Position numbers and translations under genes: made by a program. Shown piece after piece: positions 1 to 35,133 of a DNA stretch of 35,133 bases. The DNA lies in NCBI GenBank assembly GCA_016178625.1, contig JACOSX010000176.1:1-35133 (forward strand), in the 5' to 3' direction. Numbering within the stretch: position 1 is the first letter of the stretch; each line of letters begins with the position of its first letter. This DNA comes from Ignavibacteria bacterium. GTDB lineage: Bacteria > Bacteroidota > Ignavibacteria > UBA10030 > SZUA-254. The notes under the pieces are model-generated. The model did not search any database. It had not been told where the DNA came from and worked only from the letters and a program-made list of their open reading frames with translations.

Positions 1-3000
1 ACGTGGTCACGATCGAGGGTGCGGGAGGGTGGGGGAACATTATTCAAAACAACTATATCGGGACCGATACTTCTGCTACCTACAACCTTGGCAATTTGGG
101 CCGTGGTATTTCGCTCTTGGAGGGCACCAACAACTTGATCCGTTACAACAGGATCTACTTCAATGCCGGGCTTGGTATCGATCTGAAAGCGGACGGAGTG
201 ACTCCCAATGATTCGACTGACACGGACGAGGGTCCGAACACCCTGCTGAACTTCCCGATCCTCGATTCCGCAACGATCGGTTCAGGTACCATCCGGATCC
301 GGGGGAGGATCAGGGGCAAACCGAATTTCGTCTACAACCTCGATTTCTTCAGGAACGACGAGAAGCACTCGTCCCATTTCGGCGAAGGCCAGACCCTGAT
401 CGGGAGCGCAACGCTCCTCTCGGATGGCGCCGGAAAGGTGGACATTAATGTTACTCTTTCCGCGGTCGTTGCCCCGAATCAGTTCATTACGGCGACCGCC
501 ACCGATCCCGATGGGAATACGTCGGAATTCTCCAGGGCGCTCTGCCTGTTGGATTCCGACGGCGACGGCATCCTCGATTGTTGGGAATCGAGGGATGACG
601 GCATCGATGTGAACGCGGATGGTGTGATCGACCTCGACCTTTATGCAAAAGGCGCCAGGCCGGACCACAAGGATCTGTTTGTGGAAGTGGACGTCATGAC
701 CGGCATGTACCTGCATCCCACGACTCTTCCGCTCGTCCGCGCCGCTTTTGCAAGCGTCAAGAACCAGTATCTCGGTAACCCCGACGGCCAGGATGGGATC
801 AATCTCTTTACGCAATACGACCCGATCGAGCCAACGATGCCACACGCACCCTGGGGCATCGATCCTTGGCCGCAGTTCTTTGCGGTGAAGAAACAGTTCT
901 TCGGGAGCGACCTCGAGCGTCTGTCCCTGAACGCCGAGAACATCTTGGAGGCAAAACGACTTGTGTATCGATACTGCGTCGTCGCCGATACCTTCGTGGG
1001 CAAGTTCGGCGGACTGAGCGAACTCAATGACGGCGCGGGGGGAAATGACTTCATGGTGACACTCGGAGCGTTCAACCCGATCAGCGATGCGCTCCAGGCA
1101 GGCACCTTTATGCACGAGCTGGGCCATAGCCTCGGGCTTCACCATGGCGGCGACGACGACTGGAATTTCAAGCCGAACTACATCAGCGTCATGAACTACT
1201 CCTGGCAAGCGCCGCAATTCGCGACGCAGTATGGAGGCATCGGCTGGACACTCAACTTTTCGCCGGCGGCGCTTCCCACACTCGATGAGAACAATCTCTA
1301 CGAATACCTGGGATTGAACCCCCCGCCCGGCGTCTTTCCGAGGATGATTGTTCCGTATAGTAGAGGGAATCTCATGAGAGCCGGGATTCTGTCTCCGGGA
1401 GTGGCAATCGATTGGGATGGCAATGGGGACTCTAGCAGAATCAGCCCTGTATCGGTCGATCTCAACTTCTTTAACCAGGCGGATACCTCCAACAAGCCCA
1501 GCCCGGGGGAATTCCTTGTCGGCCATGCAGACTGGCCGAACCTGGTGTATAACTTCCGGAACAGCCCGACGTTTCGGGATCCTTCGCCGACTTCAGGCGA
1601 TCAGCCAATGGCTGCGGACACGAGTGAGCCTGGAGAAATGACACCGGCGATCTATCAATTTCTGCAATCACTGCCTCCCTACGGCATCCAGACGCCTCTT
1701 TCTTTGTGGCCCATCGATCCCGGCGAGAACATTCCGATCTCAACGGCATCCAACCATCAGGGCTCACCGGTCATCGCCGTTGACGGCAGAGGCGGGGCGA
1801 TTATTGCCTACTCCTGGAATACGGCGGACGACAGCGCTCATATGGATGTCTACGCCCAGCACATCGATTCCTTGGGAGGAGTCCAGTGGCAGAATAATGG
1901 GGTTCCGATTTGCACCGCTCCCGGCGCACAACAACCCACCTCGATCACGCTGGACGGATACGGCGGTGCGATCATTGTCTGGCAGGACAAACGCGATGGA
2001 GGGTATGATGTCTATGCGCAGCGGATCAGTGCGCTGGGAGAACCGCTGTGGATGGCGGGTGGTGTCCCTGTCACAGTCTTTGCGCACGAATCGCGGCCTC
2101 CGTTTCCGGTGGTAATCGGCGTTGGGGGTGGAGGAGCCATTGTCGCCTGGAGGGACGGGCATTCGGGCACGTCCTCAGTCTATGCCCAGCTTGTTAGCTA
2201 TGACGGAATCGTCCAATGGCCTGCGGGGGGCGTGCTCATCAGCTCAACGGCCGCCACTCTTCGAGACACTGTCGTTCAAATGACCAGCGATAATTTTAAC
2301 GGTGCCATCATTGTCTGGGTCGATCAAAGGAGCGGTACCGGATTTCAACACCATGATATTTATGCTCAAAGGATTGGTGGCGATGGAGTCGTTCAATGGG
2401 CGTCTGGCGGCATTCCACTGTGCAGCGAACCGAATGAGCAGAATTGGCCGAGAATAAGGCGTGACGGTTCGGGAGGAGCGATCGTCGCATGGCACGACCT
2501 GCGATATTCCAGTGACGATATATACATTCAGCGTGTGAACGCGGACGGTGAGATTCAATGGGCGGCAGGCGCCGTTCCGATTTCCGTGGGAGGGGGAGGA
2601 AAGATCTACCCTGAAATTGCGGTCGACGGGACCGGCGGCGCGATCATCGCCTGGATGGACTCCCGGCGCCTGGGCTACATGTACGATGTCTATGCGCAAC
2701 GGGTGAACGCGTCAGGCACGGTGATGTGGCAGGACGATGGCGTCGCGATTTGTGACACGACCATGTCCGGCATTCATCCGACGATCGTGAGCGATCTCAG
2801 AGGTGGAGCGGTGATCACCTATGCAAACCAGCGGGGCTCCGGGATGGACTTATTCTCCCAGCGCATCGATTCCTCCGGCACGACGCGATGGACGAAGAAT
2901 GGCGTTCCGGTCTGTACCGCCGGTAACGATCAATGGTATCCCGTGTGCGTGAGCGATCGTGCGGGCGGAGCAATTATTACGTGGTACGACTACCGGAGCG

Positions 3001-3374
3001 ATAGTACGTTCCAACGACCTCACATTTATGCGCAGAACGTGACGAGTGCCGGTGGACTCGGCCACGACGTTGTCACGGGCGTGGATGATCGACACCCTGG
3101 CGCATTGCCGACAGGTTTCTCGTTGAGGCAGAACTATCCCAATCCGTTCAATCCCGTCACGACAATCCGCTACGAGCTTCCAAAGGCTTCACACGTCACA
3201 CTCAAGGTGTACGACGTGCTTGGACGGGTCGTGGCGGTGTTGGTTGATGAGACGCAAGAGGCAGGAGAGAAGTCGGTGAAGTGGAATGCATCACGATTCG
3301 CGAGTGGCATGTATTTCTACCGGCTGAAGGCGGATAATTTTATTGACACTAAGAAACTCATGTTAATGAAATAG
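1..3374 (+). CDS. Large secreted multidomain metalloprotease with T9SS sorting domain (5' end outside window)
   Basis: The frame is open from the window edge, so the true start lies upstream; residue 1 here is the codon at base 3. Residues 1-60 resemble right-handed parallel beta-helix coils. About 75-180 resemble an Ig-like segment often paired with such helices. A calcium-type DSDGDGILD motif is at 184-192. A zinc metalloprotease core follows: HELGHSLGLHH (H371, E372, H375, H381) with a Met-turn SVMNY around M397, the metzincin arrangement. Residues about 590-1020 hold eight copies of a roughly 56-residue unit built on GGAIIxWxDxR and DVYAQR. The C-terminus has NYPNPFNP at 1044-1051 and a roughly 80-residue T9SS type A sorting domain. 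Family knowledge: such proteins cross the outer membrane and are anchored or released. The substrate is unknown. Multidomain assignment is strong; the repeat fold (propeller-like) is inference. Confidence 0.9.
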   Translation, partial: VVTIEGAGGWGNIIQNNYIGTDTSATYNLGNLGRGISLLEGTNNLIRYNRIYFNAGLGIDLKADGVTPNDSTDTDEGPNTLLNFPILDSATIGSGTIRIRGRIRGKPNFVYNLDFFRNDEKHSSHFGEGQTLIGSATLLSDGAGKVDINVTLSAVVAPNQFITATATDPDGNTSEFSRALCLLDSDGDGILDCWESRDDGIDVNADGVIDLDLYAKGARPDHKDLFVEVDVMTGMYLHPTTLPLVRAAFASVKNQYLGNPDGQDGINLFTQYDPIEPTMPHAPWGIDPWPQFFAVKKQFFGSDLERLSLNAENILEAKRLVYRYCVVADTFVGKFGGLSELNDGAGGNDFMVTLGAFNPISDALQAGTFMHELGHSLGLHHGGDDDWNFKPNYISVMNYSWQAPQFATQYGGIGWTLNFSPAALPTLDENNLYEYLGLNPPPGVFPRMIVPYSRGNLMRAGILSPGVAIDWDGNGDSSRISPVSVDLNFFNQADTSNKPSPGEFLVGHADWPNLVYNFRNSPTFRDPSPTSGDQPMAADTSEPGEMTPAIYQFLQSLPPYGIQTPLSLWPIDPGENIPISTASNHQGSPVIAVDGRGGAIIAYSWNTADDSAHMDVYAQHIDSLGGVQWQNNGVPICTAPGAQQPTSITLDGYGGAIIVWQDKRDGGYDVYAQRISALGEPLWMAGGVPVTVFAHESRPPFPVVIGVGGGGAIVAWRDGHSGTSSVYAQLVSYDGIVQWPAGGVLISSTAATLRDTVVQMTSDNFNGAIIVWVDQRSGTGFQHHDIYAQRIGGDGVVQWASGGIPLCSEPNEQNWPRIRRDGSGGAIVAWHDLRYSSDDIYIQRVNADGEIQWAAGAVPISVGGGGKIYPEIAVDGTGGAIIAWMDSRRLGYMYDVYAQRVNASGTVMWQDDGVAICDTTMSGIHPTIVSDLRGGAVITYANQRGSGMDLFSQRIDSSGTTRWTKNGVPVCTAGNDQWYPVCVSDRAGGAIITWYDYRSDSTFQRPHIYAQNVTSAGGLGHDVVTGVDDRHPGALPTGFSLRQNYPNPFNPVTTIRYELPKASHVTLKVYDVLGRVVAVLVDETQEAGEKSVKWNASRFASGMYFYRLKADNFIDTKKLMLMK
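1770..3050 (+). repeat. Eight degenerate tandem repeats of about 56 codons inside the metalloprotease gene
   Basis: Each unit carries a GGAIIxW strand, a D-x-R turn, a DxYAQRxxxxG strand and a following W, then GVPI. Starts of the first three units are about 171 and 168 bases apart (for example near 1782, 1953 and 2121). The units differ at the DNA level, so this is an old protein-level expansion and not recent slippage. Eight units of this kind could close as a beta-propeller, which is inference. Confidence 0.8.
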
Positions 3375-3411
3375 AATCATTTGATACAATCAATCGATGA
3401 AAGGCGAAAGT

Positions 3412-3561
3412 ATGAAGCAAAAAAATATATTGCGCCTGATTACTTTGTCGTTCCTTGCTATTAACACCGGTTTCTCTCAAGCTATTGAGGTCAACACGCT
3501 GCGTGAAGCGGAGCATCAATGGTATCAACACAGGCTCGGCAGCAAGGTGAGTTTTTTATGA
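3412..3561 (+). pseudogene. 49-codon signal-peptide ORF, probable remnant of a secreted protein
   Basis: Between the two T9SS cargo genes an ATG at 3412, preceded by AAAGG about 7 bases upstream, opens a short frame. It begins with a convincing signal peptide: basic MKQKN, a hydrophobic stretch and a cleavage-like GFSQ, then about 25 residues ending in LGSKVSFL and a TGA at 3559-3561. An upstream ATG at 3397 is in the same frame. A signal peptide followed by so little mature protein suggests the 5' stub of a larger exported gene whose body was lost by deletion. A genuine secreted micropeptide is the alternative. I do not recognise the mature segment. Confidence 0.45.
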
Positions 3562-3603
3562 GCAGGCAAAATTCTATAACCAAACTTCGTAGGAGATAAA
3601 GCT

Positions 3604-4998
3604 ATGAGGACCTTATCATCAGTAGCTGTACTATTGTTTGCAACTGCTACTCTGCTTTATGGTCAAACCATTCAGCTCCCCTGGCACGTTGTGGATCGCG
3701 GCGGAGGAAAAGGAACAAGCGGCGGCGTCACGCTTCACGCATCTATCGGTCAAACAGCGATACAAGCCGGCGCGTCCGGAGGCATTAACCTTGAACCGGG
3801 GTATATCCCCGGCATCAGGACAGTCGCCGGCACGCTTGACCTTGCGAATGAGAGTGGATGGAAAATGGTTTCAGTCCCCGTGATTGTCAATGATTTTCGC
3901 AAGAACACACTCTATCCGTCTGCCACCTCAAATGCATTTGCCTACCAGGGATCGTACGCGCAGCGTGATACGCTGAAGATCGGCGCTGGCTACTGGTTGA
4001 AGTTTTCCTCGGCAGGCATTTCCTATGTGACGGGGGCAGCCATCGCCCGTGAAACGATCAGTGTCGCCGACAAATGGAACATGATCGGAACGCTCACCGA
4101 CCCCGTCCTCATCTCGGATATTACTCCCATCTCCCCCACGACAATCGTCTCAAACTATTTTGGTTACTCCAACAGCTCGGGGTATTACACTGAAGACACG
4201 TTGAAACCGGGTAAAGCATATTGGATTAAAGTGAATACCTCGGGTAAACTCGTGTTAAAAACCGGGCTGGGTTTCATCGCACCAAAATCCTCACTCGCGC
4301 AATCCAAGTCTCCAGACAAGTCGAAATACCTGGCGTTCGAAGCAACGGCGGGTCATCGTGCCAACACCTTGACGGTTACAGACGCGAAGGGAAGAGAAAA
4401 GACATTGTATTTCTCCGTGGCATCGCCGGAGATCGATCTCAACAAGTATGAACTTCCACCCTCTCCGCCAACGGAGATCTTTGATGTCAGATATGTGACG
4501 AACAGGATCATGGAAGTTGCCGACAAGGAACGATCGAAAGAGGCCACGCTCCGGATTTCGGCAGGTGAGTATCCGTTGACAGTGGCATGGAAGAGTCACG
4601 ATATCGCTCAGGGTGCTGTCCTCATTGTGGATGGGAAGGAGATCGCAATGAAGGAGGACGGGGAAACGCGGATATTACACCCCACCTCTCATATCAAGCT
4701 TCGTCTCTTGCCGGCTGCAGGAAGGGAACTACCGAAGGAATTCGCGTTATACCAAAACTACCCGAACCCGTTTAATCCATCTACTGTCATTCGATATCAG
4801 TTGCCTGTTTCAGGATACGTCACGCTTAAAATCTACAACGTCATCGGGCAGGAAGTTGCCACGCTGGTGAATGAGATGCAGGAGGCGGGATATAAGTCCG
4901 TCGACTGGAATGCCATTGCGTTCTCAGGCGGTGTCTACTATTACCGTCTGGTCACAGGTGACTTCAGCTCAGTCAAAAAGCTTGTGGTCGTGAAATGA
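3604..4998 (+). CDS. Secreted T9SS type A sorting domain protein
   Basis: This 464-residue protein starts with a signal peptide (hydrophobic SVAVLLFATATLL, then YGQ). AGGAG lies about 8 bases before the ATG. Residues 25-75 resemble a glycine-rich segment common in FCB secreted proteins (GGGKG, SIGQ, LEPGY). Residues 80-225 contain two copies of a module with W-K/N-M then GAGYWLK or GKAYWIK, seen in many exported Ignavibacteria-type proteins. The C-terminal 80-90 residues form a T9SS sorting domain, with NYPNPFNP from N385 and a closing KKLVVVK strand. No enzymatic motif was seen, so a surface structural or adhesive role is the most that can be said. The stop overlaps an ATG of the next frame, but the next gene probably starts at 5025. 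Confidence 0.85.
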   Translation: MRTLSSVAVLLFATATLLYGQTIQLPWHVVDRGGGKGTSGGVTLHASIGQTAIQAGASGGINLEPGYIPGIRTVAGTLDLANESGWKMVSVPVIVNDFRKNTLYPSATSNAFAYQGSYAQRDTLKIGAGYWLKFSSAGISYVTGAAIARETISVADKWNMIGTLTDPVLISDITPISPTTIVSNYFGYSNSSGYYTEDTLKPGKAYWIKVNTSGKLVLKTGLGFIAPKSSLAQSKSPDKSKYLAFEATAGHRANTLTVTDAKGREKTLYFSVASPEIDLNKYELPPSPPTEIFDVRYVTNRIMEVADKERSKEATLRISAGEYPLTVAWKSHDIAQGAVLIVDGKEIAMKEDGETRILHPTSHIKLRLLPAAGRELPKEFALYQNYPNPFNPSTVIRYQLPVSGYVTLKIYNVIGQEVATLVNEMQEAGYKSVDWNAIAFSGGVYYYRLVTGDFSSVKKLVVVK

Positions 4999-5024
4999 TT
5001 GCGGACCTAAGAAAGGGTACTCCT

Positions 5025-5765
5025 ATGTATAGGTTAATTGCTTCGGTTATACTCATGCTGATCATCCTCCAGACTGATGGATGCAAGTCGAAGGACTCGC
5101 CAACGTCTGCCGACAATCATTCAACGCCTCCCGTAACAGAGATCACCGAGCAGGAGCGGAGTGATGCATTCAATGGAGTTGAACAGATGCTGAGTAGCGT
5201 TTCCAGTGTTTCTGCCGAGGCAGGAAATCAGGCAATCGCTGCTTATCTACGTACACTGCCGCAGATCAAGTCAGTTGGAATATCAGACAGCACCGCCAAC
5301 GTCTGGGCCCTGTTCAAAGATAACCGAGTCCTCATCGTTGCGAATAATCGATTCCCGGGTGGAGACACGTCTCTCGAGATGCCGAAAGCTCAGCACCGAT
5401 CGATCATGGATGGGCAACCTCCGGAACTGCCGGGCGCGAAGCAGGCACGTCTTATCAACGCAATGGGGACCGGTTTTGTTGACCCGCGGCCTGTTCTATC
5501 AGGTATGCTCAGCTCCCGCGGCTATGCCGTCACAACAGCTCAGGGGACTGTCGAGGATCTCATGAACGTTAGCGGAGATGGCATTTTCTACATCGACACT
5601 CACGGAGGAAAAGGAATAAATCCGCTTGACACGAACAAAGGCGGATATTCGCTCTGGACCGCAACACGACGCACCTCCCAACTTGACTCGGCGTATAAGG
5701 AGATGTTCCGACTTGGAGAGTTAGTATATTTCACGGCCAAGGGAGATCGGGCGCGGGCGGTTTGA
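5025..5765 (+). pseudogene. Caspase/gingipain-like (clan CD) peptidase, N-terminal part with catalytic His; frameshifted
   Basis: The preferred start is the ATG at 5025, preceded by AAAGGG. It opens with a hydrophobic leader and a cysteine in QTDGC, a weak lipoprotein signal. Numbered from 5025, a beta-strand-like GIFYIDTHGG places a His at residue 193 (codon 5601-5603). This is the typical H-G position of clan CD peptidases. The frame ends at a TGA at 5763-5765 after a sequence (GDRARAV) with no resemblance to a domain end. The matching Cys motif lies about 260 bases downstream in the next frame over (5803-7161). The two frames overlap only between 5725 and 5765, so a single indel there explains the split. 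It may be a real pseudogene, a sequencing or assembly error, or, less likely, a programmed shift. Confidence 0.7.
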
Positions 5766-7161
5766 TTCCCTTCTCTCGGAAACTCACTACGCAATAACTC
5801 CTGTGTTCATTCTCAATCACATGACCTTTGCGCAGGATGCATTCATCTATCTTGATGGTTGCGGGAGCTTTAACGGGCTCATGCATGCCGCATTTCTGGA
5901 CCTCAATGCAAATAAGACATTGACCTATGCGGGTTGGTCGGCGAGCGTGCTCGACGACGGCGCATACAAGACTGTAAAATTTTTGTTCGATAGAATGTTG
6001 GGAGCAAATTACCCGAACATCATTTATCCACCGAGAGAATCTCCGCCGCAGCGTCCATTCGATATCGCCGCTGTATGGACGGATATGGAATCCAGAAACC
6101 CACCTGTGAATAAGGTCGTTGACAAAGATAATCCCTTGAGGTTCGCTACGCTACGATATGTGAAAGGGGGAAGCAGCAAGTTTGGGATGTTTGCACCAAG
6201 TATACGGGTGGTGAGTCTGGATGAGCAATTCGGCTATTTTCATTTGGAAGGTGAATTCGGATCAAAGCAAGGATTGGTCAAGGTAAATGACGTTTCTATA
6301 CCTGTTCTGAGCTGGTTCCCAACGGACGTCATTTGCACAATTCCGACGACCGGACCTGCCTCTGCCGGGGGAGTAGTCGCTGAAGTGGACGGTCGACGCA
6401 GTAATGCTGTACCACTGACCGAGTGGCGGGGAACTCTCACATTGTCGCTCACCTCGCTCGGAACATTGCATCAGGTGTACAGCTTCAATCTGCACTTTCG
6501 CGCTGATGTTCATTCTTTTCGGGATAAACCTCATACCGATCCTCAGCCGAAGGAGAGCTTTGATATTTCACCCGCGTTGGATTCAAAGGGAACGTTAACA
6601 GCCGGAGATGAGGGAATATTTCGGGAGGAGATAGCCGGAGGATGTGTTTGGACATCAGACGAAACCTGGACTCAGCTGGGATCGCATGACATGGTTTTCG
6701 TTTCTGTCCAAAACCCTCAACCCAATAACGGCATAGTGATGTTAACCAGGGTCAATCCCGCCGATCGGAATTTTGAAATTACGTTTACCCCCTATGCCAA
6801 TAATGCCTTGGAAGTCCACCCTTCTATCCATATTGTCCGCCCCCCTCCCGCGCGGGATACAACCATCGATTATGGACGTCGGACACTGAGTATCGGGACC
6901 GACATCTTTCTCAACAGACCAATCTGGTTTAAGTATGACGATATCTATACGATCTTGCCCGGGGAGGTTGATACACTTGTTGAGCCTGTGCTCTACGGCA
7001 TAGGGAGCCACGATCCCAGTGCGTTGCCAAAAACTCAAGTGAAGTTATCCTGGAATCTCATGGTGGCGCACTTTCCACCTTCGGACACATCGGGCGTGCA
7101 CATCACGCCAATATCAATTCGAGGGGGAGACCTGCTGAACACCATTCATCCAAATCAGTAG
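5725..7161 (+). pseudogene. Caspase/gingipain-like peptidase, C-terminal part with catalytic Cys and IPT/TIG-like domain
   Basis: This frame is open from 5725, after a TAG at 5722-5724, to the TAG at 7159-7161. A GTG at 5803 is the first possible start but has no ribosome binding site. Translating upstream of it gives SETHYAITPVFILNHM, which continues the previous ORF in a natural way. FIYLDGCGS puts a Cys at codon 5860-5862 after a hydrophobic strand, the expected nucleophile position of clan CD peptidases. It is followed by TYAGWSAS and FLFDRMLG. About 150-210 residues after the GTG there is an IPT/TIG-like beta domain (KVNDVSIPVLSW then VVAEVDGRRSNAVPL). The rest is beta-rich and unrecognised, and there is no T9SS sorting domain. 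Its end overlaps the convergent mqnD by 7 bases. Confidence 0.65.
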
Positions 7162-7991
7162 AGTTCGCATCGCCGGACGGGGGGAAGGAGATTCTTCTTT
7201 GCACCCATGTCGAAGAGAAGTCCCAGCGCCTTTCGCCCTTGCTCTCCCATATCAATTGTCAGCTCGCTGACGTACATCTTCACAAATTTCTCTCCAAGGT
7301 TACGGTCAATCCCGCGTCCCCATTGCATCGCGTAGGGAATCGATTCGTCCTGGTGTTTATAACCGTACGCGATGCTCTCTTTGAGTCCATGTGAAAGTTT
7401 TCGTGCGAGATCTTCGCCCAGATCTTTTCTCACCACGTCGAGTCCGAGAGGGAGTGGGAGCCCATTCGTTTCTTTCTCCCATAACTCACCGAAATCTAAC
7501 ACCTTATGGTATCCGAGAGATTGATACGTAATCTGTCCCTCGTGGATCAACAAGCCTGCATCCACATCGCCCGCATCAACTGCTTCCATGATTTTATCGA
7601 AGGGGATGTCAACGTTCTTGATGCCGTACGTGAAAATTTTGAATAGCAGTGTTGCTGTCGTGAGTGGTCCGGGCGTTCCAACAGTTTTTCCTTTGAGCTC
7701 ATCAAGCGACCGGTACTTGCGTGAAATGATTACCGGACCATACCCTTCGCCCATGCTCGCGCCCGTCCGCATGATCCAATACTTGTCGGCAACATACGGA
7801 AACGTGTGCGCAGAGATCGCCGTCACCTCAAGCTCCGCTCTCTTCGCCCGTTCGTTTAACGACTGGATGTCTTCAAGGGTGTGCTCGATACAAATGCCGT
7901 CGAGCTTCACTTTGCCGCTTGCCAGCCCGTAGAACATGAATGCATCATCTGGATCGGGACTGTGACCGATTCGAATAATTCTGTCTGCCAT
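7155..7991 (-). CDS. mqnD: 1,4-dihydroxy-6-naphthoate synthase (futalosine menaquinone pathway)
   Basis: At 278 residues this has the length of MqnD. The N-terminal GHSPDPDDAFMFYGL motif is diagnostic for the MqnA/MqnD family, which has a periplasmic-binding-protein-like fold, and the LEDIQSLN and TVGTPG segments match MqnD more than MqnA. The family converts cyclic dehypoxanthine futalosine to 1,4-dihydroxy-6-naphthoate in the cytoplasm during menaquinone synthesis. The gene stands alone on the minus strand, with no other mqn gene in the window. Its 3' end overlaps the convergent peptidase fragment by 7 bases. Confidence 0.93.
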   Translation of the reverse strand: MADRIIRIGHSPDPDDAFMFYGLASGKVKLDGICIEHTLEDIQSLNERAKRAELEVTAISAHTFPYVADKYWIMRTGASMGEGYGPVIISRKYRSLDELKGKTVGTPGPLTTATLLFKIFTYGIKNVDIPFDKIMEAVDAGDVDAGLLIHEGQITYQSLGYHKVLDFGELWEKETNGLPLPLGLDVVRKDLGEDLARKLSHGLKESIAYGYKHQDESIPYAMQWGRGIDRNLGEKFVKMYVSELTIDMGEQGRKALGLLFDMGAKKNLLPPVRRCELY

Positions 7992-8075
7992 GATTCGATT
8001 CTTGCCTCAATAATGAAGGGAAAGATAAGAAATTTATGCTTGATTTAAAACCTCGGGAAGTAATTCTTTAAAGGA

Positions 8076-8104
8076 TTGACAACGGAATTATATCTTGGTA
8101 CATT
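8076..8104 (+). promoter_or_regulatory. Predicted sigma-70-type promoter for the VOC-family gene
   Basis: A perfect TTGACA -35 box at 8076-8081 is followed, after 17 bases, by TACATT at 8099-8104 (4 of 6 matches to the -10 consensus). The position fits transcription of the gene starting at 8149, with GAAGG at 8137-8141 as its ribosome binding site. Confidence 0.5.
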
Positions 8105-8148
8105 TTCCTATCTTCTGAATGACGCTTAATATTCATGAAGGCATATCC

Positions 8149-8538
8149 ATGACAAACGATGCACAAGCAATAGGGCTCTCAACAATCGGACAGATCGCTG
8201 TCAACGTTCACGACCTCAGGCGAGCGACTGCATTCTATCGCGATACACTCGGCATGAAGTTCCTCTTCGAAGTGCCGAAGCTGGCGTTCTTCGATTGCGG
8301 CGGCGTGAGACTCATGCTCAGCGTCCCAGAGAAACCGGAGTTCGATCATCCTGCGTCCATTATCTATTATAAAGTTAACGATATCAATGTGGCTCATGAC
8401 GTGCTTACTTCGCGCGGGGTGCAGTTCGAAGACAAACCTCATCTCATCGCACATTTGCCCGATCACGATCTGTGGATGGCATTTTTCCGAGATTGTGAGA
8501 ATAATGTGCTCGCGCTGATGAGCGAGGTAAGAGGCTGA
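8149..8538 (+). CDS. VOC-family (glyoxalase/bleomycin-resistance fold) protein
   Basis: From the ATG at 8149, with GAAGG seven bases upstream, this is 129 residues; an in-frame ATG at 8119 lacks a good ribosome binding site. One VOC domain of paired beta-alpha-beta-beta-beta units is visible: IGQIAVNVHDLRRATAFYRD, FFDCGGVRLML, then IIYYKVNDIN and MAFFRDCENNVLALMSE, with E near the end as a typical metal ligand. VOC proteins include lyases, dioxygenases and antibiotic-binding proteins; sequence alone does not pick one. The first metal-ligand position appears to be Q where many family members have H, so a standard metal site is uncertain. Confidence 0.88.
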   Translation: MTNDAQAIGLSTIGQIAVNVHDLRRATAFYRDTLGMKFLFEVPKLAFFDCGGVRLMLSVPEKPEFDHPASIIYYKVNDINVAHDVLTSRGVQFEDKPHLIAHLPDHDLWMAFFRDCENNVLALMSEVRG

Positions 8539-8565
8539 TGGGATGAGGATCATAGGATAATGGGA

Positions 8566-8628
8566 TCCACCGCCGACAAGTTCTGGGAATTCGATCACAC
8601 AGAACATCCATGTCCATTTTTCGGTGGA
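8566..8628. other. Nested inverted repeats between the VOC gene and ada
   Basis: Outer arms TCCACCG (8566-8572) and CGGTGGA (8622-8628) are perfect complements. Inside them GTTCTG (8580-8585) and CAGAAC (8600-8605) are also perfect complements with a 14-base loop. A transcript would form a two-tier hairpin. No T-run follows directly, so a simple intrinsic terminator is not clear. It lies 28 bases after the VOC stop and about 55 bases before the Ada start. Confidence 0.4.
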
Positions 8629-8683
8629 GTCTTTCCGTTTCGCTTGTTATATTTCAATCAATAACAATTGAAGGAAGGAGACC

Positions 8684-9748
8684 ATGGAAACGACGTTGAC
8701 TTCCCCGTCAAAAAGGGAAATGGAGCGCGCCTATAGGAGTAGCGATACTTCATACGATGGAATTTTCTATCTCGCGGTTCGAACAACGGGGATTTTTTGC
8801 AAGCCCTCATGCTCGGCACGCAAGCCCGATCCGAAGAACGTCGAGTATTACACGTCGCCGAAGGAGGCGATCTTCGCCGGCTATCGTCCCTGCAAACGGT
8901 GCCGTCCTCTCGACCCAAATGGCAAGCCGCCAGAGTGGGTCGCGGAATTGCTGACAAAAATCGATGCTGACCCGATTGCACGGTACTCGGACGCTGTTCT
9001 CCGATCGATAGGCATCGAACCGGCGCGGGCACGGCGGTATTTCCTTAAGAATTATGCAATGACATTCCAGGCATACTGCCGCGGACGGCGGCTGGGAAAA
9101 GCGCTGGAGCAAATCCGATTGGGAACTGATCTTGATGACATCGCGCTTGGGTATGGGTACAATTCACACAGCGGCTTCCGCGAGGCATTTGTCCGAACAT
9201 TTGGTCAACCACCTGGCCGTAGCCGCGCTGCTGATTGCATTGTCGCGACATGGATCGAGAGTCCACTCGGACCGCTCATTGCTGCTGCAACATCAGAGGG
9301 TATCTGTCTGCTCGAGTTTATTGACCGCCGGATGCTGGAGGCACAATTTGCAACTCTTCGCAAACACTTCACGTGCGCAATCGTACCCAATCAAAATGAT
9401 CACATCAAGCAACTGAAGAATGAACTGGCGGGATACTTTGATGGAACGGTCAAGAAATTTTCAGTGAAGCTTGTTTATCCGGGAACGCAATTCCAGCAGA
9501 AAGTCTGGAGTGAGCTGCTGAAAATTCCTTACGGCGGCACTACATCGTACGAAGAGGTCGCACAGAGAATCGGCTCACCGACCGCATCGCGAGCTGTCGG
9601 CACTGCGAACGGTATGAATCGCATTGCAATTGTTATTCCCTGTCACCGAGTAGTGAACAAAAACGGCGAGCTTGGCGGCTACGGTGGCGGATTGAGGAGA
9701 AAGCAAATGTTGCTGCGTATGGAATGCGGTGAACATATATTTAATTAA
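8684..9748 (+). CDS. ada: Bifunctional Ada: DNA methylphosphotriester/O6-methylguanine methyltransferase and transcriptional activator
   Basis: At 354 residues it matches the length of E. coli Ada. Residues 10-80 are the Ada zinc domain, with C39 and C43 (FCKPSC) and C69 and C72 (CKRC) as zinc ligands; the first corresponds to the methyl-accepting Cys. Residues 85-185 form an AraC-type helix-turn-helix (DDIALGYGYNSHSGFREAFVR). The C-terminal half is O6-methylguanine methyltransferase, with the acceptor C320 in IPCHRVV and the GGYGGG loop. The family repairs alkylated DNA by suicidal methyl transfer and, once methylated, activates its own promoter. GGAAGGAG precedes the ATG. No classical E. 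coli-type Ada box was evident upstream. No alkA or alkB neighbour is present. Confidence 0.96.
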   Translation: METTLTSPSKREMERAYRSSDTSYDGIFYLAVRTTGIFCKPSCSARKPDPKNVEYYTSPKEAIFAGYRPCKRCRPLDPNGKPPEWVAELLTKIDADPIARYSDAVLRSIGIEPARARRYFLKNYAMTFQAYCRGRRLGKALEQIRLGTDLDDIALGYGYNSHSGFREAFVRTFGQPPGRSRAADCIVATWIESPLGPLIAAATSEGICLLEFIDRRMLEAQFATLRKHFTCAIVPNQNDHIKQLKNELAGYFDGTVKKFSVKLVYPGTQFQQKVWSELLKIPYGGTTSYEEVAQRIGSPTASRAVGTANGMNRIAIVIPCHRVVNKNGELGGYGGGLRRKQMLLRMECGEHIFN

Positions 9749-9789
9749 ACCCGGCATCTGGTTAGGTCCACCCCCGTTGAATGTTCTGG

Positions 9790-10779
9790 TCATTGACTAA
9801 TTTTCCACGTCTCCCCAATGTTCTCGAGCGCAAGGCTCGGTGAGTGCTGCGCGAGCGCTTTTTTCAATCGCTCAATCGGTTCGTTCTGCGGTTCGTAGCT
9901 GAGAGTGAAGGTGTTCCAGTGAATGGGGAGGATTGTTCTCGCGCTCATGTGGTTCGCCATAGCGACAGTCTGCTCAGGGTTCGCGTGAACGTGAATCCAC
10001 GGGTCATACGCACCGATCGGTAGAATGGCAAGATCAATCGGGATGTTTCTCTCCGCGAGAGTCTTGAAGTACTCCTGATATGCCGTATCACCGCCGAAGA
10101 CGATGTTTTTGTCATTCTTCGTGATGAGATACGCGTTGAAGCTTCTTCCATTCCAATCACCGCGTGAACGGTCGCTCTCCCACGGAAATCGCCACCCGAA
10201 ATGTCGCACTCTCAGCGCTTCGAGCCTCACGCCAGCGACGTCAAGTCTCTCGCCCCAGTCAAGCTCGTGAATCTCCTTCCATCCGCGATCGACAAGGAGA
10301 TCCTTTGTGTTCTTTGCAACGACCATCGGAATATTCTTATTGAACCTGCGCAGTGAAGGAAAATCTAGATGATCCATGTGTGCGTGAGACAGGAGGATCA
10401 GATCGATGGGTGGAAGCTCGTCAATCGAAAGCGCCGGAGCAACGAGACGCTTCGGTCCGACCGGAAAGGCACCAAGCAATTTTATTCCAATCCGCTCCGA
10501 GAAAACAGGATCAGTAATAATCCTCGTGCCGAAGAAATTGATGAGCACCGTTGCATGACCGATCCATGCTGCAGTGATCGTCGAATCATCCCAACTCTTC
10601 GGGGTGGGGTGCATTGCTGGTTGAGCCGTTGCAGGCTGATTAAAGAGAAAGCTTATCATCGATCGCCGTGGTCGCTCTTCTTGCGTGAACACTTTCTGTG
10701 CAGCAAGGAGACTCAATCCAAGTTTCGTAAGGAATGTTCGGCGTGAGGTCAATTTATGCTTTCGAGAGATGTTACTCAC
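9790..10779 (-). CDS. Tat-exported MBL-fold metallohydrolase (NAPE-PLD/UlaG-like)
   Basis: This 329-residue protein starts with a twin-arginine signal (SRRTFLTK, R13-R14) and a hydrophobic segment. The metallo-beta-lactamase core shows HAHMDH at 132-137 (H132, H134, D136, H137), a distal FGGDTAY with its metal-bridging Asp, and LPIHWNTF near the C-terminus. The layout resembles N-acyl-phosphatidylethanolamine phospholipase D-like and UlaG-like proteins; the substrate is not known. Its start overlaps the end of the RND pump gene by 8 bases, which implies translational coupling and co-transcription with the efflux operon. It may therefore act in the periplasm on a lipid or on a molecule related to the pump's substrate; that is inference. 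Confidence 0.87.
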   Translation of the reverse strand: MSNISRKHKLTSRRTFLTKLGLSLLAAQKVFTQEERPRRSMISFLFNQPATAQPAMHPTPKSWDDSTITAAWIGHATVLINFFGTRIITDPVFSERIGIKLLGAFPVGPKRLVAPALSIDELPPIDLILLSHAHMDHLDFPSLRRFNKNIPMVVAKNTKDLLVDRGWKEIHELDWGERLDVAGVRLEALRVRHFGWRFPWESDRSRGDWNGRSFNAYLITKNDKNIVFGGDTAYQEYFKTLAERNIPIDLAILPIGAYDPWIHVHANPEQTVAMANHMSARTILPIHWNTFTLSYEPQNEPIERLKKALAQHSPSLALENIGETWKISQ

Positions 10780-13700
10780 CTTGATGAAGCTTTACTACAC
10801 CAATCACACCGGGGACGGATTCTTCTTTGGATTCCAGCACCGGTTTCCTCAACATTCTTCTCAAGAATGCTGGCACTGCCTCGCGCCATCGATCAACGTT
10901 CACATACACCACCGGCACGAGAATGAGCGTCAACAAGAGTGAACTTGTTAACCCACCGATCAATGCCCACGCGAGGCCCGATTTCCATTCTGAACCGGAA
11001 CTGATGCTGAGCGCAATAGGCAACATACCGACAATCATCGATGCCGTTGTCATGAGAATTGGACGGAGACGTGTCTCCGCCGCCTCGAGCAATGCCTCAA
11101 TCACTCCCAACGTATTCTCTTGACGCATTTGGTTTGTGCGATCGACAAGGAGAATTGCATTTTTTCCAACAAGACCGACAAGCATGATGACTCCGAGGAT
11201 CGAGAAGATGTTCAACGATTTCATCATGAGGGCGAGTGCAAGAAGCGCCCCGATGATTGCCACAGGAATAGAAAATAGCACAACAAACGGGTAAACATAA
11301 GAATCGTACAGAGCGACCATAATCATGTAGACAAACAAAACGGCCGCCATCAGTGCCAACATGAGGCTTGAGAATGACTCAGTGCGATTCTTTTCGTCAC
11401 CAAGGTATGAGATCGTAATACCGGGTGGTAATTCCTTGTTCGCCAGCGCGGTCTTGATGTCACCAACAATTGTTCCGGACGGACGGCCAACTGCTTGAGA
11501 AAACACTGTCACCGCATAGTTCCGATCCTGTCGTTGGAGTTTTGTTGGTCCGGCGGTTAGGTTAATGTGTGCGAACTGTTTCAGTTCGATGATCTGTCCC
11601 TTCCGGTTGACGAATGTAAGGTTCCCGACGTCTGTCGTCTTTGAACGATCGAACTGGTCGAGGACAATTCGGATGGGATATTCGTTCGCACCGTCGCGGA
11701 ATTTTGATTCATCATCCCCATTGAACGCGACGCGTAAAGTTTGTCCCACCTCACCAAGGGTCAGTCCGAGATCTGCCATTTTCTCTCGATCGATCTCGAT
11801 GCGAGTCTCTGGTTTTCCCTCTTCCGACGAAAGCCGTACGTCTGCCGTTCCGGGAACCGTTTTCACAACATCAAGAACTGCCGCCGCAGTTTTCCGAACC
11901 TCGTCATAATTTGTCCCACCAACAATAAGTGCAATGGGAGACTGGTTTGCCGTTCCAAAAATACCGATTGGATTAACGCGCACTTTGACACCAGGAATTT
12001 GATGAATCTTTTCCTTGATCTCGAACGTGATGTCGTCCGTTGTCCGTTTCCGTTCTTCTTTTGGTATAAGTGAGACGTTCACTTCTGAGATATTGTTCGA
12101 CGATTGTCCGACAAACCCTTCACTTGACACACCCACGTTAACGAATGTCTTTCGTACCTCAGAGATCTCAGCAATAATTTGTTCCACCTCCCGCGTGATA
12201 CGGTTGGTGTTTTCGATTGTCGACCCTGCTGGCAGCTCGAGCGATACGGTAAACTCACCACGGTCGACCTGGGTCATAAACTCCGTACCGATGAAACCGA
12301 ACGGGACAAGCATCAGTGACGCAACAAAGAGGAGAAGACAGGCAAAAAGAATTGTGCCACGGTGGCTCAAGCTCCATGCAAGGATCCAGATGTATTGTTT
12401 GGTAAGTTGGTGATACTGTTGTTCGAACCAGAGCGCAAAGCGACCGAGGACTGTATGTTTCGTGAGGCGCTCCAGTTTGGCGAAGCGCGAGGCGAGTAAT
12501 GGCGTGATTGTAAAGGAAACAAACAAACTCATCAGCGTCGAAAACACGACTACAAGTGCAAACTCTCGCATGATGTTACCGACGAGACCAGTGACAAGCG
12601 CTAACGGCACGAACACCACAATATCGACAAGCGTAATGGACAGTGCAGCGAAACCGATTTCATTTCGTCCCTTCAAGGCAGCAGTGCGCTGGTCGTCTCC
12701 TTTTTCAAGATGACGGTAGATATTTTCAAGCACGACAATGGAATCATCAACGAGAATACCGATCACGAGTGACATTCCAAGAAGTGTCATCAGATTGAGT
12801 GAGAATCCGAACGCGTACATCCCGATGAATGTCGAGATGAGTGAGGCAGGAATAGCAATCATCACGATGATGGAATTCCTGACACTGTGAAGAAACGCAA
12901 GCATCACAACTGCAACGAACATGATCGCAAGCATGAGGTCATGCTTCACTGCATCGGCAGCCTCAGTAGTGAACGTTGAGCCATCTTGAGCGATATTAAA
13001 TTTCAGTCCGATATCCGCGAAGTCTTTTTCGATGTTGGGAATTTCCGTTCGAACGATCTTGCTCACTTCCACGGAGTTCGCCTCACCCTGTTTCTGAACC
13101 AACACGCCGACAGAAGTTTTCCCATCGATTCGGCTTATCGTTGAAAAATCTTTCTGTCCGTCTTGCACCTCGGCAATATCGGCAAGCCTGATATTACCAC
13201 CTTGCTTTGACTGCCCTACGACAAGCTGCCTGAGTTCATCTGTCGAAGAAAACTTTCCTGCGAGACGCACAACGAATTGAACGTCACCTTGCTTGACTTT
13301 GCCTGTCGGGAAGTCAAGGTTCGAAGTCTTCAGGAGCTGAGACACCTGGAGGAGTGAAATGCCATAGGAGCGAAGCTTTTGCGCATCAATGTTGACCTTG
13401 ATTTCACGTTCATCGCCACCGATGAGTGTAATCTGTCCCACGCCGGCAAGTTTCGCGAGCCGCGGCAGGACGCGGTCCTTGATCATCTGGTAAAATTCTC
13501 TCGACGGCATATTTGCCGTTACCCCCATGCGGAGTACTGGAAATTCATCGAGGGCAAACTTTGTTAAGGTTGGATTCTTTGCACCATCGGGGAGCTGGGA
13601 TGTCACCTCATTGACTTTTCGTTGCGCATCTTGAAGGGCAATGTTGATATCCGCACTCATTTGAAATTCCAACGAGACGATCGAAAGACCTTCCTGTGAA

Positions 13701-13948
13701 GTCCCGTAAACTGTTGATACTTTATCAATTCCAGAGACTGCATCCTCGATTAATTTCGTGATCGATGACTCAACTTCGTTCGGCGAAGCGCCCGGGTATA
13801 TTGTGATGATGGTTATCCAGGGAGGCGTAATTTTTGGAAGAAGTTCATACTTTAACTGACTATAGCCAAACAACCCGAGCACACCCAACACGGCAAAGAT
13901 AACGACAATAAATGTCGGTCGTTTGATAGATAGTTCTGTTAGTGTCAT
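10772..13948 (-). CDS. RND-family efflux permease (HAE1/AcrB-like)
   Basis: The 1058-residue length and architecture fit a hydrophobe/amphiphile efflux RND pump. It opens with the N-terminal transmembrane helix after SIKRPTFIVVIFAVL. Two large periplasmic loops alternate with helix bundles. The proton-relay acid pair is present as GILVDD, D401-D402, equivalent to AcrB D407/D408. Such pumps form an inner-membrane trimer that exports drugs, bile acids, solvents or lipids using the proton gradient. The operon order regulator, TolC-like, adaptor, pump supports a complete tripartite system. The next gene, an MBL-fold protein, overlaps its 3' end by 8 bases. Confidence 0.95.
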   Translation of the reverse strand: MTLTELSIKRPTFIVVIFAVLGVLGLFGYSQLKYELLPKITPPWITIITIYPGASPNEVESSITKLIEDAVSGIDKVSTVYGTSQEGLSIVSLEFQMSADINIALQDAQRKVNEVTSQLPDGAKNPTLTKFALDEFPVLRMGVTANMPSREFYQMIKDRVLPRLAKLAGVGQITLIGGDEREIKVNIDAQKLRSYGISLLQVSQLLKTSNLDFPTGKVKQGDVQFVVRLAGKFSSTDELRQLVVGQSKQGGNIRLADIAEVQDGQKDFSTISRIDGKTSVGVLVQKQGEANSVEVSKIVRTEIPNIEKDFADIGLKFNIAQDGSTFTTEAADAVKHDLMLAIMFVAVVMLAFLHSVRNSIIVMIAIPASLISTFIGMYAFGFSLNLMTLLGMSLVIGILVDDSIVVLENIYRHLEKGDDQRTAALKGRNEIGFAALSITLVDIVVFVPLALVTGLVGNIMREFALVVVFSTLMSLFVSFTITPLLASRFAKLERLTKHTVLGRFALWFEQQYHQLTKQYIWILAWSLSHRGTILFACLLLFVASLMLVPFGFIGTEFMTQVDRGEFTVSLELPAGSTIENTNRITREVEQIIAEISEVRKTFVNVGVSSEGFVGQSSNNISEVNVSLIPKEERKRTTDDITFEIKEKIHQIPGVKVRVNPIGIFGTANQSPIALIVGGTNYDEVRKTAAAVLDVVKTVPGTADVRLSSEEGKPETRIEIDREKMADLGLTLGEVGQTLRVAFNGDDESKFRDGANEYPIRIVLDQFDRSKTTDVGNLTFVNRKGQIIELKQFAHINLTAGPTKLQRQDRNYAVTVFSQAVGRPSGTIVGDIKTALANKELPPGITISYLGDEKNRTESFSSLMLALMAAVLFVYMIMVALYDSYVYPFVVLFSIPVAIIGALLALALMMKSLNIFSILGVIMLVGLVGKNAILLVDRTNQMRQENTLGVIEALLEAAETRLRPILMTTASMIVGMLPIALSISSGSEWKSGLAWALIGGLTSSLLLTLILVPVVYVNVDRWREAVPAFLRRMLRKPVLESKEESVPGVIGVVKLHQGE

Positions 13949-14004
13949 AGTAATTATCTCCAGCTATTTCATAAGAGTAAGTCAGCAAATCGTGTGGCGA
14001 GTGT

Positions 14005-15054
14005 TCACTTCACAACGCTCACAGTGCCGCCATCTTTAAGATTATTCTGACCAGCAACGACAACTGTCTCACCTTCTGTCAGTCCGTTGAGCACGGTCAA
14101 CCGCGTCCCGAACTCTGAGCCAACGATGATATCCCGTAGACGCGATATCGTCCCGTTGACTACAAAGACTTGCGGCTTCTTGAGGCTGCCGACAAGCGCT
14201 CCGCGAGAAATTGTCAACGCTGGGTCAGCTCCGATGGAAATAAGAGAGACGCGACCAAACATTCCCGCCTTGAGTCTATGGTCTTTATGATTAGCGACCC
14301 CGATTTCAACAGGATACGTGTGCGCTTCATCAGCTTTCGCACTGATGGTTTGAATCCTACCTTCAAATGGGACACCGGGATACACATCCGTTGTCACCTC
14401 AACCTTGTCGCCGATCTTCAGCCTAAAGACATCACTTTCTCCGACATTCAGTTTAACCTTGAGTTTTGAAATGTCCACGACATTTGCCACAACTGTCCCC
14501 GATTGAATGTATGTTCCAACATCCACTGGTCGAGCTGTAACGACGCCGGAGATTGGTGTGGTGATTTTCGTATCTCGCAATTGCCGACGCGCCACGATGT
14601 ACTGCGCTTCGGCGGCTTTAAAGGCAAGACGAGCGGCGTCTACCTGTTGATCGGTCGCCGCCTCTTGCTTTGCGAGCGATTCAAATCGTTCAAGATCTTT
14701 TTTACCTTTTTGGAAGTTCACTTCCGCTGTCTCAAAGCTCGCCTGTTTGAGCTCATCGTCTACCTGTACGATGACTGATCCGGCATCTTTGTAATCTCCA
14801 ACGGTTGCCATCACTGCCACAACTTTCCCTTGTGTTTCCGACACGACAGCGACGTCATTGTTCGCAGCTACTGTTCCAACAAACGAATGAGCATCGGACA
14901 GTCGCTCTCTCGTCACCTTCATGACGGAGACCGGAATAGTTGTGAGGACATCGCTCCTCGCCTTTGCTGCACTGCGCGACTTGTTATACAGCAAAACGCC
15001 GGTGATGACTGCGATGAGTGTGATACCAACCGTTATAATCTTAAGTTTGCTCAT
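14005..15054 (-). CDS. RND efflux periplasmic adaptor (membrane fusion protein)
   Basis: From the ATG at 15054 (AGAGGG about 8 bases upstream) this is 349 residues; an upstream in-frame ATG at 15072 has weaker support. An N-terminal hydrophobic helix (IITVGITLIAVITGVLL) anchors it. A lipoyl/barrel-sandwich half (NNDVAVVSETQGKVVAV) is followed by an alpha-helical hairpin at roughly residues 100-150 and the returning lipoyl half (ITTPISGVVTARPVDVGTYI). Beta-barrel and membrane-proximal domains follow (VEVTTDVYPGVPFEGRI, LTVLNGLTEGETVVVAGQNNL). It bridges the inner-membrane pump and the outer-membrane channel. It lies 56 bases before the pump gene. Confidence 0.94.
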   Translation of the reverse strand: MSKLKIITVGITLIAVITGVLLYNKSRSAAKARSDVLTTIPVSVMKVTRERLSDAHSFVGTVAANNDVAVVSETQGKVVAVMATVGDYKDAGSVIVQVDDELKQASFETAEVNFQKGKKDLERFESLAKQEAATDQQVDAARLAFKAAEAQYIVARRQLRDTKITTPISGVVTARPVDVGTYIQSGTVVANVVDISKLKVKLNVGESDVFRLKIGDKVEVTTDVYPGVPFEGRIQTISAKADEAHTYPVEIGVANHKDHRLKAGMFGRVSLISIGADPALTISRGALVGSLKKPQVFVVNGTISRLRDIIVGSEFGTRLTVLNGLTEGETVVVAGQNNLKDGGTVSVVK

Positions 15055-15115
15055 GGTGTTCCCTCTTCTCATTACCTATCGTTGCACAATAAAGAATAAT
15101 ACTCGATTCACACAT

Positions 15116-16471
15116 TTAGTTAGGCGATTTAGATTCTTTGGCACCGATTGCCTTTTGAAGTCGCGCATCGGCAAGCTCGTAGTCAACAAGAGCTTGAATA
15201 TAGCTCCACTTTGATTGTAATAGGGAGCCTTCAGCATCAAGCAGATCAGAATTCAATGCAACTCCGGATTTAAATTTTTCATTCGTGATGCGATAATTTT
15301 CTTCTGCCTGACTGACTCCTTTCTCTGCAACTGCGATTCTCTCCCTCGAATGATTGAGGTTAAGATAATCTTGCGTGACGTCGAGTGTTATGCCATCTCG
15401 AAGCTGGCTCAGTGCATCCTGACTCTGGGCAAGCTGTGCCTGCGCCTGATTCGTCTGATGAATTGTTGTCCCCCAGTTCCAAATGTCAAGCGAAACCGAT
15501 AGGCTGACATCCCACGTATCTTTGAATTGATCCTCCGCAGGAAAAACGCGCTGGTTGGGGCGCGCATAGTAATAGTTTCCCGTAAGGTAAATTTGAGGGA
15601 ACCACCCTGATCGTGCAAGTGTGAGTGCAGATTCACCCGCCTTCACGCGTAATTCCATTCCTTTCATCTCTGGTCGCAGATTTAGCGCTTTCTGGATCAG
15701 TGCGTTCACTTCACCATGTTCCTTCTCTTGACGTTGGATGCTAGAGGCAAGATCGATTTCTGTGTCAAGCGGAAGACCGATGATATTGTTGAGGGCGATC
15801 ATCGCAAGACGGACACTGTTCTGCGCATCGAGTTGAAGAAGCTGCACATTTGAGAGTTGAACCTCAATTTTGAGAACTTCATTCTTTGTCACAATGCCCT
15901 GTGCGAAGAAATTTTGGGCATCTTTCAGGTGAGCTTTCACCTGGTCGACATTCTCATCGATCACTTTCTTGAACTCATTTGCTTTGTACAAGCTCCAATA
16001 TGCGGTTTGCACATTATAGATGAGATCCGCTTTATCGCGGTGATAATCCTCGGCCGTTGCCTGGGCTGTGTACTCAGCGACGTCCGAACTGCTCTGCAAT
16101 CGGAAGCCAGTGAAGAGTGGTTGCTGTAACGTCAACCGCATATTGTAATTGTTAAAAATCGATTGTGAAACGGTGACCCTATTGGGGATCAATGGAGGAA
16201 ACGGTCCTAAGTCGAATGATGGGACTTCGCTCAATCGCGTATATGAGCCGCCAAGTTTAATTGTCGGAAGGCGTTGAGTATGTACCTCGCTCGATCTGGC
16301 ATCCGCCGCTTGAGTTTTCATCAGTGACGAATGTAAAGCTTTACTGTTCTCTAGTCCAAGTTGAATTGATTGTTCGATCGTGAGTGAGACTTTCTGTTGC
16401 CCGAATGCCATCGGCACAAGGAGCGAGAGTACCAGTAGATATATCAATACCTCGAGAAGTGTTGTTCGCAT
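15116..16471 (-). CDS. TolC-family outer membrane efflux protein
   Basis: The 451-residue protein has a signal peptide (hydrophobic LIYLLVLSLLVPMAFGQ) and two outer-membrane-efflux repeats. Each is helical coiled-coil followed by a strand: SIQLGLENSKALHSSLMKT starts the first, and LNLRPEMKGMELRVKAGESAL the second. Family proteins form trimeric beta-barrels with long periplasmic helices that dock onto the adaptor. It lies between the TetR regulator (86-base gap) and the adaptor (61-base gap) on the same strand, so one transcript is likely. A short hairpin with arms CGGCA/TGCCG around 16541-16556 sits in the gap to the regulator, but lacks a T-run. Confidence 0.93.
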   Translation of the reverse strand: MRTTLLEVLIYLLVLSLLVPMAFGQQKVSLTIEQSIQLGLENSKALHSSLMKTQAADARSSEVHTQRLPTIKLGGSYTRLSEVPSFDLGPFPPLIPNRVTVSQSIFNNYNMRLTLQQPLFTGFRLQSSSDVAEYTAQATAEDYHRDKADLIYNVQTAYWSLYKANEFKKVIDENVDQVKAHLKDAQNFFAQGIVTKNEVLKIEVQLSNVQLLQLDAQNSVRLAMIALNNIIGLPLDTEIDLASSIQRQEKEHGEVNALIQKALNLRPEMKGMELRVKAGESALTLARSGWFPQIYLTGNYYYARPNQRVFPAEDQFKDTWDVSLSVSLDIWNWGTTIHQTNQAQAQLAQSQDALSQLRDGITLDVTQDYLNLNHSRERIAVAEKGVSQAEENYRITNEKFKSGVALNSDLLDAEGSLLQSKWSYIQALVDYELADARLQKAIGAKESKSPN

Positions 16472-16557
16472 AGTTATGGATGGTTTTTATTATCGATTGT
16501 GTGATTGAATCGTCAGAGAGAAATCGTTCTTCTCGCTAATCCGGCAAGCCTGCCGAG

Positions 16558-17172
16558 TCACGGAGAAATGCCGATGTTCTTCATGATATATTCGAATGCT
16601 TTCTGAGCGATAGAAGGAAGATCTTTGGGATCCATCATAGTACAGCGATTACGAAGAATCAATGAGACAACACCGTGCGCCAAGGACCACATGGCAAAGG
16701 TCGCCACATCGATATCGGACTTCTTTATGATACCCGCTCTCATGGAAGCCTCGACATCCCGTTTGAACAAATCATACGAGCGCATGCCAACGTTCCATTC
16801 TTCACTCTCAACAATTTTCTTTGCCGGCCCGCGCATAATAAACATCAGGTTGTAATATTCCGGGTTCTCCAGAGCGAACTTAATATATACTTCACCATGT
16901 TTCCGAAGCCGTTTCTTCGGATCCTTGATGGCAAGGATCTCCTGCTGCCGTTTGTACAGTTCTTCAAATCCCGCGTTGTGGAGAGCGAACAGGATATCAT
17001 CCTTGTCCTTAAAATACAGATAGATCGTCGCCGGGCTGTACTCAATGTTATCTGCGATGCGACGGATGGACACGTTTTGAAACCCCTCTTCAAGAAACAG
17101 TTTCATTGCTGTACTGAGGATTTGTTTCCGCATTTCCTGCTTATTCCGCTCTTTTCGCTCATTTATTCCCAT
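16558..17172 (-). CDS. TetR-family transcriptional repressor of the efflux operon
   Basis: The 204-residue protein has the TetR helix-turn-helix at residues 13-60 (ILSTAMKLFLEEGFQNVSIR, then the recognition helix SPATIYLYFKDKDDIL) and a helical ligand-binding C-terminal domain. It is the first gene of the operon that also encodes the outer membrane channel, adaptor, pump and MBL-fold enzyme. A set of inverted repeats just upstream overlaps the predicted transcription start, which is the classic set-up for autorepression relieved by a pumped ligand. The ligand is not predictable from sequence. Confidence 0.94.
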   Translation of the reverse strand: MGINERKERNKQEMRKQILSTAMKLFLEEGFQNVSIRRIADNIEYSPATIYLYFKDKDDILFALHNAGFEELYKRQQEILAIKDPKKRLRKHGEVYIKFALENPEYYNLMFIMRGPAKKIVESEEWNVGMRSYDLFKRDVEASMRAGIIKKSDIDVATFAMWSLAHGVVSLILRNRCTMMDPKDLPSIAQKAFEYIMKNIGISP

Positions 17173-17180
17173 GATCGGTA

Positions 17181-17211
17181 TTCATTTAGTGAACATAGTT
17201 CAATTTACGAA
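17181..17211. promoter_or_regulatory. Predicted TetR operator: overlapping inverted repeats at the transcription start
   Basis: Three overlapping palindromes lie immediately downstream of the -10 box. They are TTCATTTAGTGAA (17181-17193), TGAACATAGTTCA (17190-17202) and GTTCAATTTACGAAC (17199-17211). The first and third share TTCA-N5-(T/C)GAA and are offset by 18 bases, nearly two helical turns. This would suit two TetR dimers on one DNA stretch. Binding by the adjacent TetR protein is inference from position. Confidence 0.6.
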
Positions 17212-17214
17212 CAC

Positions 17215-17243
17215 AGTATATAAAAGTTTCACCTGAAAGTCAA
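17215..17243 (-). promoter_or_regulatory. Predicted sigma-70-type promoter of the tetR-efflux operon
   Basis: On the minus strand, TTGACT (17243-17238) and TATACT (17220-17215) are separated by exactly 17 bases, each box matching 5 of 6 consensus positions. It lies 43 bases before the TetR start codon. This is the best-formed promoter in the window. Confidence 0.7.
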
Positions 17244-17418
17244 GTCTTCGCGGAACTACTTGAATAGGTGTACTTCGTCATCACCGTGGAGGAATGAACA
17301 CGATCAACCAAGACTACGAAATAAAAAACACTGGCCGCAAGAATTTCTTTATTTTTGTTCTGCGATTTATTATTTTAGCCACCACCACGAGAAACACAGT
17401 ATTGCAGAAGCCAAACGT

Positions 17419-18279
17419 ATGCTCACTGTTCTCCGCAACATTGTTTTGCTCATATTTGCAACGGCACTGATTACTTTGTCTGCATGGCAGCGCGAGGCCA
17501 GTATCAACGAGCGAGAGGAGCTCTATCCACTCCGGTGCGATTCAGGTATGATCTGTCCCGGCGAAGAGCTAACCTACGAAGTGCGATGGTGGGCGTTCAA
17601 GCTTGGGCAGATTCGCTTGAAGATCCTCGATTCGAAGATCAAGGATGGACAGATCTATCATTCAGCGGCAGCGTTCATCAACTCATACGATGGCCTCCCC
17701 TTCGTCGACGTGCATGCTATCGACTCTACGCAGATGGATTCATCGTTTTATTCTCTGGGGTTTCAAGCTCTCGAGAAGAAGAACGACATCTGGCTTACTG
17801 AGCGATCGCGATACGATAGACATCACAAGAAACTCATCATTGAGCGGTCGTTGCAGAAGGATGCTTATTCATCACCATCAACACAACCTACTTTTGATAC
17901 TCTTTCCATCAAGCGCGAGCCATTCCACGATGGATTGTCGATTCTCTATTTCGCACGCGCAAACATCCATCGGAGCTCCAGCATACGCGTTCCAACAATT
18001 GTCTATGGAAAACTTGGAAGGACAACTTTCCCGGGCAACAACAAATCAACTACCATGGAGATCGATGCCCTTAAAGCCCCTGTGAGGGTTATTGAAGTTG
18101 AAGGTATAGCAGAGTTCGAAGGTCTCTACGGCTTTACCGGAGATTTCAAGGGATGGTTCAGTGATGATGTAGCAGCAGTTCCTATCAAGGCGGAACTGGA
18201 GGTCTTGATTGGGAGCGTTACACTTGAATTGCAGTCATGGAAACGTCAGTATTGGAAAATTCCATTCGTGAAGAAATAA
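17419..18279 (+). CDS. DUF3108 domain protein, exported
   Basis: The likely start is the ATG at 17419, giving 286 residues beginning with a hydrophobic leader (NIVLLIFATALITL). The frame also extends upstream to a TTG at 17260, but that part is not protein-like. PGEELTYEVRWWAFKLGQIRLKI near residue 48 is the hallmark opening of DUF3108. The rest is beta-rich (TRFPG-type strand at TTFPGN, FEGLYGFTGDFKGWFSDD, VPIKAELEVLIGSVTLEL), as expected for the family. Proteins of this family are periplasmic or outer-membrane-associated with unknown role. It is divergent from the tetR promoter. No good ribosome binding site was seen, so the exact start is uncertain. Confidence 0.82.
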   Translation: MLTVLRNIVLLIFATALITLSAWQREASINEREELYPLRCDSGMICPGEELTYEVRWWAFKLGQIRLKILDSKIKDGQIYHSAAAFINSYDGLPFVDVHAIDSTQMDSSFYSLGFQALEKKNDIWLTERSRYDRHHKKLIIERSLQKDAYSSPSTQPTFDTLSIKREPFHDGLSILYFARANIHRSSSIRVPTIVYGKLGRTTFPGNNKSTTMEIDALKAPVRVIEVEGIAEFEGLYGFTGDFKGWFSDDVAAVPIKAELEVLIGSVTLELQSWKRQYWKIPFVKK

Positions 18280-18307
18280 TTGCACTGCTTCAGAAAGATG
18301 GGAGTTA

Positions 18308-18373
18308 CAATGGATTATGTTCCACGGTCCTATGTGTTGTGCAATCCATTGCCGCCCGTTTCTAACGAAACGG
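18308..18373. other. Two inverted repeats downstream of the DUF3108 gene
   Basis: CAATGGATT (18308-18316) and AATCCATTG (18343-18351) are perfect complements with a 26-base loop. Five bases later CCGTTTC (18356-18362) and GAAACGG (18367-18373) form a perfect 7-bp hairpin with a TAAC tetraloop. Neither is followed by a T-run on the plus strand. They lie between the ends of two convergent genes (DUF3108 and the 57-codon ORF), so mRNA 3'-end stability is one possibility. Confidence 0.4.
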
Positions 18374-18411
18374 ATTCAGGCATATAGAATCCTGTTCATG
18401 TCGAAACGTGG

Positions 18412-18439
18412 AAAAAATACCCCAGGTATTTCCCGGGGT
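18412..18439 (-). terminator. Intrinsic terminator of the 57-codon small gene
   Basis: On the minus strand the hairpin ACCCCGGG-AAATA-CCTGGGGT (8 bp with one G-U, 5-base loop) is followed by ATTTTTT. It begins 46 bases after the stop of the small ORF at 18485. Confidence 0.8.
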
Positions 18440-18484
18440 CATTGAGAATTCACGCCTCACATGCTGATCTGTGTTCAGTCTTTT

Positions 18485-18658
18485 TTAATGGAAACCATGC
18501 CCTCCACGGATATGACCAGCCTTAACACTTTGAGTTATTCTGAACCGCTTGAGGTTTTCACTTTTTTGCTGGTGTTGAAGACTCAACCGGTCAAGCTTCC
18601 TCATCAGCCGTTTTGTTTTCTTGAGATCATTCTTTGAAGAGATGGACTCGTTTTTCAT
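18485..18658 (-). CDS. 57-residue basic small protein, unknown function
   Basis: An ATG at 18656-18658 is preceded by AAGGAGGG, the best ribosome binding site in the window, five to six bases upstream, and the frame ends in TAA at 18485-18487. An intrinsic terminator follows, so it has its own transcription unit. The protein is strongly basic and likely helical over the first 45 residues (SSKNDLKKTKRLMRKLDRL) and ends in a glycine/histidine tail (AGHIRGGHGFH). There is no signal peptide and no Cys. I do not recognise a family. A nucleic-acid-binding or ribosome-associated role would fit the charge, but that is a guess. Its upstream region overlaps the 3' end of the nitrilase remnant. Confidence 0.65.
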   Translation of the reverse strand: MKNESISSKNDLKKTKRLMRKLDRLSLQHQQKSENLKRFRITQSVKAGHIRGGHGFH

Positions 18659-18735
18659 AAGCCCTCCTTACCAGATGGTTAACAATTGTGATAGTGCACC
18701 TCCTGAATATAATCTACCACGAAGATGGCAGAATT

Positions 18736-19086
18736 TCAAGTTCGGCGGCTTCGATGCACTATGAGTTCAAAAACATCGGGTCTCGCATAATGTCCTCCAA
18801 CATCGAGCGTTGAGCTTTCCTCAACCGCTTTGTCGGTCTCGATCTCCGTCACGATAAACATTTCATTTCCAAACAGCGGCTCAACAACATAGGATCCATC
18901 CGGTCCAATGATGGCGCTTCCTCCCTTCAGCAACACCGCGGGTTGTGTTCGCAATTCATCCTTCAGCTGATAATCTTTCAGGAACATCCTCTTCTCGAGG
19001 TACATGGCGGCAGCAAGGACAAAACAGCGTCCTTCAAATGCATAGTGCCGGCTTGCGAGTAGACTCCCTTCAGCGCTAGATTCTCT
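18736..19086 (-). pseudogene. Nitrilase (carbon-nitrogen hydrolase) C-terminal remnant
   Basis: The minus-strand frame open from 19086 encodes ASRHYAFEGRCFVLA, then GGSAIIGPDGSYVVEP and LDVGGHYARPDVF, which match the C-terminal third of nitrilases. An in-frame TGA (complement of 19087-19089) cuts it upstream, and no N-terminal part with the catalytic E-K-C residues lies in the roughly 110 bases before the sigma factor gene. A Met codon at 19005 could in principle start an 89-residue ORF, but it would begin mid-domain. It is therefore a decayed gene fragment, probably left by a deletion next to the sigma factor operon. Confidence 0.85.
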
Positions 19087-19130
19087 TCAATAACCACTCG
19101 CTAGCTCTATTTGCTTTGTTTTAATCCGTT

Positions 19131-19143
19131 CCGTACTCTACGG
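19131..19143. promoter_or_regulatory. Short palindrome upstream of the ECF sigma gene
   Basis: CCGTA-CTC-TACGG is a perfect inverted repeat about 55 bases before the GTG start of the sigma factor. It could be an operator or coincidental. A -35 GGAAC-type ECF promoter was not clearly seen on the plus strand. Confidence 0.25.
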
Positions 19144-19198
19144 TCATGCCAACCTTCTACCCACATTTCCCGTCCAATAGGAGAAAGAAGGAGACTCG

Positions 19199-19786
19199 GT
19201 GACCGATGAGCAAGTGCTGATCACTCAGGCGCAACGAGGCGACCCGGAGGCATTCCGTGAGCTTGTCGAGCGCTCGAAGATCAACGTATACCGCCTCGCC
19301 TATGATCTGACAGGCAACCATCACGACGCGGAGGACTTATCACAGGAGGTCTTTGTGAAAGCATACCGGGGCCTTCCCAATTTCCGCGGTAACGCGAAGT
19401 GGAGTACATGGCTTTACCGCATTACAACGAACGCCTGCATCGATCACAGACGCTCACAATCGAGAACAACTATGGAGTACAAAGATGACCTTGGTGATGA
19501 CGAAACGACGAGCGAACACAACCATCGGCACAGCGTGTTGAACCCTGACCGTTCAGTAGAGGCAGGCATGATACAAGAGAACATCGAGCGAGCGCTCAGC
19601 CGCCTTGCGCCGCAAGAGCGATCAGTCTTCGTCTTACGACACTATCACGATCTCCCACTGAAGGAGATCGCCGAAACAATGAAGATTGCAGAGGGGACGG
19701 TCAAGTCGTATCTCTTTCGCGCTCTGCAACGACTACAGCGCGAGCTTGCATTCTATAAGAAAGATTTAGGATTGGAGGAACAGTGA
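19199..19786 (+). CDS. ECF-family RNA polymerase sigma factor
   Basis: The GTG start at 19199 is supported by AAGGAG about 6 bases upstream. The 195 residues contain sigma region 2 (YRLAYDLTGNHHDAEDLSQE, FRGNAKWSTWLYRITTNACI) and region 4 (LAPQERSVFVLRHYHDLPLK, IAEGTVKSYLFRALQRL), joined by a short acidic linker and lacking regions 1 and 3, as in RpoE/SigW-type factors. The stop overlaps the start of the zinc-finger anti-sigma gene, the usual pairing. Two exported HEAT proteins follow in the same direction. By family, it redirects polymerase after release from the membrane-bound anti-sigma factor. Confidence 0.95.
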   Translation: MTDEQVLITQAQRGDPEAFRELVERSKINVYRLAYDLTGNHHDAEDLSQEVFVKAYRGLPNFRGNAKWSTWLYRITTNACIDHRRSQSRTTMEYKDDLGDDETTSEHNHRHSVLNPDRSVEAGMIQENIERALSRLAPQERSVFVLRHYHDLPLKEIAETMKIAEGTVKSYLFRALQRLQRELAFYKKDLGLEEQ

Positions 19787-20592
19787 TGATGACGTGCGAA
19801 CAAAGCCGGGAGTTATTCATTGAAGCTCTCTACGATGAGCTTCCCATTGACGTCAAACGTGAATTTGATCAACACCTCGTGTCGTGTGCAAAGTGCGCCA
19901 CAGATTTTCAAAATATGAAAACAACTCTCAAGATTATGGATCAGCGGTCGCGCACAGAACCAGACCAAGCGTATTGGAATAGCTATTGGGATCGACTCAG
20001 TTCAAAGATCGCTGAAGAGAGAGACCCTTCCAAGAAATTCACATGGAGACCAGCTCGGCTACCCGCGTGGGCGTATGGGATTGCTGCGATGTTCCTCATT
20101 GCGATGGGCATCTATCTTGGACGAACATACTTCGGTCAGCATGAACTTTCACAACCGGAGATCGAACATCCGATCGCAACTAACCCCGTGCCATTGATCG
20201 AGGATTCTACAACGACACAGGCACTCGTCTACCTCGAGCGTTCCAAGAATTTGCTTATCGGCTTTGCCAATCGCAGTGAAGATGAATCCACGTCACGTGA
20301 TCTGAGCCATCAGCAAGAAGTCTCACGGCGGCTCATTCAACAAGCAAGCATGCTGAAGACAGCGCTCAATAAACCTGATCAGCAACTCATGCGACAGCTT
20401 ATCCTTGATCTTGAAGTCATTCTTCTCCAGCTTGCGAACATCGAGGTCAAGCGGGGTATCCCTGCTGTAGAACTGGTGAAAAAGGGAATCGATCAGAAAT
20501 CTATTCTTCTCAAGATCAATCTTGAAGAGATGCGCGCTATGGCGCGTCGACCATCTGCGTCATCCGACAAAAAAATCAGAACCACTCTTTAA
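19786..20592 (+). CDS. Membrane anti-sigma factor with ZAS zinc finger
   Basis: GGAGG at 19774-19778 supports the ATG at 19786, which shares one base with the sigma stop codon. A zinc-binding anti-sigma motif occupies residues 4-37: C4, then HLVSCAKC with H30, C34 and C37. A single membrane helix follows at about 98-120 (AWAYGIAAMFLIAMGIYLG). The remaining roughly 150 residues should be periplasmic. They are helical in appearance (LERSKNLLIGFANR, QASMLKTALNKPDQQLMRQL) and contain no recognised sensor fold. By family it sequesters the sigma factor until a signal triggers release. Confidence 0.9.
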   Translation: MMTCEQSRELFIEALYDELPIDVKREFDQHLVSCAKCATDFQNMKTTLKIMDQRSRTEPDQAYWNSYWDRLSSKIAEERDPSKKFTWRPARLPAWAYGIAAMFLIAMGIYLGRTYFGQHELSQPEIEHPIATNPVPLIEDSTTTQALVYLERSKNLLIGFANRSEDESTSRDLSHQQEVSRRLIQQASMLKTALNKPDQQLMRQLILDLEVILLQLANIEVKRGIPAVELVKKGIDQKSILLKINLEEMRAMARRPSASSDKKIRTTL

Positions 20593-20607
20593 TCTCGGAG
20601 AACAACA

Positions 20608-22203
20608 ATGCGTACATCTTATATAACACTGAACCGAATTACTACTCTGGCACTTATCTTCATAGCATCCGGAATCGTGCAGCACTCTCACGTCTGTGCC
20701 CAAGATACTGCGGCAAAAGCGTATGAGAAAGCCTACGATTATATCTTGGACGAGAAGTGGGCAGACGCGCAGAAAGCATTCGCCGACTTCAGTAAGAAAT
20801 TTCCCAAGAGCAATCTGGCTGACGCGGCGCACTACTGGCACTGCTACACTCGGGACAAGCTCGGCGAGGACAAGCAGCGGGTGTTCGAGTGCTACCAAGA
20901 CTTTATAAAATCCTACCCGAAGAGCAAGTGGATAAGCGATGCAAAGTCCAACATGGTGAATCTCGCTTACCAGCTTTCCCGTGAAGGAAAACCGGAGTAC
21001 GAGGCGCTCGTCAAGGGAATGGACAACACAGAAGATGAAGATGTAAAGCTCGCCGCCCTTTACGCGCTCGGAAATATGGGAAGCGAGAAAGCTTTAGCCA
21101 CTGTCATCTCGCTCTACGACCAGACGCCAAGCGACAATCTCCGAAGCAAGATCGTCTACATTCTTGGTAACTTCGATTCACCGGACAGCAAGAAGAAATT
21201 AGAAGAGATCGCAATGAAAGATCGCAGTACCAAAGTGCGGAAAGATGCTATCTATGCCCTTGGGAACAGCGGTGGACCGGAGACAATCGAGGCATTGAAG
21301 AAGGTCATCCGCTCAATCGCGGAGGTTGAAATTCGCACTGCTGCCCTTCACACCCTCGGCAACATGGAGGATGAAGCTGTCGTTGCATTCCTGGGTGAGG
21401 TCGCACGTACCGATGGCGACGCCGAGTTAGCAAAGGCTGCAGCGTATTCTGTCGGCAATATCTCAACAGCCAAAGCATCGTCGGAGTTACAACGAATTAT
21501 GAAGGAAGCGAAGAACATGGAAGTGCGCAAAGCCGCGCTTTACTCACTCGGAAACCAGGGAGGCGATGTAGCCGTCGCTGCGCTCAAGGACGCTGCACTC
21601 AATGACCCAGACATGGAGCTTCGCAAAACCGCGGCACAGTCGCTTGGAAATATTGAAGATTCCGTTGCGGTGAAGGCGCTTGAGGAGATCGCAAAAACCG
21701 GAACTGAACCGAAGACGCAGGAGGCAGCGCTCTACAGTCTCGGAAACATCGGCGGCGAAGAGGCGAAGAGGTTTTTGTTGACCATGGCGCTCTCACACCC
21801 CAACGAAAAGATCGCAAAGATTGCGCTCTTCGCACTTGGAAACCTTACCGGGGGCGAGTCGTCGGAACTGATGCTGGAGATTCTCCGCAAGTCCCAACAC
21901 CCTGAAGTGCGCAAGCAAGCTCTCTATCAGATTGGCAACAGTGGTAATGATCCGGCGGCAGTTGCTACCTTAGGAAAAATTGTGAAGGAGGAGAAGGACC
22001 CCGATCTTCAGCTTGCTGCAATCAATGCACTCGGTAATACGGAGAGCGATGCTGCTGTCTCGATCCTCGTGGATGTGGCAAAGAAAGGTGGAAGTAAAAA
22101 ACTCCGCAGCGCTGCAGTGAACGCGCTCGGTCAGATCGGCACCGACAAAGCCCGCGCTGCTCTACTTGAGATCCTCGACATGAAACCGAAAGGAAAGGAG
22201 TGA
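20608..22203 (+). CDS. Exported TPR + HEAT-repeat protein
   Basis: This 531-residue protein begins with a signal peptide ending near HVCAQ. Residues 30-125 resemble BamD/CpoB-like TPRs (AYDYILDEKWADAQKAFADF, FPKSNLADAAHYWHCY). From about 145 to 530 it is a regular solenoid of about 31-residue HEAT units, each with an AALYSLGN-type core. Such solenoids scaffold protein contacts. Its gene lies 15 bases after the anti-sigma stop and 3 bases before a second HEAT gene, so all four genes are one operon. A role sensing or modulating the sigma/anti-sigma pair is inferred from context only. GGAG precedes the ATG. Confidence 0.88.
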   Translation: MRTSYITLNRITTLALIFIASGIVQHSHVCAQDTAAKAYEKAYDYILDEKWADAQKAFADFSKKFPKSNLADAAHYWHCYTRDKLGEDKQRVFECYQDFIKSYPKSKWISDAKSNMVNLAYQLSREGKPEYEALVKGMDNTEDEDVKLAALYALGNMGSEKALATVISLYDQTPSDNLRSKIVYILGNFDSPDSKKKLEEIAMKDRSTKVRKDAIYALGNSGGPETIEALKKVIRSIAEVEIRTAALHTLGNMEDEAVVAFLGEVARTDGDAELAKAAAYSVGNISTAKASSELQRIMKEAKNMEVRKAALYSLGNQGGDVAVAALKDAALNDPDMELRKTAAQSLGNIEDSVAVKALEEIAKTGTEPKTQEAALYSLGNIGGEEAKRFLLTMALSHPNEKIAKIALFALGNLTGGESSELMLEILRKSQHPEVRKQALYQIGNSGNDPAAVATLGKIVKEEKDPDLQLAAINALGNTESDAAVSILVDVAKKGGSKKLRSAAVNALGQIGTDKARAALLEILDMKPKGKE

Positions 22204-22206
22204 GTC

Positions 22207-23355
22207 ATGATCACACGTGCCCAACTTCTTCTGTTAACAGTAATAGCATTGCTCTTCGTCGCATCGACTGCATATCAACAGTCAGAGAAGGTTGTTCGAC
22301 ACCCTGATTCAAATACACAGCTTATAGATCGCTGGAAATGGGCGCGCGTCGAAGCGGAGAGCAGGAAGTTCAGCAATGGCTACTGGATCGGCTACAGCAT
22401 CCAGCGACTCATGCAAAGGAACTGGTCTATCGGCACGCATTTCTCCGATGAACGCAGAAACCATCCATCCCTTGCTGAGGTGATTACCGGGCAGAAGGAG
22501 GTAGATATCCGTTCTCTGAAGGCATCGGGACAGAATTTGACAATCGTGGGCAACCAGATCATCATCGAAGATGAAACAGGGAGACATGAAAAGGTAATGA
22601 AGGAAATCGGAATCTTGTTTCACTTTCCACGAGATCGCGCTGACCAAACCAATCAAGTTATCGTGAGCAATCTCTCGCTCATTGTTGACCTTGAAGGCGC
22701 TCCGCTTCTCTGGCTTGGTGGCGCCGATGAAGAAGAAAGCGTCGCGTTCCTCCATGATCAGTTCACCAGCTCCCGCTCAGATGAAGTGAAAGAACAACTC
22801 ATTGCTGCAATCGGGCTGCACGAGAAGTCGAAAAAAGTATTTACTACTTTGCGTGAAGCACTCACCGGCTCAGAGACAAACGAGGTTCGTGAGGAGGCGG
22901 CGTTCTGGCTTGGTCAGATGAACACCGACGAGGCACTGAAACTACTTGTACACACCGTGGAGACAGATCGGTCGGATGACATACGAGAGAAGGCAATCTT
23001 TGCCATTAGCCAGATGGAGGGTGAGCTTGCGCTTGACGCACTGATTGGAATTGCACGCAAGAATCCAGACAGCGAGGTTCGCACCAAAGCGATGTTCTGG
23101 CTCGGACAGAAGGCATCAGAGAAAGCGGTGGCAACGTTGCGAGACATCGCATACTCCGAAGAAGAAACTGATGTGCAGAAAAGCGCACTTTTCGCGCTGA
23201 CTCAACTCCCCGATCACACCGGCACGGACGAGCTAATCAAAATAGCGAAGACACATCCAAATCCGAAGGTGAGAAAAGAAGCGATTTTCTGGCTCGGGCA
23301 GTGCGATGATGATCCGCGAGCCCTCGAGACACTAATTGAGATTGTGAAAAACTAA
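22207..23355 (+). CDS. Second exported HEAT-repeat protein
   Basis: A 382-residue protein starting with a signal peptide (LLLLTVIALLFVASTAYQQ). Residues about 30-175 form a distinct N-terminal region (FSNGYWIGYSIQRLM, then FHFPRDRADQTNQVIVSNLS and LLWLGGADEEESVAFL) that I do not recognise. Residues 185-382 are HEAT units of about 31 residues with FWLGQ cores (for example EEAAFWLGQMNTDEALKLLV). The distinct core (FWLGQ versus ALGN in the upstream protein) suggests old duplication followed by separate specialisation. AAGGAG about 6 bases before the ATG supports the start. The operon appears to end near a hairpin at 23396-23430. Confidence 0.88.
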   Translation: MITRAQLLLLTVIALLFVASTAYQQSEKVVRHPDSNTQLIDRWKWARVEAESRKFSNGYWIGYSIQRLMQRNWSIGTHFSDERRNHPSLAEVITGQKEVDIRSLKASGQNLTIVGNQIIIEDETGRHEKVMKEIGILFHFPRDRADQTNQVIVSNLSLIVDLEGAPLLWLGGADEEESVAFLHDQFTSSRSDEVKEQLIAAIGLHEKSKKVFTTLREALTGSETNEVREEAAFWLGQMNTDEALKLLVHTVETDRSDDIREKAIFAISQMEGELALDALIGIARKNPDSEVRTKAMFWLGQKASEKAVATLRDIAYSEEETDVQKSALFALTQLPDHTGTDELIKIAKTHPNPKVRKEAIFWLGQCDDDPRALETLIEIVKN

Positions 23356-23395
23356 ATGCCCTATCCTTAAGCTTGCAAACTCCATCAAGTTAGTG

Positions 23396-23446
23396 CCTTG
23401 CCGAGAATCGCAAATCCGACTTCGGTAAGGGCGATTTTATTCTTTG
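23396..23446 (+). terminator. Probable terminator of the sigma/HEAT operon
   Basis: CCTTGCCGA (23396-23404) can pair with TCGGTAAGG (23422-23430), nine base pairs with one G-U, over a 17-base loop. A T-rich stretch (GATTTTATTCTTTG) begins four bases later. It lies 41 bases after the second HEAT stop. Confidence 0.45.
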
Positions 23447-23511
23447 TTTGCTTTCCTTCCTCAAATTTCCAATATTCGTACAGATTTCCTATACAGTAGA
23501 GGAGTTCATCA

Positions 23512-24135
23512 ATGGTCGCCGCGATCGTTCTTGCTGCCGGCGCATCGGCTCGCATGAACTTTCCCAAAGCTCTCCTGCACATCCACGGGAGAACGTTCCT
23601 TGAGCATATCGTGAGGACGCTTCGTACCGCTGAGATTCAAAATGTCGTCATTGTGCTCGGCGCGGACGCGGAAGTAATCCGTAAACAGCTCCGTTGGTAT
23701 GAAGGCACAGTCGTCATCAACGAGCACTGGGAGTTGGGGCAGTTATCCTCTCTTCTCACAGGGCTTGATTCATTGTCTCCTTTTCTTCCCGATGGCATCC
23801 TCATCTGGCCCGTCGACCGACCACTTGTCGAAACTACCACAGTCAGTAGCCTTGTGCAACAGTTTCAAGCGTGCACGGATAAAATTATAGTTCCAACATA
23901 TCATGGCAAGCGCGGACACCCGGTCATCTTTGGACGAGTGATGTTTTCAGAATTAGCAACTGTAGCAGAAGACATTGGCGCTCGTGCACTGCTCTGGCAT
24001 CATCCCGAGAAAGTGCTTGAACATATTACCGATGACGATGGCGTCATCATCAACATTGACACACCTGAGGACTACGAAGAAAACGTTATGAGGCGATTCC
24101 ATACAACCGCTTCAACAAACAATCAAGCAATATAG
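23512..24135 (+). CDS. mocA: MocA-like molybdopterin cytidylyltransferase (NTP transferase)
   Basis: The 207-residue protein has the MobA/MocA nucleotidyltransferase opening LAAGASARMNFPKALL, a metal-binding VDRPLV region around residue 102, and HGKRGHPVIF, then DIGARALL near 160. These match MocA-type enzymes that attach CMP to molybdopterin for xanthine-dehydrogenase-family enzymes. The next two genes, 12 bases on, encode such an enzyme, which supports MocA over a sugar-nucleotide transferase. AGGAG before the ATG supports the start. Specificity for CTP is inferred from context. Confidence 0.82.
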   Translation: MVAAIVLAAGASARMNFPKALLHIHGRTFLEHIVRTLRTAEIQNVVIVLGADAEVIRKQLRWYEGTVVINEHWELGQLSSLLTGLDSLSPFLPDGILIWPVDRPLVETTTVSSLVQQFQACTDKIIVPTYHGKRGHPVIFGRVMFSELATVAEDIGARALLWHHPEKVLEHITDDDGVIINIDTPEDYEENVMRRFHTTASTNNQAI

Positions 24136-24147
24136 AGGGAACACCAT

Positions 24148-24633
24148 ATGGCATCTTTCACAATCAAAGTGAACGGCACACGACACACTGTTACGGTCAA
24201 TCCAGACACGCCATTGCTCTGGGTATTGCGCGACACGCTCGGGCTAACGGGCACAAAGTTCGGCTGTGGCAGAGCGTTCTGTGGTGTATGCACCGTCCAC
24301 ATCAGTGGTGAAGCGACGCGATCGTGTGTGACTTCGATCGAATCCGTCGATGGTAAGACAATTACAACCATCGAGGGACTTTCGTCTGATCTCAGTCATC
24401 CACTTCAGCAGGCGTGGATCCATGAAGATGTCCCGCAGTGCGGTTACTGTCAGTCAGGACAGATCATGACTGCTGCCGCCCTCCTTGCACAGAAACCAAA
24501 ACCCTCTGACGACGACATCGACGCTGCGCTTGCAGGAAATATCTGTCGATGCGGAACGTACAACCGTATTCGACGCGCAATCCACCGAGCGGCAAATGAA
24601 GTCCAAAGCATCCAGAAAGGAGGCAGGCGATGA
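24148..24633 (+). CDS. [2Fe-2S] subunit of a molybdenum hydroxylase (IorA-like)
   Basis: At 161 residues it is the typical small subunit of xanthine dehydrogenase/isoquinoline 1-oxidoreductase-family enzymes. A plant-type ferredoxin domain holds C40, C45, C48 and C60. A second helical [2Fe-2S] domain holds C98 and C101 (CGYCQSG) and C133 and C135 (NICRCGTY). It passes electrons from the molybdenum centre to an external acceptor. Its TGA overlaps the ATG of the large subunit gene by 4 bases, consistent with coupled translation of a complex. No FAD-binding middle subunit is present, which is the IorAB pattern. Confidence 0.95.
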
Positions 24634-26729
24634 CCGTACCGGATTCTTTTACTAGACGCGAGTTCATCAAAGTTATCTCTGCCGGAAGTGCAGGTCTGAT
24701 TCTTGGCGTATACTGTTCACCCGGGAAAGAGCAACATGAAAACGGTGAATCAGATCCGTTTGCACCCAACGCATTTCTCAGCATCGACCGGCAAGGAAAC
24801 ATCACCATCACCGTTGCGCGCTCGGAAATGGGTCAAGGTGTACGCACATCCCTGTCCATGATCGTCGCAGAAGAGCTTGACGCCGACTGGACAAAGGTCC
24901 GCGTCGAGCAGGCACCCGCACATCCAGACAAGTACGGCGGGCAGAATACAGGCGGCAGCTCGAGCGTCCGTAATTCATACATGATGTTAAGGAAAGCCGG
25001 GGCAGCAGCTCGTGCAATGCTCATTGCCGCGGCTGCACAACGCTGGGGTGTAGCGCCGGAATCGTGCACAACGCAGAATGCCGCAGTCTACCACACCTCC
25101 ACAGGGAAGACACTTGCGTACAATGAGTTGCTGGAAGAAGCATCGAGAGTCGCGGTACCTTCCGACCCGCCGTTGAAAGATCCAAACGACTTCCGCATCA
25201 TCGGTAAACGTACGCCACGTGTGGATACAATTGAGAAGGTAAATGGAAAAGCTCTCTTCGGCATCGACATGAAATTCCCGGGCATGCTCTTCGCCGCAAT
25301 TGCTCGCCCTCCAAAGTTCGGAGCGAAGGTCGTCAAGTTCGACGCATCCAAAGCCAAAGCTGGTGAAGGCGTTCGGCAGGTCGTCCAAATCGAAGATGGT
25401 GTCGCTGTCATCGCCGAATCCACGTGGGCTGCGTTCAAGGGTCGTGACGCACTCCAGATCATGTGGGACGATGGACCGTACGCTCGCCAGAGCAGTGATG
25501 CCATCTGGAAATCGTTCGAAGATGCGGCTATGAAAGAAGGTTCTGTTGATCGGAATGATGGAGACGCAAAAGCGGCGTTTGGCAAAGCCGCGAAGAAAAT
25601 CGAAGCAGTGTACCGTGCGCCGTTCGTCGCCCACGTGACAATGGAGCCAATGAACTGCGTTGCCCATGTGCAGGCAGATCGTTGCGAGATATGGGCTCCG
25701 TCGCAAACTCCGCAGGATGCACTTGGCGAAGTCTCAAGTCTACTTGGCCTTCCAAACGACAAAATCCTTCTTCACGTCACGTTGATGGGTGGTGGCTTCG
25801 GTCGTAGATTGGAAACCGATTATGTCATTGAAGCAGTGAAGGTCTCGAGGGTAATCGGCGCGCCCGTGAAAGTTGTCTGGTCGCGCGAGGACGATATGCG
25901 ACACGATTTCTACAGACCAGCGACGTACAACGTAATCAAAGCAGGGCTTGACAATAAGGGAATGCCTCAGGCATGGATGCATCGGATCGTAGGAGCCAGC
26001 GCTCATGGGCTTGTCGTCGGTGGCTCCCGACCTCCGTACGACATCCCCAACGTTTTCATAGACTCACACACGCTTGAGACGGGTGTTCCGATCGGCGCGT
26101 GGCGGTCTGTTGGATACTCTCAGAACGCGTTTATTGTCGAGAGCTTTATGGATGAGCTTGCACACGCTACCGGCAAAGATCCGGTGGAATACCGGCGTAC
26201 TCTCCTCACAAAATCTTCTCGTCTCAGAGGCGTGCTTGATCTCGCAGCACAGAAGGCAGGCTGGGGAAAGAAACTCCCCGCTGGTCACGGACTCGGCGTT
26301 GCTATTGTTCAGGGCTTCGGCACGAGCGTTGCCCAGATAGCAGAGGTCTCGGTCGATCGGACCAGCGGTCAGGCACGTGTGCACCGTGTTGTGTGTGCTC
26401 TCGATTGCGGACCAGTGATCAACCCTGACACGATCGAAGCTCAAGTAGAAAGCGCTATCGTGTTCGGGTTGAGTGCTGCGCTCAAGGACGAGATCACCAT
26501 TGAAAACGGTGGCGTCGTTCAGGGAAGCTTCGATACGTACGACGTCCTGCGCATCAACGAGATGCCGGCGGTCGAGGTACACATTGTTCCAAGCACCGAC
26601 TCGATGGGAGGAATTGGTGAACCGGGCGTTCCACCGATCGCACCCGCAGTGTGCAACGCGATCTTTGCGGCGACAGGTAAGCGCATCCGTCGATTACCTG
26701 TGCGAGCAGAGGATTTAAAAACAGGCTAA
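24630..26729 (+). CDS. Molybdopterin-binding large subunit of a molybdenum hydroxylase (IorB-like)
   Basis: The 699-residue protein starts with a twin-arginine motif (TRREFIK, R9-R10) and a hydrophobic segment ending at C29, which could also be a lipoprotein cysteine. The molybdopterin domain shows [20 protein letters not shown] and GGFGRR (around 389). Near the C-terminus [11 protein letters not shown] provides the conserved Glu, E664. It fits isoquinoline 1-oxidoreductase/aldehyde-type enzymes that hydroxylate a heterocycle or aldehyde in the periplasm. With the [2Fe-2S] subunit and MocA it forms one operon. The substrate is not predictable. Tat export implies folding with its cofactor in the cytoplasm. 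Confidence 0.93.
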
Positions 26730-26920
26730 AAGCGAAAAAGGATTTATGACCATGCTCACAAGAACAATGATTCACCTTACCTGTAATCCTATCCTCTGAG
26801 AAATCGGAGTTCTTTGCAGCAACACCCGGAGATATTCTCTTCCATCCTAAAACAAACGAGGCACTAATCAGGTTACGGAGTAAAGACCTGAGATTATTCC
26901 GGTGATCTGAGTGGCATGCC
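26730..26920. other. Intergenic region between the Mo-hydroxylase and ACT genes, nothing recognised
   Basis: This gap separates the ends of two convergent genes. No terminator with a clear T-run and no credible ORF longer than about 20 codons with a ribosome binding site was seen. Confidence 0.5.
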
Positions 26921-27328
26921 TTACTTCGCGCCAAGCGCTTCAGCAGCCTTGGACACGTCGACGTCGTTGACCCAGATGTACGATCCGAACTGACCACTAA
27001 CCGCAATCGCGTCAGTCGTAACGATGTTGATGCCCGCGTTCGACAGCGCTTCCAGCGATGGAAGAAGCGCGCCGGTACGATCGGCGCCTTTGACCATAAA
27101 TGCTGTCTTCTCCTCAGCGAGAATGCCCGCGTCTTGCCATACTTTGCGAAGCTTGTCGGGATTCTTCGCAACGACGTACAACTCCGCTTTTCCCGGTGCA
27201 GTTGCGAACCCCCACACCCCTGAGAGGCTCACGTTTTTTGCCTTGAGCTCCTTCAAAACATTGAGCAGCTCGCCTGGCCTGTCATTAAGATGAGCCTTGA
27301 AATATGTAACACGTTGGGCTTTTGCCAT
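26921..27328 (-). CDS. Tandem ACT-domain protein
   Basis: At 135 residues it has two ACT-like modules: YFKAHLNDRPGELLNVLKEL near the N-terminus, and a second around 75-115 (GADRTGALLPSLEALSNAGI, then NIVTTDAIAV). ACT domains bind amino acids or similar small molecules and often regulate metabolism. Stand-alone proteins like this may modulate a partner enzyme; none is encoded adjacent. It is divergent from the bacilliredoxin gene, with 136 bases between start codons. Confidence 0.85.
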   Translation of the reverse strand: MAKAQRVTYFKAHLNDRPGELLNVLKELKAKNVSLSGVWGFATAPGKAELYVVAKNPDKLRKVWQDAGILAEEKTAFMVKGADRTGALLPSLEALSNAGINIVTTDAIAVSGQFGSYIWVNDVDVSKAAEALGAK

Positions 27329-27464
27329 AGTACCTCCATGAGAAATGATGACTATATTCTACATCAACGGCGGGAAAAAAGCAAGGCGATTTTCTCTTTC
27401 CTCCAAAATTTCGTATATTGTTCGGTATCAGATAGCAATTGTTCTTTCAATTATGGAGATACAG

Positions 27465-27911
27465 ATGTACGATATTCTTATTGAGCAAATCAAGAGCGAA
27501 GTCACAAGACTTGGTGTGAAGGAGCTGCGGACACCAGAGGAAGTGGATGCAACGTTGACCCAAAAGGGAACCGTGTTGGTGTTTGTGAATTCAGTATGTG
27601 GCTGTGCCGGCGGCATAGCTCGTCCCGCTCTTGGATTAGCAATGAAACATTCTGCGAAGCCTGAAGTCGTAGCTACAGTATTCGCCAGTGGCGATCGCGA
27701 GGCAACGATGCGAGCTCGGTCATTCTTTACCAACATGCCTCCATCATCACCGTCGTTTGCACTGCTTCGCGACGGTAAGCTCGTGCACATGATTCATCGC
27801 TCCGATATCGAAATCCGGGGACCTCAAGAAGTTGCCTCGATGTTGATCGCGGCATTTGATAAGTATTGTGCAACCGTTCCGCAGAATTCCGGCCTCGTAG
27901 CCGGTCACTGA
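27465..27911 (+). CDS. BrxA/BrxB-family bacilliredoxin
   Basis: The ATG at 27465 has GGAG six bases upstream and gives 148 residues, the normal length for the YphP/YqiW family; an earlier in-frame start is less well supported. The CGC redox motif is in SVCGCAGG (C45, C47), in a thioredoxin-like fold. Later PPSSPSFALLRDGK and HRSDIE are family-typical. In Firmicutes these enzymes remove bacillithiol from oxidised proteins. In FCB bacteria they are common, but the thiol partner is not shown here. An intrinsic terminator follows 73 bases after the stop. Confidence 0.93.
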   Translation: MYDILIEQIKSEVTRLGVKELRTPEEVDATLTQKGTVLVFVNSVCGCAGGIARPALGLAMKHSAKPEVVATVFASGDREATMRARSFFTNMPPSSPSFALLRDGKLVHMIHRSDIEIRGPQEVASMLIAAFDKYCATVPQNSGLVAGH

Positions 27912-27983
27912 TTGGTTCGCAACGGGGGTCTGGCAAGTTGGAATTCTCCACAGATCTTCGTATCTTATTTACGCAAAAACATT

Positions 27984-28018
27984 ACGCCTCAGCAATTTGA
28001 ACTGCTTGAGGCGTTTTT
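27984..28018 (+). terminator. Intrinsic terminator after the bacilliredoxin gene
   Basis: ACGCCTCA (27984-27991) pairs with TGAGGCGT (28007-28014), extended by GCA/TGC with a single bulged T. It is followed by TTTTATT. It separates the bacilliredoxin gene from typA. Confidence 0.8.
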
Positions 28019-28087
28019 ATTCTCATGTACGTATCGGCAGCACAACAAAAAGGCTCTGCGTCATCGGGCTGCGCGGACGGGGATTGA

Positions 28088-29947
28088 ATGATCATGCACC
28101 TCAGAGATAACATACGCAACATCGCCATCATCGCACACGTTGATCACGGGAAGACAACGCTCGTCGACCACATGTTACGACAGACTGGAACATTTCGTGA
28201 CAATCAGGAAGTCGTCAAACGCGTCATGGACTCCAACGAGCTTGAACGTGAGCGCGGCATTACCATTCTCGCGAAGAACACGGCTGTCTTCTACAAGAAA
28301 CCCGGAACCAAGGATACCATCAAGATCAACATTGTCGATACGCCAGGTCACTCCGACTTTGCTGGTGAAGTCGAACGTACATTGAAGATGGTCGACGGGG
28401 TATTGCTTCTTGTTGATGCTGCCGAGGGTCCGCTCCCCGGAACAAAATTTGTCCTGAAGAAATCGCTCGATCTCAACCTCAAACCGATCGTTGTCATCAA
28501 CAAGATCGATCGGAAGGATGCACGCGCACACATCGTGCTGGATGAGGTGTTTGAATTGTTCCTCTCCCTCGGGGCAAACAATGACCAATTGGATTTTCCA
28601 ACAGTGTACTGTATCGCCAAGCAAGGAATAGCAAAAAGAGAATTAGAAGAAGAAAGCTCAAGCCTTGAGCCGCTCTTCGATGCGATCGTCAACAAGATTC
28701 CGCCGCCGCCCGGTGATATGGAGTCGCCATTTCGGATGCTCGTCACCACGATCGACTACAGCGATTATCTTGGTCGCCTCGGGATCGGCAGGGTCGATCG
28801 TGGAACCATTCGCCTTGGTTCTCCGATGAAGGTCGTTCATCGTGACGGCAGTATTGATGACGCGCGTGTGACCAAGATTTATACCTTTGAAGGACTCAAG
28901 CGCCTTGAGGTAGCTGAAGCATCCGCGGGCGACGTCATTGCTATTGCCGGAATGGAAGACGTCGACATCGGTGAAACAATAGCCGATGCAGCAGATCCTA
29001 CTCCCCTCTCATTCGTGACAATTGAGGAACCGACGCTCTCGATGAATTTTGTTGTTAATAATTCTCCTTTCGCCGGCCAGGAAGGAAAGTATGTCACAAC
29101 GCGAAATCTCGGCGAACGACTTGCGCGGGAACTTCGATCCAACGTCAGTCTGCGAGTTGAGCTGACCGATAGCCCTGATGTCTTCAAGGTGAGTGGCAGA
29201 GGGGAGTTACACCTGGGAATTCTTATCGAAACTATGCGGCGCGAGGGGTATGAGTTTCAGGTCTCCGCACCGGAAGTAATCTATAAGCGCATCGCCGATG
29301 TGGTATGCGAACCGATGGAACACGTGATTGTCGATGTGCCGGATGAATTCACCGGTGTTGTTATTCAAAATCTCGGATCGCGCAAAGGCCTGATGAAGAA
29401 TATGCTTCAATCTCAGGCGAACACTCGGCTCGAGTTTACGGTGCCGGCGAGAGGGCTCCTCGGTTTCCGGTCAGAATTTATGACGGAGACGAAAGGAACC
29501 GGAATCCTCCATCACAACTTCAATGGATATGAGCCATACAAGGGAGACCTCTCGACACGGCACAAAGGCGCTGTGATTCAACTTGAAGACGGCAACGCAA
29601 CAGCCTACGCGATGTTCAAACTGCAGGATCGGATCACATTCTTCATCGAGCCGGGGATCCGCGTGTACAAAGGAATGATTGTTGGAGAGAACGCCCGCGA
29701 AGAAGATATTATCGTGAACGTATGTAAGGCAAAGCAGCTCACGAACATGCGTGCCAGCGGCGCCGACGAAGCAATCCGGCTTGAGCCGCCACACCTCCAT
29801 ACACTTGAACAGGCGATCGAATGGATTGCTGATGACGAGTACATTGAAGTGACGCCAAAATCACTGCGTCTCCGGAAGAGATATCTTGACCATAATGAGC
29901 GGGTGAGGATGTCGAAAAAGAAAACGGAAGCAATTGAGGCAGATTAG
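28088..29947 (+). CDS. typA: TypA/BipA ribosome-associated translational GTPase
   Basis: The 619-residue length and order match TypA. Walker A/G1 is AHVDHGKTTL. The RERGITI switch-I region follows, then G3 (DTPGHSDF) and G4 (NKID, around 140). Elongation-factor domains II, III and V follow, and the specific C-terminal domain (DRITFFIEPGIRVYKGMIVG, then DDEYIEVTPKSLRLRKRYL). TypA binds the ribosome and aids 50S assembly and stress adaptation. The start at 28088 is reasonable, with an alternative ATG two codons later. It lies 69 bases after a strong terminator and is probably transcribed on its own or with the following aminotransferase. Confidence 0.96.
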   Translation: MIMHLRDNIRNIAIIAHVDHGKTTLVDHMLRQTGTFRDNQEVVKRVMDSNELERERGITILAKNTAVFYKKPGTKDTIKINIVDTPGHSDFAGEVERTLKMVDGVLLLVDAAEGPLPGTKFVLKKSLDLNLKPIVVINKIDRKDARAHIVLDEVFELFLSLGANNDQLDFPTVYCIAKQGIAKRELEEESSSLEPLFDAIVNKIPPPPGDMESPFRMLVTTIDYSDYLGRLGIGRVDRGTIRLGSPMKVVHRDGSIDDARVTKIYTFEGLKRLEVAEASAGDVIAIAGMEDVDIGETIADAADPTPLSFVTIEEPTLSMNFVVNNSPFAGQEGKYVTTRNLGERLARELRSNVSLRVELTDSPDVFKVSGRGELHLGILIETMRREGYEFQVSAPEVIYKRIADVVCEPMEHVIVDVPDEFTGVVIQNLGSRKGLMKNMLQSQANTRLEFTVPARGLLGFRSEFMTETKGTGILHHNFNGYEPYKGDLSTRHKGAVIQLEDGNATAYAMFKLQDRITFFIEPGIRVYKGMIVGENAREEDIIVNVCKAKQLTNMRASGADEAIRLEPPHLHTLEQAIEWIADDEYIEVTPKSLRLRKRYLDHNERVRMSKKKTEAIEAD

Positions 29948-29971
29948 AACTCTCGAGTACGCTACAAGTAA

Positions 29972-31156
29972 TTGTTTGTGATCTTCTCTTCTCGCACATC
30001 GTGGCATCGACATCCTAACCGACTCTCAGAACTTCTCGAGCGGCATCGCAAAAGCGGCGCTCATATTTACGACCTCACGATTTCAAATCCTACTGAGTGT
30101 GGGATTGTCTATCCTGAAAAAGAAATCCTGTCAGTGCTTTCAGACCCCGAGGCATTCCCTTACAAACCTGATCCAAGAGGGCTCATCTCGGCGCGCGAGG
30201 CTATCTCGCTCTACTATCGGAAACAAAACATCGGCGTCGATCCATCGAACATCTTCCTTACAGCCAGCACAAGTGAAGCATACTCGATGATCTTCAAGCT
30301 CCTTTGTAATAACGGCGAAGATATTCTCGTACCCCGACCATCGTATCCATTATTCGATTACCTTGCCCAGGTGAATGATGTTGTGCTCCGTCAATACAAT
30401 TTGGAATACGATCATGAATGGCAAATTGATTGTACATCAATCGCCAATGAAATCTCAAGCAAGACGAAAGCGATCGTCCTTGTTCACCCACACAATCCGA
30501 CCGGGGCGTTCATCAAACACGATGAATATTCTAACATCCTGGAGATTGCGAGAACACATCATCTTGCGCTAATCGTCGATGAGGTGTTCATTGATTATCC
30601 ATTCGATAATGACCACACGCGGCTCAGTTCAACAGCCTGCCAATCTGATGTGCTAACATTTACACTTAACGGCATCTCGAAGTTAGCAGGACTGCCCCAG
30701 ATGAAGCTCGGATGGATAGTCGTCAGCGGCGACTCATCAGTGACACGAGAGGCGGCAGAGCGACTTGAGATATTGTGCGATACGTTTCTCTCCGTCAATT
30801 CACCCGTACAGGTAGGATTGCCACATCTGATTAAAATAGGCGAGAGCGTTCGCCGCCAGATTCAAGAGAGAATAAAGAAAAACCTTGTAACACTTCACGA
30901 ACACATGACTGCAAAAACCTCTTGCTCACTTCTTAACAGCGAAGGTGGGTGGTATGCGATCCTGCGAGTGCCTCAGACGAAATCGGATGAGGAGTGGGCA
31001 TTGGAACTTTTAGAGAAAAAGGGTGTCAGCTTATATCCCGGATACTTTTTTGATTTTGTTAACGACGGGCACTTAGTACTGAGTTTGCTGTCTGACGAGA
31101 GGACATTCCTAAGTGCTGTCAGTAAACTGAAAGCGTACATAGACTCCACAGCATAA
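29972..31156 (+). CDS. Pyridoxal-phosphate aminotransferase, class I/II
   Basis: The 394-residue protein has fold-type I aminotransferase features: TISNPTECG near the start, TASTSEAYS, RPSYPLFD, VHPHNPTGAF, VDEVFIDY, and a Schiff-base Lys at K237 in NGISKLAGLPQMKLGW. The arrangement resembles aspartate/histidinol-type enzymes; amino donor and acceptor cannot be settled. The frame's first start is a TTG at 29972 with no clear ribosome binding site; a GTG follows at 29978 and the true start is uncertain. It is 24 bases after typA. Confidence 0.88.
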   Translation: MFVIFSSRTSWHRHPNRLSELLERHRKSGAHIYDLTISNPTECGIVYPEKEILSVLSDPEAFPYKPDPRGLISAREAISLYYRKQNIGVDPSNIFLTASTSEAYSMIFKLLCNNGEDILVPRPSYPLFDYLAQVNDVVLRQYNLEYDHEWQIDCTSIANEISSKTKAIVLVHPHNPTGAFIKHDEYSNILEIARTHHLALIVDEVFIDYPFDNDHTRLSSTACQSDVLTFTLNGISKLAGLPQMKLGWIVVSGDSSVTREAAERLEILCDTFLSVNSPVQVGLPHLIKIGESVRRQIQERIKKNLVTLHEHMTAKTSCSLLNSEGGWYAILRVPQTKSDEEWALELLEKKGVSLYPGYFFDFVNDGHLVLSLLSDERTFLSAVSKLKAYIDSTA

Positions 31157-31217
31157 GCCAAAATTGGAATTACTTTGTATTTTAACAAAAGCAACGATGT
31201 GGGGCGCCGATCGAGTC

Positions 31218-31934
31218 CTACTTACCTAGTGCCTCATTCAAAAAACTCACGAGCGGCAAGAGGTTTTTATATACCGCGACGACTCTGTCAACGAATTTCG
31301 GTGAGAGACATTCTTTCTCGTTCCACGTGACTCCGGTGTAGAAACTCTTGTATTTCAGCCACTCAACCATCGGATGATCGGCCGGGTAACCGAGCGGCGC
31401 TCGCTGAAGTTTATCTCCCTCCAATGAACCGAATTGCCTCTTGAATGTCTTGCTTCCAGTAACTGAGAGGAACTCGTCAGAGCCTTCAGCAATAGCCTTC
31501 CGAATTCTCTTGAGTTGATCGGTGCTCGGCATGTAGATCCCGCCGCCGACGTAGATAGTGTCCGGTTCAATGTGAACGTAGTAGCCTGCACTATCTTCCC
31601 ACTTTCCTTTGAGATGGAAGACTGCCGCAACATGTGTCTTGTATGGAGTCTTGTCCTTGCTGAACCTTGTATCACGGTGGATTCTAAACATACTGCGTTT
31701 AGGATTGACTTCGATCTCCGGTGCGATCTTCGCCATTGGTGTTTTGAGTGCGGCGATGAGCGATCGCATTGGAAGCTTTACGAAGTCTTCGTATTCTGAC
31801 TTATGTTTCAAGAACCATTCACGAGTGTTATTCTTCCTCAACTGCGTGAGAAATCTTAATCCTTCTTTAGGAAACCCGCGGAATGGAGGGAGGGATTCAA
31901 GATCTGGGGGGAATTGCTGAATAAGGCTTCTCAT
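31218..31934 (-). CDS. DUF2461-family protein
   Basis: The 238-residue protein has the DUF2461 signature: FLTQLRKNNTREWFLKHK near the start, then MFRIHRDTRFSKDKTPYKTH and AGYYVHIEPDTIYVGGGIYM, and LGYPADHPMVEWLKYKSFY. Function is unknown. The gene begins 2 bases after the murQ stop on the same strand, so it belongs to the mnmG-rsmG-murQ operon. Confidence 0.92.
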   Translation of the reverse strand: MRSLIQQFPPDLESLPPFRGFPKEGLRFLTQLRKNNTREWFLKHKSEYEDFVKLPMRSLIAALKTPMAKIAPEIEVNPKRSMFRIHRDTRFSKDKTPYKTHVAAVFHLKGKWEDSAGYYVHIEPDTIYVGGGIYMPSTDQLKRIRKAIAEGSDEFLSVTGSKTFKRQFGSLEGDKLQRAPLGYPADHPMVEWLKYKSFYTGVTWNEKECLSPKFVDRVVAVYKNLLPLVSFLNEALGK

Positions 31935-31936
31935 GA

Positions 31937-32893
31937 CTATGACCGAGAAGATCTATTATTGATGGCAAGGCGGACAAAGCCTTTCGCTTTTCTCAAGCGT
32001 CTACGGGCTTGAGCGGCGCTAATATTTGATTTGATCATAACGATCGCCGTTTTTACATGGCCGTTTGCTTCAATGAGTTCTCGGGATGCAGTCTTATAAT
32101 CCACACCGGTCGCAATCATGATCACGCGCTTCGCGCGTTCCTCAAGTTTGCGACTGTTCATTTTCAGATCGACCATCATGTTCCCATAGACCTTGCCGAG
32201 ACGGATCATCGCTGTTGTTGTCAACATGTTTAAGACGAGCTTCTGTGCCGTGCCCGCCTTCATCCGAGTGGACCCCATGATGACTTCGGGACCCACCTCT
32301 GGACAAATTGCAACATCGACACACTTTCGCAGTTCAGTGAAGGCAGTTTTTTTCAACATCGATCGCGGATTTGTCGTCACCAAAATTGTTTGCGCGCCAC
32401 GGCGTTTTGCTTCCTTCATTGCCCCAAACACATAAGGTGTTCTCATGCTTGCAGCAATTCCACAAACTACATCGTTGCTCCCGACGCTTTTCAATCTGAC
32501 ATCACGAGCTCCGTCCGATTGCCGATCTTCGGCTCCTTCTTTCGATTTGAAAACTGCAGTCCTACCGCCGGCGATGATTCCTTGCACCAATGAAGGATTC
32601 GTGCCATAGGTTGGTGGACACTCGGCAGCGTCGAGAATTCCGAGCCGACCGCTCGTTCCTGCTCCAACATAGATCAGCCTCCCCCCAGATTGCAAGGCAC
32701 GAACGATTATCCTAATTGCGTTCGTAATAAATGGAATTTCCCTCTTGACAGCTCCAATGGTTTTCGTGTCTTCGCGGTTAATTGCCCGAAGTATCGATTC
32801 TACGTCAAAGGAATCTATATTGACGGTCCGTTCATTTCTCTGTTCAGTTAAGAGAGCACTGAGGTGCTCGAATAAAGATTTATCGTTTGGCAT
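31937..32893 (-). CDS. murQ: N-acetylmuramic acid 6-phosphate etherase
   Basis: The 318 residues match MurQ: an SIS sugar-isomerase fold with GGRLIYVGAGTSGRLGILDA, followed by the catalytic-type Glu E91 in AAECPPT, and a helical C-terminal tail. MurQ cleaves the lactyl ether of MurNAc-6-phosphate to GlcNAc-6-phosphate in cell-wall recycling. No anmK, murP or amgK/murU gene lies in the window, so the upstream source of the substrate cannot be seen. It is 8 bases after rsmG and in the same operon. Confidence 0.94.
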   Translation of the reverse strand: MPNDKSLFEHLSALLTEQRNERTVNIDSFDVESILRAINREDTKTIGAVKREIPFITNAIRIIVRALQSGGRLIYVGAGTSGRLGILDAAECPPTYGTNPSLVQGIIAGGRTAVFKSKEGAEDRQSDGARDVRLKSVGSNDVVCGIAASMRTPYVFGAMKEAKRRGAQTILVTTNPRSMLKKTAFTELRKCVDVAICPEVGPEVIMGSTRMKAGTAQKLVLNMLTTTAMIRLGKVYGNMMVDLKMNSRKLEERAKRVIMIATGVDYKTASRELIEANGHVKTAIVMIKSNISAAQARRRLRKAKGFVRLAINNRSSRS

Positions 32894-32901
32894 TCAGGAT
32901 C

Positions 32902-33618
32902 TTATGGTTCAATGATGACTGTTTTCTTATCAGCGAGTTCTGTCTGTACATCGCCCTGAATGACAATTGGATAGGAACAGATGGAGCGCGGTTTCACTTT
33001 AATTTTCAATTGATTGATCTCGGCGTCGACATTTCCACCCTTTAAGAATATTATGGATCCTCTTGGAATCATTTTCTTTTGATGACACTCGGATCCTATA
33101 CTCCCGGTGAGACTCACTCGAGATTTGATAAAAGGTTCAGCCCACTTGGTCACATTATCCATTGGACCAACAGCGCGTGAAATTACATAGTCGAAGATAT
33201 GTTTTAATTCCGTCCGTTTAGCGATTTCCTCTGCGCGCCCCGCAATTGCCGTCACATTATGGAGATCGAGCATCGATATGATGTTATTAAGTGCATTGAT
33301 TTTTTTCTGTATCGAGTCGATGAGTGTTATCTGCATATCAGGGAAAAGAATAGCAATGGGGATGCCCGGTAATCCACCACCTGTTCCAAGATCCATGAGT
33401 GAGCTTGGCCGTTCAAGTTGATGTCGAAAAAGGAACGCGATTGAGCCTACCACATGATGAGACCATACATTGTGTTCATCTTTCCTCGAGATGAGATTAA
33501 TTTTTTGATTCCACTCTTTGAGGTTCCGAACATATCCATCGATCAATTCTATCTTGGGTTCATCAATCTCTAAGTTATTTCGTTTGCAGATTTTTTGAAA
33601 CCATATTTTCGTCTCCAT
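32902..33618 (-). CDS. rsmG: 16S rRNA (guanine-527-N7)-methyltransferase
   Basis: The 238-residue protein has the RsmG/GidB SAM-binding loop DLGTGGGLPGIPIA, the preceding NLISRKDEHNVWSHHVVGSI, then TLIDSIQKKINALNN and VISRAVGPMDNV. It methylates G527 of 16S rRNA. It lies 73 bases downstream of mnmG, the widespread gidA-gidB pairing. Confidence 0.95.
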   Translation of the reverse strand: METKIWFQKICKRNNLEIDEPKIELIDGYVRNLKEWNQKINLISRKDEHNVWSHHVVGSIAFLFRHQLERPSSLMDLGTGGGLPGIPIAILFPDMQITLIDSIQKKINALNNIISMLDLHNVTAIAGRAEEIAKRTELKHIFDYVISRAVGPMDNVTKWAEPFIKSRVSLTGSIGSECHQKKMIPRGSIIFLKGGNVDAEINQLKIKVKPRSICSYPIVIQGDVQTELADKKTVIIEP

Positions 33619-33691
33619 AGAGTCAAGTCGCCCAACAAATTTGAAAGTGAACGGGTTGCTTAGCCTGCCCGAGTGTTAACAGGTTACTCTT

Positions 33692-35133
33692 TTATTTCCG
33701 AAGGTAGACCATGAGCACTGAAATATCCGCCGGGGTCACACCGTTGACGCGAGAAGCTTGCCCTATTGATATAGGTTTGAACTTCGCGAGTTTTTCCTTA
33801 CCCTCAGTCGAGAGAGAGCGGATTCGAGAGAAATCAATATCTTCAGGAATTGCCAATCCTTCGAGACGATCGAATTTTTCGACTTGTTCTTCTTGAATCG
33901 CGATATACCCGCTATACTTCACTTCTATCTCGATTTGTTCTATTATTTCTTTGCAAAGTTTCCGGTCTTCAAGATCTTTTATTTTTCCAACAAAATCATC
34001 AGCAGGAAGAGTCTCAAGACATAAAAGTTCTTTCAACTTTACTTCTGGGCGACGAACAATGTTTAACAGTTTCTCCTTCTGGTTAATCTCAGCAGTTCCC
34101 CTTGCCATAAGGTATGAATTTATATTTTCTGGTTCGACACTTTTTTCACTGAGGTATTTCAACCCCTGACTTATCAGATTTTCTTTCTCTGAAAATCGAT
34201 GATACATCCCTTCCGGTATTAGACCCAGTCTCAAGCCGTATTTCATCAAGCGTCTATCCGCATTATCTTGTCGAAGCAGGAGGCGATATTCTGCTCTTGA
34301 GGTGAACATCCGGTAAGGCTCATCTGTGCTTTTGTTAATGAGATCATCAATCATGACGCCGATATAAGATTCGGACCGCTTGAGCGTGAATGGCTCGCCC
34401 TTCGTTACCTTCAGTGCTGCGTTTATGCCTGCAATGAGACCCTGTGCCGCTGCCTCTTCGTAGCCCGATGTGCCACAAATCTGTCCTGCAAAGAATAATC
34501 CATCGACCAATTTTGTCTCGAGGGTTGGCTTTAATTGATGAGGTGGAAAGTAGTCGTACTCAACAGCATATCCAGAACGAAGCATTTTCACATTTTCAAG
34601 CCCTGAGATTGTCTTAAGCGCTTCCATTTGAATCTCTTCTGGAAGGCTCGTGGAAAATCCATTAACGTAGACAATGTGAGTATTGTACCCTTCGGGCTCT
34701 AAGAAGATTTGGTGATTCTCCTTATGGGAAAACCGAACAATTTTATCTTCAATTGAAGGGCAGTATCTTGGACCAAGTCCTTTAATTCTGCCTGTAAACA
34801 TTGGAGATCTATCAAAGCCTCTTTCCAGGATAGCATGAGTAGTTCGATTTGTCTGGGTCAGGTACATAGGTATTAGTTCGTTGGATATCACATCAGTGTG
34901 GAATGAGAAAGGTTCTGGTGGATTATCACTTTGCTGTTCTTCGGTGGATGAGAAGTCAATAGATCGAACATCTATCCTTGGGGGGGTTCCGGTCTTTAAC
35001 CTTCCACTGATGAATCCTATTTTTTCTAGTGCCTCTGTCACACCATTGGACGGCTTTTCTCCATATCTACCACCACTTTTGCTCACCATTCCAGTATGAA
35101 GCAAACCGCGAAGGAACGTACCAACGCATAAAA
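33692..35133 (-). CDS. mnmG: tRNA uridine-5-carboxymethylaminomethyl modification enzyme (5' end outside window)
   Basis: The frame is open to the window end; the sequence just inside it ([12 protein letters not shown]) continues MnmG, so the N-terminal FAD-binding part is missing only because of the window. Present are [15 protein letters not shown], the flavin-linked catalytic Cys in [17 protein letters not shown], and [20 protein letters not shown]. The C-terminal helical domain binds MnmE and tRNA ([16 protein letters not shown] at the end). With MnmE it modifies the wobble uridine of certain tRNAs. It leads the minus-strand operon. Confidence 0.96.

Follow-up and report, generated by a model that had tools for sequence, protein, structure and literature searches.

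Our bioinformatics analyses suggest that a four-gene operon of an Ignavibacteria bacterium encodes an autoregulated envelope-signaling module, in which the first of two exported HEAT-repeat proteins (HEATA) would act as an RseB-like periplasmic partner of a ZAS anti-sigma factor and a probable outer-membrane protein of the DUF5916 family would be the conserved target, a reading to which we assign a probability of roughly 55%. The operon occupies positions 19199-23355 of the window, i.e. the whole stretch of 35,133 nucleotides that was analyzed, which is carried by a draft genome of 3.36 Mb. It is ancient and widely shared among bacteria, and the promoter signature common to the operon and to the gene of the probable outer-membrane protein points to an undescribed envelope-sensing circuit.

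Gene layout and encoded proteins

All four open reading frames of the ECF, ZAS, HEATA, and HEATB set lie on the forward strand where the preliminary description had placed them, and the gaps that it gave, 15 bases between ZAS and HEATA and 3 bases between HEATA and HEATB, were borne out. Its 1-base overlap between the sigma and ZAS genes holds if ZAS starts at the alternative ATG at 19786 but becomes a 4-base overlap if it starts at the GTG at 19783. The sigma gene (19199..19786, GTG start) encodes a protein of 195 aa with sigma2 and sigma4 domains only (Pfam Sigma70_r2, 2e-21, residues 22-90; Sigma70_r4_2, 4e-18, residues 127-179), which is the domain content of an ECF sigma factor and agrees with the identity first given to it. 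In a sigma-factor tree, it groups with other module sigma factors within a set of 29 (support 99/94) covering many phyla; a second set contains most Acidobacteriota operons and a third the sigma factors found beside ZAS-HEAT fusions, and the nearest sigma factor among those with a named organism comes from an Ignavibacteriae genome.

The second gene (19783..20592) encodes a 269-aa protein whose match to Pfam zf-HC2 (3.6e-4) falls just below the Pfam cut-off, and the profile of its orthologs has RsiW as its best match among solved structures (E 3e-6). The ZAS motif is HisXXXCysXXCys with a fourth Cys or His (PMC4598750); the protein carries HLVSCAKC (H-x3-C-x2-C; 19873..19896), in which H31, C35, and C38 are invariant in 11 orthologs, and most orthologs have an upstream Cys or His. 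The zinc motif, the RsiW match, and a single transmembrane segment predicted by hydropathy (residues about 93-113; 20059..20121) uphold the earlier assignment as a ZAS anti-sigma factor with one membrane helix. About 155 residues follow the helix, close to the roughly 150 that had been given for an unrecognized periplasmic domain, and no Pfam family was found for them; residues about 143-252 are conserved, and the domain YLERSK...DLEVILLQLANIE...KSILLKINLEEMR (20209..20538), conserved in 11 orthologs, co-occurs with a TPR-HEAT gene.

Both downstream genes encode signal-peptide HEAT proteins, as had been described (Pfam HEAT_2, 1e-69 for HEATA and 1e-27 for HEATB), with the HEAT_PBS/HEAT_2 repeats of PBS-lyase-type HEAT proteins. 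HEATA (20608..22203; 531 aa) consists of a signal peptide, a TPR-like domain, and 12 HEAT units by eye (11 by pattern). The HEAT unit is 32 residues long, with a spacing of 32-33 throughout, and not about 31 residues as reported before. The TPR front end attributed to one of the HEAT proteins is the N-terminal domain of HEATA at 20701..21012 (TIGR02795 at residues 36-123), which is recognized in nearly all module HEATA proteins and resembles tol_pal_ybgF (1.3e-10) and YfiO (1.7e-4), although its scores stay under the cut-offs of the BamD/YbgF-type families (YbgF, 41.9 versus 90.1 bits; BamD, 28.5 versus 81.4 bits). HEATB (22207..23355; 382 aa), for which orthologs could be aligned, combines a signal peptide and an N-terminal domain with five regular and about two degenerate HEAT units. 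The FWLGQ core ascribed to its repeats is present but only in alternate units, the others reading F-A-(I/L)-(S/T)-Q, and the two alternate as a two-unit super-repeat over 22897-23352. Its N-terminal region is different from that of HEATA, as had been noted; this unrecognized domain (22285..22803) is predicted by AlphaFold2 to be compact alpha/beta (pLDDT 88, pTM 0.83), and a PDB search for the modeled fold gave no usable match (Foldseek best E 0.12; VIA-align best Z 2.9), which is no evidence of a new fold.

An identity of the HEAT proteins with CpcE or NblB was considered and rejected, the similarity being one of repeats only (NblB, 104 bits versus a cut-off of 300; CpcE, 46 versus 330). The RseB/MucB models of Pfam and NCBIfam matched neither HEATA nor HEATB, which were recognized by HEAT and TPR models; the likeness to RseB proposed for HEATA concerns its mode of action only. 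Because their signal peptides lack a lipobox (none among 20 aligned HEATA and HEATB proteins), we infer that both reside in the periplasm. Elsewhere in the window, a TetR-type regulator adjoins outer-membrane-factor-like and adaptor-like genes that, by eye, belong to an apparent efflux operon on the reverse strand (14005-17172); no Rfam families or tRNAs were found in the window, and a generic scan of it for sigma-70 promoters and terminators remained at shuffle level.

Gene order and HEAT coupling in trans and in cis

Searched for by itself in 60 relatives, HEATB was present in 13 genomes, and around these matches the order ECF-ZAS-HEATA-HEATB was constant on sufficiently complete contigs, except for one rearrangement (L056). 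Scanning with the HEATB alignment, one genome per species, retained 80 loci from KSB1, Calditrichota, Ignavibacteria, Rhodothermota, Gemmatimonadota, Aminicenantes, Terriglobia, Latescibacterota, Zixibacteria, and others. All four genes are present in 50 of the 61 HEATB-seeded loci with at least 3.3 kb upstream, and these 50 are spread over Ignavibacteria/Bacteroidota, KSB1, Calditrichota, Gemmatimonadota, Aminicenantes/Acidobacteriota, and others; the gene order is retained across phyla at about 30-40% HEATB identity. The preliminary description had let the functional link depend on conservation of this order in relatives, and it is indeed kept in many phyla. Of 119 genomes sampled from the phylum to which an Aminicenantes genome belongs, 22 gave a HEATB-like match; the module is thus common but far from universal.

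HEATB is the less constant member, being absent from several operons that have the ZAS periplasmic domain and a TPR-HEAT gene. A search seeded with ZAS covered 198 genomes of the phylum; among the matches listed, a TPR-HEAT gene lay downstream of 9 of 9 ZAS genes with the helical periplasmic domain and of 0 of 21 without it, the flanks of the latter being only about 1.5 kb, so that a distant gene would escape. The same succession occurs at two further loci with this periplasmic domain, one in the window genome (G000:C122; C122:5599-8216) and one in a relative (G008:C6). Where ZAS lacks the helical domain, HEAT_2 repeats are fused behind the membrane helix in 9 of 10 sampled proteins, and such a fusion is also encoded in the window genome (C122:16358-17308). 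From the trans pairing and the fusions it follows that HEAT accompanies the anti-sigma factor as a separate protein (in trans) or as part of it (in cis), and, judged by sequence, the ZAS periplasmic domain has its constant partner in HEATA and not in HEATB. The specialized roles once suggested for the two HEAT proteins stand only insofar as their occurrence and N-terminal domains differ.

The window genome contains a paralogous module (C122:2973-8216; L180) made up of a DUF5916 gene, an ECF gene, a ZAS gene encoding this periplasmic domain, and a gene for a shorter TPR-HEAT protein; HEATB is missing, and the sigma gene is preceded by a similar promoter in which TGTC replaces CGTC. A third module on the same contig (C122:15740-23213; L257) comprises an ECF gene, a ZAS-HEAT fusion, a 385-aa exported protein, a TPR-thioredoxin protein, and a stop-interrupted DUF5916 gene. 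KSB1 genomes (L069, labeled only "bacterium", L072, and L097) have solitary HEATB-like proteins of about 500 aa among MacB/FtsX-like permease genes, with neither sigma factor nor ZAS. At a Latescibacterota locus (L068:4892-10648), HEATB is preceded by genes for a BlaI-type repressor and for an M56 peptidase that carries fused HEAT repeats, and a thioredoxin-like gene comes after HEATB.

Promoter signature and the DUF5916 gene

AAC/CGTC-type promoters are not unique to one ECF sigma factor. A predicted promoter of ECF type, TGCCAACC (-35) and CGTCCAAT (-10) with an N16 spacer, lies 52 nt 5' of the sigma gene (19147..19178, forward strand), a place conserved in most orthologous operons, and it scored above all 9866 control windows with a model built without this site. 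In most operons of the first tree set, the consensus TGYNAACC-N16-CGTC lies 5' of the sigma gene at a distance of about 30-65 nt; there are few matches among Acidobacteriota operons. Across 65 loci, some of which are one genome reached twice, the pattern gave 29 matches versus 4.2 expected in shuffles, with 23 before annotated sigma genes, 2 before frame-broken sigma genes, 2 before unlinked HEAT pairs, and 2 elsewhere. The unlinked HEAT-HEAT pairs (L081 and L088) have no sigma gene nearby, and in both the promoter-like site is 31 nt upstream. The pattern occurred 22 times in 25 genomes versus 4 times for its reversed form; in the window genome alone, two counts gave 6 versus 6 and 5 versus 4, in essence no higher than the reversed control, so that only the site positions are informative there. 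The link between regulators and HEAT genes had also been made to depend on the latter not having promoters of their own, and in the window no motif of the operon type precedes HEATA or HEATB; the unlinked HEAT pairs elsewhere carry the same promoter as the operon. The shared promoter-like sites would be those recognized by this sigma factor.

Beyond the operon, a promoter-like site was found 68-131 nt upstream of a CBM9/DUF5916 gene in all six same-family relatives in which the gene is not behind HEATB (G000, which is the window genome, G002, G003, G007, G008, and G012; control p from <0.0001 to 0.0095), and among these six sites that of the window genome (C66:14360-14387) is the weakest, at p 0.0095. 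Other genomes have the DUF5916 gene directly 3' of HEATB and without a separate site, as co-transcription would predict; G019 is an exception, the gene there being upstream of the operon with no clear site. In about nine genomes or loci other than the six, DUF5916 adjoins the module, and each genome has several DUF5916 genes. The protein has a CBM9-like N-terminal part, and nearly all complete copies end in an aromatic C terminus, K-x-(T/S/A/N)-Y-W or similar; because this C terminus is conserved, DUF5916 is probably an outer-membrane beta-barrel. An AlphaFold2 model from five sequences (pLDDT 29) provided no usable support for a barrel, a PDB sequence search with DUF5916 gave no match, and a literature search on the family found no paper.

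Other genes with related sites were also observed. In a Gemmatimonadota genome (L213; G251), the promoter motif is 68 nt before a DUF4097 (Toastrack) gene. A family of exported, possibly barrel-forming proteins of about 430 aa (DCxxCD...NNVVNPRFG), encoded in the window genome (L286; G000:C105:8073-9353) and at L285, L288, and L290, has promoter-like sites upstream in several relatives; it was set aside as a core target, since some of the -10 parts are GGTC or AGTC and the family may belong to a paralogous sigma factor.

Proposed mechanism, alternatives, and known systems

In the proposed module, the ZAS anti-sigma factor would hold the ECF sigma factor at the membrane, and the TPR-HEAT solenoid of HEATA would most likely bind the helical periplasmic domain of ZAS and gate its release, by analogy with RseB and RseA. 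HEATB, the other exported solenoid, would probably take part in this complex or share its envelope targets. An envelope signal would lead to inactivation of ZAS, probably by proteolysis, upon which the freed sigma factor would transcribe its own operon, thereby rebuilding the brake, as well as the CBM9/DUF5916 gene. We infer the contact of HEATA with ZAS, the release by proteolysis, and the kind of signal that acts; a site-1 protease was not identified.

The HEAT proteins might instead be outputs only, i.e. periplasmic chaperones or scaffolds for outer-membrane proteins such as DUF5916 that are co-induced and make no contact with ZAS. This possible but doubtful alternative would account for the promoter on unlinked HEAT pairs, as effectors would bear, for the existence of HEATB without regulators, and for the resemblance of the HEATA TPR front to YbgF/BamD-type envelope proteins, but contact is the better explanation of the strict pairing of the ZAS domain with TPR-HEAT and of the absence of TPR-HEAT where ZAS itself carries HEAT. 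Cell-surface signaling of the Fec kind, with the DUF5916 barrel as a receptor whose ligand state is relayed via the HEAT proteins to the anti-sigma factor, appears improbable. The CBM9-like N-terminal part of DUF5916 and its position beside several modules, including the paralogous one on C122 of the window genome, would suit a receptor, but no TonB-type plug or receptor domain is reported for it, several DUF5916 genes exist per genome, its AlphaFold2 model failed (pLDDT 29), and the promoter data fit it as a target without making it a sensor. That the genes became neighbors by chance and stayed so through common descent only is scarcely credible, given that the order survives at such low HEATB identity across phyla, that promoter sites occur on unlinked HEAT pairs and DUF5916 genes, and that HEAT is fused to regulators, even if the sigma genes cluster on the tree and the order could be partly inherited.

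Knowledge of ECF-dependent envelope stress signaling comes mainly from Proteobacteria, Firmicutes, and Actinobacteria, and HEAT repeats are usually viewed as intracellular scaffolds. The module offers a concrete and testable candidate for such a pathway in many phyla where genetic tools are scarce, with HEATA as the probable periplasmic partner and DUF5916 as the probable target, and it suggests an exported signaling use of HEAT repeats. More tentatively, and with the odds somewhat against it, HEAT solenoids may constitute a general extracytoplasmic sensing module of diderms, used in trans (ZAS and TPR-HEAT), in cis (ZAS-HEAT fusions), or with M56/BlaR1-type transducers, of which the present branch would control outer-membrane DUF5916 as an envelope stress pathway of FCB/Acidobacteriota in place of the sigma-E of Proteobacteria. 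Sigma/anti-sigma pairs are well known, whereas the arrangement with HEAT partners and the DUF5916 target are absent from the literature searched; that search found no description of an ECF-ZAS-HEAT module and did not extend to the main ECF re-classification, so that the ECF group may have been catalogued earlier.

The sigma-W promoter type, AAC...CGT, is similar to that of the module. Bacillus subtilis sigma-W/RsiW (PrsW, RasP) is also close in that RsiW is the best solved match of the ZAS domain, but no exported HEAT partners are known for it, and it belongs to a Gram-positive organism without a periplasm (PMC4598750), whereas the present bacteria are diderm by lineage. With BlaR1/BlaI (M56 peptidase and repressor) the likeness lies in the Latescibacterota locus L068, where HEATB comes immediately after a BlaI-type repressor and an M56-HEAT fusion; the transducer is different, and the window operon has no such gene. 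Sigma operons linked to Toastrack (DUF4097), Lia, and Psp (PMC11237479) share the envelope-sensing theme, and one Gemmatimonadota DUF4097 gene carries the promoter motif, but no HEAT component was found in the text of PMC11237479 and the window operon has no Toastrack gene. The closest working model, by analogy, is that of RseA and RseB, where the anti-sigma factor is protected from proteolysis by an exported protein bound to it (PMC4598750). Although Escherichia coli RseA is not of the zinc (ZAS) type, RseB is neither a HEAT nor a TPR protein, and, compared with sigma-E, one DUF5916 gene is the only well-supported target here besides the operon, the two systems have in common an ECF sigma factor, a single-pass anti-sigma factor, an exported partner encoded downstream, autoregulation (here predicted), and a role centered on the envelope.
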